From: Thermasporomyces composti
GTDB taxonomy: Bacteria; Actinomycetota; Actinomycetes; Propionibacteriales; Actinopolymorphaceae
DNA length: 64,000 nt
Direction: 5' to 3'
Assembly: GCF_003386795.1 (NCBI RefSeq)
Contig: NZ_QTUC01000001.1
Coordinates: 682,001-746,000 of the forward strand
A program made the position numbers and the translations under genes. The notes below the pieces were generated by a model. That model worked only from the letters and a program-made list of their open reading frames with translations. It made no database searches and was not told where the DNA came from. Every line of letters begins with the position of its first letter. The first letter of the stretch is position 1. Positions 1 to 64,000 of the stretch are shown piece by piece.

Positions 1-161
1 TTGGCGCCCTGCTCCCCCATCACCCACGCGATGGCGTCGACGATGTTGCTCTTCCCGGAGCCGTTGGGGCCGACGACGCACGTGATGCCCGGCTCGAAGC
101 GCAGAGTCGTCGAGGAGGCGAACGACTTGAACCCCCGAAGCGTCAGGCTCTTCAGATACAA
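1..161 (-). CDS. smc: Chromosome segregation protein SMC, N-terminal fragment
   Basis: N-terminal 53 codons of the SMC ATPase, which condenses and organises the chromosome; the gene runs off the left edge of the window. The fragment reads [14 protein letters not shown] and then carries the Walker A loop GPNGSGKSN, both typical of the SMC head domain. The start is a TTG at 161, supported by an AAGGGGAG Shine-Dalgarno sequence six bases upstream and by alignment with the usual SMC N-terminus. It lies downstream of mutM and a small coiled-coil gene, as in other actinobacteria. Identity is firm; the rest of the protein cannot be judged. Confidence 0.95.
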
Positions 162-276
162 CGACGACTCCCCTTGACACTGTCGGACGGCGGTCGGACG
201 AAACCCCGCACGACGATACCGGCGCGCGGTGGCCGAACCGACGGCAACGCGCGCTGAAGGACCCCGGACATGGCAA

Positions 277-300
277 ACGGGACGCCACGAGGCGTCCCGT
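277..300 (-). terminator. Perfect 10-bp hairpin between small coiled-coil gene and smc
   Basis: ACGGGACGCC, loop ACGA, GGCGTCCCGT form a perfect 10-bp stem. It lies 52 bases after the stop of the gene at 352-549 on the minus strand and upstream of smc. There is no T-run, which is common for actinobacterial terminators. It probably ends or attenuates transcription before smc. Confidence 0.6.
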
Positions 301-351
301 CGCTGATGCTGTCCGTCGAGGCTGGTCCACGGACGAGCCCGGAGAGCTCCC

Positions 352-549
352 TTACGTCAAAGCGGGTTCCTGCTGCGTGTCGATGGTCAACAGTTGCCCA
401 CCGTGAATCGCCGCGCTGAGGGAGTCGTTCTCTGCCTGGAGCCGCATCACGTGCGCCTCCAGCTCCGATACTCGCTGCTGCAGACGTCGCACCTCGGAGA
501 CCAGACGGGGGTCAGGGCCACCGACGTGGCCGAGGAGCGCTTTCGCCAT
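352..549 (-). CDS. Small coiled-coil protein of unknown function (MAKALLG family)
   Basis: A 65-residue acidic protein starting [15 protein letters not shown], then a leucine-zipper-like coiled coil (about residues 17-47: [23 protein letters not shown]). I recognise the N-terminus as that of a small uncharacterised protein widespread in actinobacteria; I know no function. The start at 549 is chosen over an in-frame one 18 codons upstream because GGAGGACCCC directly precedes the ATG and the MAKALLG start is the conserved one. It sits between mutM and smc on the same strand, separated from both by about 180-190 bases. The coiled coil implies self-association or a protein partner. Confidence 0.8.
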
Positions 550-732
550 ATGGGGTCCTCCACGCTGAGTGACCGGAAGGTGGGTCGCAAATCTCCGCAG
601 CACTCGAGATGGACAGGGAGTGCAGGCGGTGAACCTAGGTTCTCACTTCGACGGCCGTGACGTCAAGGTGACCACATAGATACTCAACGTAATTGACCTG
701 TCGCGCTTCCCATACATCCCGACATACCCGAC

Positions 733-1599
733 TTACCAACGCCCACGCCGTGGAGGCCGCTGACAACGCGGACACGTGAAGGAGGAGCGATTCATAAATG
801 GATCACGGCGAATCGGCGTGCCACAACGGCGACACGGCTGTCCCTCTCGACCGTAGACGGCCAGCTCGCGCTCGAAGTAGCCGCTACGGCCATTGACGTC
901 GACGTACAAGCTGTCGAACGACGTACCGCCTGAGTCGATCGCCGCCACCATGACAGCGCGGACCTCCGCCAGCAGCGTGGAGACCTCGCGAGGACGCAGC
1001 AACTCGGTGGCCCGCGCGTAGTGCAGTCGCGCACGCCACAGTGCCTCGTCGGCGTAGATGTTGCCCACGCCGGAGATCAGCGTCTGATCGAGCAAGGCAC
1101 GCTTGACGCCGGTGCGTCGTCGGCGCAGTGCGGCGACGAACGCCTGATCGTCGAATTCCGGATCGAGCGGATCTCGGGCGATGTGGTTGATCTCCGCCGG
1201 AAGCCGCGCACCACCCGTACTGATCGACAAACCGCCGAACATTCGCTGGTCGACGAACCGAAGCTCAAACGGGGTGCGGCCCTCTACCGGCACGAACGAA
1301 AAACGTACGCGCAGATGCCGCTCGTCTTCCGATCCAGGCTGTCGGAGGACGAACTGGCCGCTCATCCCGAGATGAGCCAGAAGCGCGTCACCCGAATCGA
1401 GCGGAAGCCACAGGTACTTCCCGCGCCGACACGCACCGAGGATGCGGCGCCCGATCAGCCGGTCGCAGAAATCTCTGGGTCCGGCGAGGTGACGTCGGAC
1501 CGATCGGGGATGTCCGACCTCGACGGCCGCGATGTGAGCTCCGGCGACGAAACGCTCCAAACCACGCCGGACGACCTCCACCTCGGGAAGTTCGGGCAT
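733..1599 (-). CDS. mutM: Formamidopyrimidine-DNA glycosylase (Fpg/MutM)
   Basis: Bifunctional base-excision enzyme that removes 8-oxoguanine and formamidopyrimidines and cuts the abasic site. The 288-residue length is normal. It begins MPELPEVE, where Pro2 is the nucleophile and Glu3 the catalytic acid, has the lysine of the GRGK-like loop near residue 61 (CRRGKYLW), and ends with a zinc finger (Cys256, Cys259, Cys276, Cys279, with [11 protein letters not shown]). All key residues are present. It starts 9 bases after the rnc stop, so it is probably cotranscribed with rnc, rpmF and yceD; the same order occurs in Mycobacterium and Streptomyces. Confidence 0.97.
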
Positions 1600-1608
1600 C
1601 CCAGGCAG

Positions 1609-2355
1609 TCAGGCGTCGCTGGAACGGCTTTGCGAGCCGCCGGTCCCGTTCCCAGCGCTGTCGTCGGTGCTCTCGCCCAGCATGGCGCGGATCGCCGTCC
1701 AGGCCGCCTCGGCAGCCTTCTGCTCGGCCTCCTTCTTGCTGCGGCCGACCCCGGAGCCGTAGTCGGTGTCCCCGACCACGACGTGGGCGGTGAAGACCTT
1801 CTCGTGGTCGGGGCCTTCCTCCTCCACGACGTACTCCGGCACGCCGAGAGAAGCCCGCGCGGTCAGCTCCTGCAGGCTGGTCTTCCAGTCCAGACCAGCG
1901 CCCATCCGCGCGGACGCCTCCAGCAGCGGGTCGAAGAGGCGGTGCACGAACTCCGACGCCAGCGGGAAGCCACCGGCGAGGTAAACGGCACCGATGACCG
2001 CCTCGACGGCGTCGGCCAAGATCGAGGACTTGTCTCGCCCACCGGTCGCCTCCTCGCCCCGACCGAGCCGGAGGTAGCTGCCGAGATCCAGCGAGCGTGC
2101 CACCCCGGCCAACGCGCGCATGTTGACCACGGCGGCCCTCAGCTTGGCCAACTGGCCCTCGGACAGGTCCGGATGCGTCCGGTACAGCGCGTCGGTGATG
2201 ACGAGCCCGAGGACCGCGTCCCCGAGGAACTCCAGGCGTTCGTTCGTGGGCAGGCCACCGTTCTCGTAGGCGTAGGAACGGTGGGTCAGCGCCCGCTCGA
2301 GCAGGTCGCTGTCCAGGCTGACCCCAAGCTTCTCGCAGAGCTCCTCGTACGCCAT
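1609..2355 (-). CDS. rnc: Ribonuclease III
   Basis: Double-strand-specific endoribonuclease that processes rRNA precursors and structured mRNAs. The 248-residue protein has the RNase III signature [13 protein letters not shown] (about residues 38-50), the second acidic cluster ([12 protein letters not shown]), and a C-terminal double-stranded RNA-binding domain (about 160-235, with [14 protein letters not shown]). The frame is open far upstream, but the homologous region begins near MAYEEL, so 2355 is used; a GTG at 2376 is the alternative and neither has a good ribosome site. It follows rpmF by 28 bases. A serine/glycine-rich tail after the RNA-binding domain is not conserved in the family. 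Confidence 0.95.
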
Positions 2356-2383
2356 CGTCGCCCCGGGGCGGTCCACGGAAGGC

Positions 2384-2575
2384 TCAGACGTCGAGCACCT
2401 GACGACGGGCCCTCCGCGGGCCGTACTGGCCGCACGACGGGCACGCATGGTGCGGGAGATGCGGGGCTCGACACGCGGCGTTGGCGCAGATGACCAGCCG
2501 AGGCGCCGCGGCCTTCCACTGGGCCCGCCGGCTGCGGGTATTGCTCCGCGAAACCTTCCGCTTCGGAACGGCCAC
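2384..2575 (-). CDS. rpmF: 50S ribosomal protein L32
   Basis: A 63-residue basic ribosomal protein, [21 protein letters not shown] at the N-terminus, with a zinc-ribbon-like cysteine set (CANAAC and CPSCG, about residues 30-49). The first pair is spaced C-x4-C rather than the usual C-x2-C, which could weaken zinc binding. The start is GTG with AAGGAG seven bases upstream. It sits 12 bases after yceD and before rnc, the standard yceD-rpmF-rnc arrangement. Confidence 0.96.
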
Positions 2576-2587
2576 GGCACTACTCCT

Positions 2588-3238
2588 TCACGTCCGGTCG
2601 CCGGATGACCCGGCGCCCTCATCACGACGGTCGTTCGAACTCGGGTCAGGTGACTTCTTGTTGGGGGCTTCGACCTCGGTGGAACCCTCGTCCGCGAGGA
2701 ATCGCGCGAGAGCGCTCCACCGGGGGTCGATCTCCGCCTCGTGTCGGTGCTCGGGCTCGTCGGCGAGACGCGCGCCACAGCGGACGCACAGTCCAGGACA
2801 GTCGTCCCGGCACAGCGGCTGGAACGGCAGTGAGAGGATCACCGCGTCCCGGACGGTCCCCTCGAGGTCGAGCAGGTCGCCCTCGAGCCGACTCGCCTCG
2901 TCGTCCTCGACGTCGCTGTCAGGGTACGCGTAGAGCTCCTGGAACTCGACCGACGTGTTCCGTTCGATCGGTTCGAGGCAGCGTACGCACTCCCCCACCA
3001 GCTCCGCCTGCACCACACCGGAGGCAAGGACGCCCTCGACTACCGCCTCGAGCCTGACCTGGAGCTCCAGTGTGCTGCCCTCGAGAACGCCGAGCACCTC
3101 GGTGCCTAGACCAGCCGGCGCGGGGACGGAAAGCGTCAGAACCCTCTGCGACCCCGGCCGGCGGCCGAGCTCGTGGACGTCAAGGACGAGCGGCGCCTGA
3201 GGGTCGAGAGTGCTCAAGGCGTTTTTGCTTTCGTTCAT
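2588..3238 (-). CDS. DUF177 / YceD family protein
   Basis: A 216-residue member of the YceD (DUF177) family, linked in bacteria and plastids to 23S rRNA accumulation and ribosome assembly. Two cysteine pairs are visible, [10 protein letters not shown] and [12 protein letters not shown], the metal-binding pattern of the actinobacterial and plant members. It lies directly upstream of rpmF. The start MNESKN at 3238 is chosen because [20 protein letters not shown] is where homologues begin; in-frame starts exist up to 3367, without a strong ribosome site. The C-terminus is low-complexity and charged. Confidence 0.88.
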
Positions 3239-3382
3239 CGCACGCGGCAGATCTCGGCCCCACCCGAGGCCAGTCATCGAGCGTACCGGACGATGTCCGG
3301 CCCACTCAAACCGGGCCTTGGTCGAAGCCGGTTGCCCAGGCAAATCATACCCATCCGGACAAGCCACCCGATGGCGACTCGG

Positions 3383-4607
<1,225 letters not shown>

Positions 4608-4620
4608 TCAGGTACGACCG

Positions 4621-5193
4621 TCACCCGGCCGCGGCGCGACCGTACCAAAGGGCGGTGTCGCCGTACCGGCGGACGCGGTCGGCGACGAAGCCCGGCGGCC
4701 AGGAGAACTCCCCGGTGCGGGTCGAGCGCTCGACGACAACCGCCGCGTCCGGAGCCAGCCACCCATGGTCGCGGAGCGCGATGAGGACCTCGGTGACCGC
4801 CTCGTCGGCGAGCGCGTACGGGGGGTCCAGGAAGACCACGTCGAACGGCTCACCACCGGGCGGAGGCCCGCTGACCAGGCGTTCGACCCGGTCGAGCAGG
4901 AGCTCGGCGCCGGGCAACCCGACGGCACGCAGATTCGCGCGGGCGACACTGGCGGCACGTCGATGCGACTCCACGAGCACCACCGCGGCGGCACCGCGCG
5001 ACAGGGCCTCGAGCCCGACGGCGCCACTGCCGGCGTACAGGTCGAGGAACCGACTCCCAGTCAGACCACCCAGATCAGCTTCGAGCGAGGCGAACAGCGC
5101 CTCGCGGACCCGGTCCGAGGTCGGCCGGGTGTCCCGCCCCTCCGGCACGGCCAGTCGGCGTCCCCGGGCCTGTCCAGCGACGATGCGGCTCAT
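4621..5193 (-). CDS. rsmD: 16S rRNA (guanine-966-N2) methyltransferase
   Basis: Class I SAM-dependent methyltransferase that modifies G966 of 16S rRNA. In the 190-residue protein, DLYAGSGAVG (51-60) is the SAM-binding loop and DPPY (123-126) the catalytic motif IV typical of RsmD. The N-terminal SRIVAGQARGRRL and TRPTSDRVREALF segments are family signatures, so the start is placed at MSRIVAG. It precedes coaD by 73 bases, the usual rsmD-coaD pair. Confidence 0.95.
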   Translation of the reverse strand: MSRIVAGQARGRRLAVPEGRDTRPTSDRVREALFASLEADLGGLTGSRFLDLYAGSGAVGLEALSRGAAAVVLVESHRRAASVARANLRAVGLPGAELLLDRVERLVSGPPPGGEPFDVVFLDPPYALADEAVTEVLIALRDHGWLAPDAAVVVERSTRTGEFSWPPGFVADRVRRYGDTALWYGRAAAG

Positions 5194-5331
5194 CGCGCCC
5201 ATCTTGCCAAGCGCTTCGGCACCACCCGGCACGCTCGCGACCCTCGACGACCCAAGACGCTGGCCAGCCGAGCGGCCCGCCGAAGGTGCGGCGGGCCGTC
5301 CTCCCAGCCTGCTCGCGTCTGCTCGAGACGG

Positions 5332-7590
5332 TCAGGTCTTCTCGAGGTAGTCGGCGCGAACGTCACTGCCCAAGGCGTCGACGACCTGGCGCAGCGCCGG
5401 GTGACGGACGAGCTCCGGGTCCTCGGCGACGAGAGCGGCCGCCTCCGCGCGGGCGTCGGCGATGACGCGTTCGTCGCGGATGACGGAAAGCATCCGAAGG
5501 CTCGACCGCCGTCCGGATTGCGCCGCGCCCAGCACGTCACCCTCCCGCCGCTGCTCGAGGTCGAGTCGGCTGAGCTCGAACCCGTCCGTGGTCGACGCCA
5601 CCGCGTCCAGCCGAGCTCGGGCGGGCGAGCCGTCTGCCGCGTCCGTGACGAGCAGGCACAGACCCGGGTGCTTTCCGCGGCCGATCCGACCTCGCAGCTG
5701 GTGGAGCTGCGAGACCCCGAACCAGTCGGCGTCCATGATCACCATGACCGAGGCGTTCGGCACGTCGACGCCGACCTCGATGACGGTGGTCGCGACGAGC
5801 ACGTCGATCTCACCGGCCGCGAAACGGCGCATCACGGCGTCCTTCGTCTCCGGCGGCTGCCGGCCGTGCAGCACCTCGACAGTCAGCCCGGCGAGTGGGC
5901 CCTCGGACAGGATCGTCGCCAGCTCCAACAGGCTCACCGGCTCGGGCCGCCCCGACGAGGCGCGCCCAGCCGGCTGACCGTTGGTCGAGCCAGCACCGCG
6001 CAGGAGCTCGAGGACCGACGCTCGGCCCTGGGGCTGCTCCGTCCCGTCGTCCTCGTCGTCCCCGATACGGGGACAGACGACGTAGGCCTGCCGTCCCTGG
6101 GCGACCTCCTCCCTCACCCTCTCCCAGACTCGGGCGAGCCAGGCGGGTTTGCTGACCGGGACGACGACCGTCCTGATCGGGGCGCGCCCCTTCGGCAACT
6201 CCGTGAGCGACGAGACCTCCAGGTCGCCGAAGACGGTCATGGCGACCGTTCGTGGGATCGGTGTCGCGGTCATGACGAGCACGTGGGGTGGCGCCTCTCT
6301 CCCCTTCGCGACGAGGGCGGCCCGCTGCTCGACGCCGAAGCGATGCTGCTCGTCGATCACCACGAGCCCAAGGTCGGCGAAGGTGACCTTCTCCTCCAGC
6401 AGCGCGTGGGTTCCCACCACGATGCCGGCCTCGCCGGAGGCGATGTCGAGCAAGGTCTTGCGACGCGCTGCGGTGCTCTGGCCGCCGGTGAGCAAGGCGA
6501 CCCGGGTGCCGTGCTCGGCGCCGCCGAGCATGCCGCGCTCGGCGAGCGGTCCCAGGAGCGCGGTGATCGATCGATGGTGCTGCTGAGCCAGCACCTCGGT
6601 GGGAGCCAGCAGAGCCGCCTGACCGCCAGCGTCGACCACCGTGAGCATCGCGCGGAGCGCGCAGATCGTCTTGCCGCTGCCCACCTCGCCCTGGAGGAGC
6701 CGCTGCATCGGGTGGTCACGGGCGAGGTCGGCTGCGATCGTCTCACCGACTGCGCGCTGCCCGTCGGTGAGCTCGAACGGCAGCTGCCGGTCGAACGCCG
6801 CCAGCAGCCCGTCGGGCCGGGCGACCCGGGGCTTGGCTGGCAGGGCGCGCGTGGCGGAGCGCCGGCGGGCCAACTCGACCTGGAGCACGAACGCCTCCTC
6901 GAACCGGAAGCGCTCCCGGGCCGCCCGCACGTCGTCCCACGTCCGCGGTCTGTGGACGGCCACGAACGCGTCGCGCAACGAGAGCAGCCCTCGACGTCGG
7001 CGAAGCTCCTCCGGCAGCGGGTCAGGAAGCTCGCCGAGGCCGTCCAGGACCCGCCGGACGCACCGGGCGATGGTCCACGTCGCAACCTGAGCCGTGGCCG
7101 GGTAGATCGCCATGAGTTCACCGGCGAACGCCTCGACCACCTCGTCGTCCGCGTCGGCATCGTCTCCGAGGAGGACGAAGTCGGGGTGGGCGAGCTGGCG
7201 CTTGCCCCGGTAGGTGTCCACCCGCCCGGCGAAGAGGCCGCGTCTGCCGACCTGCAGGTAGCGCTCGCGCCACGGCTGGTTGAAGAACGTCAGCGACAGC
7301 CGCCCGCGACCGTCGGTGACCACGACCTCGAGGATGTGCCCGGAGCGGCGCCGCATGCGCCGACCGGTCACCCCGGCGATCTCCGCCATGACCGTGACGT
7401 CCTCGCCGGGGACGAGCTCGTCCAGGTTGGTGAGCTCGCCCCGCTGGACGTAGCGACGTGGATAGTGGCGCAGGAGGTCACCGACCGTGGCGAGGTTGAG
7501 CTTCTCGATCAGGAGGCTCCCCATCCGCCGGCCGAGGACGTCGGTGAGGCGGGTGCTCACGGTCACGTCTTGGGGACGAACCTGCGCCAT
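5332..7590 (-). CDS. recG: ATP-dependent DNA helicase RecG
   Basis: Branch-migrating helicase that rescues stalled forks and processes Holliday junctions. The 752-residue protein has an N-terminal wedge/OB-fold (about 1-200), Walker A GEVGSGKT, the DExH box as VIDEQH, motif III TATPIPRT, and C-terminal helicase motifs including QLRGRIGRG. Between motifs IV and V there is a poorly conserved acidic and glycine/serine-rich insert (GDDEDDGTEQPQG onward). The ATG at 7590 follows GGGAGTGGAGTG; the frame stays open upstream but carries no conserved residues. It lies 138 bases before rsmD. Confidence 0.96.
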   Translation of the reverse strand: MAQVRPQDVTVSTRLTDVLGRRMGSLLIEKLNLATVGDLLRHYPRRYVQRGELTNLDELVPGEDVTVMAEIAGVTGRRMRRRSGHILEVVVTDGRGRLSLTFFNQPWRERYLQVGRRGLFAGRVDTYRGKRQLAHPDFVLLGDDADADDEVVEAFAGELMAIYPATAQVATWTIARCVRRVLDGLGELPDPLPEELRRRRGLLSLRDAFVAVHRPRTWDDVRAARERFRFEEAFVLQVELARRRSATRALPAKPRVARPDGLLAAFDRQLPFELTDGQRAVGETIAADLARDHPMQRLLQGEVGSGKTICALRAMLTVVDAGGQAALLAPTEVLAQQHHRSITALLGPLAERGMLGGAEHGTRVALLTGGQSTAARRKTLLDIASGEAGIVVGTHALLEEKVTFADLGLVVIDEQHRFGVEQRAALVAKGREAPPHVLVMTATPIPRTVAMTVFGDLEVSSLTELPKGRAPIRTVVVPVSKPAWLARVWERVREEVAQGRQAYVVCPRIGDDEDDGTEQPQGRASVLELLRGAGSTNGQPAGRASSGRPEPVSLLELATILSEGPLAGLTVEVLHGRQPPETKDAVMRRFAAGEIDVLVATTVIEVGVDVPNASVMVIMDADWFGVSQLHQLRGRIGRGKHPGLCLLVTDAADGSPARARLDAVASTTDGFELSRLDLEQRREGDVLGAAQSGRRSSLRMLSVIRDERVIADARAEAAALVAEDPELVRHPALRQVVDALGSDVRADYLEKT

Positions 7591-8037
7591 CACTCCACTC
7601 CCGACACGCGACTCCTCAGCCGCCTCCCCAACCGAGGACGTCTGGCGCCCCACGCCGCGAGGCGCCCACCGCCACGCTAGCGAGGAGCACCCCCAGGACG
7701 TGGGACCACGCCACCGAGCGGTCGGGGCGGACACCGCCCTCACACGATCACCGGCACGCACGAGAGCACGCCTCCGGGCGACCACGAGCCTCCGGCGGCA
7801 CGAGGCCAGCGCCCGGGGACGGCGCGGCCACGGGAGAGCGGCGAGGTGGGACCGCACCGGGGTTAGGACGGCGGCGAGAGCGGGGACAGGCGGCGATGGT
7901 GAGGCGGAGGCCAGTTGGCGCGGAAGCGTCCCGGTCGGTTACGCTCAACCGGTTGCCCGCGAGCGCCACCGGTGGCCGATGAGCACCATGGTGCGGGGCA
8001 CTGATCCAGGATCGAAGACTGCTCAGGAGAGTCTGCG
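7591..8037. other. Divergent recG-rpmB intergenic region
   Basis: About 450 bases without a convincing gene. In Streptomyces and Mycobacterium a DAK/YloV-type kinase gene lies at this place; I see no trace of it in any frame. The region should hold the rpmB and recG promoters. The only short symmetry I found is CAACCGGTTG at 7946-7955, about 90 bases before rpmB. Confidence 0.5.
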
Positions 8038-8256
8038 GTGGCTGCCATCTGCGACGTTTGTGGCAAGGGACCCGGCTTCGGCAACAAGGTGTCGCGCCTC
8101 GGTGTGCGCGCGATGAAGCGGCGGGTCAAGAGCCGCACGCCGCGGCGGTTCAACCCCAACATCCAGCGGGTCCGCGCCGCGATCAACGGTGGGACGAAGC
8201 GGATCAACGTCTGCACCGCGTGCCTGAAGGCCGGGAAGGTCGCCCGCGCCGCCTGA
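8038..8256 (+). CDS. rpmB: 50S ribosomal protein L28
   Basis: A 72-residue basic ribosomal protein beginning AAICDVCGKGPGFGNKVS with a second cysteine pair in NVCTACLKAGKV, forming the zinc-binding C+ version of L28. NPNIQRVRA is a further family signature. It is about ten residues longer than many actinobacterial L28 proteins, owing to the stretch GVRAMKRRVKSRTPRR. The start is GTG with AGGAGAG seven bases upstream. It is transcribed alone, convergent with thiL. Confidence 0.96.
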   Translation: MAAICDVCGKGPGFGNKVSRLGVRAMKRRVKSRTPRRFNPNIQRVRAAINGGTKRINVCTACLKAGKVARAA

Positions 8257-8311
8257 CCCGCATCCGCTCGGCGACGGCGGCGTCCGCTCGACGGCGCTGT
8301 CCCGACCATGA

Positions 8312-8341
8312 GGCCGGTCACCCAGGTCGGGGTGGCCGGCC
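8312..8341. terminator. Bidirectional terminator between rpmB and thiL
   Basis: GGCCGGTCACC and GGTGGCCGGCC form an 11-bp stem with one G-U pair and an 8-base loop, in the 200-base gap between the convergent genes rpmB and thiL. Confidence 0.65.
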
Positions 8342-8455
8342 CCTTGGTGTGCCCTCTGGTCGTGCGTCTCTTCCCCAGTCGTCGGCGTTCCCGAGTCGTC
8401 GGCCGGCAGGACGGGCGATCCGTGCCGCCCTCGCCCGTCCTGCGACCTGGAAGCG

Positions 8456-9439
8456 TCAGCCGAAGTGATCGTGCCCGGCCGGGCCCTCGTACGCCGCGCC
8501 GTCGACCGTGACCGCGGGCTCGCCCTCCAGCACCCGGCCGACCACGTTCCAGTGCGGCGGAAGGGAGACGTCCGCGGGGAACGTGCCGGCCAGCGCGTGA
8601 TCCTCACCGCCGGTGAGGACGTACGACAGCGGCTCAGCACCCACGGCCGCAGCGACCGCCTGGATCGGCTCAGGGAGGTCGAACCGGGAGGAGTCCAGGT
8701 CGATGGCGACACCGCTCGCCACGGCGATGTGCCCGAGGTCGGCGAGCAGCCCGTCACTGACATCGATCAGCGCGGTCGCCCCCAGGCACGCCGCCTCCGG
8801 TCCCGCCGCGTACGGCGGCTGGGGCCGGCGATGGGCCTCGACGAGGACGCGCGGTGACCGGAACCCTCTGCTCAGCACCGTCAGGCCAGCCGCGGACCAC
8901 CCAAGCCGCCCACACACCGCGACCTGGTCGCCCGGTCGGGCGCCCGAGCGTGTCACCGCCGCTCGGCCCTGGAGGGAACCCATGGCGGTGACGGCCGCGA
9001 CCACAACGCCGGAGGCCACGACGTCGCCGCCGGCGACGGCGGCCCCGACCTCCTGGCACTCGTCGCGCAACCCGTCGGCGAACTCCACCGCCCACGCGAC
9101 GGGCAGGTCCGGCGGAGCCCCGAAGCAGACGACGACAGCGGTCGGCGTCGCACCCATGGCCGCGACGTCGGCGAGGTTCTGGGCGGCGGCCTTGCGGCCG
9201 ACGTCGTACGCCGACGACCAGTCCCGACGGAAGTGGCGACCTTCGACGAGCATGTCGGTGGTGACGACCATCCGACCATCGCTCGCCGCGACGACGGCCG
9301 CGTCGTCTCCAGCACCGAGCTCGACCTGCGGCGCATCGCGGAGCCGCTCGCGGATCAGGTCGATCAGCCCGAACTCACCGACGTCGGCGAGGGTTTGTCC
9401 TTCGCCCGCCCGCGTGGGCGTCCGCTGCGTGCCGGTCAC
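8456..9439 (-). CDS. thiL: Thiamine-monophosphate kinase
   Basis: Phosphorylates thiamine monophosphate to thiamine pyrophosphate, the last step of the pathway whose thiMED genes are at 54064-56376. The 327-residue protein shows the AIR-synthase-type fold motifs: GAGDDAAVV, a DMLVEGRHF metal-binding loop, KAAAQNLADVAAMGA, and DVSDGLLADLGH. The start is a GTG at 9439 preceded by GGGAGGA; an upstream in-frame GTG overlaps that ribosome site and is unlikely. It converges on rpmB. Confidence 0.95.
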   Translation of the reverse strand: MTGTQRTPTRAGEGQTLADVGEFGLIDLIRERLRDAPQVELGAGDDAAVVAASDGRMVVTTDMLVEGRHFRRDWSSAYDVGRKAAAQNLADVAAMGATPTAVVVCFGAPPDLPVAWAVEFADGLRDECQEVGAAVAGGDVVASGVVVAAVTAMGSLQGRAAVTRSGARPGDQVAVCGRLGWSAAGLTVLSRGFRSPRVLVEAHRRPQPPYAAGPEAACLGATALIDVSDGLLADLGHIAVASGVAIDLDSSRFDLPEPIQAVAAAVGAEPLSYVLTGGEDHALAGTFPADVSLPPHWNVVGRVLEGEPAVTVDGAAYEGPAGHDHFG

Positions 9440-9798
9440 GTGTCGTCCTCCCACTTCGCCGACTCATGGGGTGCGGACCTGAGTCACCGCATCGTCGATC
9501 CTCGGTGGCGTGCTCCGTGCAGGGTCCGACCACCGCTCGACAGCTGGGTGGTGCACGACCCTAGTGCTCGACCGGTGTGCATTGCCGAAAGACACGGATC
9601 GGTGGGTCTTGGGGCTCTCCCTGAGGTGTCCACTCGCCTGGCGGCTCGTCAAGCGAGGCGCCCGTCTCCAGTCCTGGCCGCACCAACGCTGGCGGCCTCG
9701 ATCCGACCTCGCGCGATACCGTGGCCACGACCTGATCCGTCCAGGGTCCGCGCCGCGCGACCGCGTGGCGCGGGTCCGCGAGCCGGGGAGGCCGCCCA
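9440..9798. other. Divergent thiL / Lrp-like intergenic region
   Basis: About 360 bases between two divergent genes. No conserved reading frame or RNA is visible. A TACCGT -10-like hexamer at 9717-9722 could serve the rightward gene, but there is no convincing -35. Confidence 0.4.
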
Positions 9799-10035
9799 GT
9801 GGTCGTCCACGCCTACATCCTCATCCAGACCGAGGTCGGCAAGGCGGCCGAGGTCGCTGCGAACATCGCCAAGATCAAGGGAGTGACGCTCGCTGAGGAC
9901 GTCACCGGCCCGTACGACGTGATCGTGCGCGCGGAGGCCAACAACGTCGACGAGCTCGGCAAGCTGGTCATCGCCCAGGTCCAAGGGGTCCCTGGTATCA
10001 CGCGTACATTGACCTGTCCCGTCGTCCACGTGTAG
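9799..10035 (+). CDS. Lrp/AsnC effector-binding domain protein without DNA-binding domain
   Basis: A 78-residue protein that matches only the C-terminal ligand-binding (RAM) domain of Lrp/AsnC regulators: VHAYILIQTEVGKAAEVA at the start and GPYDVIVRAEANNVDELGKLV in the middle. No helix-turn-helix is present. Such stand-alone RAM proteins occur across actinobacteria; they may bind amino acids or mix with full-length Lrp oligomers, but the role is not established. GTG start with GGGGAG nine bases upstream. The DUF3515 gene follows after 14 bases, so they are probably cotranscribed. Confidence 0.88.
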   Translation: MVVHAYILIQTEVGKAAEVAANIAKIKGVTLAEDVTGPYDVIVRAEANNVDELGKLVIAQVQGVPGITRTLTCPVVHV

Positions 10036-10049
10036 CGCACCGACCTGCC

Positions 10050-10544
10050 GTGTCCCGATCCGCCCGGCACTCACGAGGCCTCGCGGCCGGTGTACGTGCG
10101 GCCGCCACGGCCGGCGGTCTCCTCGTCTTTCTCGCCGGCTGCGGTGCCGCGCCTGTCTCCACCGAGCCACCGCGTCCCACGGGAGCTGCCGCGACCGCGT
10201 GTCGAGCTCTGCTGAGCGATCTGCCCGACACCGTGCAAGGCCAGGACGCGCGGCCGGTGGAACCCGCCGACGCCCTCGCCGCCGCCTGGGGTGATCCGCC
10301 GATCGTGCTTCGCTGCGGTGTGGAGCGTCCCGCGCGACTGCGGCCGTCCTCGCCCTGTCTCGAGGTCGACGGCGTCGGGTGGTTCCCGCAGCAGGCGGCG
10401 CGCGGCCACCTCTTCACGACCGTGGGCCGGTCAGCCTACGTCGAGGTTGCGGTTCCCGAGGCGTACCAACCAGCGGCGGAGCCCCTGGTCGACCTGGCTG
10501 ACGCCATACGGCGTCACATCCCGGAGCGGCGCCCGTGTCAGTGA
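10050..10544 (+). CDS. DUF3515 lipoprotein
   Basis: A 164-residue secreted lipoprotein. A basic N-terminus is followed by a hydrophobic stretch and the lipobox FLAGC (Cys about residue 31), so it is anchored outside the membrane. The mature part carries DUF3515 features (CRALLSDLPDTV, WGDPPIVLRCGV, VGWF). Function is unknown; in actinobacteria the gene usually sits beside ddl and thiL, as here. GTG start. A palindrome-rich convergent gap separates it from ddl. Confidence 0.85.
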   Translation: MSRSARHSRGLAAGVRAAATAGGLLVFLAGCGAAPVSTEPPRPTGAAATACRALLSDLPDTVQGQDARPVEPADALAAAWGDPPIVLRCGVERPARLRPSSPCLEVDGVGWFPQQAARGHLFTTVGRSAYVEVAVPEAYQPAAEPLVDLADAIRRHIPERRPCQ

Positions 10545-10563
10545 CCCGGTCCGCGACCACCCG

Positions 10564-10598
10564 GTCCATGGGCGGCTTCCATGGGCTATTCCATGGAC
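10564..10598. repeat. CCATGG-containing inverted repeat in a convergent gap
   Basis: GTCCATGG (10564-10571) and CCATGGAC (10591-10598) are inverted arms, and a third CCATGG lies in the loop at 10579-10584. It sits between the convergent DUF3515 and ddl genes, so it may act as a terminator, but three CCATGG copies in 35 bases is odd for that. Confidence 0.5.
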
Positions 10599-10623
10599 TG
10601 AAGGTGGGGCGTCCTCGACTCGT

Positions 10624-11778
10624 TCAGCGAAGGCCCAACGGTCGGCGCAGCGCGAGCTGGACCAACCGGTCGACCAGGCTGGGATAGTCCAGCCCGGAGG
10701 CCGCCCACATCCGGGGGAACATCGAGTACGGCGTGAACCCCGGCATCGTGTTGATCTCGTTGAGCAGCAGGGTGCCGTCCTCGCGGAGGAAGAAGTCGAC
10801 CCGCGCCAGCCCTTCCACCGACAAGGCCTCGAAGGCTCGGATGGCCATGTCCTGGACCTCCTGAGCGACGGACGGCTCGAGGTCCGCCGGCAGGCGTAGG
10901 TCGACGTGGGTCTCGTCGTCGAGGTACTTGGCCTGGAAGTCGTAGAACTCGTACTCGGTGTCGTAGCAGATCTCGGCGACCACGCTCGCCTCAGGCCGGC
11001 CCCCGTCGAGGCTCTCCAGCACGCCACACTCGATCTCGCGGGCGTTCAGGACAGCGGCCTCCACCACGACCTTGGGGTCGTACCGGCGCGCTTCCTCGAC
11101 CGCCTCGGGGAGGTCGGCTCGCTGGCGAACCTTGGTGATGCCGATGCTGGAGCCTCCCCGTGCCGGCTTGACGAACACCGGGTAGCCCAAGGAGTCGACC
11201 GCCTCCTGGCACGCCGCCCGGTCGGTCTCCCATGCGCGACGCGTGATGACGGTGTACGGGGCGACCGGGAAGCCGTTGGCTTGCAAGATGAGCTTCGCGT
11301 AGTGCTTGTCCATCGCCACCGCGCTGGCCAGCACTCCCGCGCCGACGTAGCGGACGCCCGCCATCTCCAGGAGGCCCTGCAGCGTGCCGTCCTCCCCGAA
11401 CGGTCCATGCAGGACCGGGAAGACCACGTCGATGCGGCCGAGGGCGGTCGGACCCGCCGCCGGGTCGAGACAGACGAGCCCTCTCTCGTCGTCGTTGGCC
11501 AGGACGACCGCCGTGCCCTTCTCGTCGACCTCGGGCAGCCTCCCCGCCTGGATCACCAGTCGCTCGGGCTCGTCGCGTTCGAGCACCCACCGCCCGTCGG
11601 TGGTGATCCCGATCGGGACCACGTCGTACTTGTCTCGGTCGAGCGCACGCAGCACGCTGCCCGCCGTGACGCACGACACGGCGTGCTCCGAGCTCCGGCC
11701 GCCGAACACGACCGCCACCCGGGGCTTGCTGCCCGTCGCCCCGTCCCGCGTATCCGGGCTCCGCTCCAACTCACTCAT
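10624..11778 (-). CDS. ddl: D-alanine--D-alanine ligase
   Basis: ATP-grasp enzyme that makes the D-Ala-D-Ala dipeptide for peptidoglycan. The 384-residue protein has RVAVVFGGRSSEHAVS at the N-terminus, the ATP-grasp centre PVFVKPARGGSSIGITKV, and the C-terminal metal-binding LLNEINTMPGFTP. The start MSELER at 11778 is preferred; an ATG six codons upstream has AAGG too close to be useful. It is divergent from the cystathionine gamma-synthase-like gene with 73 bases between. Confidence 0.96.
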   Translation of the reverse strand: MSELERSPDTRDGATGSKPRVAVVFGGRSSEHAVSCVTAGSVLRALDRDKYDVVPIGITTDGRWVLERDEPERLVIQAGRLPEVDEKGTAVVLANDDERGLVCLDPAAGPTALGRIDVVFPVLHGPFGEDGTLQGLLEMAGVRYVGAGVLASAVAMDKHYAKLILQANGFPVAPYTVITRRAWETDRAACQEAVDSLGYPVFVKPARGGSSIGITKVRQRADLPEAVEEARRYDPKVVVEAAVLNAREIECGVLESLDGGRPEASVVAEICYDTEYEFYDFQAKYLDDETHVDLRLPADLEPSVAQEVQDMAIRAFEALSVEGLARVDFFLREDGTLLLNEINTMPGFTPYSMFPRMWAASGLDYPSLVDRLVQLALRRPLGLR

Positions 11779-11851
11779 CGCCCTGACCCTACTCATCCTT
11801 CGAGCCGATCGGCGTCATCGCCGCCAAGTACAGGTCAGCAAGAATCCCGCC

Positions 11852-13006
11852 ATGCCCGATTCCACGCAATCTCTCGCCCTTTCGACACGGAGCGTCACCG
11901 CGGGCCGCCCGCGCCGAGATCCCGACGCACCGCTCAACGCGCCCCTGGTGCTCGCCTCCACCTACGTCGCTGGGGGCACGATGGAGTACGGCCGCTACGG
12001 CAACCCCACGTGGGAGGCGTTCGAGGAGGCCCTTGGCGCACTCGAGAACGGACGGGCCCTCGCCTTCTCGTCGGGCGTCGCCGCCATCGCCACGGTGCTC
12101 GACCTCGTGCCCGTGGGTGGGGTCGTGGTGGCGCCGCGCCACGCGTACCTGGGCACGTTGGGTCAGCTGGCCGATCTCGAGGCATCGGGCCGGATCGCCG
12201 AAGCGAGACTCGTGGACGTGGCAGACACCGACGCCGTCCGTTGCGCGGTCACCGGCGCCGACCTGCTCCTCGTCGAGTCCCCTACGAACCCGGCCCTGGA
12301 GATCGCGGATCTCCCGGCGGTCTGCGCGGCAGGGCGAGCCGAAGGCGCCGTCGTCGTGGTCGACAACACCTTCGCGACCCCGCTGCTGCAACGGCCGATT
12401 GACGTGGGAGCCGACATCGTCGCGCACTCCGTCACGAAGTTCCTGGCCGGACACGGCGACGTGGTGATGGGCGCGCTGGTCACCGCGCCAACCCCTCGAG
12501 GCGATGAGCTGTACGGCAGGCTCGAGGAGCGGCGCAAGCGGTTCGGCGCGATCCCCGGACCGTTCGAGGCCTGGCTCGCGCTCCGGGGCATGCGGACGCT
12601 GCACGTCCGGCTCGAACGGGCCTGCGCCAACGCCGCCGAGCTCGCCGACCGGCTCAGTCGTCATCGCGCGGTGGAGCGCGTGCGCTATCCGGGCCTCCCC
12701 ACTGACCCCGGCCACGCACGCGCCCGGGACCAGATGGACGGCTTCGGCGCCATCATCTCGATCGAGGTCCGGGGCGGCCTCGCCGCGGCAGATCGAGTGA
12801 CGCGCATGACCCGCCTGTGGGTCAACGCGACGAGCTTGGGCGGAGTGGAGTCGACGCTGGAACGGCGCCGGCGCTGGCCCGGCGAGAGCCCGACGATCCC
12901 GGACAATCTCGTCCGCCTGAGCGTCGGCATCGAGGACGTCGACGACCTGTGGGCGGACCTGGACGCCGCGCTCAACGCCGTCGCGGAGGACGCCGGCTCT
13001 ACTTGA
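11852..13006 (+). CDS. Cys/Met-metabolism PLP enzyme (cystathionine gamma-synthase/lyase type)
   Basis: A 384-residue fold-type I PLP enzyme of the transsulfuration family. ALSTRSVTAGRP and NAPLVLASTYVAGG mark the N-terminus; VVDNTFATPLLQRP holds the cofactor-binding Asp, and the Schiff-base lysine is in HSVTKFLAGHGD. SLGGVESTLE near the C-terminus is typical. Whether it acts as synthase, lyase or on another gamma-substituted amino acid cannot be told. The ATG has no ribosome site but an AAGAAT hexamer six bases before it, suggesting a leaderless transcript. Its last 8 bases overlap the end of the convergent plsC. Confidence 0.9.
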   Translation: MPDSTQSLALSTRSVTAGRPRRDPDAPLNAPLVLASTYVAGGTMEYGRYGNPTWEAFEEALGALENGRALAFSSGVAAIATVLDLVPVGGVVVAPRHAYLGTLGQLADLEASGRIAEARLVDVADTDAVRCAVTGADLLLVESPTNPALEIADLPAVCAAGRAEGAVVVVDNTFATPLLQRPIDVGADIVAHSVTKFLAGHGDVVMGALVTAPTPRGDELYGRLEERRKRFGAIPGPFEAWLALRGMRTLHVRLERACANAAELADRLSRHRAVERVRYPGLPTDPGHARARDQMDGFGAIISIEVRGGLAAADRVTRMTRLWVNATSLGGVESTLERRRRWPGESPTIPDNLVRLSVGIEDVDDLWADLDAALNAVAEDAGST

Positions 13007-13751
13007 CTCGGCGCCGCTTGCGTGGGTTCCCGGTCGTGGGCAGGTTGGCCTTGCTGGGGTCGAAAGGCTCGGCGGGTGGAGTCTCCCCTCGCAGTCCGGC
13101 CACCATCGCCGTGAGGGTGCCCATGACGAGAGCCGTGGCCTTCTTGAGCATCGAGGGCGTCATCTCCTGGCCGCGGAATGCCGAGAGGTCGATCGGTGGG
13201 CCGGCGACGATCCGCATGGTCTTCCGGGGTAGCAGCTTGGGCAGCTTGGCGTAAGGCATCAGAACGTCCTGCGCACCCCACTGCGCGACAGGGACGATCT
13301 CACAGCCGGTGCGGAGGGCGGTTCGGACGGCGCCAGTCTTGCCCACCATGGGCCACAGGTTCGGATCCCTGGTGATCGTGCCCTCTGGGTAGACGACGAC
13401 GCACTCGCCGCGCTCCGTGATCGCCTCACAAGCCTCTCGCAGCGCGTCGCCGGCCGTCCGCGATTCACGGCGAACGGGGATCTGCCCTGCCGAGCGCAGG
13501 AACGGGCCCACGAGCGGGATCTCGAACAGCGACGACTTCGCCAGGAAGCGGGGGGCGCGACCGGCGTCGTGCAGAAAGTGCGCGATGGCCAACGGGTCGA
13601 AGTAGGACAGATGGTTGCTGACGACGATGACACCTCCCTCGGCGGGGATGTGTTCGACTCCTCGCCAGTCTCGTTTGGTCAAGACCTGAAGCGCTGGACG
13701 CAGGACGGCCGCGGCGATGTCGTAGCACAGTCCGGTCCTCGGCAAGGGCAC
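12999..13751 (-). CDS. 1-acyl-sn-glycerol-3-phosphate acyltransferase (PlsC family)
   Basis: A 250-residue membrane-associated acyltransferase of phospholipid synthesis. NHLSYFD is the catalytic H-x4-D motif, VVYPEGTITRD the substrate-binding EGT motif, and AGQIPVRRES a further block. A hydrophobic N-terminal segment (about residues 9-20) may anchor it. The GTG at 13751 is chosen because GAGGAGG lies six bases upstream, while in-frame starts at 13772 and 13829 have no ribosome site. The C-terminus is strongly basic (RKRRRVK). It converges on, and overlaps, the PLP enzyme gene. Confidence 0.92.
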   Translation of the reverse strand: MPLPRTGLCYDIAAAVLRPALQVLTKRDWRGVEHIPAEGGVIVVSNHLSYFDPLAIAHFLHDAGRAPRFLAKSSLFEIPLVGPFLRSAGQIPVRRESRTAGDALREACEAITERGECVVVYPEGTITRDPNLWPMVGKTGAVRTALRTGCEIVPVAQWGAQDVLMPYAKLPKLLPRKTMRIVAGPPIDLSAFRGQEMTPSMLKKATALVMGTLTAMVAGLRGETPPAEPFDPSKANLPTTGNPRKRRRVK

Positions 13752-13974
13752 GCTGTCCTCCTCGTCGGCCATCGCCCGCGCGTCAGAGCGCGGGCAGTCG
13801 GCGGGATCGGCGACGTGAGATGTATCCACGCGCTCGTGGTCACAGTCTGGACGACCGGGCAGAGCGCTGCACGAGTGGTCGGCGACACCTCACGCCTCCG
13901 ATGGTTCCCCTCCCGCTCGCTCGTGGTGCACCCGGGCAGCGGAGCTCGGGTTTCCCTCTGGGAAGATCGAGCTG

Positions 13975-14850
13975 ATGTCGGCACGTTCCACCCAGGACCA
14001 CGGCGCGTGGACGGTCGTGGTTCCAGTGAAGTCAGGCGCGGTGGGGAAGTCCAGGCTCGCCTCCTTCGCCGGACCTCACCGCAGCCACCTCGCGCGCGCG
14101 ATGGCGCTGGACACGGTGAGCGCCGCCCTCGCTTGCGCCCGCGTGGCCGAGGTGATCGCGGTGACCCCGGATCCCGACACGGGAGCTCAGCTGTCGGCCC
14201 TCGGTGCCGTCGTGGTGTCGGACGAGCCGGGCCTGGGCCTCAATGCGGCGCTGACGTACGGAGCGAAGCTGGCGCGGGACCGCCGGCCCGGCTGCGCGGT
14301 GGCTGCGATGCTCGCCGACCTGCCCGCTCTCCGTCCAGACCAGCTTGACGTCGCGCTCGAGGCGGCCGAGGCCCACCCCACGGCGTACGTGGCCGACGCG
14401 GCCGGTGTCGGGACCACGCTGTACTGCGCCGGGCCGGACGCGGCGTTCTCTCCCCGCTTCGGCCCCGGGTCACGGGAGGCGCATCGCACGGCGGGGGCGG
14501 TCGAGCTCGACCTCGCCGACATCCCTACGGTCCGCCAGGACGTCGACACGGAGGCGGACCTGCGGGCGGCCGTGCGGCTGGGGGTGGGACCACGCACACG
14601 GGCCGCCCTCGCACCGCTCGAAGGGCTAAGCTCCGTGCTCATGCAGGCGACGGTGCGTTCCTTCGACCCCGAGAGCCGGTCGGGCACCGTGCTCACCGAC
14701 ACCGGCGTCGAGCTCCCCTACGACGCCAGCGCTCTCGTCGGCTCCGGTCTGCGGCACCTTCGGATCGGCCAGCGCGTGGCGCTTCAGATCGAAGGAGAGG
14801 GAGCCGACCAACGGGTCCGCTCCCTCAGCCTCTACACGATGTCCGCTTGA
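13975..14850 (+). CDS. cofC: 2-phospho-L-lactate guanylyltransferase (CofC/FbiD) fused to a cold-shock-like OB domain
   Basis: The first 215 or so residues are a CofC/FbiD nucleotidyltransferase of coenzyme F420 synthesis, which activates phospholactate or phosphoenolpyruvate with GTP: WTVVVPVKSGAVGKSRLA, PGLGLNAAL, and AAMLADLPALRPDQL are family motifs. From residue 223 (MQATVRSFDPESRSGTV) to the end is a 69-residue stretch resembling a cold-shock/OB fold, in the same frame with no stop between. The internal ATG at 14641 has no nearby ribosome site, so I read one fused protein of 291 residues. No other F420 gene lies in the window. Confidence 0.88.
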   Translation: MSARSTQDHGAWTVVVPVKSGAVGKSRLASFAGPHRSHLARAMALDTVSAALACARVAEVIAVTPDPDTGAQLSALGAVVVSDEPGLGLNAALTYGAKLARDRRPGCAVAAMLADLPALRPDQLDVALEAAEAHPTAYVADAAGVGTTLYCAGPDAAFSPRFGPGSREAHRTAGAVELDLADIPTVRQDVDTEADLRAAVRLGVGPRTRAALAPLEGLSSVLMQATVRSFDPESRSGTVLTDTGVELPYDASALVGSGLRHLRIGQRVALQIEGEGADQRVRSLSLYTMSA

Positions 14851-14914
14851 CCGGGTGGGTTCCTCGGGCGCCCGGCTGCCCCAGTACTGGGTGGCCCAGG
14901 CTCGTAGACATGGC

Positions 14915-14948
14915 GAAGGACCGGCCACCCTAGGGTCTCCGGTCCTTC
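14915..14948. terminator. Bidirectional terminator between cofC and HU
   Basis: GAAGGACCGG and CCGGTCCTTC form a perfect 10-bp stem; the loop itself contains the palindrome ACCCTAGGGT, extending the hairpin. It lies in the gap between convergent cofC and the HU gene. A second perfect 12-bp palindrome, CCCAGTACTGGG, is at 14880-14891. Confidence 0.75.
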
Positions 14949-14975
14949 ATCGTCTGCCGTGTGACGACGTCACGC

Positions 14976-15485
14976 TCAGCGCTTGGCCGTGCGGCGGGTC
15001 GTCGTCCGCTTCGTCGCGGCCTTCTTGGCCGTCGCCTTCTTGGCCGTGGCCTTCTTCGCCGTCGTCTTCTTGGCGGTGGTCTTCTTCGCCGTCTCCTTCG
15101 CGGCCTTCTTGGTCGCCCGCTTCGCTGCCGTCCCGGTCGCGGCCTTCTTCGCCCCCGCGGTGGCCTTGGTTGCGGTGGCCTTGGCCGTCGTCAGCTTCGG
15201 CAGCTTCTTCGCGCCGGACACCACCGCCTTCAGCTCAGCGCCAGGTCGGAACTTCGGGACCGACGTCTTCTTGGCCCGCTTGCGCTCTCCCGTGCGTGGG
15301 TTGCGGACCATGCGGGCCGGCCGATCGATCTTCTCGAACGCGCCAAACCCTGTGATGGCGACCTTCTCGCCAGCGGCGACAGCGCGCGTGATGACGTCGA
15401 TGACCGACTCAAGCGCGTGCTGCGCTTCCTTCTTGTTGCCGTCGAAGCGCGTCGCGAGCACCTCGACCAACTGAGACTTGTTCAC
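14976..15485 (-). CDS. HU family DNA-binding protein with lysine-rich tail
   Basis: A 169-residue nucleoid protein. Residues 1-90 are a normal HU domain (MNKSQLVEVLATRF, ITGFGAFEKIDRPARMVRNPRTGE, the DNA-binding beta-arm). The remainder is a histone H1-like tail of repeated KKA, KKT and KRT units, as in mycobacterial HupB and Streptomyces HupS, which compacts DNA and may be acetylated. The start is GTG with GGAGGG five bases upstream. A good promoter is seen at 15540-15568. It converges on cofC. Confidence 0.96.
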   Translation of the reverse strand: MNKSQLVEVLATRFDGNKKEAQHALESVIDVITRAVAAGEKVAITGFGAFEKIDRPARMVRNPRTGERKRAKKTSVPKFRPGAELKAVVSGAKKLPKLTTAKATATKATAGAKKAATGTAAKRATKKAAKETAKKTTAKKTTAKKATAKKATAKKAATKRTTTRRTAKR

Positions 15486-15539
15486 TGCTTCCCTCCGTGA
15501 ACGGGGTCGTACGAGCGAGCCTGCGCCCGATCCATGCGC

Positions 15540-15568
15540 ACGTTATGGAATCTAGCGCCCGTACTCAA
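15540..15568 (-). promoter_or_regulatory. Promoter of the HU gene
   Basis: On the minus strand TTGAGT (15563-15568), a 17-base spacer and TAACGT (15540-15545) fit a housekeeping sigma promoter. The expected start of transcription is about 48 bases before the HU start codon. Confidence 0.65.
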
Positions 15569-16037
15569 ACATCAGCGAGCGAAGGATCCTTGTGTCGCAC
15601 GTGTTTGCGCCCTCCGACGGGTCTCGCGAAGGCCCCTGACGTGGTTGCCGTGATGGTGGCGGAGACCGACATGAGAGGCCGTAAGCCGCTTGCTGGCATG
15701 GGCGATGACAGCCGCGACAACCGTCGTCGAGCGACGCCCCGCGGACCCGATCCAGCCTCGCCAGCCCGACCAGCGCACCCCCCGACACATCCACGTCCGG
15801 TCGCGAAAACCCCTTATTTCATTGGGTTTCTGCGATGCTTCGCGGGTACGAGCGGGCGGCTTGGCGAAGGTCTTGGAGGGCTGTCCGCGCGCGCCGGCCG
15901 GCCGGAGGCGGCGACGCGGACGACGCCCAGGTCGTGGGCCACGAAGGCCTTGCACGACAACGGTCGAAGGCGTCCGAGACGGTGGGGAGGACGGCAGATC
16001 GAGCCGACGATGAACCGAGGTGAAGTCCGTCACAACA

Positions 16038-16088
16038 CGGGCGTGTCGCGCCTCGCCCGGTCGTCCAGGCGTCAGCGCGACACGCCCG
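16038..16088 (-). terminator. Terminator of leuCD
   Basis: CGGGCGTGTCGCGC and GCGCGACACGCCCG form a perfect 14-bp stem around a 23-base loop, starting 19 bases after the leuD stop codon. No T-run follows. Confidence 0.75.
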
Positions 16089-16106
16089 AAGGTGGTCAGT
16101 CCCGGA

Positions 16107-16718
16107 TCAGCTCCGGATCGGAAGGGTGGTGGGACGCAGCGGCGATCGCCGCGCCTCGTAGGCGGCGATGGCGTCGGCATGGCTGAGCGTGATGCCGATG
16201 TCGTCCAGGCCTTCCATCAGCCGCCAGCGCGTGTAGTCGTCGATGTCGAAGGACTCCCGGATGGCGTCCTCGCCCTCGCCGGCGAGGATCAACCGCTGCT
16301 CCAGGTCCACTGTCACGAGGAGGCTGGGATCCCGCTCGAGCGCCTCCCATAGGCGGTCGACCACCTTCTGGTCCACCACAGCGGCCAGCAGGCCGGCCTT
16401 GCCCGCGTTTCCGCGGAAGATGTCACCGAAGCGCGACGAGATGACGACCCGGAAGCCGTAGTCCTGCAGAGCCCAGACGGCGTGCTCCCGGGACGAGCCG
16501 GTCCCGAAGTCAGGCCCGGCGACCAAGATGGACGCGCCCTGGGACTCGGGGCGGTTCAGGACGAAGTCCGGGTCGCTCCGCCACGCGGCGAACAGGCCGT
16601 CGGCAAAGCCGGTTCGGGTCACCCGCTTCAAGTAGACGGCCGGGATGATCTGGTCGGTGTCGACGTTGGATCGCCGAAGCGGCACGGCCTTGCCGGTGTG
16701 AACGGTGAACTTCTCCAT
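16107..16718 (-). CDS. leuD: 3-isopropylmalate dehydratase, small subunit
   Basis: Swivelling small subunit (203 residues) of isopropylmalate isomerase in leucine synthesis. [20 protein letters not shown] and [17 protein letters not shown] are the conserved substrate-binding segments. It follows leuC by 14 bases with GGAG before the ATG, forming a two-gene leuCD operon that ends at the hairpin 16038-16088. Length and motifs are complete. Confidence 0.97.
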
Positions 16719-16732
16719 CGCAGTGACTCCTG

Positions 16733-18148
16733 TCAGCGCGCGCCAACGGACGGCAGGTCGGCTGGTGAGGCGAGATGGCCGGCCACGGCCGTCGCGGCGG
16801 CCACCAAGGGCGAGACGAGGTGAGTGCGCCCACCCTTACCCTGCCGACCCTCGAAGTTGCGGTTGGAGGTCGAGGCGCTGCGCTCACCAGGAGCGAGCTG
16901 GTCGGGGTTCATGCCCAGGCACATCGAGCAGCCCGCGCCGCGCCACTCGGCGCCAGCTTCCTTGAAGATGACGTCGAGTCCCTCGGCCTCAGCCTGCAAG
17001 CGGACCCGGGCGGAGCCGGGGACCACGAGCATGCGAACGCCTTCGGCGACCTTCCGGCCGCGGATGACCTCCGCGGCCGCACGCAGGTCCTCGATCCGTC
17101 CGTTCGTGCACGAACCGAGGAACACCGTGTCGATGCGGATGTCCCGCATCGGCGTACCCGGCTCCAAGCCCATGTACTCCAGCGCCCGCTCCGCGGCGGC
17201 GCGCTCGGTCGGGTCGCTGAAGTCCGACGGGTCCGGCACCTGACCGCCTAGCGGAACCCCTTGGCCGGGGTTCGTCCCCCACGTGACGAAAGGCGTCATC
17301 GTCGAGGCGTCCAGGCGCACCTCGCGGTCGAACGTCGCGTCGGGATCCGTCACCAGCCCGCGCCAGTAGTCCAGCGCCGCCTCCCAGTCGGCGCCTCGAG
17401 GAGCGTGCGGACGGCCCTCCAGGTAGGCGAAGGTCGTGTCGTCGGGAGCGACCATGCCGGCCTTGGCGCCCCACTCGATGGACATGTTGCAGACGGTCAT
17501 CCGACCTTCCATCGACATGGCGCGGAAGGCCTCGCCGCGATACTCCACGATGTGCCCTTGGCCGCCGCCCGTGCCGACGTGAGCGATGAGCGTCAGCACG
17601 AGGTCTTTCGGCGTGACACCTTCAGGGAGCGTGCCGTCGACGGTCACCGCCATCGTCTTCGGCCGAGCCTGCGGCAGCGTCTGCGTGGCGAGGACGTGCT
17701 CCACCTCGCTTGTGCCGATGCCGAACGCCAGGGCGCCGAAGGCACCGTGGGTCGAGGTGTGGGAGTCACCGCAGACGATCGTCATGCCGGGCTGCGTGAG
17801 GCCCAGCTGTGGCCCCACCACGTGGACGATGCCCTGGTCGGCGTCTCCCAGCGGGTGGAGTCGGATTCCGAACTCCTTGCAGTTTCGACGCAACGTCTCG
17901 ACCTGGGTGCGCGAGACCGGGTCCGCGATGGGCTTGTCGATGTCGATCGTGGGGACGTTGTGGTCCTCGGTCGCGATCGTCAGATCGGGACGACGCACTG
18001 TGCGGCCAGCGAGTCGGAGCCCGTCGAAGGCCTGCGGGCTCGTCACCTCGTGAATGAGGTGGAGGTCAATGTAGAGGAGGTCGGGCTCACCGTCGGCGCG
18101 ACGCACGACGTGCTCCTCCCAGACCTTCTCTGCCAGGGTTGTCCCCAT
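16733..18148 (-). CDS. leuC: 3-isopropylmalate dehydratase, large subunit
   Basis: Large [4Fe-4S] subunit (471 residues) of isopropylmalate isomerase. [21 protein letters not shown] is present in part as [12 protein letters not shown], and the cluster cysteines lie in FLGSCTNGR and in [27 protein letters not shown] is the C-terminal signature. The ATG at 18148 follows GGAGGCAGCAA. It is divergent from the IclR-type regulator at 18243, which in Streptomyces (NdgR) and Corynebacterium (LtbR) controls leuCD. Confidence 0.97.
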
Positions 18149-18211
18149 TTGCTGCCTCCAGACGGGATGAATTGGCCATCCGGATGCGCCAGATCCGGCA
18201 CCCGGGCTTGC

Positions 18212-18228
18212 GTCTCGCCATCCGAGAC
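18212..18228. promoter_or_regulatory. Candidate NdgR operator in the leuC-ndgR gap
   Basis: GTCTCG-ccatc-CGAGAC is a perfect inverted repeat in the 94-base gap between the divergent leuC and IclR genes, 15 bases before the regulator start codon. A second palindrome, CATCCGGATG, is at 18178-18187. The position suits an operator serving both genes; binding is inferred only. Confidence 0.45.
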
Positions 18229-18242
18229 GTCAATATCGAGTC

Positions 18243-18962
18243 ATGGACAACTCTAGCGGAGTCGGCGTTCTTGACAAGGCAGCGCTGGTTCTCGGAGCTC
18301 TGGAAGCGGGTCCAGCCACCCTCGCTGGTCTCGTCCAGATCACCGGACTGGCTCGACCCACAGCCCACAGGCTGGCGGTCGCACTCGAACACCACCGTCT
18401 GGTCGCCCGAGACATGCAAGGGCGGTTCATTCTCGGCCCACGCCTGGCCGAGCTCGCGGCTGCCGCAGGAGAGGACCGACTGCTCGCCGCGGCCGGGCCG
18501 GTCCTCGCGCGGCTCCGCGACATCACGGGGGAATCGGCCCAGCTGTTCCGGCGGCAGGGCGAGGCGCGGGTCTGTGTCGCGGCGGCGGAACGTCCCACCG
18601 GACTTCGGGACACGATTCCAGTCGGAACCCAACTGACCATGCAGGCTGGCTCCGCGGCGCAGATCCTGCTGGCCTGGGAGGAGCCTGAGCGCCTGCACCG
18701 CGGGCTTCAGGGCGCGAAGTTCACCGCCGCGACGCTCGCCGCCGTGCGGCGTCGAGGGTGGGCCCAGAGCGTCGGCGAGCGCGAACCCGGGGTGGCCTCG
18801 GTCTCCGCGCCCGTCCGGTCGCCGTCGGGAAAGGTCGTGGCCGCCGTCTCGGTGTCCGGGCCGATCGAGCGACTCTCTCGCCAGCCGGGTCGGATGCACG
18901 CACCGGCGGTCATGGCGGCGGCCGAGCGGCTCAGCGAGGCGCTCCGCCGGTCCGCCGACTGA
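18243..18962 (+). CDS. ndgR: IclR family regulator, NdgR/LtbR type
   Basis: A 239-residue transcription factor with an N-terminal winged helix-turn-helix (about residues 10-65: LDKAALVLGALE, LAGLVQITGLARPTAHRLAVALE) and a C-terminal IclR effector domain (about 75-238). Sequence and place, divergent from leuCD and upstream of gltX, match NdgR of Streptomyces, which regulates leucine and other amino acid genes. No ribosome site precedes the ATG, and AATATC lies five bases before it, so the mRNA may be leaderless or nearly so. Effector unknown; leucine or a related metabolite is likely. Confidence 0.9.
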   Translation: MDNSSGVGVLDKAALVLGALEAGPATLAGLVQITGLARPTAHRLAVALEHHRLVARDMQGRFILGPRLAELAAAAGEDRLLAAAGPVLARLRDITGESAQLFRRQGEARVCVAAAERPTGLRDTIPVGTQLTMQAGSAAQILLAWEEPERLHRGLQGAKFTAATLAAVRRRGWAQSVGEREPGVASVSAPVRSPSGKVVAAVSVSGPIERLSRQPGRMHAPAVMAAAERLSEALRRSAD

Positions 18963-18972
18963 GACCTCGCCC

Positions 18973-19011
18973 TGGAGTGGCGCCGTGCCGGGCGACCGGC
19001 CGGCGCCTCCA
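18973..19011 (+). terminator. Terminator after ndgR
   Basis: TGGAG-tg-GCGCCG pairs with CGGCGC-CTCCA (11 bp with a 2-base bulge), beginning 11 bases after the ndgR stop codon. Further right, GATCACGTGATC at 19112-19123 is a perfect 12-bp palindrome of unknown role. Confidence 0.55.
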
Positions 19012-19236
19012 GGCGCAGGGAGGGCTGGTCGAGGGTGGGAGTCCCACGGGGTGTGCCGTCGGCGCCCGGCCCCGCCGCCCGCGCATGGCGCCCGGCCCGT
19101 CACCATCGGCCGATCACGTGATCCATGAAAACGCCTGGCTCGCTGGGGGAACGTCGACACGTGCCCGGATCGGTCGGGCGATCACAACACAGAGGCGGCC
19201 TGGGCACCGCGAGGCGCTCCAGACCGCCAGAAGCCG

Positions 19237-19309
19237 TAGCCCCGACCGGATTCGAACCGGCGCTACCGCCTTGAGAGGGCGGCGTGCTAGGCCGCTACAC
19301 AACGGGGCC
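19237..19309 (-). tRNA. tRNA-Glu (anticodon CTC)
   Basis: A 73-base cloverleaf on the minus strand: acceptor GGCCCCG pairs with CGGGGCT (one G-U), the anticodon loop CTCTCAA lies between CCGCC and GGCGG, and the T arm contains GGTTCGAATCC. The anticodon CTC reads GAG. CCA is not encoded. It lies 45 bases downstream of tRNA-Gln, on the same strand as gltX. Confidence 0.96.
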
Positions 19310-19353
19310 GTGGAGGTGAGCCAACTGTAGCAAGGGTCTTGCCAGCTCGCTCG

Positions 19354-19425
19354 CTGGGGTACTAGGACTCGAACCTAGACTAACGGAGCCAGAATCCGTC
19401 GGGCTGCCAATTACCCCATACCCCA
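19354..19425 (-). tRNA. tRNA-Gln (anticodon CTG)
   Basis: A 72-base cloverleaf on the minus strand: acceptor TGGGGTA pairs with TACCCCA, the anticodon loop TTCTGGC lies between ACGGA and TCCGT, and the T arm contains GGTTCGAGTCC. The anticodon CTG reads CAG. CCA is not encoded. In this lineage it is expected to be charged with Glu by GltX and then amidated by GatCAB. Confidence 0.96.
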
Positions 19426-19627
19426 ATGGGTTGGCCCGGCACGTACCGGAGCGGACCGCGAAGCAGGATACCGGAGTCCAAACCCAGACCCCAAGCCGGG
19501 CACCTCGTTCGCCTTTCGCCCCGTTCTACCCGCCCTTTAAAGCCAGCGTCCGCCTCCGCCCGAGCTCACTCCCAGCCGAGCCGTGTCCGCTGGCCGACGG
19601 GCTTCCCGTCTCACGGCGTCATCGTCG

Positions 19628-21124
19628 TCAGACGCCGACCTCGCGCTCAAGCGCCCGCCGAATCCGTGCCAGGGTGCGTTCCTTGCCCAGCAGCTCCAAC
19701 GATTCGAACAGTGGTGGGGACACCCGGTGACCGGTGACAGCGACCCGCACGGGAGTGAAGGCGTGTTTGGGCCTACGGCCGAGCTCCTCGATCAGCACCC
19801 GCCGCAGCACCTGTTCGATGGAGCCCCGGTCCCACGAGTCGACGGCAGCGAGCGCTGCCTCCGCCGCTTCGAGGACCGGCGCCGTCTCCTGGGTGAGGAC
19901 CCGGGCGGCTGACTCCGGGTCGACCCGGAACAGGTCCTCCCGGATGAAGAGGAAGGCCAGCATGTCGGCAGCGTCGGTGAGCCGCACCAGCCGCTCGCGG
20001 ACGAGCGGCACGGCCGCACGGAGCAGCCGAGCCTGCTGGGTGGTCGGAGGGTCGTCGACGAGCCCACTGGCGCGCAAGAACGGCAGGAGACGACTCGCGA
20101 GGTCGTCGGGAGCAAGGCTGCGGATCTTGTCGCCGTTGATGGCGTCGAGCTTGCGCGGATCCAGCCGACCGGCCGTCGCTCCCACCCGACGCAGGTCGAA
20201 CAGCTCGACGATCTGGTCCAGGGTGAGGTCCTCCCGGTCGTCGCCGGGTGACCAGCCGACTAGGGCGAGGTAGTTGACGACCGCCTCGGGCAGGTACCCG
20301 TTGTCGCGGTACCAGGAGATGGCGGCCGAGCCGTACCGCTTGGACAACGGCTTGCCGTCCGGCGCGAGGATGTACGGGCAGTGGGTGAAGACCGGGATGT
20401 CGTCGTCGGAGACCCCCATCGCCTTGTAGATGGCGATCTGCCGCGGCGTCGAAGCGAGCAGGTCGTCACCGCGGATGATGTGCGTGATCTGCATGAGGGT
20501 GTCGTCGACGGCCGCAGCGAGGTTGTAGAGCGGATAGCCGTCCGCCCGCATGATCACGAAGTCGGGGATGTTGGCGTGGTCGAACACCACCTCCCCGCGG
20601 ACCGTGTCGTGAACGACCGTCCGACCTGGCGCCATCCGGAAACGCACGACCGGCCGGCGACCCTCCGCTTCGAACGCCGCCACTTGTGCCGCGGTCAACT
20701 GCCGGCAGCGACCGCTGTACCCGGCCGGCAGGCCCTTCGCCCGCTGCTCCTCGCGCTCGGCGTCAAGCTCCTCTTGCGTGCAGTAGCAGTGATAGGCGAC
20801 GCCGTCGGCGAGGAAGCGACGTACCCACTCGTGGTAGATCGACAGCCGCTCGCTCTGCAGGTACGGACCGAACGGGCCGCCGACGTCCGGCCCCTCGTCC
20901 CAGTCGAGCCCGAGCCAGCGCAGGTCGGTGAGGACTGAGCCGATCGCCTGCTCGCTCACCCGAGTCCGGTCGGTGTCCTCGATCCGGAGGACGAACTGCC
21001 CACCGGTGTGCCGCGCCCACGCCCAGGCGTACAACGCCGTACGGACGTTGCCGACGTGCAGATCACCGCTCGGAGACGGCGCGAACCGGGTCCGAACCCG
21101 TCTCGCCGGCTCTCCGTCAGCCAC
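19628..21124 (-). CDS. gltX: Glutamyl-tRNA synthetase
   Basis: Class I aminoacyl-tRNA synthetase (498 residues). PSGDLHVGN is the HIGH-type motif, LVLRIEDTD-like FVLRIEDTDRTR follows it, and PLSKRYGS is the KMSKS-type loop. The C-terminal anticodon-binding half is complete. With gatCAB at 39431-42856, it is probably non-discriminating and charges both tRNA-Glu and tRNA-Gln; that is inference from context. The GTG start overlaps the stop of the FAH gene by 8 bases, and tRNA-Gln and tRNA-Glu lie 200 bases downstream. Confidence 0.97.
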   Translation of the reverse strand: MADGEPARRVRTRFAPSPSGDLHVGNVRTALYAWAWARHTGGQFVLRIEDTDRTRVSEQAIGSVLTDLRWLGLDWDEGPDVGGPFGPYLQSERLSIYHEWVRRFLADGVAYHCYCTQEELDAEREEQRAKGLPAGYSGRCRQLTAAQVAAFEAEGRRPVVRFRMAPGRTVVHDTVRGEVVFDHANIPDFVIMRADGYPLYNLAAAVDDTLMQITHIIRGDDLLASTPRQIAIYKAMGVSDDDIPVFTHCPYILAPDGKPLSKRYGSAAISWYRDNGYLPEAVVNYLALVGWSPGDDREDLTLDQIVELFDLRRVGATAGRLDPRKLDAINGDKIRSLAPDDLASRLLPFLRASGLVDDPPTTQQARLLRAAVPLVRERLVRLTDAADMLAFLFIREDLFRVDPESAARVLTQETAPVLEAAEAALAAVDSWDRGSIEQVLRRVLIEELGRRPKHAFTPVRVAVTGHRVSPPLFESLELLGKERTLARIRRALEREVGV

Positions 21125-21902
21125 GGCGGATCACCCGGTTGGTCAAGGTCCCGATGCCCTCCACCGTCACCGAGACCTCGTCGCCCACCTCCATCGGCCC
21201 GACGCCCGCGGGCGTCCCGGTCAGGATCACGTCCCCCGGCAGCAGCGTCATGAACGAGCTGACGTAGGTGACGAGGGAGACCACGTCGTGGATCATCTGG
21301 GAGGTCCGCCCCGACTGCCGCACCTCGCCGCGCACCGTCGTGGTGATCGCGAGGTCGCTGACGTCGAGCTCGGTCTCGATCCACGGGCCGAGCGGGCAGA
21401 AGGTGTCGAACCCCTTGGCTCGGGCCCACTGCCCATCGGCTCGCTGGAGGTCGCGCGCTGTCACGTCGTTGCCGCACGTGTAACCGAAGATGACCTCTGG
21501 GACACGCTCGGGCGGCACGTGCCGGCAGATCCGCCCGATGACGACGGCCAGCTCGCCCTCGTAGTGCAGGTCGCTTGTCTCCGGCGGATAGACGATGCCG
21601 TCGCCGGGTCCGATGACGGAGGTGTTCGGCTTGAGGAAGACCAGCGGGTTGGCCGGCACCTCGTTGCCGAGCTCGGCCGCGTGCTCGGCGTAGTTGCGGC
21701 CGATGCCGATCACCTTGCTGCGCGGGATGACGGGCGCCAAGAGGCGGACCTCGGACAGCGGGAACCGCTCACCGGTGAACTCGACGGGTCGGTAGAGGGG
21801 GTCGCCCTCGAGCACCGAGACGACCTCGGCGCCCTTCTCGCCCTCGACGGCGCCGAACTTCGGATCCCCACCGGCGCTGAACCGTGCGATGCGCAAGGCC
21901 AC
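21117..21902 (-). CDS. Fumarylacetoacetate hydrolase family protein
   Basis: A 261-residue FAH-fold hydrolase, decarboxylase or isomerase. IGIGRNYAEHAAELGNE and PLVFLKPNTSVIGPGD are family blocks; DLHYEGELAVVIGR carries the metal-binding Glu residues, and GDVILTGTPAGVGP the C-terminal active-site loop. Members act on aromatic degradation products or as oxaloacetate decarboxylases; the substrate cannot be read from sequence. GTG start at 21902. The translational overlap with gltX (8 bases) is also found in other actinobacteria. Confidence 0.9.
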   Translation of the reverse strand: MALRIARFSAGGDPKFGAVEGEKGAEVVSVLEGDPLYRPVEFTGERFPLSEVRLLAPVIPRSKVIGIGRNYAEHAAELGNEVPANPLVFLKPNTSVIGPGDGIVYPPETSDLHYEGELAVVIGRICRHVPPERVPEVIFGYTCGNDVTARDLQRADGQWARAKGFDTFCPLGPWIETELDVSDLAITTTVRGEVRQSGRTSQMIHDVVSLVTYVSSFMTLLPGDVILTGTPAGVGPMEVGDEVSVTVEGIGTLTNRVIRRG

Positions 21903-21977
21903 CCTGCCTTCGTGATCGACTGCCTTCGTGCGTGCTCAGACCTCCCAAGGATCTCGTAGCGTACTCGCCCGGCTCGC

Positions 21978-23564
21978 TCAGTCGCCGGCCTGCCGGCCTT
22001 GAGCCCGTACCAGCCCGTACGTCACGCCATCGACCAGCGCCTCCCAGGACGCCTCGACGAGGTTGTGGCCGACGCCGACGGTCTCCCAGGAGTCCTGGCC
22101 GTCGGACAGCTCGATCAGGACTCTGATCACCGCGTCGGTGCCGTGTCCGGACTCCAGGATGCGGACGCGGTAGTCGATCAGGTCGAACTTCTCGACGACG
22201 GGGTAGGCCTTTCCGATCGCGCCCCGCAGGGCACTGTCGAGCGCGTTGACCGGGCCATTGCCCTCCGCGGTGACGATCATGCGCTCGTCACCGGCACGCA
22301 GCTTGACGGTGGCCTCGGACACGGCTTCCTGGCCGGGGCGGGAGTCGGTGATCACCCGCCATGACTCCACCTCGAAGAACGATGGCCGTGCGCCGTCGAC
22401 CTCCTCCATGAGGAGCAGCTCGAACGACGCGTCCGCGGCCTCGAACGTGTAGCCGCACGCCTCCATCTGCTTGACTCGATCGGTGATCCGGGTGAGGAGC
22501 TCCCGGTCGTCGCCCAGCTCGTAGCCGAGCTCGCGTCCCTTGAGCTCGATGCTGGCGCGACCGGCCATGTCGGAGACGAGCAGGCGCATGTCGTTGCCGA
22601 CGTCGGCTGGGTCGATGTGCTGGTAGAGGTTCGGGTCCACCTTGATCGCGCTGGCGTGCAGACCCGCCTTGTGGGTGAACGCCGACGCGCCGACGTAGGG
22701 CTGGCGAGAGTACGGCGGGACGTTCGTCACCTCCGCCACCGCGTGGGCGATCCGCGTCGCCTCCCGCAACGAGGACTCGGGGACGAGCTTGCGGCCCCGT
22801 TTCAGCTGGAGGTTGGCGACGATGCTGATGAGGTCGGCGTTCCCGGTCCGCTCGCCATACCCGTTGAGCGTGCCCTGCACGTGCGTGGCACCCGCGTCGA
22901 CCGCGGCGAGGGTGTTCGCGACCGCGCAGCCGGTGTCGTTGTGGCAATGGATGCCGAGGCGAGCTCCCGTTCCGTCGAGGACCGCTCCGACGATCTCACC
23001 CACCTCATCGGGCAGCATGCCGCCGTTGGTGTCGCAGAGCGCGATCACCTCAGCACCGGCCTCGGCGGCGGTCCGGACGACCTCCAAGGCGTACGCCGGG
23101 TTGTCGCGGTAGCCGTCGAAGAAGTGCTCGGCGTCGAGGAAGACCCGCTGCCCGCCCGCACGAAGGAACTCGATGGTCTCGCGCACCATGGCGAGGTTCT
23201 CCTCCAGGGTGGTGCGCAAGGCGAGCTCGACGTGCCGGTCGTGGCTCTTCGCGACCAAGGTGACGACGTCCGCGCCGGAGTCCCGCAGGGCCTGGACGAG
23301 TGGGTCGTCCTCCACCTTCAGGCCGGGGCGACGGGTCGAGCCGAACGCTGCGAGCGTCGCGTTCCTCAAGGTCAGCTCGGTCTTGGCCCGGTTGAAGAAC
23401 TCGGTGTCCTTGGGGATGGCGCCAGGCCACCCTCCCTCGATGAAGCCGACTCCCAGCTGGTCGAGGTAGCGGGCGATGACGAGTTTGTCCTCGACTGAGA
23501 GGTTGAGTCTTTCTTGCTGCGCCCCATCACGCAGCGTGGTGTCGTAGACGTGGAAGTCGTTCAT
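21978..23564 (-). CDS. cimA: (R)-citramalate synthase
   Basis: Condenses pyruvate and acetyl-CoA to citramalate, giving a threonine-independent route into isoleucine synthesis through leuCD and leuB. The 528-residue length and the opening [15 protein letters not shown] fit the CimA/LeuA2 branch of the HMGL family; [12 protein letters not shown] is the metal-binding H-x-H site, [15 protein letters not shown] a family motif, and the C-terminal third is the LeuA-type dimerisation and feedback domain. The start at 23564 has AAGGAG nine bases upstream. A terminator and a short Ile-rich leader peptide precede it. Confidence 0.94.
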
Positions 23565-23604
23565 CGGGTCGGGCTCCTTGGGACATGGGCGAGCGTTCCA
23601 GACA

Positions 23605-23634
23605 AACAAAAAACCTCTCGCGGGTGCGAGAGGT
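23605..23634 (-). terminator. Rho-independent terminator in the cimA leader (attenuator)
   Basis: On the minus strand ACCTCTCGC, loop ACCC, GCGAGAGGT is followed by TTTTTTG (23606-23612), a textbook intrinsic terminator, 41 bases before the cimA start codon. A second, larger hairpin (23637-23666, GCGCGC arms with an inner GGGCGC/GCG pairing) lies just before it, right after the leader peptide stop. Together they look like the terminator and pause structures of an attenuator. Confidence 0.85.
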
Positions 23635-23666
23635 CTGCGCGCGGGACGCCGAAGCGCCCAGCGCGC

Positions 23667-23693
23667 CTAGCTAATAATCATCGTCGACAGCAC
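23667..23693 (-). CDS. Putative cimA leader peptide
   Basis: GTG CTG TCG ACG ATG ATT ATT AGC TAG encodes an 8-residue peptide, M-L-S-T-M-I-I-S. The two adjacent isoleucine codons are ATT, a codon rare in this GC-rich genome, and stand next to the stop. There is no ribosome site; a CAGACT -10-like hexamer ends seven bases before the GTG, so it is probably read from the 5' end of the transcript. An internal ATG would give M-I-I-S only. Stalling at the Ile codons would be expected to alter folding of the hairpins downstream. Not recognised from any described family. Confidence 0.6.
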   Translation of the reverse strand: MLSTMIIS

Positions 23694-23700
23694 GTTGGAA

Positions 23701-23731
23701 AGTCTGCCACATCCGACGTGGTCGGCGTCAA
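23701..23731 (-). promoter_or_regulatory. Promoter of the cimA leader transcript
   Basis: TTGACG (23726-23731), a 19-base spacer and CAGACT (23701-23706) on the minus strand. The transcript would start at or one base before the leader GTG at 23693. The spacer is longer than ideal. Confidence 0.5.
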
Positions 23732-23777
23732 TCCCGCCGTGTCACCATCACGTCACCCAAGGGCGTATAGGTCGGGG

Positions 23778-23804
23778 ACCTGCGGTCGACCGTCGACCGC
23801 AGGT
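23778..23804 (-). terminator. 12-bp perfect hairpin upstream of the cimA promoter
   Basis: ACCTGCGGTCGA, loop CCG, TCGACCGCAGGT. It lies between the DUF397 gene (stop at 24010) and the cimA promoter and would isolate the cimA leader from upstream transcription. The rest of 23805-24009 shows nothing I can interpret. Confidence 0.55.
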
Positions 23805-24009
23805 CTGGCACACGGATTCCCCGTCGGGCGGGGCGTCTCGTCCGCGTTCCCGCTGTCCGGCGGCGCCGCCGCGTGACACACGGTCGCCCGCGCCGCCGCA
23901 AGCGGACCTGACGGTCGGAGCGAGCGGCTCATCAGCGGCCTCGATCGCTGGACTGTGCTCGAGGGAGCCCGACCATTGGCCCAGGAGAGCCGGCCGTCTG
24001 ACGTCCTCG

Positions 24010-24270
24010 CTAGGCCCCCGACGGGTCGACCTCGAGGCGCGCGGGATCGAACTCCCCGTCCTTCGCCCCTGCCAGGAACGCCTCCCACTCCGCGGGGGTG
24101 AAGACCAGCACGGGACCGTCGGGGTTCTTGGCGTGCCGCATGCCGATCAAGTCGTCGACGAAACCGACCTCGATCTCCGCGTCCTCGCTGGCCTTTCGCC
24201 ATTCGGCCCTGCTGGCGTCGAAGGTGCCCTTGAGGGGGTGCGTCGTGGTGGCGTTCGATGTCTCCGCCAT
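24010..24270 (-). CDS. DUF397 domain protein
   Basis: An 86-residue protein whose second half, AKNPDGPVLVFTPAEWEAFLAGAKDGEFD, is shared with DUF397 proteins, a family abundant in actinobacteria and often paired with an XRE-type regulator. No such partner lies beside it here. The ATG is preceded by GAGGAGAGCAGG. Function unknown. The N-terminal 25 residues are low-complexity and polar. Confidence 0.85.
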   Translation of the reverse strand: MAETSNATTTHPLKGTFDASRAEWRKASEDAEIEVGFVDDLIGMRHAKNPDGPVLVFTPAEWEAFLAGAKDGEFDPARLEVDPSGA

Positions 24271-24395
24271 GGCCTGCTCTCCTCTGCCCGAACGTACGGA
24301 AGCTCAACGTACTCCCGCACGCTTCAACGAGCGGGGGACAGCACGGCAACGTGCCGTCTCGATACAGGCAGTCACACCGGGAGCTGCGTGGGGTG

Positions 24396-25487
24396 TCAGC
24401 AGACCCGGTGCAACCACCCATGCGTGTCGTCGGCTCGGCCGTACTGGATGTCCAGCAGCTGCTGGCGCAGGCGAGCGGTCACCGGGCCACACTCGCCCTT
24501 GCCGATGGTGAGCTGGCCGCCACGCCACTTCAACTGACCGACCGGCGTCACCACGGCCGCCGTGCCGCACGCGAACACCTCGGTGATCCGCCCCGTCGCC
24601 ACGCCTTGCCGCCACTCGTTGATGTCGACGCGGCGTTCGTCGACCTTGTACCCGAGGTCGGCGGCCAGCTCCAGGATTGCCGCCCGTGTGACACCCTCGA
24701 GGATGGTGCCGGTGAGCTCGGGGGTGACGATGAGGCCGTTGTCGTAGACGAAGTAGATGTTCATGCCGCCGAGCTCTTCGACCCACCGGCGTTCGACGGC
24801 GTCGAGGAACACCACCTGGTCGCAGCCGTTCTCGATGGCCTCCTGCTGTGCCAGCAGGCTGGCGGCGTAGTTTCCACCGCACTTGGCCGCGCCCGTCCCT
24901 CCGACGGCGGCCCGGGTGTACTCCTCGGACAGCCAGATCGACACCGGCTTGACGCCCGCGGCGAAGTACGACGCGGCCGGAGAGGCGATCACGGCGAAGG
25001 TGACGTCCTGGGCGGGTCGCACGCCGAGGAACGGCTCGGAGGCGAACATGAACGGCCGCAGATACAGGCTCTTCTCCCCGCCCGAGGGCACCCAGTCCTG
25101 GTCGGTCTGGATGAGCAGATCGAGCGCGCCGACGAAGTCCTCGACGGGAAGCTCCGGCAGCGCCATGCGGCGTGCCGAGCGCTGGAAACGGGCGGCGTTG
25201 ACGTCGGGACGGAAGGTCCAGATCGAGCCGTCGCTGTGTCGATACGCCTTGAGGCCCTCGAAGATCTCTTGCGCGTAGTGGAAGACCGCGGTCGCCGGGT
25301 CGAGAGAGAACGGCCCGTAGGGCCGGAGGACCGCGTCGTGCCAACCGCGCTCCGGCGTCCAGCGGGCGGTGATCATGTGGTCGGTGAAGAACTTGCCGAA
25401 GCCGGGGTTGGCGAGGATCTCCCGCCGACGCTCGGCGGGCGTCGGCGAGGTCGTGAGCTCCCGGCGGAACTCAAGACGTGCGGTCAT
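24396..25487 (-). CDS. ilvE: Branched-chain amino acid aminotransferase
   Basis: PLP fold-type IV aminotransferase (363 residues) that makes the final step to Leu, Ile and Val. FTDHMITARWTPERGWHD and FEGLKAYRH are N-terminal blocks; the catalytic lysine is in GAAKCGGNYAAS; EELGGMNIYFV and EVFACGTAAVVTPV follow. The start at 25487 has no ribosome site, but TACGGT lies exactly six bases before the ATG, pointing to a leaderless mRNA. It is 242 bases after leuB. Confidence 0.97.
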   Translation of the reverse strand: MTARLEFRRELTTSPTPAERRREILANPGFGKFFTDHMITARWTPERGWHDAVLRPYGPFSLDPATAVFHYAQEIFEGLKAYRHSDGSIWTFRPDVNAARFQRSARRMALPELPVEDFVGALDLLIQTDQDWVPSGGEKSLYLRPFMFASEPFLGVRPAQDVTFAVIASPAASYFAAGVKPVSIWLSEEYTRAAVGGTGAAKCGGNYAASLLAQQEAIENGCDQVVFLDAVERRWVEELGGMNIYFVYDNGLIVTPELTGTILEGVTRAAILELAADLGYKVDERRVDINEWRQGVATGRITEVFACGTAAVVTPVGQLKWRGGQLTIGKGECGPVTARLRQQLLDIQYGRADDTHGWLHRVC

Positions 25488-25561
25488 GGCTGCACCGTAT
25501 CCAATCGTCAAGGTGGCGTTCCATCAGTGTGCGCTGGCCGAGGACGGCACTGACGCCCGCC

Positions 25562-25585
25562 CCACCGGTGAGGGGATCCCGGTGG
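25562..25585 (-). terminator. Terminator after leuB
   Basis: CCACCGG and CCGGTGG form a 7-bp stem with a 10-base loop, in the gap between leuB and ilvE (145 bases after the leuB stop). Weak, but no other candidate is visible. Confidence 0.35.
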
Positions 25586-25729
25586 TCCGCGACGTCTCAC
25601 CTGGAGCGCTGAACGCCACGAGGCGCGATCCCCACAACAGCGGGACGGCGAGCTCGTCGAGCCGGACGCGCCGCCCCGAACCCGTCAGCGGCGGCGTCGC
25701 GGTGGGTCGGCGCGTGGACTCGGCGAGCT

Positions 25730-26785
25730 CTAGCTGGCTACTCGCGCGGCGATGGCGTCGCCGATCTGCGACGTCGTGCGAGCCGGACCACCGGCACGGG
25801 CCGCGAGGTCGGCGACCACGGCCTCCTCGACCTTGCGGGCGGCGACGGACGCGCCCACGTGGTCGAGCAGCAGGGCGGCGGACAGGATGGCGGCGGTCGG
25901 GTCAGCCTTGCCTTGGCCGGCGATGTCGGGGGCGGAGCCGTGCACGGGCTCGAACATCGACGGCGCGGTCCGGTCGGGGTTGATGTTGCCGCTCGCGGCC
26001 AGTCCGAGTCCTCCGGTCACCGCGGCGGCCAGGTCAGTGATGATGTCGCCGAAGAGGTTGTCGGTCACGATGACGTCGAAGCGCTCCGGCTCGGTGACCA
26101 GGAACATGCTCGCCGCGTCCACGTGCAGGTAGTCGACGGCGACGTCGGGAAACTGCTCGGCGACCGCGTCGACAGTGCGAGACCACAAGGAGCCGGCGTT
26201 GACCAAGACGTTCGTCTTGTGGACGAGCGTGAGCTTGCGGCGGCGCGCTTGGGCCCGCCGGAAGGCGTCGCGGACCACCCGCTCGACTCCGAAAGCGGTG
26301 TTGACACTCACCTCGGTGGCGATCTCCTGGGGCGTTCCTCGGCGAACCACGCCGCCGTTGCCGAGGTAGAGGCCTTCGGTGCCTTCCCGGACGACGACGA
26401 AGTCGATCGGCACGTCCTTCGCCAACGGCGTTGGGACTCCCGGGAAGCTGCGAGCCGGGCGCAGGTTGATGTAGTGGTCGAACTCGAAGCGCAGGCGCAG
26501 CAACAGACCACGCTCGAGGATCCCCGGCGGGAGGTTCGGGTCATTGGGGCGACCGCCCACAGCCCCCAGCAGGATCGCGTCGTGGCCGCGCAGCTCCGCC
26601 AGCACGGAGTCGGGCAACACCTCGCCCGTGGCGAGGTACCGCTGTGCCCCGAGGTCGTAGTGGGTCGTCTCGATCTTGATGTCGTCGACGGACACGCAAG
26701 CGTCGAGAACCTTCAGGGCCTCGGCCGTCACCTCCGGGCCGATGTAGTCCCCTGGGATCACCGCGAGGCGGATGCTTCGGGCCAT
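25730..26785 (-). CDS. leuB: 3-isopropylmalate dehydrogenase
   Basis: NAD-dependent oxidative decarboxylase of leucine synthesis (351 residues), also able to act on methylmalate in the citramalate route. [15 protein letters not shown] starts the protein (Tyr where many have Gly-Asp-Gly-Ile), RARSF-type [11 protein letters not shown] and [14 protein letters not shown] hold substrate residues, and [11 protein letters not shown] and [19 protein letters not shown] the NAD-binding region. No ribosome site; TACGGT is six bases before the ATG, as at ilvE. Confidence 0.95.
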
Positions 26786-26857
26786 GGTGTCACCGTACCT
26801 ACCTTGTCCTTGTTCCGATCGTCGTCCCACTATCCAAGGCACGCGTCCTGACCGCGC

Positions 26858-26998
26858 TCACGGGTGGGGATCAGGCGGGCCCGGACTCCGCCGCTCTTCC
26901 TCGCCTGGTTCGAGGTAGACCATGGCGCGGCCACCGTTGTCACGCCGGTCCAAGGCCTCCTGCACCGCTCGGTAGGCCAGCTTTTGAGCCTCGGTCAT
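26858..26998 (-). CDS. Small hypothetical protein, 46 residues
   Basis: A short ORF, MTEAQKLAYRAVQEALDRRD to a proline-rich end (PGPPDPHP). An excellent ribosome site, CAGGAGGTAATCG, stands directly before the ATG, much better than that of most genes here. Residues 3-19 could form an amphipathic helix. It lies 72 bases upstream of leuB on the same strand and divergent from the methyltransferase gene. I recognise no family. Codon use is GC-rich and consistent with a real gene. Confidence 0.6.
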   Translation of the reverse strand: MTEAQKLAYRAVQEALDRRDNGGRAMVYLEPGEEERRSPGPPDPHP

Positions 26999-27162
26999 CG
27001 ATTACCTCCTGCGCGTCGGCGTGCGGGGCAGGACTCGGCTCGTGCCGCACGACACCAGCGTGAGAATAGTTGGACGCCCAAGTACTGTCTCGCCAGTCGG
27101 GCAGCTTTTCACATGTTGAGACACTCTCCATCGGGCGTCGAACTCTGCCACACTCTTGGCGC

Positions 27163-27729
27163 ATGAGCGCTCCACCAGACCTGCCCGCTGTCGTCGCGCG
27201 TGCTCACGCGCTCTCGCGCCAGCGCGGCTTCGTCTCCTCGTGCCGCAACGAGACCGGCCGGCTGCTCGCGAGCCTCGCGGCGTCCCGAACCGGAACCCTG
27301 GCGGAGTCGGGCACGGGATGTGGCGTGGGCTCCGCCTGGCTCCGCAGCGGTATGCGAGAGGGCTCGAAGCTGGTGACGGTCGAGCGGGACGCCGGACTCG
27401 TGGAGGCGGTCCGCGAGATCTTCGCCGACGACCAGTCGGTCACCGTACTCGAGGCCGACTGGACGGAACTCGCGCCCTATGGGCCCTTCTCCCTGCTTTT
27501 CCTCGACGTCCGGGAGGCCAAACGCGCGGGCCCGGACACTGTGGCCGACCTGGTGGAGCCGGGTGGGTTCGTGGTCCTCGACGACTTCACGCCGTGCGCC
27601 ACCTGGCCACCGATGTTCCAGGGCCGGGTCGACACGATGCGCCAGGTCTGGCTCACCGACCCTCGCTTCACCACCGTCGAGGTAATGGTGGCCTTCGACG
27701 CGAGCGTGCTCATCGCGACCCGACGCTGA
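27163..27729 (+). CDS. Class I SAM-dependent methyltransferase (O-methyltransferase type)
   Basis: A 188-residue protein resembling the small O-methyltransferases of actinobacteria. TLAESGTGCGVGSAWL is the SAM-binding loop (Glu-Ser-Gly-x-Gly-Cys-Gly), LVTVERDAG the acidic beta-2 end, and LLFLDVREAK the motif around the metal- or substrate-binding Asp. Substrate unknown. The start at 27163 has no ribosome site; CACTCT stands six bases upstream, so a leaderless transcript is possible. Convergent with serA. Confidence 0.8.
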   Translation: MSAPPDLPAVVARAHALSRQRGFVSSCRNETGRLLASLAASRTGTLAESGTGCGVGSAWLRSGMREGSKLVTVERDAGLVEAVREIFADDQSVTVLEADWTELAPYGPFSLLFLDVREAKRAGPDTVADLVEPGGFVVLDDFTPCATWPPMFQGRVDTMRQVWLTDPRFTTVEVMVAFDASVLIATRR

Positions 27730-27820
27730 GCCGAGCCGGTCCGAGCCCTTCCGGTGGCGGGCACCCCGCAGTCAGTGGCGGCCTGAGGGCGACCTCTTCG
27801 GCACAACCGCTCAGCGGAAC

Positions 27821-29452
27821 CTACTCCGTGAGGTCGATCGCCCGGACGTCCTCGGCGTCGATCTCGCGCGCGATCGCGTCGAGCGCGGTTTGCGGGATCG
27901 TCGAGTCGACGGTCATGGCGACCAGCGCCTTGCCGCCCTTACGGTCGCGGCTGACCTGCATGCCCGCGATGTTGACGCCGGCCTCGCCGAGGATACGGCC
28001 GATGACGCCGATGACACCGGGCCGGTCGACGTACTTCAGCACCGCCATGTGCTCGGTCAGCTCGATCTCGATGTCGAAGCCCTCCACCTCGACCAAGCGC
28101 TCGGCGTGCTTGGGGCCGACCAGCGTGCCGCCGACCGAGACTTGCCGACCGCTGGCGAGCGTGCCGCGAAGTGTCACCAAGTTGCGGTAGTCCGGGCTGT
28201 CAGGATTCCTGATCAGGCGTACCTCGACACCGCGCTCGGCCGCGAGCAAGGGTGCATTGACGTAGGAGACCTGCTCCTCGACGATCCCCGCGAACGCGCC
28301 CTTGAGCGCCGCCAGCTCGAGCACCTTCACGTCGCTACCGCTGATCTCACCCCGGACCTCGACGTCGAGCTGCACCGCTACCTCGCCGGCCAGGGCGGTG
28401 AAGATGCGCCCCAGCTTCTCCGCCAACGGGATCCCGGGTCGGACGTCCTCCGCGATGACTCCACCTTGAACGTTGACCGCGTCGGGCACCAGCTCGCCCG
28501 CCAAGGCCAGACGGACCGACCGCGCCACCGACACGCCCGCCTTCTCCTGGGCCTCCTTGGTGCTGGCCCCCAGGTGTGGGGTCACCACGACGTTGTCCAG
28601 CTCGAACAGCGAAGACTCCGTACAGGGCTCCTGCACGAACACATCGATGCCGGCGCCGGCGACCCGACTGTCCTTGAGCGCGACGTACAGCGCGTGCTCG
28701 TCGATGATCCCGCCCCGCGCGGCGTTGATGATCAAGACGCTCGGCTTGACCTTCGCCAGCTCCGCCTCACCGATGAGCCCGACGGTCTCGGGCGTCTTCG
28801 GCAGGTGCACGGTGATGACGTCGCTGGTCGTGAGCAGCTCCTCCAGCGGCACCAGCCGCACACCCATCTGGGCCGCACGTCCGGGCTGGACGTAGGGGTC
28901 GTAGGCGATGACCTTCATGCCGAACGCCGCGAGCCGCTGGGCGACCAGGACGCCGACGCGCCCCAAGCCCAGCACGCCGAGCGTCTTGTCGAACAGTTCG
29001 ACGCCGGTGAACCGGCTGCGTTGCCACTCCCCCGACCGAAGCGACGCGTCAGCCGCGGGGATGTGTCGCGCCACCGCCAGCAGCAGTCCGATGGTGTGCT
29101 CGGCCGCCGAGACGATGTTGGACTGCGGCGCGTTCACGACCATGACGCCGGCCTGCGTCGCAGCCCGGACGTCGACGTTGTCCAACCCCACACCCGCACG
29201 TGCGACGACCTTCAACCGTCGGGCGACGCCCAGCACCTCGGCGTCGATCTTGGTCGCGCTTCGGATGAGCACGGCGTCGACGTCGACGATGGCCGCCAGA
29301 AGCTCGGCGCGGTTCGCGCCGTCACAGAACCTGATCTCGAAGTCCGGGCCGAGCGCCTCCAGCGTCGCGTCGGACAGCTGCTCGGCGATCAGGACGACGG
29401 GCTTGCGTCTCTCGTCTGGGTCGAGGGCCTGCGAGGTGTACGTGGGGTCCAC
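27821..29452 (-). CDS. serA: D-3-phosphoglycerate dehydrogenase
   Basis: First enzyme of serine synthesis (543 residues). The N-terminal half is the catalytic and NAD-binding part (RAGVGLDNVD; nucleotide loop LGLGRVG; NAARGGIIDE; the catalytic His in TPHLGAST), followed by an allosteric substrate-binding domain (about 315-455) and a C-terminal ACT domain (about 470-543, MAVLKYVDRPGVIGVIGRIL) for serine inhibition, the long type I form of mycobacteria. GTG start at 29452; a TATCCT -10-like hexamer stands about 85 bases upstream. It lies downstream of the ilvBHC terminator. Confidence 0.97.
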   Translation of the reverse strand: MDPTYTSQALDPDERRKPVVLIAEQLSDATLEALGPDFEIRFCDGANRAELLAAIVDVDAVLIRSATKIDAEVLGVARRLKVVARAGVGLDNVDVRAATQAGVMVVNAPQSNIVSAAEHTIGLLLAVARHIPAADASLRSGEWQRSRFTGVELFDKTLGVLGLGRVGVLVAQRLAAFGMKVIAYDPYVQPGRAAQMGVRLVPLEELLTTSDVITVHLPKTPETVGLIGEAELAKVKPSVLIINAARGGIIDEHALYVALKDSRVAGAGIDVFVQEPCTESSLFELDNVVVTPHLGASTKEAQEKAGVSVARSVRLALAGELVPDAVNVQGGVIAEDVRPGIPLAEKLGRIFTALAGEVAVQLDVEVRGEISGSDVKVLELAALKGAFAGIVEEQVSYVNAPLLAAERGVEVRLIRNPDSPDYRNLVTLRGTLASGRQVSVGGTLVGPKHAERLVEVEGFDIEIELTEHMAVLKYVDRPGVIGVIGRILGEAGVNIAGMQVSRDRKGGKALVAMTVDSTIPQTALDAIAREIDAEDVRAIDLTE

Positions 29453-29594
29453 GTCGGTGCCTTCCAGTGAGGTGGAGGACGGACGCTCTCACGAGCACGA
29501 CCCTGGGCCCGCCATCCACCCCAGGATAACGAGCGGCGATGGCTCTCCGCAGGTTCTCGCCGGAAAGTGCCATCCGCCTGGCGAGACGTTCAAG

Positions 29595-29637
29595 CGAGGG
29601 CCTGTTCCCGAAGCGTCGGATCGGGAACAGGCCCTCG
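29595..29637 (-). terminator. Terminator of ilvBHC
   Basis: CGAGGGCCTGTTCCCG and CGGGAACAGGCCCTCG form a perfect 16-bp stem with an 11-base loop, beginning 12 bases after the ilvC stop. It is the strongest hairpin in this region. Confidence 0.85.
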
Positions 29638-29649
29638 GCGACTCCTCGG

Positions 29650-33265
<3,616 letters not shown>

Positions 33266-33307
33266 GGTTGGCCTTTCTCGCGGGCGGATCGTTTTTCGGT
33301 GGGAAGC

Positions 33308-33339
33308 AAAAACCCCTCGGCCCGAAGGGCAACGAGGGG
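33308..33339 (-). terminator. Rho-independent terminator in the ilvB leader (attenuator)
   Basis: On the minus strand CCCCTCG ... CGAGGGG with an inner GCCC/GGGC pairing, followed by TTTTTG (33308-33312), 43 bases before the ilvB start codon. With the leader peptide at 33371-33412 it forms a branched-chain amino acid attenuator. Confidence 0.85.
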
Positions 33340-33370
33340 ATGCGCGCTGGCTGGGAGCTGTGTGGATCGC

Positions 33371-33412
33371 TCAGCCGGCGCGCTCACGAAGTACGAGAAT
33401 CTGGTCACGCAC
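33371..33412 (-). CDS. ilvB leader peptide
   Basis: GTG CGT GAC CAG ATT CTC GTA CTT CGT GAG CGC GCC GGC TGA encodes M-R-D-Q-I-L-V-L-R-E-R-A-G. The Ile-Leu-Val-Leu run contains the three regulatory amino acids, with the rare codons ATT, GTA and CTT. It resembles the ilvB leader peptides known from Streptomyces and Corynebacterium. No ribosome site is present; the GTG is at or near the predicted transcript start. Scarcity of any charged branched-chain tRNA should stall translation here and favour read-through into ilvB. Confidence 0.8.
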   Translation of the reverse strand: MRDQILVLRERAG

Positions 33413-33418
33413 CCAAGC

Positions 33419-33448
33419 ACAGTCTCGAATCAAGGCCTACCTCGTCAA
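33419..33448 (-). promoter_or_regulatory. Promoter of ilvBHC
   Basis: TTGACG (33443-33448), an 18-base spacer and GACTGT (33419-33424) on the minus strand. The hexamer ends six bases before the leader peptide GTG, so the transcript should be leaderless for that peptide. Confidence 0.6.
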
Positions 33449-33526
33449 GCTTCCTCGTCGCGTGTCTCGAATTCTGGACGCACCGTCCACCTCATGATCG
33501 CGACAGGGATGGACGCCGCTGGCTCG

Positions 33527-33560
33527 GCGAGGGCGCACGACGACCGCGGTGCGCCCTCGC
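33527..33560 (-). terminator. Terminator of ilvD
   Basis: GCGAGGGCGCAC and GTGCGCCCTCGC form a perfect 12-bp stem with a 10-base loop, 15 bases after the ilvD stop codon. It separates ilvD from the ilvBHC promoter. Confidence 0.8.
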
Positions 33561-33575
33561 CCCTGGCGCGCTTGC

Positions 33576-35252
33576 TCAGCCGCACACCGCGCCATGCGCG
33601 GCGGATTTCACCAAGCGGGCGTACTTGCCGAGCACCCCGCGCGTGAAGGTCGGCGGGATCGGCTGCCACTCCTTGCGCCGGCGCTCCAGCTCGTCCTCGT
33701 CGACCAGCAGGTCGAGCGTGCGCGTGGTCAGGTCGAGGCGCACCCGGTCGCCGTTCTGAATGAGCGCGATCGGCCCGCCGTCGCTCGCCTCAGGTGCGAT
33801 GTGGCCCACGCACAAGCCGGTCGTGCCTCCGGAGAAACGGCCGTCGGTGAGGAGCAGGACGTCCTTGCCGAGGCCGGCGCCCTTGATGGCGCCGGTGATC
33901 GCGAGCATCTCCCGCATGCCCGGCCCGCCCTTGGGGCCCTCGTAGCGGATCACGACCACGTCGCCGGGCTGGATCGTGCCGTCCTCGAGGGCGTCCAACG
34001 CCGCGCGCTCCCGCTCGAAGACTCGAGCCGGCCCCTCGAACACCTCGGTCTCCACACCGGCGCTCTTGACGACGGCGCCCTCGGGAGCGAGCGACCCGCG
34101 CAGGATCGTCAAGCCGCCAGTGCGGTGGATGGGGTTGTTGAGGGCCCGGATGATCGTGCCATCCAGGTCCGGCGGCGCGACGTCGGCGAGGTTCTCCGCG
34201 ACCGTCTTGCCGGTCACGGTGAGGCAGTCACCGTGCAACAGACCCGCGTCGAGCAGCGCCCGCATGACGACCGGGATGCCGCCCACCCGGTCGACGTCGG
34301 TCATGACGAAACGGCCGAACGGCTTGAGATCAGCCAGATGCGGCACCTTGTCCCCGATCCGGTTGAAGTCGTCGAGGGTGAGGTCGACCTCGGCCTCACG
34401 GGCGATCGCGAGCAGGTGCAGAACCGCGTTGGTGGAGCCGCCGAGCGCCATGACGACGGCGATGGCGTTCTCGAACGCCTGCTTGGTGAGGATCTTCCGG
34501 GCCGTGATGCCGCGGCGCAGCATCTCCACGACCGCCTCGCCGGAGCGCCGGGCGATGGCGTCGCGCCGCCGATCGACGGCAGGTGGCGCCGCGGACCCTG
34601 GCAGCGCCATGCCGAGCGCCTCAGCCGCGCTGGCCATCGTGTTGGCCGTGTACATGCCGCCGCAGGCACCTTCGCCGGGACAGATCGCCCGCTCCACCTC
34701 GTCGACCTTCTCCCGCGGGATCAGGCCTCGCGCGCAGGCCCCGACCGCTTCGAAAGCGTCGATGATCGTGACGTCGCGACCGTCGAGCTTGCCCGGCAGG
34801 ATCGAACCGGCGTAGACGAAGACAGAGGCCAAGTCCAGGCGGGCCGCGGCCATGAGCATGCCAGGCAGGCTCTTGTCGCAGCCAGCCAGCAAGACGGTCC
34901 CATCCAGGCGCTCGGCCTCGACGACGGTCTCCACCGAGTCGGCGATGATCTCTCGCGACACCAACGAGAAATGCATGCCGACGTGACCCATCGAGATACC
35001 GTCGGAGACCGAGATCGTCCCGAACTCCAACGGGTAACCGCCGGCGGCGTGCACACCGTCCTTGGCGGCCTTGGCCAGCCGATCGAGGGAGAGGTTGCAC
35101 GGCGTGATCTCGTTCCAGGAGGAGGCGACGCCGATCTGGGGCTTCTCCCAGTCCTCGTCGCTCATCCCGACCGCGCGCAGCATTCCCCGCGCCGCGGCAC
35201 GCTCGAGCCCGTGGGTGACCTCCCGACTGCGCGGTTTGATGTCGTACGTCAT
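33576..35252 (-). CDS. ilvD: Dihydroxy-acid dehydratase
   Basis: Iron-sulfur dehydratase (558 residues) giving the 2-oxo acids of valine and isoleucine. Cluster ligands are Cys52 (NEITPCN), the Cys in [12 protein letters not shown] and the Cys in [23 protein letters not shown] is the C-terminal signature. The ATG at 35252 has GAGGAG nine bases upstream. The frame stays open for 360 codons before it, but that part is a shadow of the membrane glycosyltransferase gene. No leader peptide or attenuator is seen in front of this gene. Confidence 0.97.
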
Positions 35253-35350
35253 CGTGCTTGGCTCCTCGTCGGCCACGAAGGGCGCCGGTGGCGTCCTGAA
35301 GACGTGGTGGCGGATACCGGCTGCGGTGGCAGGTCGCGCTCGCCGCAGGA

Positions 35351-36616
35351 TCACTGTACGGCGGGCGTCTCGAGTCTCGGTCGCGTGGTCCGCGATGTGG
35401 AGCGGCGTGGCGTCGTCACCGCGGCGGCGACGACGAGCGCGACGCCCAGCATCGGGGTGACGGCGGCGACCAGCTTGTCCCCGAACGCGTACGTCAGCTC
35501 CACCCCTTGACCCCACGGCATCTGCTTGAAGACCGCCGCACTCACCCACAAGACGAACGCCGTCGCCAGACCCCGAACGAGCGGGGGAAGGACACGGTTT
35601 CGGATCGCGAAGGCGAGCGGCACCACCCAGACGAAGTGGTGGGTCCACGACAGGGGCGAGGCGAGCAGCGTGGCCACACCGCACAGCGACACGGCGAAGA
35701 GAACATGCCCTCGGCGATGCCAGAGCGCGGCCGCCCACGCGCCGACCAACGCGACGCAGGCGCTGAGGATCAGACCGAGCCGATGAGCGCTTCCGGTCTC
35801 GCCGAGAAACCGCAGCACAGCCGAGAGGATCGACTGGTTGAACAGGAACGACGTGTAGCCGGTGCGGGTGTCGCCGCTCAGCAGGATCTGCCAGAAGGCG
35901 ATCGACTCCCGAGGCAGGGCCACCAGGCCGAGCAGCGTCGCCGCCCCCGCCGACAGCACCACCCACCGGGCGGTCCGCCACTGACGCGCCACCAGCAGGT
36001 AGACGGCGAAGAGAGCGGGGGTCAGCTTGATCGCCGCCGCGATCCCGGTGAGCACCCCCGCCGGCAGCAGGCGTCGCCCCACGAGGAGACCACTCAGGCG
36101 AGGACCGGGCACGAGGTCGAGGACGACCATCGCCATCAAGAAGACATTGACCTGCCCGAAGCCGATCGTCTCCCGAACCGGTTCGACGAAGAACACGCAC
36201 CCTGTCGTCACCAAGCTGAGCGGCCATCCGGTCAGGCCGAGCCGGTACAGCACGGCGAACAGGACGATCGCCGTGGCCGCGAGCCACAGCGCCTTCAACG
36301 CCACGAGCGGGATCACGACGAGCGGCACGCACAACAGCGCCGCGAACGGCGGGTAGATGAACGCCAGGCCGTCCCGTGGCGTGCGGGCGGTGAGGATGTC
36401 ACCGCCCTCCAGCAGGACCTGCCCCGTGTAGCGGTAGACCTCAAGGTCGACGACGCGCGGGTCCCATGGCCAGAAACCCTCGAACCGAACCGAGAACGGC
36501 GCCACGACGAGTGCCGCCAGCACGGGCGGAGCGGCGAGCGCGGCCACGCGCAGGAATGGAGTTCGCACCCTGAATCCCTGAACCTTCGAGCGGATGGCTG
36601 CCACCGACACGCTCAC
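35351..36616 (-). CDS. GT87-type polyprenol-phosphate-mannose-dependent glycosyltransferase (membrane)
   Basis: A 421-residue integral membrane protein with about ten hydrophobic segments, of the DUF2029/GT87 group, which transfer mannose from polyprenyl-phosphomannose in mycobacterial and related cell-envelope glycolipids. [18 protein letters not shown] near the N-terminus, with its acidic pair, and [11 protein letters not shown] are typical; [12 protein letters not shown] and [12 protein letters not shown] are later family motifs. GTG start with GGAG upstream. It follows the hydroxyacid dehydrogenase gene by 12 bases. The acceptor is unknown. Confidence 0.85.
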
Positions 36617-36628
36617 GGACGGGCTCCG

Positions 36629-37570
36629 TCAGTAGGCACCGGTCACCACGTTCGCTAACGGCTCGCCGGCGACGTATCGACGCAGCTGCGCGCTCACCAG
36701 ACGACGGCCGCGCGGCAGGAACGCGGAGGTGTTGCCACCGACGTGCGGGCTGATGAGCACCCCCGGCGCGGACCACAGCGGGTGGCCCTTCGGCAGCGGC
36801 TCGGGGTCGGTGACGTCAAGGGCGGCCCGCAAGCGCCCGCTGACGAGTTCCGCGACGAGCGCCTCGGTGTCGACCACCTGACCGCGGGCGACGTTGACCA
36901 AGAGCGCCCCGTCCTTCATCCGGGCGAGGAACTTCGCGTCGACCAGACCTCGGGTCTCGTCGGTCAGCGGAACCAGGAGGACCACGACGTCCGCCTGCGG
37001 GAGCAGCTCGGGCAGCTGGTCGATCCCGGCCACCCCCTCCCGGGCGCTCCGCGCCACGCACGTCACCTCGCACTCGAACGGCGCGAGCCGTCGGCGCAGC
37101 GCCTGCGCGATCGAGCCGGCGCCGAGGATCAGCACCTGCTTGTCGGCCAGCGCCTCGCGTCGGCCCGCCACCCACTCGCCGGCGTCCTGCGCACGCACGA
37201 AGTCGGGGATACCACGGAGGCTGGCGAGGATGAGCCCCACGGCGAGCTCCGCCGTGCTCGCATCATGAACCCCGCGCGCGTTACACAGAGTGACACCGTC
37301 GCGCAGGTACGGCGTGACGTGCTCGACGCCGGCCGTCAACGTCTGGACGACCTTCAGCGCCGGCATCGACCTGATCAGCTCGACGGTGTGGCGGGGACCC
37401 AGGTACGGCGTCACGTAGAACTCCACCTCGCCGAGAGAGGCGGGCGGGTCGCCGGTTCCGTCGTAGACATCGATCGCCAGACCGTCGGGCAGCCCGTCGT
37501 ACACCTCGGGTGGCTCGGGCAGCCAGACCCGCACCGGCCGACTCGTGCCGCGTTCGGATGTGTGGCTCAT
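36629..37570 (-). CDS. D-isomer-specific 2-hydroxyacid dehydrogenase
   Basis: A 313-residue NAD(P)-dependent dehydrogenase. LILGAGSIAQALRRRLAPF holds the nucleotide-binding GxGxxA loop, LLVNVARGQVVDTEAL the catalytic Arg region, DVTDPEPLPKGHPLW the Glu, and SPHVGGNT the catalytic His. It is short and lacks the regulatory domains of SerA; the closest general types are glyoxylate or phosphoglycerate dehydrogenase-like proteins, and the substrate is not determined. Start at 37570 chosen at the MSHTSERG ATG. Probably cotranscribed with the GT87 gene. Confidence 0.88.
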   Translation of the reverse strand: MSHTSERGTSRPVRVWLPEPPEVYDGLPDGLAIDVYDGTGDPPASLGEVEFYVTPYLGPRHTVELIRSMPALKVVQTLTAGVEHVTPYLRDGVTLCNARGVHDASTAELAVGLILASLRGIPDFVRAQDAGEWVAGRREALADKQVLILGAGSIAQALRRRLAPFECEVTCVARSAREGVAGIDQLPELLPQADVVVLLVPLTDETRGLVDAKFLARMKDGALLVNVARGQVVDTEALVAELVSGRLRAALDVTDPEPLPKGHPLWSAPGVLISPHVGGNTSAFLPRGRRLVSAQLRRYVAGEPLANVVTGAY

Positions 37571-37816
37571 CGCTACGTGTCCTCGATTGTCCTGTCGTCC
37601 ACCGAACCTCGATGCGGATCGCACCTCGGCGCGGGCATCGCTCGTCGCCACCGGCGACGTGGTGGCCCGGTCCACGAGCGCCCGACGTGCCGCCGGGCAC
37701 AAGCCCCTAGCCTGACACGTGGGAATCCCGAAGCCGCAGGCGTCCCGTGGCCACAATGTGTCAGCCTCGACGGTGAGGGTAGGTCCCAGACCGAGCAGAT
37801 CGTGAGGAGCCGCCCA

Positions 37817-39034
37817 GTGCGCCGCACCATCGTCCTCGCCGTCGCCGCCATCACCCTCGGGGTCACCGCCGGATGCGCGAACCCCTCGACGCCCGCCGCC
37901 TCGCCGCCTCCGCCCTCACCTCCGCCGCCCACGGCGAGGACGCCGGCCACCGCACGACCGATCAGCACCCCCACGCCCGTGAAGCCGGCCCGTCCCACAG
38001 TGGACGGCACGATCGTCGACGACCTCACCACCCCGTGGGGACTGGCGTTCCTGCCCACCGGTGAGGCCCTCGTGGCGGAGCGGGACACCGGCAGGATCAA
38101 GCTCATCGAGAAGTCAGGCGACACGACCACGGTCGGCCGGGTGAGGGGTGTGCGAGCCGTCGCCGAGAGCGGCCTGCTCGGCCTCGCCGTGGCCCCCACC
38201 ACGGGCAACCGAGATCCGCTGGTCTTCGCCTACGTGACCACCGCGACCGACAACCGCGTCATCGCGATGCCGTACGACCGCGCCAAGCAGGAGCTCGGCA
38301 AACCACGCGTCATCCTGAGCGGCATCCCGTCCGGCGCGATCCACAACGGCGGCCGTATGACGTTCGGCCCCGACGGCTACCTCTACATCGGCACCGGAGA
38401 CGCCTCTCACGGCGACCTCGCGCAAGACCTGGACTCCCTCGGCGGCAAGATCCTGCGGATCACCCCCGACGGCAAACCCGCACCAGGCAACCCGTTCCCC
38501 AACTCACCGGTCTGGAGCTACGGACACCGCAACGTCCAGGGCTTGGCGTTCGACGACGACGGACGCCTGTGGGCCACCGAGTTCGGACAGGACACCTGGG
38601 ACGAGCTCAACCTCATCCAGAAGGGTGGCAACTACGGCTGGCCCGAGGTGGAGGGCATCGCCACGAAGCCCTCGCCGACGACGTCACCGAGATCAACCGC
38701 CACGCCGACACCGTCCCCCACGGCCGGCGAGAGCGACTTCATCGACCCTGTGGCGCAATGGCGGCCCGACGACGCGTCACCGTCCGGCCTCGCCTACGCC
38801 GCGGGTTCCCTGTGGATGGCCTGCCTGCGCGGCGAGCGGCTCTGGCGGATCCAGGTCGACGGCCCTCGGGTGGTCGGGAAGCCCCAGATGTTCTTCCGGA
38901 CGAGCTACGGCCGTCTGCGCACCGTCGCCCTGGCGCCGGACAACACGCTCTGGCTCACCACCAGCAACACCGACGGCCGCGGCCGTCCAGCCGAGGACGA
39001 CGACCGCATCCTGCGGCTACGGCTCACCCGGTGA
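37817..39034 (+). CDS. PQQ-dependent sugar dehydrogenase family lipoprotein
   Basis: A 405-residue secreted lipoprotein: signal peptide with lipobox VTAGC (Cys about residue 20), a Pro/Thr-rich linker (about 25-60), then a six-bladed beta-propeller of the soluble glucose dehydrogenase/GSDH family (LTTPWGLAFLPTGEALVAER, the His in IHNGGRMTFGPDGYLYIGTGD, SYGHRNVQGLAFD, EFGQDTWDELNLI, GGNYGWPEVEG). A second Pro/Thr/Ser insert follows near residue 290. Such proteins oxidise sugars with PQQ, or serve as calcium-binding propellers; no PQQ genes are in the window. GTG start with GAGGAG eight bases upstream. Confidence 0.9.
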   Translation: MRRTIVLAVAAITLGVTAGCANPSTPAASPPPPSPPPPTARTPATARPISTPTPVKPARPTVDGTIVDDLTTPWGLAFLPTGEALVAERDTGRIKLIEKSGDTTTVGRVRGVRAVAESGLLGLAVAPTTGNRDPLVFAYVTTATDNRVIAMPYDRAKQELGKPRVILSGIPSGAIHNGGRMTFGPDGYLYIGTGDASHGDLAQDLDSLGGKILRITPDGKPAPGNPFPNSPVWSYGHRNVQGLAFDDDGRLWATEFGQDTWDELNLIQKGGNYGWPEVEGIATKPSPTTSPRSTATPTPSPTAGESDFIDPVAQWRPDDASPSGLAYAAGSLWMACLRGERLWRIQVDGPRVVGKPQMFFRTSYGRLRTVALAPDNTLWLTTSNTDGRGRPAEDDDRILRLRLTR

Positions 39035-39222
39035 GCGACGTCGGGCAGCCCTGGACACCGGCGCTCGACCTCGACGCGGCCGAGTCTCGGCGTGGTGAAA
39101 ACTGGACATCGGAGGCAAAACACCCATACTGGCAGCGTCCGACGTGGCGTCTGTGGGCCGATGACCGCCCGTCCGGACCCCCGCGCGGGACACCGCGGCG
39201 GGGTCACCCACGGGAGGACATC

Positions 39223-39300
39223 ATGCGTTGGAAAGCTCTCACCTTCGTGGTGTTCGCCCTGCTCGGTGTGATCTGGGCGGCGGCGGTCACCTGGCGGTGA
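39223..39300 (+). CDS. 25-residue single-span membrane microprotein
   Basis: A tiny ORF with a strong ribosome site (GGGAGGACATC before the ATG): MRWKAL, then a hydrophobic helix (about residues 6-22, TFVVFALLGVIWAAAV) and a positively charged last residue. Both the ribosome site and the single membrane span argue that it is translated. A possible promoter with a CATACT -10 hexamer lies about 100 bases upstream. It sits alone, convergent with gatB. No family recognised. Confidence 0.5.
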   Translation: MRWKALTFVVFALLGVIWAAAVTWR

Positions 39301-39399
39301 CGCGCGAGCGACGTGCATCCGCGTCGGGCACGTGGAGCCGGGACGGTGACGTGGTCCCCGCTCCGCTCACCCGGGTCGGCTGAGCTCACTGGCGTCCGC

Positions 39400-39419
39400 G
39401 GAGCGCACACCGGCGCTCC
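39400..39419 (-). terminator. Terminator of gatCAB
   Basis: GGAGCGC, loop ACACCG, GCGCTCC form a 7-bp stem, 11 bases after the gatB stop codon. Confidence 0.55.
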
Positions 39420-39430
39420 CACCGGCCAGG

Positions 39431-40933
39431 TCAGCTCACACCGAGCCGCTCGAGGATGAGCTGACGCACCCGGGCGGCGTCCGCCTGCCCCCGCATCTGC
39501 TTCATGACCGCACCGATCAGCGGTCCGGCCGCGGCGACCTTGCCACCACGCACCTTCTCGGCGATCTCCGGGTTGGCCGCGATGGCCTGGTCGACCGCCG
39601 CCCCGAGCGCGGCGTCGTCACTGACCACCGCCAGCCCACGGGCCGCCACGACCTCCTCCGGCGAGCCCTCACCGGCGAGCACGCCGTCGAAGACCTCGCG
39701 GGCTAGCTTGTCGTTGATCTTCCCGGCATCCACGAGCCGCTGGACCTCTGCCACCTGGGCCGGGGTGATCGGCAGCTCGTCGAGCTCGACGCCCGACTCC
39801 CGAGCCCGCCGGGCCAGCTCCCCCAGCCACCACTTACGGGCGGCCGCCGGCGTCGCACCGGCCTCGACCGTGGCCTCGACGAGGTGAAGCGCGCCGGCGC
39901 CGAGGATGTCGCGGAACTCCAGCTCGGTGAAGCCCCACGCCTCGAACAGCCGCTTGCGGCGCGCGCTCGGCGGCTCCGGCAACGTCGCCCGCAGCTTCTC
40001 GACCCACTCCGGATCCGGCGCCAACGGCACCAGGTCAGGCTCGGGGAAGTAGCGGTAGTCCTCCGCCTGCTCCTTGGAGCGACCAGGGGTCGTGATGCCG
40101 GTGTCCTCGTGCCAGTGCCGGGTCTCCTGCGTGATCCGCTCGCCCCTGGCGAGCAGCGCGGCCTGCCGGCAGATCTCGTAGCGCACCGCCCGCTCGACCG
40201 ATCGGAGGGAGTTGACGTTCTTGGTCTCGGTCCGGGTCCCGAAGGCCGTCTCACCCCGTGGCCGCAGCGAGACGTTGGCGTCGCAGCGGAGCTCGCCCCG
40301 CTCCATGCGAACCTCCGACACGCCCAGGTCCCGCATGAGCTCCCGCAGCGTGGCGACGTAGGCGCGGGCGACCTGAGGGGCGAGAGCTCCGGCTCCCTCG
40401 ATCGGCTTGGTGACGATCTCGATCAGCGGGATGCCGGCGCGGTTGTAGTCGACGAGGGAGTACTCCGCCCCGTGGATGCGACCGGACCCACCGACGTGGA
40501 GCGACTTGCCGGTGTCCTCCTCCATGTGGGCGCGCTCGATGCCGATCCGGAACGTCCGGCCCTCGACCTCCACCTCGATCTCGCCGTTGACCGCGATCGG
40601 CTCGTCGTACTGGCTGATCTGGAAGTTCTTCGGCATGTCCGGATAGAAGTAGTTCTTCCGGGCGAACCGACACCACGAGGCGATCTCGCAGTTCAGTGCC
40701 AGGCCGATCCGGATCGCGTACTCCACCGCCGCGGCGTTGAGGACCGGCAGTGAGCCCGGCAGACCGAGACACGTGGGGCACACCTGGGTGTTGGGAGGCG
40801 CGCCGAAGCCCGTCGGGCAGCCACAGAACATCTTCGTGGCCGTGCCCAGCTCCACGTGCACCTCGAGACCCATCACGGGGTCGAAGCGCTCGAGCGCCTC
40901 GTCGTACGACATCAGCTCGGTCGTGACGGTCAT
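39431..40933 (-). CDS. gatB: Glutamyl/aspartyl-tRNA amidotransferase, subunit B
   Basis: The kinase and tRNA-binding subunit (500 residues) of GatCAB, which activates Glu-tRNA-Gln or Asp-tRNA-Asn. [20 protein letters not shown] and [14 protein letters not shown] carry zinc cysteines; [22 protein letters not shown] and EDTGKSLH are family signatures; the C-terminal YqeY/tail domain for tRNA is present (residues about 350-500). It is the last gene of gatCAB, 112 bases after gatA. Confidence 0.97.
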
Positions 40934-41045
40934 GAATCAACACCCTCGGCTACTGCGTCGGCGGTGGAGCGTCGCAAGGTCAGCCTAGTGGCGACCGATC
41001 GACAGTCGGTGCGTGCTGCGTGCGGTGAGACATCGGCGTCCGGGC

Positions 41046-42539
41046 TCACAGGGCGGGAGCCTGCTCCAGTAACGACCCGCCCCACCGGTCGACCAGGGCG
41101 GCCTCGACGGCCGCGCCGACCCGGTAGAGCCGATCGTCGGCGAGGACCGGCGCCATCACGTGGAGACCCACCGGCAGTCCGTCCTCGGGCGAGAGGCCAC
41201 ACGGGAACGACGCCGAGGCGTTGCCGGCCAGGTTGGACGGGATCGTGCACAGGTCGGCCTTGTACATCGCGAGCGGGTCGTCGACACGCTCCCCGAGGCG
41301 GAAAGCCGTCGTCGGCGTGGTCGGCGAGACCAGGACGTCCACCGACTCGAAGGCCCGCTCGAAGTCGCGCGCGATGAGCGTGCGGACCTTCTGGGCCTGG
41401 CCGTAGTACGCGTCGTAGTAGCCGCTCGACAAGGCGTAGGTGCCGATCATGATGCGGCGCTTGACCTCGGGACCGAATCCCGCTTCGCGGGTCAACGCCA
41501 TCACCTCTTCGGCGCTCCTGATGCCGTCGTCACCGACCCGCAGGCCGTAGCGCATGGCGTCGAAGCGGGCGAGGTTACTCGAGCACTCGCTCGGCATGAT
41601 CAGGTAGTACGCCGGGAGGGCGTAGACGAAGTGGGGGCAGGAGACCTCGACGACCTCGGCGCCCAGCTCCGCGAGCAGGTCGACGGCCTCCCGGAACCGC
41701 TGCTCGACCCCAGGCTGATACCCCTCACCGCCCAGCTCCTTGACCACGCCGACGCGGAGGCCGCGGACGTCAGCGCTGCGGGCCGCCTCGACGACGGGCG
41801 GTACCGGCTGGTCGATCGAGGTGGAGTCAAGTGGGTCGTGCCCCGCGATCACCTCGTGCAGGAGCGCCGCGTCCAGGACGGTCCGCGCGCACGGGCCCGG
41901 TTGATCGAGACTCGACGCCATGGCGACGAGGCCATACCGGGAGGTGCCGCCGTAGGTCGGCTTCACCCCGACCGTGCCCGTGACGGCGGCCGGCTGCCGG
42001 ATCGAGCCACCGGTGTCGCTGCCGATCGCCAGCGGCGCCTCGAAAGCCGCCAGGCAGGCCGCCGACCCGCCCCCGGAGCCGCCCGGGACCCGGTCGGTGT
42101 CCCACGGGTTGCGGGTCGGCCCGAACGCGGAGTTCTCCGTCGACGAGCCCATCGCGAACTCGTCCATGTTGGTCTTGCCGAGGATCACCACGCCCGCCTC
42201 GCGCAGGCGCCGGACCACCGTGGCGTCGTACGGCGGGCGCCATCCCTCGAGGATCTTCGAGCCGCACGTGGTCGGCACGCCCTTCTGGGTGAAGACGTCC
42301 TTGAGGCCGAGCGGCACACCCGCCAGCGGTCCGAGGTCCTCCCCCGCCGCGCGACGCTCGTCGACGGCACGCGCCGCCGCCAGCGCGCCCTCGGTGTCGA
42401 CGTAGAGGAACGCCCGCACTCGATCGTCGACCTTGGCGATGCGGTCGAGGTGCGCCTGGGTGACCTCCACAGCGGAGACCTCGCCGCTGCGGATCATCCC
42501 GGCCAGCTCGGCCGCGGACAGCTTGGTGAGCTCGGTCAT
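41046..42539 (-). CDS. gatA: Glutamyl/aspartyl-tRNA amidotransferase, subunit A
   Basis: The amidase-signature subunit (497 residues) that releases ammonia from glutamine. The catalytic Lys-Ser-Ser triad can be seen as Lys in [12 protein letters not shown], the cis-Ser in [12 protein letters not shown] and the nucleophile Ser in the same GGS segment. [20 protein letters not shown] is highly conserved. The ATG overlaps the gatC stop as TGATG, with GGAGG four bases upstream, so gatC and gatA are translationally coupled. Confidence 0.97.
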
Positions 42540-42856
42540 CACGCCTCCTCGCCCAGGATTCGCGGCACCCGGAAGCGCCCATCCTCGGTCGCCGGCTCAC
42601 CGTCGACCACCGGGGCGCCGGCGAGCGCCTCCTCCGCGGACAGACCCGGTCGAACCTCGTCGGGACGCAGCACGTTGGTGACCGGGACCGGATGAGACAT
42701 CGGCGGCACGTCCTCAGCGGCGACCTCGCGCACCTGGGCGACCGCCTGCAGGATGACGTCGAGCTGGGGTGCGAGATGGTCGAGCTCGTCGTCGGTCAGG
42801 TCGATCCGGGCGAGGCGCGCCAGATGGGCGACCTCGTCGCGGCTGATCGCGGGCAT
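42539..42856 (-). CDS. gatC: Glutamyl/aspartyl-tRNA amidotransferase, subunit C
   Basis: Small stabilising subunit (105 residues) of Gat[29 protein letters not shown] at the N-terminus and [20 protein letters not shown] toward the end match the family. AGGAGGG lies ten bases before the ATG. It heads the gatCAB operon and is divergent from the ACT-domain gene at 43110. Confidence 0.96.
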
Positions 42857-43109
42857 GTCAGATGACCCTCCTGTAGGCCCTGGTCGGCAGCGTGGACCGG
42901 CCCAGCGTCGCTCTGTTCCACAGCACGGCCGCGGTCGTGGGCGTGCGCACTGCGTGGGCGTCCAGCAATCCTAGGCGGGCGTGGCGCCGCGACGCGCACG
43001 GGTGCCGAGCACCCCGAGCGAGGGGCCAGAAGAAATCGCCGGTCGCGTGCGCGCCCGGGAGGCGGACCAGGGCTGCCCCGCCGGAGGACTTTCGCGCGAC
43101 AATCGCGTC

Positions 43110-43793
43110 GTGTACCTGCTCCGCGTCGTGCTCCCTGACCAACCGGGCGCCTTGGGCACGGTCGCCTCGGCCCTGGGCCACGCCGGTGCCGACATCGTCG
43201 CGGTCGACGTCGTCGCGCGTCAGCCCGACGGAACCGCCGTCGACGACTTCGTGGTCGAGCTACCCCTCGGCGGCCGGGCCGACTCGTTGGTGACCGCCTG
43301 TCAATCGGTGCCCGGCGTCCGCGTGACCTGGCTCTCGCGCTACGACTTCGGCGGCAAGCTCCGCCACGACCTCGAGGCCATCGAGGCGATGACCGAGCGG
43401 CCCGCCGAGGCCGACCGGGTCCTCGTCGAGCAGGTGCCGACCGTCTTCCGCGCCGACTGGGCGTTCCTCGTCAGCCGTGACGATGCGGAGAAGGCGGTCG
43501 TGCGGCACGCTACCCCCACCGCGCCGAAGCCGCCGGACGGCGACGCCTTCTGGCTGCCGTTGCACAGCCCGACCCGACTGGACATCCCCGACGAATGGGC
43601 GGACAAGGGGTGGCGCCACGTCGCGGCCGCCGCGGTCCCGGTCGGCGGCCCGAACCAATCGTTGGTCTTGGGCAGATCGGGCGGACCCGAGATCCTCGAC
43701 TCGGAGCTGGCTCGGTTGGCTCACCTCGCCGCGCTCGCTCAGACGGTGACGAGCCTGTCCGCTGACGGTGACGAGCCGGGCGACAGCGCGTGA
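43110..43793 (+). CDS. ACT-domain protein
   Basis: A 227-residue protein with an N-terminal ACT domain (residues 1-70: YLLRVVLPDQPGALGTVASALGHAGADIVAVDVV in part as LPDQPGALGTVASALG) and a C-terminal half (about 90-210) that I do not assign to a family with certainty. ACT domains bind amino acids. The GTG has no ribosome site; GACAAT lies six bases before it, suggesting a leaderless mRNA. It is divergent from gatCAB and convergent with the transketolase genes; a role in amino acid sensing is only inferred. Confidence 0.78.
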   Translation: MYLLRVVLPDQPGALGTVASALGHAGADIVAVDVVARQPDGTAVDDFVVELPLGGRADSLVTACQSVPGVRVTWLSRYDFGGKLRHDLEAIEAMTERPAEADRVLVEQVPTVFRADWAFLVSRDDAEKAVVRHATPTAPKPPDGDAFWLPLHSPTRLDIPDEWADKGWRHVAAAAVPVGGPNQSLVLGRSGGPEILDSELARLAHLAALAQTVTSLSADGDEPGDSA

Positions 43794-43822
43794 GCGGCTC
43801 GCGAGGAGCAGACACCGGCCGC

Positions 43823-44755
43823 TCAGGCGACCTGAACCGAGGAGCCGTCGAGGAAGTCGACGATCGAACGGCGCAGCCCCGCTGGGTCGAGGCCGTACAG
43901 CGCGTCGTGATCCTCCGGTGTGCCGTACCTCCGCAGCTCGATACGCCCGACGCCGAGCGGTAGCAACCGGTGCGGCCGGTCGACGAGAGCTTCCGCGACC
44001 AGCCGGGATGACGTGCCGGCCAAGTACGGCTCGACCAGCACCACGTCGACAACCCCCCGCGCGGTCACCTCGGCCAGCTGGCGAAGCCCGGCGAGATCGA
44101 AGGGGCGCACGGTGGCCGCGTAGGCGACGCTCACGTCCAGGTCGGCGGTGGCCCGCAGGACCGGGTCGAGCATGGGTCCCACCGCGACCACGACCGCCCG
44201 CTCACCGCGACGCACCACGTCGAGCGCGCCACTCGTGGCGGCGGGGCGGGCCTCGGCATTGCTCCGCGTGGAGAGCCGGATGTAGGCAGAGCGCGAGTCG
44301 CGCACCGCGCTCCGGAGGAGCTCGGCGACCTCGTCGGCGTGACCGGGCACGTGGATGGCCCAGCCCGGCAAGGTGTCGATGAGGGCCACGTCCCCCGGGG
44401 CCTGGTGGGTGCGACCACCCTCGGTCCAGTCGTAGGACGCGCCGACGCTGACGAGCACTGCACTGGCGTCCTGGTGGGAGAGGTCGAGCTTGATCTGCTC
44501 GAAGGAACGCTCGATCAGAAACGGCGCGTAGGAGTGGGCGATCGGCCGCATCCCCGTGAGCGCGAGCCCGCCCGCGACGCTGACCATGAGCGGTTCCCGG
44601 ATCCCGACGTTGATCACGCGGTCAGGGTGCCGGCGAGCGGCGTCCTCGAACCGGTCCGTGGAGATGTCGGCCAGCACGACCGCCACCCGGCGGTCGGCAT
44701 CCAGCAGCTCGCTGGCGACCGCCGCGAACGTCGTGCGCATGTCCGGTGTGGTCAT
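43823..44755 (-). CDS. Transketolase, C-terminal half (split type)
   Basis: A 310-residue protein corresponding to the Pyr and C-terminal domains of transketolase: INVGIREPLMVSVAGGLALTG includes the conserved Glu that activates ThDP, then HSYAPFLIERSFEQIKLDL and TEGGRTHQAPGDVALI. It pairs with the N-terminal half encoded 60 bases upstream. AGGAG precedes the ATG. Split transketolases of this kind occur in carbohydrate gene clusters; the two halves should form one enzyme. It is the last gene of the sugar-acid operon. Confidence 0.9.
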   Translation of the reverse strand: MTTPDMRTTFAAVASELLDADRRVAVVLADISTDRFEDAARRHPDRVINVGIREPLMVSVAGGLALTGMRPIAHSYAPFLIERSFEQIKLDLSHQDASAVLVSVGASYDWTEGGRTHQAPGDVALIDTLPGWAIHVPGHADEVAELLRSAVRDSRSAYIRLSTRSNAEARPAATSGALDVVRRGERAVVVAVGPMLDPVLRATADLDVSVAYAATVRPFDLAGLRQLAEVTARGVVDVVLVEPYLAGTSSRLVAEALVDRPHRLLPLGVGRIELRRYGTPEDHDALYGLDPAGLRRSIVDFLDGSSVQVA

Positions 44756-44814
44756 CACGGCTCCTGTCCCTCTGTCTCGTGCGGCTGTGTCTCTTGCGGC
44801 CCGTCCCCGCGGCC

Positions 44815-45525
44815 TCACCCGAACTTCGGCTCCACGACAGCGACGACAACGTGGGGTTGACGCCGATCGGCTGACGTCACGGGAGCCAGGAGCGCGTCCT
44901 CGAGAGCGTCGTGATCGCGCCCGTCGACGGTGGCCGTCGTCCACCCGTTGACGCTGAAGCGGCTGGCGATCCCGCCCGGCCATCCGTGTGTCGCGGACTG
45001 GTTGTCCACCACGACGGTGGTGAGGTTTCCCAGTCCGACCGCTCCGGCGTACGCGATCGCCTCGTGGTTCGTGCCCTCGTCGAGCTCCGCGTCACCGACG
45101 AGGACGACGACCCGCGGGGAGGTCAGCCCTTGGGCTCGCAGGCCGAGGGCCATGCCCACCCCGAGCGGCAGCCCATGCCCGAGGGAGCCTGAGGAGATCT
45201 CGACACCTGGGATCAGGACTCGGTCGGGGTGGTACCCGAGCGCTGAGTCGAGCGCGCCGAACCGCGGCAGCCACTCGGTGGGGAAGAAGCCCTTCGCGGC
45301 GAGCACGGCGTAGTACGCCATCGGGCCATGCCCCTTGGACAGCAGGAAGCGGTCCCGGGTCGGGTCGTCGATGGTCGCGGGAGAGACGCGAAGCACCCGG
45401 TCGTACAAGACCCACAAGACGTCCAAGGTCGAGGTGGCGCTCGCGTCGTGCTTCTCGTCCCCCGTCATCATCGTGAGGAGCCGAGGAAGGTCGGCGTAGT
45501 CCAAGCCGAGTTCACTCGTCGTCAT
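44815..45525 (-). CDS. Transketolase, N-terminal half (split type)
   Basis: A 236-residue ThDP-binding subunit: LSKGHGPMAYYAVLA, SGSLGHGLPLGVGMALGLR, and GDAELDEGTNHEA with a downstream DNQ form the ThDP-Mg site of transketolases. Start MTTSELGLDYADLP at 45525. It lies between glucarate dehydratase (120 bases upstream) and the C-terminal half. Together the pair could feed products of sugar-acid breakdown into the pentose phosphate pool or serve a cluster-specific reaction; the donor is unknown. Confidence 0.9.
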   Translation of the reverse strand: MTTSELGLDYADLPRLLTMMTGDEKHDASATSTLDVLWVLYDRVLRVSPATIDDPTRDRFLLSKGHGPMAYYAVLAAKGFFPTEWLPRFGALDSALGYHPDRVLIPGVEISSGSLGHGLPLGVGMALGLRAQGLTSPRVVVLVGDAELDEGTNHEAIAYAGAVGLGNLTTVVVDNQSATHGWPGGIASRFSVNGWTTATVDGRDHDALEDALLAPVTSADRRQPHVVVAVVEPKFG

Positions 45526-45645
45526 GCCTCGAGGCTGGCACGCGCAGCAAGCCGGCGGATCGGTCGCGTGACGAGACTCGAGTCCGACCTTCGGCCTAGG
45601 ACGCTCGACCAAGAGAACGTGCGGCGCAGCGACGCCGACGCGTCG

Positions 45646-46905
45646 TCACCACGACCCCCGGGGCGGTGCGAAGTCCGGACGGACCGTGCGCATGTAACCC
45701 GCGTCGTCACGGCGGCGGATGCCACACCGCAGGTAGGTGTCGTGGAGGTGGGCCAACGCGTCGTGGTCGAGCTCCACGCCAAGGCCGGGCCCCTCGGGCA
45801 CCGGCACGCTCCCGTCCACGAACCGGAGCGCTCCGGGTTGGACGACGTCGTCGACCGTCCACGGATAGTGCGTGTCACAGGCGTACGCCAAGGCCGGTGT
45901 CGCGGCCGCCAGGTGCACCATCGCGGCGAGGCTGATCCCCAGGTGGGTGTTGGAGTGCATCGACAGCCCGATCCCGAACGTCTGGCACATCGTCGCGAGG
46001 GCCTGGCAGAGGCGAAGCCCGCCCCAGTAGTGGTGGTCGCACAGCAGGACGTCGATCGCGTCGCGCTTCACCGCCTCCGGCAGATGTTCGAAAGCGACGA
46101 CGCACATGTTCGTGGCGAGTGGCACGCGGGTGGTGCGGGCGACGTCGGCCATGCCGGCGATGCCCGGTGTGGGGTCCTCCAGGTACTCGAGGACGCCGTC
46201 CAGCTCCGCCGCGACCCAACGCGAGGTTTCGACCGTCCACGCGGCGTTCGGGTCCAGGCGCAACGGATGGTCGGGAAAGGCCTTTCGCAGCGCGCGGATC
46301 GCGGTGACTTCCTGCTCGGGTGGGAAGACACCGCCCTTGAGCTTGATCGACCGGAAACCGTACCGCTCCACCATGGCGCGTGCCTGCGCGACGACTCCAT
46401 CCGGGTCCAGCGCCGGACCGAAGGCATCCGGCGGCTCCCCCGGATGTCCGCCCCACTTGTAGAACAGGTATGCCGCGAACGGCACCGTGTCGCGTGCGGG
46501 CCCGCCCAGGAGGTCGACGACCCGAACCCCGAGCGCCTTGCCTTGTGCGTCCAGGCACGCCACCTCGAACGGCGCGTACGCGGACAGCACCGCGCGCGAC
46601 TGGGAGGCCTCCCCGGTGAGCCGGTCGGGATCCCGCGCGGCGACGCCGGAGACGACGGCTTCCACGGTGGCGCGAATGCCGTTGAGGTCGAACACCGACC
46701 TCCCGACGAGCGTGGGGGCGATCGCCCGGAGTCGCGCGAGCACGCTGTCGTCGCCGTACGTCTCACCGAGGCCGACCACTCCGTCGTCGCACACCACCTG
46801 GATGACGCTGCGCAGGGCGTAGGGCTGGTGCACGCCGGCGGCGTTGAGCAACGGTGGATCGCGAAAGGCGACCGGTGTCACCACGACATCGCGGATGATG
46901 GTCAT
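45646..46905 (-). CDS. gudD: Glucarate dehydratase-type enolase superfamily enzyme
   Basis: A 419-residue enolase-superfamily dehydratase. The catalytic K-x-K is in RSIKLKGG, the metal-binding Asp in RLDPNAAW, Glu in LEYLEDPTPG, and the His of the His-Asp dyad in MHSNTHLGISLAAM, which is the glucarate dehydratase pattern. It would convert D-glucarate to 5-keto-4-deoxyglucarate, the substrate of the product of the overlapping upstream gene. Its ATG overlaps the kdgD stop (ATGA). Confidence 0.9.
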   Translation of the reverse strand: MTIIRDVVVTPVAFRDPPLLNAAGVHQPYALRSVIQVVCDDGVVGLGETYGDDSVLARLRAIAPTLVGRSVFDLNGIRATVEAVVSGVAARDPDRLTGEASQSRAVLSAYAPFEVACLDAQGKALGVRVVDLLGGPARDTVPFAAYLFYKWGGHPGEPPDAFGPALDPDGVVAQARAMVERYGFRSIKLKGGVFPPEQEVTAIRALRKAFPDHPLRLDPNAAWTVETSRWVAAELDGVLEYLEDPTPGIAGMADVARTTRVPLATNMCVVAFEHLPEAVKRDAIDVLLCDHHYWGGLRLCQALATMCQTFGIGLSMHSNTHLGISLAAMVHLAAATPALAYACDTHYPWTVDDVVQPGALRFVDGSVPVPEGPGLGVELDHDALAHLHDTYLRCGIRRRDDAGYMRTVRPDFAPPRGSW

Positions 46906-47912
46906 GCGCTCCCCCTCGGTGTCTCACGACTCCCGACCGGCACGCTCCCGATCGGCGTGCCTCCGATCGGCGTGCTTCCGGCCGCCAGGGCGGCGAGCTC
47001 CGCGCGGGCGGTGGAGAGGAGCTCGCTCAGCTTGTCCACGTGCGCGGGATCGGGATCGACCAACGGTGGCCGCACACCGCCGACCGGCAGCCCGGCGAGC
47101 CGCGCGCCCGCCTTGACGAGCGCGACGGCGTATCCCGGCACCTGGTCACGGAGGTCGGCGAAGGGCAAATAGAAGACCCGCAGCAGCGTCTGGACCGTGC
47201 CCTCGTCGCCTGTGACGAGCGCCCGGTAGAACGCCTGCGCGAGGTCAGGCGCGAAGTTGTGCACCGCCGAGGAGTAGTGCTCCACGCCGATCGCGCGATA
47301 GGCGGCGGCGCTGATCTCGGCTGTCGGCATGCCGTTGAGGAAGTGGAACGTCGCCGCCTTCGGGTGACCGCTCGTGCGAACAGTGGTGACCAGCCGCTGT
47401 AAGGCGTCGACGTCCCCACGCCCGTCCTTGAGCCCCACCACGGTGGGGATGTCGAGCAGATCGCTCACCACCGGTGGCGGGAAGACCGCGGTCGACCGCT
47501 GGTACACGATCACCGGAAGGTCCGCTCCCGCTGCCGCGAAGCGGACGTACCCCAGCAGGCCGGCGGTGGTCGACGTCACGAGATAGGGCGGGAACAGCAG
47601 GACACCGTCCGCGCCGCAGGCCGCGGCCTGGGCGACGAGCTCCCGCGCGAGTCCCGCGCCGCCGCCCGCGCCGGCGACCACGGGCACCCGACCGTCCACC
47701 ACCTCGACGGCCGTCGTCACGACGTCGCGATGCTCCCGAGGCGTCAGCGCCGGCAGCTCCCCCGTCCCGCAGGCCACGAAGACCGCCGCCGCCCCGGCCG
47801 AGACCTGCTGCTCCACGTGGACGCGTAGGACGTCGAGGTCCACCCGGTCTGCGGAGTCGAACGGCGTGAGCGGGAAGGACAACGGTCCGGCGGCGAATGT
47901 CACGACGTGCAC
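46902..47912 (-). CDS. kdgD: 5-dehydro-4-deoxyglucarate dehydratase
   Basis: A 336-residue member of the DHDPS/NAL aldolase family; VTFAAGPLSFPLTPF at the N-terminus is the KdgD type. The Schiff-base lysine is in VVGLKDGRGD and the Tyr in VIVYQRSTAVF. It should decarboxylate and dehydrate the glucarate dehydratase product to 2-oxoglutarate semialdehyde. The start GTG at 47912 is chosen because TACGGT stands six bases before it and because homology begins there; a longer frame to 48017 exists. A proline/glycine tail with repeated PIGG, PIGS units is unusual. It heads the operon. Confidence 0.87.
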   Translation of the reverse strand: MHVVTFAAGPLSFPLTPFDSADRVDLDVLRVHVEQQVSAGAAAVFVACGTGELPALTPREHRDVVTTAVEVVDGRVPVVAGAGGGAGLARELVAQAAACGADGVLLFPPYLVTSTTAGLLGYVRFAAAGADLPVIVYQRSTAVFPPPVVSDLLDIPTVVGLKDGRGDVDALQRLVTTVRTSGHPKAATFHFLNGMPTAEISAAAYRAIGVEHYSSAVHNFAPDLAQAFYRALVTGDEGTVQTLLRVFYLPFADLRDQVPGYAVALVKAGARLAGLPVGGVRPPLVDPDPAHVDKLSELLSTARAELAALAAGSTPIGGTPIGSVPVGSRETPRGSA

Positions 47913-47997
47913 ACCGGGACCGTAGCGGCGAGCGGACGCGAGCAGGCTCGTCGTCTCACGCCCCTCGCTGCCAGGTGCGGCCATGTGGACGCGTGCA

Positions 47998-48044
47998 CCG
48001 TCATGACGGTCAGGCATGCAGGACGGTCAGGCATGACGGCCAGG
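47998..48044. repeat. Palindrome and tandem repeats upstream of kdgD
   Basis: CCGTCATGACGG (47998-48009) is a perfect 12-bp palindrome that runs into direct repeats of GACGGTCAGGCATG at 48005-48018 and 48022-48035 (17-base period), with a partial third, GACGGCCAGG, at 48035-48044. They lie 86-132 bases upstream of the predicted kdgD start and could bind the regulator of the sugar-acid operon, which is not encoded nearby. Confidence 0.55.
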
Positions 48045-48077
48045 TGAGTGCCACGGCGTCCGGCCGGCTGGGCCCCG

Positions 48078-50315
<2,238 letters not shown>

Positions 50316-51407
50316 TCACGAGCGCTCGTCGTCGGGCGCGGTGGCGCTGTCCGGGCGGTCGTCCAGATGCGCGGCGACCTTGCGGACCAGAGTGAGGACG
50401 GTCCGCGTCCAGGCCGGCTCGGCTCCCGCGAGGCCGCAGGACGGCGTGACCACACACCCGCGAGCGGCGGTCTCCTCCGGAAACCCGAGCGTGCGCCAGA
50501 AACGCAGAACCGCCCGAGTCACCTCAAGGTCGGACGGCCCTCGCGGACCCTCCCGCGAGGGCTTCGTCGACGCGTCCTCAGGGCCGGGGACGGCGGGTAC
50601 CGCTCCCACGAACAGCGTCACGCCCTGCTCGACCGCCGCCGCGAGCGCCTCGACATCCGCGTCACGGACCCGCGCCATGTCGAACGACAGGCCACGAGCC
50701 CCTCCGCGGACCAGCAACTCGAACGGGACCTCGGACCCGCAGCAATGCACGATCGGGATCGCCCCCTGTGCGTCGGCGGCGCTGACCACCTCGCGCACGA
50801 GCGCCTCCGCCTCGGGGTTGTCGACGGACCGGTAGCGGGAGAAGCCGGAGGGCGTCGGTATGGCTCCACTGAGCACGGCCGGCAGAGACGGCTCGTCCAC
50901 TTGCAGCACGAGGCTGGCGCCCGGGACACGTCGGCGCACGTCCGCCAGGTGCTCGGTGAGTCCCTCCGCCAGGGACTGCGCGAGGTCACGTCGCGCGCCG
51001 TGGTCACCGAGGACTCGACCACCGCGCGGAAGCTCCACCGAGGCGGCGAGCGTCCAGGGCCCCGCGACCTGGACCTTCAGCGGGCCGGTGTAGCCCTGGG
51101 TCAGCTCCTCCAACGCGTCGAGGTCTTGGCCGAGCGTCGACCGAGCCCGCCGTTGGTCACGTCCCGGTGCGGCCGTGAGCCGCCAGCCGGCTGGCTGAAG
51201 GTCAACGCCCAGACCGACCAGCAAGGCGCACGACCGACCGACCATGTCCGCACCGGGTCCACGCGTCGGCAGCTCAGGTAGATGCGGAAGGTCGGGAAGC
51301 TCGCCGAGGACGACCCTCGTGGCCTCCATCGGATCGGTATACGGCAGCGAGCCCACCCCGCTCGCCGTTCCAGGTCCCCAGGGAAGCTCCACATCCACGG
51401 AGCACAC
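50316..51407 (-). CDS. MetE C-terminal-domain-like protein (B12-independent methionine synthase family)
   Basis: A 363-residue TIM-barrel protein like the C-terminal half of cobalamin-independent methionine synthase: GVGSLPYTDP at the start, QVDEPSLPAVLSG, and IVHCCGSEVPFELL with a Cys-Cys pair that may bind zinc. The last conserved piece is VTPSCGLAG. It lacks the N-terminal MetE domain. In actinobacteria a protein of this type commonly lies between mnmA and ligA, as here; its methyl donor and acceptor are not established. Confidence 0.85.
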   Translation of the reverse strand: MCSVDVELPWGPGTASGVGSLPYTDPMEATRVVLGELPDLPHLPELPTRGPGADMVGRSCALLVGLGVDLQPAGWRLTAAPGRDQRRARSTLGQDLDALEELTQGYTGPLKVQVAGPWTLAASVELPRGGRVLGDHGARRDLAQSLAEGLTEHLADVRRRVPGASLVLQVDEPSLPAVLSGAIPTPSGFSRYRSVDNPEAEALVREVVSAADAQGAIPIVHCCGSEVPFELLVRGGARGLSFDMARVRDADVEALAAAVEQGVTLFVGAVPAVPGPEDASTKPSREGPRGPSDLEVTRAVLRFWRTLGFPEETAARGCVVTPSCGLAGAEPAWTRTVLTLVRKVAAHLDDRPDSATAPDDERS

Positions 51408-51498
51408 CCTACGGCTGGTGTCACCGCGTCCTCGTCGGTACGCCTGTCAAGAACAGCACCGACTCGCGCGAGGGCGACGCCCGCCGGCGCCCGGCGCG

Positions 51499-52572
51499 TC
51501 AGGCCGCGGTGCGGGCGATGGTCGCCGAACCGATCACGCGGCTCCCGTCGTACAAGACGACAGCCTGCCCGGGCGCGACGCCGAAGGCGGGCTCCTCCAA
51601 CTCGACGGTGAGCACGTCGCCGTCGACCCAGGCCCGGGCCGGCAGCGCCTCCGCGTGGGCCCGGATCTGCGCGTGGCAGGACACCACACCCTCCGGCGCA
51701 GGCCCGCACCAGCGTGGCCGGGTGCCCTCGATGGTGGCGACCCGCAGTCGCTCCCGTCGCCCCACCGTGACCGTGCGGGTGACCGGCTCGATGGACAGCA
51801 CGTAGCGTGGCTTGCCGTCAGGCGCGGGCCGATCCAGACCGAGGCCGCGCCGCTGTCCCACGGTGAACGCGAAGCTCGACTTCCGGCGGGCGAGGACGGT
51901 GCCGTCCTCGTCCACGACCGTGGCGGGCCGCTCCCCGAGCTGACGAGCCAGGAACCCGGCCGTGTCACCGTCGGCCACGAAGCAGATGTCGTGGCTGTCG
52001 GGCTTGTCGGCCACCGCGAGCCCGCGAGCCGCGGCCTCGGCGCGCACCTCGGACTTCAGGGAATCCCCGAGCGGAAACATCGCGTGCGCGAGCTGCTCGG
52101 CGGTGAGCACCCCGAGCACGTAGGACTGGTCCTTGTCAGGATCGACCGCCCGGTGCAGCTCACGGCCGTGCGGGCCGTCGACCAGCCGGGCGTAGTGCCC
52201 GGTGCAGACGGCGTCGAAGCCGAGCGCGAGCGCCCGTTCGAGCACGGCCGCGAACTTGATCTTCTCGTTGCAGCGCAGGCACGGGTTCGGCGTACGGCCG
52301 GCGGCGTACTCGTCCACGAAGTCCTGGACGACGTCGGCGTGGAAACGGTCGGCGAGATCCCAGACGTAGAAGGGGATGCCGAGCACGTCCGCGGCGCGGC
52401 GGGCGTCGCGCGCGTCCTCGAGCGTGCAGCAGCCTCGGGCGCCGCTGCGATAGGACGCGGGGTTGCGGGACAGCGCGAGATGGACGCCGGTGACCTCGTG
52501 ACCAGCGTCGACCGCTCGGGCGGCGGCCACCGCCGAGTCCACCCCGCCCGACATGGCGGCGAGTACCCGCAT
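51499..52572 (-). CDS. mnmA: tRNA-specific 2-thiouridylase MnmA
   Basis: Adds sulfur to U34 of tRNA-Lys, -Glu and -Gln. The 357-residue protein has the ATP PP-loop [14 protein letters not shown], the first catalytic cysteine in [12 protein letters not shown], the second in [12 protein letters not shown], and GQRRGLGL. The ATG overlaps the stop of the cysteine desulfurase gene by one base (TGATG), so the sulfur donor and acceptor enzymes are coupled. Its tRNA-Glu and tRNA-Gln substrates are encoded at 19237-19425, though with C at position 34. Confidence 0.97.
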
Positions 52573-53777
52573 CAGCCCGACCCTCCGGCGACGGCGTTGA
52601 CCAGCCCGGCGGCGCGTGCCCGCTCCACGACCGGCCCGATCGCCTCGCCGAGCGCCTCGACGTCGGAGCGGGTCGAGGTGTGACCGAGGCTGAACCGCAG
52701 CGAGCCGCGGGCCCGCGCCTCGTCCTGACCCATCGCGAGCAGGACGTGGCTCGGCTCCGCGACACCGGCCGAGCAAGCCGATCCCGTGGAGCACTCGATC
52801 CCTCGAGCGTCGAGCAGCAGCAAGAGCGAGTCGCCTTCACAGCCGACGAACGAGAAGTGGGCGTTGCCGGGCAGTCGGCGGCTCAGCTCGAACGACGGGT
52901 CACCGTTGAGCGTGGCGTCCGGCACCGCGGCCAGAACGCGTTCGACGAGCTCGTCGCGCAGCTGGCTCAGCCGGGCCGCGAGCTCGGGCTGGCGCTGGGT
53001 GGCGACCCGCACCGCCGCCGCGAAGCCGGCGATCGCGGGGACGTCGAGGGTGCCCGACCGTACCTCGCGTTCCTGCCCGCCGCCGTGCAGCAACGGTGTG
53101 AGAGTGATCTCCCTGCGGACCACGAGCGCGCCGACCCCGACCGGCCCGCCCAGCTTGTGGCCGGTCACCGTCATGGCGTCGACACCGGACGAGGCGAAGT
53201 CGACCGGCAGCTGGCCGACCGCCTGAACCGCGTCGGTGTGGACCGGAATGTCGAACTCGCGGGCGAGCGCCGCGAGCTCGCTGACCGGTTGGACGGTCCC
53301 GACCTCGTTGTTGGCCCACATGACCGTCAGCAACGCGACCGAGGCGGGATCCCGCTCGATGGTGGCGCGGACCGCCTCCACGTCCACGCGCCCCACGCTG
53401 TCGACGGGCAGCCACTCGACCTGCGCGCCGCACGAGCTCCCCAACCACGCGGCGGCGTCGAGGACCGCGTGGTGCTCGACGGCACTGACCAGGACGCGGC
53501 GACGGCGTGGATCGGCGGCGTTCCGGGCCCAGTACAGCCCTTTCACCGCCAGATTGTCCGCCTCCGTCCCGCCACTCGTGAAGATCACTTCAGACGGTCG
53601 AGCGCCCAGCGCCTCCGCGATCGTCTCCCGCGACTCCTCGACGACGCGGCGCGCGGCGCGGCCGGACGCGTGCAGCGAGGAGGCGTTCCCGACCGCGGGC
53701 AGGTGAGCGGTGACCGCCGCGACGGCCTCGGGAAGCATCGGCGTGGTCGCGGCGTGGTCGAGATAGACGGTGCTCAT
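52572..53777 (-). CDS. Cysteine desulfurase
   Basis: PLP enzyme (401 residues, NifS/IscS class) releasing sulfur from cysteine. [15 protein letters not shown] starts the protein; the cofactor lysine is in [16 protein letters not shown], and the active-site cysteine loop is [13 protein letters not shown], the longer loop typical of the IscS type. Start at 53777 follows GGGGAG. Coupled to mnmA, it is probably the sulfur source for tRNA thiolation, and may also serve thiamine and Fe-S synthesis. Confidence 0.95.
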
Positions 53778-54063
53778 CGTCTCCCCAGCGTAGTGTCTCG
53801 CTCCTCCAGCGCCGTCGGCGAAGCCGCCACGCCGCGGCCACTGCGGAACGATCACCACGACGAGATCGCGCGGCGGGCACTCACACGGCGTCTTTCACCC
53901 CGCGTCCTTCACCCGGCGCCACCACTCCGGGCCATACCCGGACATGGGGTCGCCCTCGCCTCGCCGCGCCGTCAGCAGCTTTCGACTCGACCATCCGTCC
54001 CGGCCCACAGCACCTCGCGCGAGCGCGGCACAGCACGGTGGTCCCCATCGACCCGAGCTGACG

Positions 54064-54870
54064 TCATCGCCACCAGGCGTGGAAGTGGTGGACGGGGCCG
54101 TGGCCGCTGCCGACCTTCACCGCGTCGGCGGCGCGCAGGGACTGGGTGACGTACCGCTTGGCGTCCTCGATCGCGCTGAGCCAGTCCGGCCGGCGCGGGC
54201 GGAGCGCGGCGATCGCCGAGGACAGCGTGCACCCGGTGCCGTGGGTGTGGGTGGTGTCGACGCGAGGAGCACGCAGCCAACGGGACACGTCGCCGTCGAC
54301 GTAGTAGTCGGCGGACTCCGCCGACTCGACCCGGTGCCCGCCCTTCAGCAGGACCCGCGCGACGCCGAGCTCACGGAGCGCGTCCGCCTGCCGGATGATC
54401 TCCTCATCCTCGCGCGCCGGCTCTGTCTCGAGCAGGGCGGCGGCCTCCGGCAGGTTGGGGGTCACGAGGTCGGCCAACGGCAGGAGGCGGTCTCGCAGGT
54501 CGCGCACCGCGCTCGCGTCGAGCAGCCGGTCGCCACTCGTCGCGACCATCACCGGGTCCAGGACCACGGAGGGCGGACGGTGCCGTTCAAGGAAGTCCGC
54601 GACGGTGTTGACGACCTCGGCGTTGGCCAGCATGCCGATCTTGACGGCGTCGACGCTGACGTCCGCGACGAGCGTCTCGAGCTGTTGGGTGATGAACGCC
54701 GTCGGCACGACGTGCACCCCGGTGACGCCATGGGTGTTCTGCGCCGTCAGCGCCACGAGCACAGCGGTTCCGTAGGCGCCGAGAGCTGAGAACGTCTTCA
54801 GGTCCGCCTGGATGCCGGCACCGCCGGACGGGTCACTGGTCGCGATGGTCAGGGCGATCGGAGGATTCAT
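54064..54870 (-). CDS. thiD: Hydroxymethylpyrimidine/phosphomethylpyrimidine kinase
   Basis: A 268-residue ribokinase-fold enzyme phosphorylating the pyrimidine half of thiamine. TIATSDPSGGAGIQADLKTF, VLDPVMVATSGDRLL, and THGTGCTLSSAIAA, with the catalytic Cys-anion hole loop, are present. The ATG at 54870 lies inside the end of thiE, overlapping it by 38 bases; homology starts at this ATG, so the overlap seems real. GGGAG lies six bases upstream. Last gene of thiMED. Confidence 0.95.
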   Translation of the reverse strand: MNPPIALTIATSDPSGGAGIQADLKTFSALGAYGTAVLVALTAQNTHGVTGVHVVPTAFITQQLETLVADVSVDAVKIGMLANAEVVNTVADFLERHRPPSVVLDPVMVATSGDRLLDASAVRDLRDRLLPLADLVTPNLPEAAALLETEPAREDEEIIRQADALRELGVARVLLKGGHRVESAESADYYVDGDVSRWLRAPRVDTTHTHGTGCTLSSAIAALRPRRPDWLSAIEDAKRYVTQSLRAADAVKVGSGHGPVHHFHAWWR

Positions 54871-55570
54871 CACGCGCTCCCTCGAGAAAGGCGTCGCGCA
54901 ACGTGCGCGCCGCCGCCATCGGATCGGGCTGACCGCAGATCGCGCTCACGACGGCGACACCAGCGGCCCCAACGGCTCGCACCGCCCCCGCCGACGAGGC
55001 GTCGATGCCGCCGATCGCCACACACGGCAGCGGCGCCGCGGCGCAGACCTCGGCGAGGCCACGCAGCCCGATCGGCGTTCCGGCGTCGGGCTTCGTCTGC
55101 TGGGCGAAGACCGGACCGACGCCGAGGTAGTCCACGGCCGCGAGCTCGTCGCGGAGTCGGAGGGTGGCGGGGCCACTCCGGTGGGGTTCGTCGTGACCAC
55201 CACCGTCGTCCTCGTACAGATCGGCGACGTCGTGGACCGACAGGCCAACGTAGGCGTCCGGTCCCACGATCTCGCGCGCCGCCGGCGCGGGAAGGTCCCT
55301 CTGCCCCACGTGGACGCCATCCGCGCCGACAGCCCTCGCGACGTCGGCGCGGTCGTTGATGAGCAACGGGATGCCCAAGCCGGACAACGCCTCACGCAGC
55401 CGAAGGCCGAGCTCCACCAGCTCCCGCGCGCTGGCGTTCGGGTCACGAAGCTGGACCACCGTCACCCCACCGGCCACAGCGGCAGTCACCGTGTCCACGA
55501 CACCGCGCGCCCCACACAGCCGGGTGTCGGTGACGAGGTAGACGGACAGATCAAGCGGTGGCGCGGACAT
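54833..55570 (-). CDS. thiE: Thiamine-phosphate synthase
   Basis: Joins the pyrimidine and thiazole moieties (245 residues, slightly long for the family). VYLVTDTRLCGARG, VVQLRDPNASARELVELG, LLINDRADVARAVGADGVHVGQRDLP in part as INDRADVARAVGADGVHVGQ, and VAIGGIDASSAG are conserved blocks. An insertion around residue 125 (YEDDGGGHDEPHRS) is not typical. It starts two bases after the thiM stop. The C-terminal tail overlaps thiD. Confidence 0.95.
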   Translation of the reverse strand: MSAPPLDLSVYLVTDTRLCGARGVVDTVTAAVAGGVTVVQLRDPNASARELVELGLRLREALSGLGIPLLINDRADVARAVGADGVHVGQRDLPAPAAREIVGPDAYVGLSVHDVADLYEDDGGGHDEPHRSGPATLRLRDELAAVDYLGVGPVFAQQTKPDAGTPIGLRGLAEVCAAAPLPCVAIGGIDASSAGAVRAVGAAGVAVVSAICGQPDPMAAARTLRDAFLEGARDESSDRPDHRDQ

Positions 55571-55572
55571 TG

Positions 55573-56376
55573 TCAATGGATCCTTGCCGCGCGTCGGATC
55601 GTCGCCGCGTCGACCGCGTGGAGCTGGTCCACCAGCGCCACCGCGAAGGAACCAGGTCGGGTCGCCCCCGACGCCTCCGCCTCCTCGCCCGCCACGGTGA
55701 GGACGACGGTGGCGGACGTCGCGGCCAGCAAGGGGTCGTCGACGACGGCGAGGAATCCCGCCACCAGCGCGCCGAGCACACACCCCGCGCCGGAGACTTT
55801 CGACAACAGAGCGTGACCGTTGGCCACTCGGACGGTCCGCTGGCCGTCGGTCAGGTAATCGACCGGACCACTCACCGCGACCGTGGTGCCGTGCTTGCCG
55901 GCAAGTGCTCGCGCGGCATCACCCGCGTCGTCAGGTGACGCATCGGAGTCCACGCCCTTGCCACCGAAGCGTCCGGTGAGCGCGAGCACCTCGGATGGAT
56001 TGCCGCGCACGACGGTCGGCGCCCAGATGTCGAGCAGCTCCGCGGCCAGCGCCGCGCGATAGGGAAGGGCTCCCGCGGCGACCGGGTCGAGCACCCACCG
56101 ACCACCGATGTCGCGCCGAGCTCGCACAGCGGCACGCATTCCTTCGGCGGTGGCGTGGGTGACCGTGCCGATGTTGACGAGGACCCCGGCTGCGGCTCTC
56201 GCCAGATCGCCGGCGTCTGGTCCGTCCACCATCGCGGGCGAAGCACCCACCGCCAACAACGCGTTGGCGGTCAGCGGAGCGGCGACGATGTTGGTGAGAC
56301 AGTGAACGAGTGGCTGCTCGGCCCTCAGTCGCTCGAGCGCGTCGGCGACGTGGTCGGCCGTGAGAGTGGTCGGCAT
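55573..56376 (-). CDS. thiM: Hydroxyethylthiazole kinase
   Basis: Salvage kinase for the thiazole moiety (267 residues). PLVHCLTNIVAAPLTANALLAVGASPAM in part as HCLTNIVAAPLTANALLAVG, WVLDPVAAGALPYR, IRGNPSEV-like VVRGNPSEVLAL, and SKVSGAGCVLGAL, with the active-site Cys, are intact. It is the first gene of the thiMED operon and lies directly behind a TPP riboswitch. The operon therefore joins salvage of thiazole with pyrimidine phosphorylation and coupling. Confidence 0.96.
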   Translation of the reverse strand: MPTTLTADHVADALERLRAEQPLVHCLTNIVAAPLTANALLAVGASPAMVDGPDAGDLARAAAGVLVNIGTVTHATAEGMRAAVRARRDIGGRWVLDPVAAGALPYRAALAAELLDIWAPTVVRGNPSEVLALTGRFGGKGVDSDASPDDAGDAARALAGKHGTTVAVSGPVDYLTDGQRTVRVANGHALLSKVSGAGCVLGALVAGFLAVVDDPLLAATSATVVLTVAGEEAEASGATRPGSFAVALVDQLHAVDAATIRRAARIH

Positions 56377-56381
56377 CTGCG

Positions 56382-56472
56382 ACGTCCCTTCGCCAGCATG
56401 ACCTGGATCAGGTTCGACGGGTTTGATCTCAGCCCCAGTCCCACGGCGGAGCCTGGGACACCCCGCGTCACA
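56382..56472 (-). ncRNA. TPP riboswitch (THI element) upstream of thiMED
   Basis: Minus-strand sequence contains the conserved elements in order: GCGGGGTG, GGGGCTGAGATC, AAACCCG, GAACCTGATCCAGGTCATGCTGGC in part as CCTGATCCAGGTCATGC, and GCGAAGGGA. The last element ends about eight bases before the thiM ATG and contains AAGGGA, which is also the only ribosome site, so ligand binding would hide it. This points to control of translation initiation by TPP. Confidence 0.95.
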
Positions 56473-56542
56473 TCACTGCCGACCGTACCCGAAAGGCGAT
56501 CTCAACGCGAGCGGGCCAGGATCCAGACTGTGCCGACGGATG

Positions 56543-57508
56543 TCAGCCACGGCGACGGCGGATCTCCTCGATGGCCTGGGGCAGGACTTTGTGGAGATCG
56601 CCCACGACGCCGAAGTCGGCCATCTCGAAGATCGGTGCTTCGGGATCCTTGTTCACCACGACCACGGTGCGCGAGGTCTGCATACCGGCGCGATGCTGGA
56701 TCGCTCCGGAGATACCGGCCGCGATGTACAGCTGCGGCGACACCGTCTTGCCCGTCTGGCCGACTTGGTACGCGTGGGGGTACCAGCCCGCGTCGACCGC
56801 CGCTCGGGACGCGCCCACCGCCCCGCCCAGCACGTCGGCGAGCTCCTCGATGAGAGCGAAGCCCTCGGCAGATCCGACCCCGCGACCCCCGGCGACCACG
56901 ATCGACGCCTCCGTGAGCTCGGGACGGCCGGTCTGGGCGCGCGGCGACCGTTCGACGATCCGTGCCGCCTTCGCCGCCTCCGAGACCGTGACCTCGACCT
57001 TCTCCTCGACCGGTTGCGCGGGCGCCGGCTCCGGCGTGGTGGCGTTCGGCTTGACGGTGATGATCGGCGTGCCCTTGGTCACCGCCGCGCGCACGGTGTA
57101 GGTGCCGGCGAACACGGACTGCGTCGTCACCGGGATGCCGTCCTCGCCAGGCTCCACGTCGACCGCGTCGGTCACCAGCCCCGACTCGAGCTTGATCGCC
57201 AGCCGACCCGCCACCTCCTTGCCTTCGGAGTCGGAGGGCAGGAGGATCGCGACCGGTTGAGCTCGCTCGGCGAGCTGGGCGAGCGCCTCAGCCTTGGGAG
57301 CGACGAGGTAGTCGGAGAGCTCCGGCTGCTCCAGCAGATAGACCTTCTGGGCGCCGAACGCGGCGAGGGTGCTCGTGGCCTGCTCGTACCCGGCACCGAT
57401 GAAGACGGCGGACGGCTCGCCGAGCCGGCGAGCGATGGTCAGCAGCTCGGTGGTGGTCTTGCGGACGGTCCCGTTGACGTGGTCGACCAGGACGAGGACT
57501 TCGCTCAT
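56543..57508 (-). CDS. etfA: Electron transfer flavoprotein, alpha subunit
   Basis: A 321-residue FAD-binding subunit: MSEVLVLVDHVNG at the start, RPELTEASIVVAGGRGVGSAEGF in part as VVAGGRGVGSAE, GASRAAVDAGWYPHAYQVGQTGKTVSPQLYIAAGISGAIQH in part as YQVGQTGKTVSPQLYIAAGI, and NKDPEAPIFEMADFGVVGD in part as NKDPEAPIFEMADFG. ETF passes electrons from acyl-CoA and other dehydrogenases to the quinone pool. It lies ten bases after etfB. Confidence 0.97.
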   Translation of the reverse strand: MSEVLVLVDHVNGTVRKTTTELLTIARRLGEPSAVFIGAGYEQATSTLAAFGAQKVYLLEQPELSDYLVAPKAEALAQLAERAQPVAILLPSDSEGKEVAGRLAIKLESGLVTDAVDVEPGEDGIPVTTQSVFAGTYTVRAAVTKGTPIITVKPNATTPEPAPAQPVEEKVEVTVSEAAKAARIVERSPRAQTGRPELTEASIVVAGGRGVGSAEGFALIEELADVLGGAVGASRAAVDAGWYPHAYQVGQTGKTVSPQLYIAAGISGAIQHRAGMQTSRTVVVVNKDPEAPIFEMADFGVVGDLHKVLPQAIEEIRRRRG

Positions 57509-57518
57509 GGCACTTCCC

Positions 57519-58310
57519 TCACACGAACTTCTGCTCGGCCAAGAACGCGACGAGCGCCCGTCCGCCGTCGCCGTCGTCGGTGACGACGGTTCCCTTCTGT
57601 CGGGCCGGTCGCCGCTCGAACGACCGGACCGTCGACCAGGCGGCGGACAACCCGACCTCGTGCGCGTCGATGCCGAGGTCGGCGAGGCTCCAGGTCTCCA
57701 GCGGCTTCTTCTTCGCCGCCATGATCCCCTTGAAGGACGGGTACCGCGGCTCGTTGGCTTGGTCGGTGACCGAGACCACCGCGGGCAGTGGTGCCTCGAT
57801 CGTCTCGGTGGCCGTCTCGCCGTCCCGTCGAACGCGCACGGTGCCGTCGCTGACCTCGACCGCCGCGGCGAACGTCACCTGGGGAAGGCCCAGACGCTCG
57901 GCGAGCATCGCGGGGACGACCGACATCCCGCCGTCCGTCGACGCCATACCGCACAGGACCAGGTCGACCGGTGAGGTCTCGCGGATCTTCGTCACCGCAC
58001 GGGCGAGGACCAAGGACGTGGCGATCGCGTCGGAGCCGTGGATGGCGTCGTCGGACACCACCACGCCGCGGTCGGCGCCCATCTGCAAGGCCTTCTTGAC
58101 TGCGGTAGCCGCGTCCGACGGACCGACGGTCACGGCGGTGATCTCGCCGCCGTGCGCTTCGACCAAGCTGAGGGCCGCCTCGATCGCGTGCTCGTCCAGC
58201 TCGCTGAGGACGCCCGCGACGTTGGCTCGGTCGACGGTGTTGTCCGCAGGATCGAAGGTGCGGTCGGCGGCCGCGTCCGGCACGTACTTGACACAGACGA
58301 CGATGTGCAT
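57519..58310 (-). CDS. etfB: Electron transfer flavoprotein, beta subunit
   Basis: A 263-residue AMP-binding subunit: MHIVVCVKYVPDAAADRTFD, LVEAHGGEITAVTVGP, LVLCGMASTDGGMSVVPAMLAERLGLPQ in part as CGMASTDGGMSVVPAML, and SFKGIMAAKKKP. All are family signatures. It heads etfBA; 125 bases upstream is a perfect 16-bp palindrome. No acyl-CoA dehydrogenase gene lies nearby. Confidence 0.97.
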   Translation of the reverse strand: MHIVVCVKYVPDAAADRTFDPADNTVDRANVAGVLSELDEHAIEAALSLVEAHGGEITAVTVGPSDAATAVKKALQMGADRGVVVSDDAIHGSDAIATSLVLARAVTKIRETSPVDLVLCGMASTDGGMSVVPAMLAERLGLPQVTFAAAVEVSDGTVRVRRDGETATETIEAPLPAVVSVTDQANEPRYPSFKGIMAAKKKPLETWSLADLGIDAHEVGLSAAWSTVRSFERRPARQKGTVVTDDGDGGRALVAFLAEQKFV

Positions 58311-58434
58311 GTGGCGTCCGGCTCCTCCCTCGCTCGTCGGTCGGCGACCCGGCTCGCTGGGTCGGCTCGCGCTCCCAGCCTGCCAGGCGCGCGAGCCTCA
58401 TGGGGCCAGGATGCCGACCCGACCCAGGCATGAC

Positions 58435-58450
58435 GCTACTCGCGAGTAGC
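58435..58450. promoter_or_regulatory. 16-bp perfect palindrome upstream of etfBA
   Basis: GCTACTCGCGAGTAGC, 125 bases before the etfB start. Its form suits a dimeric repressor operator (TetR or similar). The regulator is not identified. Confidence 0.5.
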
Positions 58451-58480
58451 CTCGTTCGCCACTGCCGGACAGGTGTCTTT

Positions 58481-58532
58481 CCCGAGGCGGCCCGCCTCGG
58501 GAGCCCGCGGCCGACGGACCCGGCTCCCGAGG
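58481..58532 (-). terminator. Overlapping, mutually exclusive hairpins after the isomerase gene
   Basis: CCCGAGGCG/CGCCTCGGG (58481-58501, 9 bp, loop GCC) and CCTCGGGAGCC/GGCTCCCGAGG (58495-58505 with 58522-58532, 11 bp) share bases 58495-58501, so only one can form at a time. A third small hairpin is at 58539-58551. They follow the isomerase stop (58559) and probably terminate its transcript. Confidence 0.6.
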
Positions 58533-58558
58533 CCTGACGAGCGGCCCGCTCCGAGGCC

Positions 58559-59425
58559 TTAGAGGACGGCTCGCAGCGCCTCCGCCGTTCGCGCCACGGC
58601 GTCCCGAACCGGAAGCTCGCGCAGCTCGGCGTTGAACGGCTCCACCTTGACCGGTCCGGCGTACCCGATGTCGCGCAACGCACCGACGAAGCTGGCCAGG
58701 TCGATGACACCGGTCGCCCCGGGCAGCATCCGCGACAAGTCCTGTTGCTCGTCGCGCTCCAGACCGGCCGGAGCGTCGTTGAGGTCGACCGAGATGACCT
58801 GGCTGGCGGAGAGTTGCCGAATGTCGTCGGCGGTCTCGCCGGAGGTGTACCAGTGGAAGCTGTCGAGGATCACGCCGACATTGGAGCTGCCGACCGCGGC
58901 GAGCAGCTCGCGCACCTCAGCGAGGGTGTGCACGAACGGGTAGCGCTCGGTCGACCACATCGTCTTGGGGCCGACGTACTCCAGGCCGAACCGGATCCCG
59001 GCGGCGGCGAGCACCTCGTCCACGAGCGCCACCCGCTCGACCCAGCGAGCGAAGTTGCGGCGGTAGGTCAGGGTGTCGCTCATCGGTCGGATCCACGTTC
59101 CCGCGCGCGTGACACCCGCCGCGGCGAGCGTCGCGGCGTGCGCCTCGAGCTCGACCAGCTGCTTGGCGAACGTCGCGGCTTCGGCGCTGAGGTCGACCGG
59201 CACGCCGGCCACCCCCCAGCGCAGCCCACGGTCCGCGAGCTGGTCCGGCAGCTTGGCGAGCTCCTGCTCCGACAGCGTCCGCAGGTGCCGCAGGTCGGGT
59301 TCGACGGCGTCGAACCCGAACTCCGTGGCCAAGTCCACGACGGTCGAGAAGCCTGGGTCGAAGCCGAGCGCGCCCAGGCTGAGGCTGGTGAAGAACGTGC
59401 TGGTCGTGGAGCCTGTCTCGGCCAC
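58559..59425 (-). CDS. Sugar phosphate isomerase/epimerase family TIM-barrel protein
   Basis: A 288-residue xylose-isomerase-like TIM barrel. LSLGALGFDPGFSTVVDLATEFGFDAVEP in part as VDLATEFGFDAVEPD, GLEYVGPKTMW, NVGVILDSFHWYTSGET, ISVDLNDAPAG and GPVKVEPFN carry the usual metal-binding Glu, Asp and His residues. Such enzymes act on sugars or inositols; the substrate is unknown. It stands alone between two intergenic regions. Confidence 0.85.
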   Translation of the reverse strand: MAETGSTTSTFFTSLSLGALGFDPGFSTVVDLATEFGFDAVEPDLRHLRTLSEQELAKLPDQLADRGLRWGVAGVPVDLSAEAATFAKQLVELEAHAATLAAAGVTRAGTWIRPMSDTLTYRRNFARWVERVALVDEVLAAAGIRFGLEYVGPKTMWSTERYPFVHTLAEVRELLAAVGSSNVGVILDSFHWYTSGETADDIRQLSASQVISVDLNDAPAGLERDEQQDLSRMLPGATGVIDLASFVGALRDIGYAGPVKVEPFNAELRELPVRDAVARTAEALRAVL

Positions 59426-59600
59426 TGGTCGGTCCCTTCCTCGTGGTCAGCGGGTGTCGCGGCTGCGGCGGGTCGCCCGGCCGCGTCCGCGCCTAGCTTG
59501 GTCGGGCAGCAGTGTCGCGCACAAGCCAACCTCGGTACGGCGGCGAATCTCACGTCCGCCGGGCCGAAACTGGACCGCGCTCACGCCGAGGCGACTCAGG

Positions 59601-60035
59601 TCACGGGCGGATCAACCGTTCGAGGACGCGGCCCGCAACGAGGTAGACACCGGCAGCGATCCCCCAGTTGACGAGCACCTGCCGAACCTCGTCGTCGAAC
59701 GTGAAGACGTCGGAGAACGGACCGACGAACTGAGCGCCGAGGGAGAGGACGCCCGAGACGATCTCGTTCCGCTCGTTCGCGCCGAGAGCGGTCAGGACCG
59801 CGCCGAGCGCGAGCACGAGGGCGGCGAGGACGGCCGCCGTGAGGACGGCTGTCGCGATCAGGTCCCTGAGCCGGTGAGTCACGGTGACGGCGGCACGCCA
59901 CACTCCGCCGTCGCGGACATGGCGATGCTCGGCGACCGAGGTGGACGGCGTGGGCGCGGGTTGGACCGCCGTCGCACTTCCCGCAGCCGCCGTGCCGGTG
60001 TCGCCGCCTCTGGTGATGTTCGCCTCGTCCGCCAT
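59601..60035 (-). CDS. Small membrane protein of unknown function
   Basis: A 144-residue protein with a polar, alanine/threonine-rich N-terminal 45 residues, a hydrophobic helix at about 62-85 (LIATAVLTAAVLAALVLALG in part), and a second at about 122-137 (NWGIAAGVYLVAG). GGAGGGAGTGGCC precedes the ATG. I do not recognise a named family, though proteins of this layout are common in actinobacteria. No link to its neighbours is evident. Confidence 0.65.
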   Translation of the reverse strand: MADEANITRGGDTGTAAAGSATAVQPAPTPSTSVAEHRHVRDGGVWRAAVTVTHRLRDLIATAVLTAAVLAALVLALGAVLTALGANERNEIVSGVLSLGAQFVGPFSDVFTFDDEVRQVLVNWGIAAGVYLVAGRVLERLIRP

Positions 60036-60246
60036 GGCCACTCCCTCCACGACGAGATCGAGGTTACGGCGGCGAGGCCGCGTGTGTCACACCGTGCGTG
60101 CCTGGGTGCGCTTACCTGGGTGACCGACGGTGGAACGGCACGGTGGCGGTGTGAGGCACACCCGCGGCTTCGACCCACGCTCGCGCTTCGACTGACGGTG
60201 TCGACCGTCGGGCGCCAGAGGGACCGGAAAGCACGGCAGTCGAACT

Positions 60247-60274
60247 GGGCCGGGCCCGAGATCGGGCCCGGCCC
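60247..60274 (-). terminator. Terminator of the M23 peptidase gene
   Basis: GGGCCGGGCCCGA and TCGGGCCCGGCCC are perfect 13-base inverted arms with two bases between (in practice an 11-bp stem and a larger loop), 27 bases after the M23 stop codon. Confidence 0.75.
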
Positions 60275-60301
60275 GGAGCGCTCACGAAGATCGCTACCCG
60301 G

Positions 60302-61240
60302 TCATGGGTCGAGCCCCTTGTCGGCCAGCCACGCGAAGGGGTCGATCGCGGAGTTCAGCCCACCACCGTTCGGCCGGACCTCCAGGTGCAGGTGCGGGCC
60401 GGTGACGTTCCCGGTCGCGCCCACGTACCCGATCACCGTGCCGGGTTCGACGGTCCCCGACGTCCGCTCGAACCCGGACATGTGGGCGTACAGCGTCACG
60501 GTGCCGTCGGGGTGGCGGACGAGGATCCGATTGCCGTACGCACCCTCCCAGCCGGCAGCGATGATCTCACCGCGGCCCACGGCACGGATGGGTGTGCCGC
60601 TGTCGGCCGCGAAGTCGAGTCCGTGGTGGTACGACGCCCACCTGTTGCCGCTCTGCCCGAACCGCCCCGTGAGGACGTACGACTCGATCGGCAGGACCCA
60701 CTCGGGGTTGCTCCTCTCCCGGGCGGCCCGCTCCTCGGCGGCCTCACGAGCCTCCTCCTGCTCGGCGGTCTCGTCCTCCGGCCCGGCCTCCTTGCTCTGC
60801 TCGGTCTCCTTGTTCGGCTCGGCTTCCTTCTCCGGCTGGGCTGCCTTCGTCGCCTCGGCCTTTCGCGCCTCGGCCTTCGTCGTGGTGGCGGACTCCTCAT
60901 CCCGGCCGGTCTTCTGCTCGACGCCCTCGGAGGACGGGCGGTCGGCCTTCTCCGGGTCCGCGTCGGCACGCTGAGCGGTGGTCTCCTTCGGCGCAGGCGG
61001 ATCCTGCTTCGTGGTCCCCTCTGCCGGCGTCTGCTTCGCGTCGTCGGACTCCGCAGCGATCCGCTCCTTCGCCGATGTGGCGGAAAGCGCGGTGGTGGTC
61101 GACGCGCTCCTCGTCATCACGGCAACACTGGCGATCGCGACAATCCCCACCAAGGCGAAAGCGCCGACCAAGACCGTCAAAGGAATCGCGCGCCAGCGCC
61201 GATTGTGCAGCGTACGGACGATCTGCCGGAAATCCCTCAA
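60302..61240 (-). CDS. M23 family metallopeptidase, membrane-anchored
   Basis: A 312-residue peptidoglycan endopeptidase. A single membrane segment (about residues 20-42) is followed by a long, highly charged linker rich in Glu, Lys, Ala and Thr (about 45-185, likely extended or coiled coil) and a C-terminal LytM domain whose zinc ligands are in YHHGLDFAAD and GPHLHLEV. The TTG at 61240 is preferred since GAGGT lies six bases upstream; a GTG at 61306 in the same frame is the alternative. No c-di-AMP riboswitch is present, unlike many actinobacterial M23 genes. Confidence 0.87.
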   Translation of the reverse strand: MRDFRQIVRTLHNRRWRAIPLTVLVGAFALVGIVAIASVAVMTRSASTTTALSATSAKERIAAESDDAKQTPAEGTTKQDPPAPKETTAQRADADPEKADRPSSEGVEQKTGRDEESATTTKAEARKAEATKAAQPEKEAEPNKETEQSKEAGPEDETAEQEEAREAAEERAARERSNPEWVLPIESYVLTGRFGQSGNRWASYHHGLDFAADSGTPIRAVGRGEIIAAGWEGAYGNRILVRHPDGTVTLYAHMSGFERTSGTVEPGTVIGYVGATGNVTGPHLHLEVRPNGGGLNSAIDPFAWLADKGLDP

Positions 61241-61892
61241 AGCGTTTACCTCGAGATCTCGACGGCACACCCGTTCGCACACCAAGCGGCCAAAAGCCCT
61301 GTCCACGGAGCAGGCCCATGGCGGACGACACGCCGGCGGCGCCGAACGTCACCACATCGCGGCCCGCCATGTCGAACGAGCAGCCGTGCCCACACGCGGG
61401 CGGAGGGTCACCCGGGACAACCGCGATTCACGACCGCCGCGGCGGCGGGCGCCCTGACGGACAAGGGATTTATGACCATGTCGGTGGGTGCACCACGATC
61501 GACCCACCTGAGCCGACCGCACCGACTTGGTCGGTCGACAGTCCTAACAAAAGACCTTCGTCCCTTGCCAGCGCGGCTCGAAGCGATTTCTACGATCGAG
61601 ACTCGTAGTTGCGTCAAGGTCAGCTTGCATCTAGGGTCGACGGACGTGTCACGACGGTCCGGACACTGATCGGCGCGGTCAGCAACAATGACGCGCCTGA
61701 CCTTGACCAAAGGCGAGGCGTCGAACGTCCCACTATGGAGAGTTGTCCAAATCCGTACAGCAGTACGGCCGGGCGGAATGCGCCTACGATGATCCGTAGG
61801 ACCACCTCACCATCAGGTGATACACATCACATTCCGTTCAGCGTCCGATCAGCACCCCGGAACGGCCAGACGCCCACACCGAGGAACGTGCA
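61241..61892. other. Divergent intergenic region, M23 peptidase / BlaI regulator
   Basis: About 650 bases without a convincing gene. The right quarter (61753-61830) is packed with short inverted repeats next to the BlaI-type gene (separate entry). On the left a CATAAAT hexamer on the minus strand near 61470 could be the -10 of the peptidase gene, with no clear -35. No known riboswitch is recognised. Confidence 0.5.
61753..61830 (+). promoter_or_regulatory. Cluster of inverted repeats upstream of the BlaI-type gene
   Basis: Four short inverted repeats in 78 bases: CCGTAC-agca-GTACGG (61753-61768), CCTACG-atgatc-CGTAGG (61783-61800), TCACC-atca-GGTGA (61807-61820) and GTGAT-acac-ATCAC (61817-61830). 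The first two share a (C)GTAC/TACG core similar to the TAC-rich operators of BlaI/MecI repressors, so self-regulation is likely. TACGAT at 61785-61790 could be a -10 element lying inside the second repeat. Confidence 0.55.
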
Positions 61893-62372
61893 ATGCCCAG
61901 ATTCGGTGAGCTCGAAGAGCAGGTCATGATGCGCCTGTGGGCCGCCGACCGCCCGCTGCTGGTCCGCGAGGTCCGGCAGGCACTGCTTCCCGAGCGGGAT
62001 CTGGCGCATACGACGGTCATGACCGTCTTGGACAAGCTGTACCGGAAGGGCTGGTTACGCCGGGAAACGAGCGGCCGGGCGTATGCCTACTCGCCGATCA
62101 TGTCGCGAGAGTCGTACACCGCGACGCTCATGCACGAGGCGTGGGCCGCGGCCGAGAATCCAGCCGCCGCGCTGGTCTACTTCATCGAGACCATGACGAG
62201 TGACCAGCTCGACGCGCTGCGCGACGCGTTGCGCATCGTGCCGCTCGCGCGTCGCGACGGCTCCGACGCCACCAGCGACTCGCCGAGCTCGGCGGATCAG
62301 GCGGAACCGCGAACCGAGCGTCCGCTGGCTCACGACAGCACGGGCCAACCAGCGGTCGGCCCTGGCCGCTGA
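61893..62372 (+). CDS. BlaI/MecI/CopY family transcriptional regulator
   Basis: A 159-residue repressor with an N-terminal winged helix (residues 1-70: FGELEEQVMMRLWAADRP, LAHTTVMTVLDKLYRKGWLRRE) and a C-terminal dimerisation part, then a polar tail of about 35 residues beyond the usual length. GAGGA lies eight bases before the ATG. BlaI types respond to cell-wall antibiotics or other signals through a BlaR-like protease, which is not seen here (M48/M56-type peptidase absent); the facing M23 peptidase is a different family. The operator cluster lies just upstream. Confidence 0.9.
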   Translation: MPRFGELEEQVMMRLWAADRPLLVREVRQALLPERDLAHTTVMTVLDKLYRKGWLRRETSGRAYAYSPIMSRESYTATLMHEAWAAAENPAAALVYFIETMTSDQLDALRDALRIVPLARRDGSDATSDSPSSADQAEPRTERPLAHDSTGQPAVGPGR

Positions 62373-62409
62373 GCAGCCAGCCACGGCGTCGGCCCCCGAG
62401 CGACACGGC

Positions 62410-63111
62410 TCACGACACCGCCCCGCGCGCCCGTCGCGCCGCCTCCTCCGCGCCACGGGCCAGTCCGGCCAGGTAGGCCCGACGCGCGGCCTGCGCGTCG
62501 TAGGCGTCCCGACGGTTCTTCACGACGCGGGCTGGCACACCGGCGACCACGGCGTGGTCAGGCACCTCACCACGCACCACCGCGTGAGCGCCGACGACGA
62601 CGCCGGTTCCGATCGTGGATCCGCGCAGTACCGTCGACCGGACACCCAACCAACAGTCTGGGCCGATCCGGACCGGACTCTTGACCAGCCCTTGGTCCTT
62701 GATGGGCCGGTCGAGGTCCGTCGTCACGTGGTCGAAGTCACAGATGTAGGTCCAGTCGGCGAGCAAGCAGGCGGCGCCGATCTCGACGTCGAGGTAGCAG
62801 TTGATCGTCACGTCCCGACCCAGGACGCACTTGTCCCCGATCCGCAGCGTGCCCTCGTGGGCGTTCAGCCGCGTGCCGTCACCCAGGTGGACGAAGCGCC
62901 CGAGGATGAGACGGCCGTAGCCGGGTCGGACTCGGACGTCGACATTCTTGCCGAGGAAGACCAGACCCTCGGTGATGACGTGGGGATGGCGGATCTTCAG
63001 GACGAGGAACCGCCAGTACCGCAGCAGGTAGGACGGGGTGAAGGCACGGTTGCGCAGGACCCACCGCAGACTCGCCCAGCTCAGGAACCGGGTCTGCCTG
63101 CGCCGTCGCAC
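62410..63111 (-). CDS. Left-handed beta-helix acyltransferase (acetyltransferase)
   Basis: A 233-residue protein with hexapeptide repeats (about residues 60-200: LRIGDKCVLGRDVTINCYLDVEIGAACLLAD in part as LRIGDKCVLGRDV, PVRIGPDCWLGVRSTVLRGSTIGTGVVVGA in part as PVRIGPDCWLGV) of the WbbJ/LbH type. The N-terminal 45 residues are basic and hydrophobic and may touch the membrane. Function could be sugar or lipid O-acetylation. GTG start; TAGGGT ends seven bases before it, suggesting a leaderless transcript. Confidence 0.85.
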   Translation of the reverse strand: MRRRRQTRFLSWASLRWVLRNRAFTPSYLLRYWRFLVLKIRHPHVITEGLVFLGKNVDVRVRPGYGRLILGRFVHLGDGTRLNAHEGTLRIGDKCVLGRDVTINCYLDVEIGAACLLADWTYICDFDHVTTDLDRPIKDQGLVKSPVRIGPDCWLGVRSTVLRGSTIGTGVVVGAHAVVRGEVPDHAVVAGVPARVVKNRRDAYDAQAARRAYLAGLARGAEEAARRARGAVS

Positions 63112-63196
63112 AAGGTCGACCCTAGCGCCGGCAGTGGCTCACACGGCTGCGCTCACCGCGAGCATCGCGCACGTGTCGCGTGAGGACCGCAGGTGG

Positions 63197-63224
63197 GTGG
63201 TGCGGGCTCCTCGGCCCGCACCAC
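63197..63224 (-). terminator. Terminator of the cold-shock gene
   Basis: GTGGTGCGGG, an 8-base loop and CCCGCACCAC form a perfect 10-bp stem, 14 bases after the stop codon. Confidence 0.8.
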
Positions 63225-63238
63225 GCGTCGGCGACGTC

Positions 63239-63439
63239 CTAGAGAGCGCGGACGTTCTCCGCCTGCGGGCCCTTCGGGCCCTGCACGACGTCGAACTCCA
63301 CTCGCTGCGCCTCGTCCAGGGAGCGGTAGCCGTCCGCGATGATCGCGGAGAAGTGGACGAAGACGTCCTGACCGCCGTCGACGGAGATGAAGCCGTAGCC
63401 CTTGTCAGCGTTGAACCACTTGACGGTTCCCTGCGCCAT
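63239..63439 (-). CDS. Cold-shock protein (CspA family)
   Basis: A 66-residue OB-fold nucleic-acid-binding protein: [20 protein letters not shown] in part as [14 protein letters not shown] holds RNP1 (residues 13-18), and VFVHFSAI (26-33) RNP2. GAGGGG lies seven bases before the ATG. It acts as an RNA chaperone. The 5' leader carries a hairpin at 63501-63518 and may be long. The C-terminal domain of the CofC fusion at 14641-14850 has the same general fold. Confidence 0.97.
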
Positions 63440-63500
63440 GGTGTGATTCCCCTCGCGGAGACGTTCGTGCGATGCCCGAACCTCACGAGCACCGAGTCGC

Positions 63501-63518
63501 CACGGGGCAAGCCCCGTG
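63501..63518 (-). promoter_or_regulatory. Hairpin in the 5' leader of the cold-shock gene
   Basis: CACGGGGC-aa-GCCCCGTG, perfect 8-bp arms, 62 bases before the start codon. It could affect temperature-dependent translation or mRNA stability. The rest of 63440-63720 shows no gene. Confidence 0.45.
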
Positions 63519-63720
63519 TGTCGATTCCCGCGGAAAGAGCTCATGGCGACAGGCGGACACGTGCCCGCGATGCGCGCAACCACTCTGACGCGCGTTGTGT
63601 CGAAACGACGAACGACCGCCTGGACGGTACCACGGTCGCGGAGCCCACGCCCGCGCGCATCGGAAGACTCCCGAGCTCGGCGACCGTGAGACGTCGGCGA
63701 CGGTGGCTGGCTCGCCGCCG

Positions 63721-64000
63721 TCACGTCGCAGTGGCCGGACGCCGGCCAGTGATCGAGACGTTGTAGTAGAGCTCGTCAGGGACGATGGCCGCGAGCGCGC
63801 GGTCGAGGGCGGACAGCATGAGCCAGGTTCGGTAGGCGAAGGTCGCCCACCGGAGCCCGAGACGGTCGGGGTTGACCGCGTGTTCGAACGTCCGCACCGG
63901 CCACCCGAACCACGCGGCGGTGAGCTCCTCCGTGGTCGTCGACACGTCGACCGCACCCGCGCGGATCGCCGTACGTGCGAGCGTGTCCGGGTCGAACGTG
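63721..64000 (-). CDS. Class I SAM-dependent methyltransferase, C-terminal fragment
   Basis: The frame runs off the right edge of the window; 92 residues are seen, starting [19 protein letters not shown] and ending with [10 protein letters not shown]. The [20 protein letters not shown] block and [12 protein letters not shown] end resemble the C-terminal part of UbiE/type-11 methyltransferases of actinobacteria. The SAM-binding part is outside the window, so this is inferred from the tail alone. Confidence 0.6.

Follow-up and report, generated by a model that had tools for sequence, protein, structure and literature searches.

In the trp leader of Escherichia coli, transcription reads through or stops at an intrinsic terminator according to where the ribosome stands on the control codons, and antiterminator and terminator have bases in common. 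The described systems closest to the element analysed here are the actinobacterial ilvB leaders, namely Streptomyces ilvL (peptide MRTRILVLGKRVG, then a stop), the Corynebacterium ilvBNC/ilvB-II motif and Mycobacterium tuberculosis ilvB1, in which a short ORF with branched-chain codons precedes an intrinsic terminator. According to the accessible parts of the respective papers, there is experimental support for the ilvB1 attenuator (PMC13236596) and reporter data for the ilvB-II motif (PMC10272879). The part of Seliverstov et al. 2005 drawn on here describes trp, trpS, cys, ilvB, leuS, leuA and ileS elements and none for cimA; it also notes that some actinobacterial leaders are without certain attenuator parts and calls the ilvB mode unclear (PMC1262725). 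A table of eight Streptomyces lividans leaders, in the part of that study available, does not have cimA among them (PMC8079986), and neither PMC6429828 nor PMC2965389 uses the word citramalate in its main text. No cimA attenuator was found in the open-access literature among the matches listed.

The locus compared here with these systems lies on the minus strand of a 64-kb stretch of DNA from Thermasporomyces composti (the window). A sequence-only reading had proposed an Ile-codon attenuator upstream of cimA, consisting of promoter-like hexamers, a leader ORF, a GC-rich hairpin and a terminator with a T-run, and all of these parts were recovered in the minus-strand sequence at the positions it had assigned. 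The −35-like hexamer TTGACG (23726..23731) and the −10-like hexamer CAGACT (23701..23706) are separated by 19 nt, and the latter lies 7 nt 5' of the leader start codon. A related −10-like motif, TGTGGCAGACT, is matched in 8 or more of its 11 letters upstream in 50 of 61 aligned elements (mean 9.0 compared with 6.3 in shuffled sequences), the motif being derived from these very sequences. The leader ORF (23667..23693; GTG CTG TCG ACG ATG ATT ATT AGC TAG, translated as MLSTMIIS) has eight sense codons and a stop and is probably leaderless, with a predicted transcription start. Its two adjacent ATT codons for isoleucine (23673..23678), the putative control codons, are present as had been described, but one Ser codon (AGC) separates them from the TAG. 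The ORF is followed by a 30-nt hairpin with a GCGCG/CGCGC base (P1, 23637..23666), which is adjoined by the hairpin of an intrinsic terminator (T, 23611..23636). The six-T run of the terminator (23608..23613), four columns of which are invariant across the 61 elements, ends 43 nt from the ATG (23564) of the downstream gene (21978..23564, minus strand). Its identification as cimA was borne out by the citramalate synthase profile TIGR00977 of NCBIfam, with 636.6 bits against a cut-off of 450.

The leader folds at −46.1 kcal/mol, compared with −33.5 (sd 3.3) in 200 shuffles, none of which was as low (z −3.9). A covariance model of the 61 elements (R1), the cimA site of the window included, scored the site at 75.9 bits (E 1.4e-21), and a model of the P1 and T hairpins alone (R2) scored it at 66.8 bits. 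No Rfam 15 family exceeded its gathering score at this site, at the window's ilvB leader or at one cimA leader of genus g32 (see below); the only match was a sub-threshold snoRNA, within cimA on the opposite strand. Upstream on the same strand there is a gene that we take, from reading its translation, to be ilvE, and a DUF397 gene (24013-24270, minus strand) lies between it and the cimA leader. A near-perfect inverted repeat of 29 nt (23777-23805) was also observed upstream of the cimA promoter.

The element is widespread and not local to this genome. A first CimA search gave a match in 50 of 57 genomes, and in the best 30 loci, the window's own (L003) and 29 relatives, the element was kept without exception. 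The 61 aligned elements were chosen by a pattern requiring both an Ile codon and an end rich in T, after removal of one false case (L065) and addition by hand of one locus (L032) to the first set. Among named genomes, a full-model match was located directly upstream of cimA in 33 of 80 CimA loci (the best 80 of 583), including Nocardioides, Nonomuraea, Kutzneria, Amycolatopsis, Lentzea, Pseudonocardia, Cellulomonas, Demequina and Motilibacter, as well as two MAGs, of Ilumatobacteraceae and Acidimicrobiaceae. The other 47 of these best 80 loci had no full-model match upstream, and many of them belong to other phyla. With strict filters, R1 matches, which include those before ilvB and other genes, were retrieved from at least 255 of 394 genomes and at least 109 of 138 genera of the class (E 0.01), and from at least 76 of 396 genomes of the phylum (E 0.001). 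Fifty-one R1 loci were fetched and 44 read, and the CimA start was found 31-224 nt downstream of the match in 40 of them; the remaining four were the leuS of the window's genome, a locus cut by a contig end, and two loci without CimA (L148 and L160). As a control of specificity, 16 of 17 genomes from other phyla or other actinobacterial classes gave no R1 match at E 0.01. The single control match (L164) precedes a 2-isopropylmalate synthase gene and has a leader with Leu codons.

Since the 61 elements had been preselected for an Ile codon, we used the hairpin-only model R2, built from 52 sequences, on cimA genes picked by protein search in 124 of 158 genomes of the class. Of the 124 upstream regions, 120 were scanned, the window itself, two with the cimA start off the contig and one more being left out. 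A full-length, sense-orientation match to P1 and T was detected in 89 of the 120, at least five of which were also used in building the model. Together with the 30 loci above, this upholds the expectation that the short ORF and terminator would be conserved in relatives. Upstream of P1 in the 89 regions, ATT or ATC starts 8, 9, 11, 12 and 14 nt before the hairpin in 42, 23, 55, 25 and 25 cases, respectively, against a background mean of 0.93 per position at 20-60 nt. An Ile-bearing leader frame was present in 87 of the 89, and the two exceptions were a match mis-anchored in P1 (L301, in whose genome the element reads MIIG) and a locus with one ATT farther up (L297). The 31 cimA regions without the element gave no full R1 match either with filters off, apart from one 9-bit partial match; eleven of them belong to family f21 and eleven to family f29. 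In several of the 17 that were read, the end of an ilvE-like gene almost reaches cimA, leaving no room for the element.

Both hairpins are supported by compensatory changes. In the 59 distinct rows of the 61-element alignment, changes on both sides were found at six of ten P1 pairs and five of nine T pairs. Paired cells amount to 97.8%, compared with 88.0% in shuffled and at most 55.9% in slid alignments; double changes number 115 against 37.3 and at most 13, and the covariation score is 0.374 against 0.193 and at most 0.093, respectively. Further pair types did not exceed the shuffles (24 compared with 23.1; 175/500). P1 and T share no bases, yet adjoin, with a spacer of 0 nt in 52 elements and 1 nt in nine, and the length of P1 is free (23-54 nt).

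The leader codons occupy a fixed place relative to these hairpins. All 61 aligned elements have an Ile-bearing leader frame, with peptides taken from the nearest start codon, so that some are shorter than the likely leader. The rarity of ATT noted in the sequence-only reading agrees with the CimA genes of the same loci, where this codon accounts for 25 of 1,007 Ile codons (2.5%), compared with 80 of 145 (55%) in the leaders (ATT versus ATC, Fisher p 5e-60). The last Ile codon starts 8 nt before P1 in 38 elements and 9 nt in 23, that is, in all 61. Its distance to T varies between 31 and 62 nt (sd 5.1) along the RNA, but shrinks to 8-9 nt (sd 0.5) once the folded P1 is left out of the count. 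In 46 elements the stop codon starts 2-3 nt upstream of P1, and in the other 15 it starts 10-16 nt inside the hairpin. In E. coli, the ribosome covers 12 nt, counted from the A-site codon's first letter. With this value, the median loss from P1 is 0 nt for a ribosome on the first Ile codon, 4 nt on the last and 10 nt on the stop, and P1 keeps at least half of its stability in 59, 44 and 0 of the 61 elements, respectively. Thus, a stall at the first Ile codon leaves P1 standing and a ribosome at the stop destroys it, a layout that distinguishes stalled from finished translation. On this geometry, P1 is likely to report the position of the ribosome. If starved ribosomes mostly stall on the last Ile codon, P1 would lose 3-4 nt, half stability being kept in only 44 of 61.

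The same layout, with a leader ORF, P1 and an adjoining T, is shared by the ilvB leader of the window (33306..33412, minus strand; peptide MRDQILVLRERAG, then a stop). It is the second match in the window, with 28.3 bits for R1 and 32.7 bits for R2, the next matches scoring 14.9 and 12.7 bits, respectively; despite these scores, it is absent from the lists of 150 candidates scored for the genome. In those lists, the second match, that of R2 included, is a leuS leader in the same order (C1:3675304-3675385; 1481-1582, plus strand, in L114), which encodes MPVALLLSEPR before its stop. In Streptomyces as in this genome, the leuS leader has control codons, P1 and an adjoining T arranged as in the cimA element, from which it differs in its Leu codons and tRNA-synthetase gene; the part of PMC1262725 consulted calls it a classical attenuator. 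The S. lividans IlvL peptide pattern occurs in seven of ten g32 genomes (five exact, two with one mismatch), so g32 is taken as Streptomyces, and an example of its cimA leaders encodes MLSFAMIIGSRRAGPQ followed by a stop. In the ilvB leaders of the window and of g32, P1 adjoins T or lies within 2 nt of it, as in the cimA element, which is unlike them in having another gene downstream and Ile codons alone.

In other classes, R1 matches precede ilvB, cimA, leuS, leuA or leuB in 39 of 44 loci read. The five loci without a window protein downstream (L175, L192, L194, L198 and L207) were left out of element parsing, and L180 could not be parsed. In the 40 parsed sister elements, the P1-T spacer is 0 nt in 25 and 1-4 nt in 15. 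Two of the five have features of their own: L192 (2068-2152, minus strand) has a leader-like ORF ending in GFVAIA before isocitrate lyase, not an amino-acid gene, and L194 resembles an ordinary gene-end terminator. All four leuA leaders carry a Leu triplet and end in DILLLT, NLLLT, GLLLR and ELLLR. The corresponding genes (L164, L172, L184 and L187) are 2-isopropylmalate synthases above NCBIfam cut-offs, with 27-31% identity to CimA. Leu triplets were also found before leuS in four of five cases, and mixtures of Leu, Val and Ile before ilvB. Leaders before leuB, in leuB-ilvE units, end in VIIR in three cases and VAIG in one (L182, L186, L188 and L197), and the four genes are 3-isopropylmalate dehydrogenases by NCBIfam. 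With Ile before cimA and Leu before leuA and leuS, the control codons follow the gene. The LEU element described before actinobacterial leuA likewise places a leader peptide bearing control codons ahead of a homologous enzyme; in the part of the source available it is presented as a pseudoknot involving the Shine-Dalgarno region, with no terminator reported (PMC1262725), whereas the leuA leaders of other classes have P1 and T.

Taken together, end-product codons in a short ORF, an intrinsic terminator before the gene and free RNA that changes with the position of the ribosome, three features of leader-peptide attenuators in the broad sense, are found here; a fourth, more read-through on scarcity of the cognate amino acid, would be expected. 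The element is very probably an isoleucine-sensing, ribosome-mediated transcription attenuator of cimA, a reading that comes from the sequence. The short, probably leaderless ORF would be translated during its own transcription. With plentiful Ile-tRNA, the ribosome would reach the stop and cover the 5' arm of P1; P1 would not form, T would fold and transcription would end before cimA. With scarce Ile-tRNA, the ribosome would halt at the Ile codons that immediately precede P1, allowing P1 to form and T to be by-passed. As cimA is biosynthetic, P1 should accompany read-through. The explanation as a whole, an attenuator gated by P1, seems probable to us. The part of PMC1262725 available reports that leader codon changes in the S. 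coelicolor ilvB leader, a sister element, were without effect on regulation, which counts against it.

How P1 would lead to the by-passing of T is a separate question. We propose, with somewhat less than even confidence, that the stalled ribosome, P1 and the polymerase leave no slack for the ends of T to meet in the exit channel. Such an arrangement predicts the parts that are conserved, namely the two linkers, and the part that is free, the length of P1. Ribosomes close behind the polymerase prevent terminator hairpins, according to the part of PMC5021804 at hand. T is thermodynamically favoured with P1 formed too, so the folding lends the no-slack step no direct support.

The main rival of that step fits the same geometry: P1 would be a pause hairpin holding the polymerase for the ribosome, and termination would be set by the distance or release of the ribosome, without any blocking of T by P1. 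Known leaders include such pause hairpins, and the fixed distance between stop and P1 suits a hairpin opened by an arriving ribosome. A pause role alone explains neither the adjoining of P1 and T, seen in 52 of 61 elements, nor the avoidance of T on stalling, and we regard it as unlikely to be the answer.

We consider it improbable that the element works as a classical attenuator of the trp type, in which, on stalling, part of P1 would pair with part of T as an antiterminator that excludes T. This is the standard model; the accessible parts of two papers propose it for M. tuberculosis ilvB1 (PMC13236596) and, for Corynebacterium ilvB-II, pair the P1 loop with the right side of the terminator (PMC10272879), and a few Nocardioides elements show such a loop by eye. 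However, when 0-12 nt were masked, or else the 5' half of P1, the middle pair of T kept a mean probability of at least 0.996 (minimum 0.87) in the 61 elements. The mean was at least 0.977 in the 40 sister elements, with single cases at 0.26, 0.46 and 0.76. Across 54 unique elements, pairing of T with its own P1 was no better than with foreign or shuffled P1 (fractions as good 0.49-0.69), whereas the true P1 and T helices stood out in the same test (0.08 and 0.17). A competing antiterminator from the P1 arms, the P1 interior or both T arms was thus rejected on thermodynamics and coevolution, by masked folding and by complementarity at chance, with single exceptions among the sister elements (L203, L186 and L197). 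Pairing of the P1 loop with the right side of T did not rise above chance when set against other species' sequences and shuffles. Given a short and probably leaderless leader, the RNA 5' of P1 would lie under the stalled ribosome and could hardly supply a partner.

The attenuator reading made from the sequence therefore stands as regards the Ile codons, which keep a fixed distance from the hairpin and change with the gene, but the GC-rich hairpin does not form one half of a competing antiterminator of the classical kind. The cimA element resembles E. coli trp in its ribosome-position logic and is unlike it in that no terminator-sharing antiterminator was found in the cimA elements, which also sets them apart from the published ilvB models. 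As far as tested, P1 does not act by base-pair competition, and this is the basis of the no-slack proposal. It is highly improbable that P1 and T merely terminate the upstream ilvE/DUF397 unit as an ordinary double hairpin, with a short ORF arising by chance, as, despite these same-strand genes and hairpin clusters described as terminators in the part of PMC8355165 available, R2 with filters off singles out only the cimA and ilvB leaders in the 64-kb window (66.8 and 32.7 bits; next 12.7), and such a terminator would leave unexplained why there are Ile codons, why they keep a fixed place and why codons are swapped.

It is possible, though rather less likely than not, that the cimA, ilvB, leuA, leuS and leuB leaders are one modular device without a competing antiterminator, in which P1, gated by the position of the ribosome, removes the slack between stalled ribosome and polymerase so that T cannot close, and codons are swapped while hairpins and linker lengths are kept. 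A cimA element alone would only add to the known attenuators; the new aspect is the missing antiterminator. If the attenuator reading is true, much of the class, including a large genus of antibiotic producers (taken as Streptomyces), would have a feedback switch on the step that commits citramalate to isoleucine synthesis. It would also bear on the old puzzle of actinobacterial leaders without some attenuator parts. Because the linker lengths are conserved, the antitermination mode of such leaders is directly testable, and nature has provided a clean experiment in the swap from Ile to Leu codons between CimA and its homologue LeuA. Having defined control codons, these leaders would be ready amino-acid sensors for engineering.

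Several minor observations concern variants of the element. Family f23 has a second Ile-codon element per genome (L148, 2190-2624, and L160, 2536-2622, both on the minus strand). That of L148 has a small neighbouring ORF that appears ACT-like (IlvN/IlvM) by eye only, with no Pfam or NCBIfam match. In two Nitriliruptoria MAGs (L081 and L087), the region upstream of cimA contains Ile codons followed by a different, larger hairpin with no obvious T-run. Finally, P1 has GCGCG/CGCGC as its five basal pairs in the 59 distinct rows, one row differing at the first pair, and almost every lineage keeps this base, even though pairing would be possible with any stem rich in GC.
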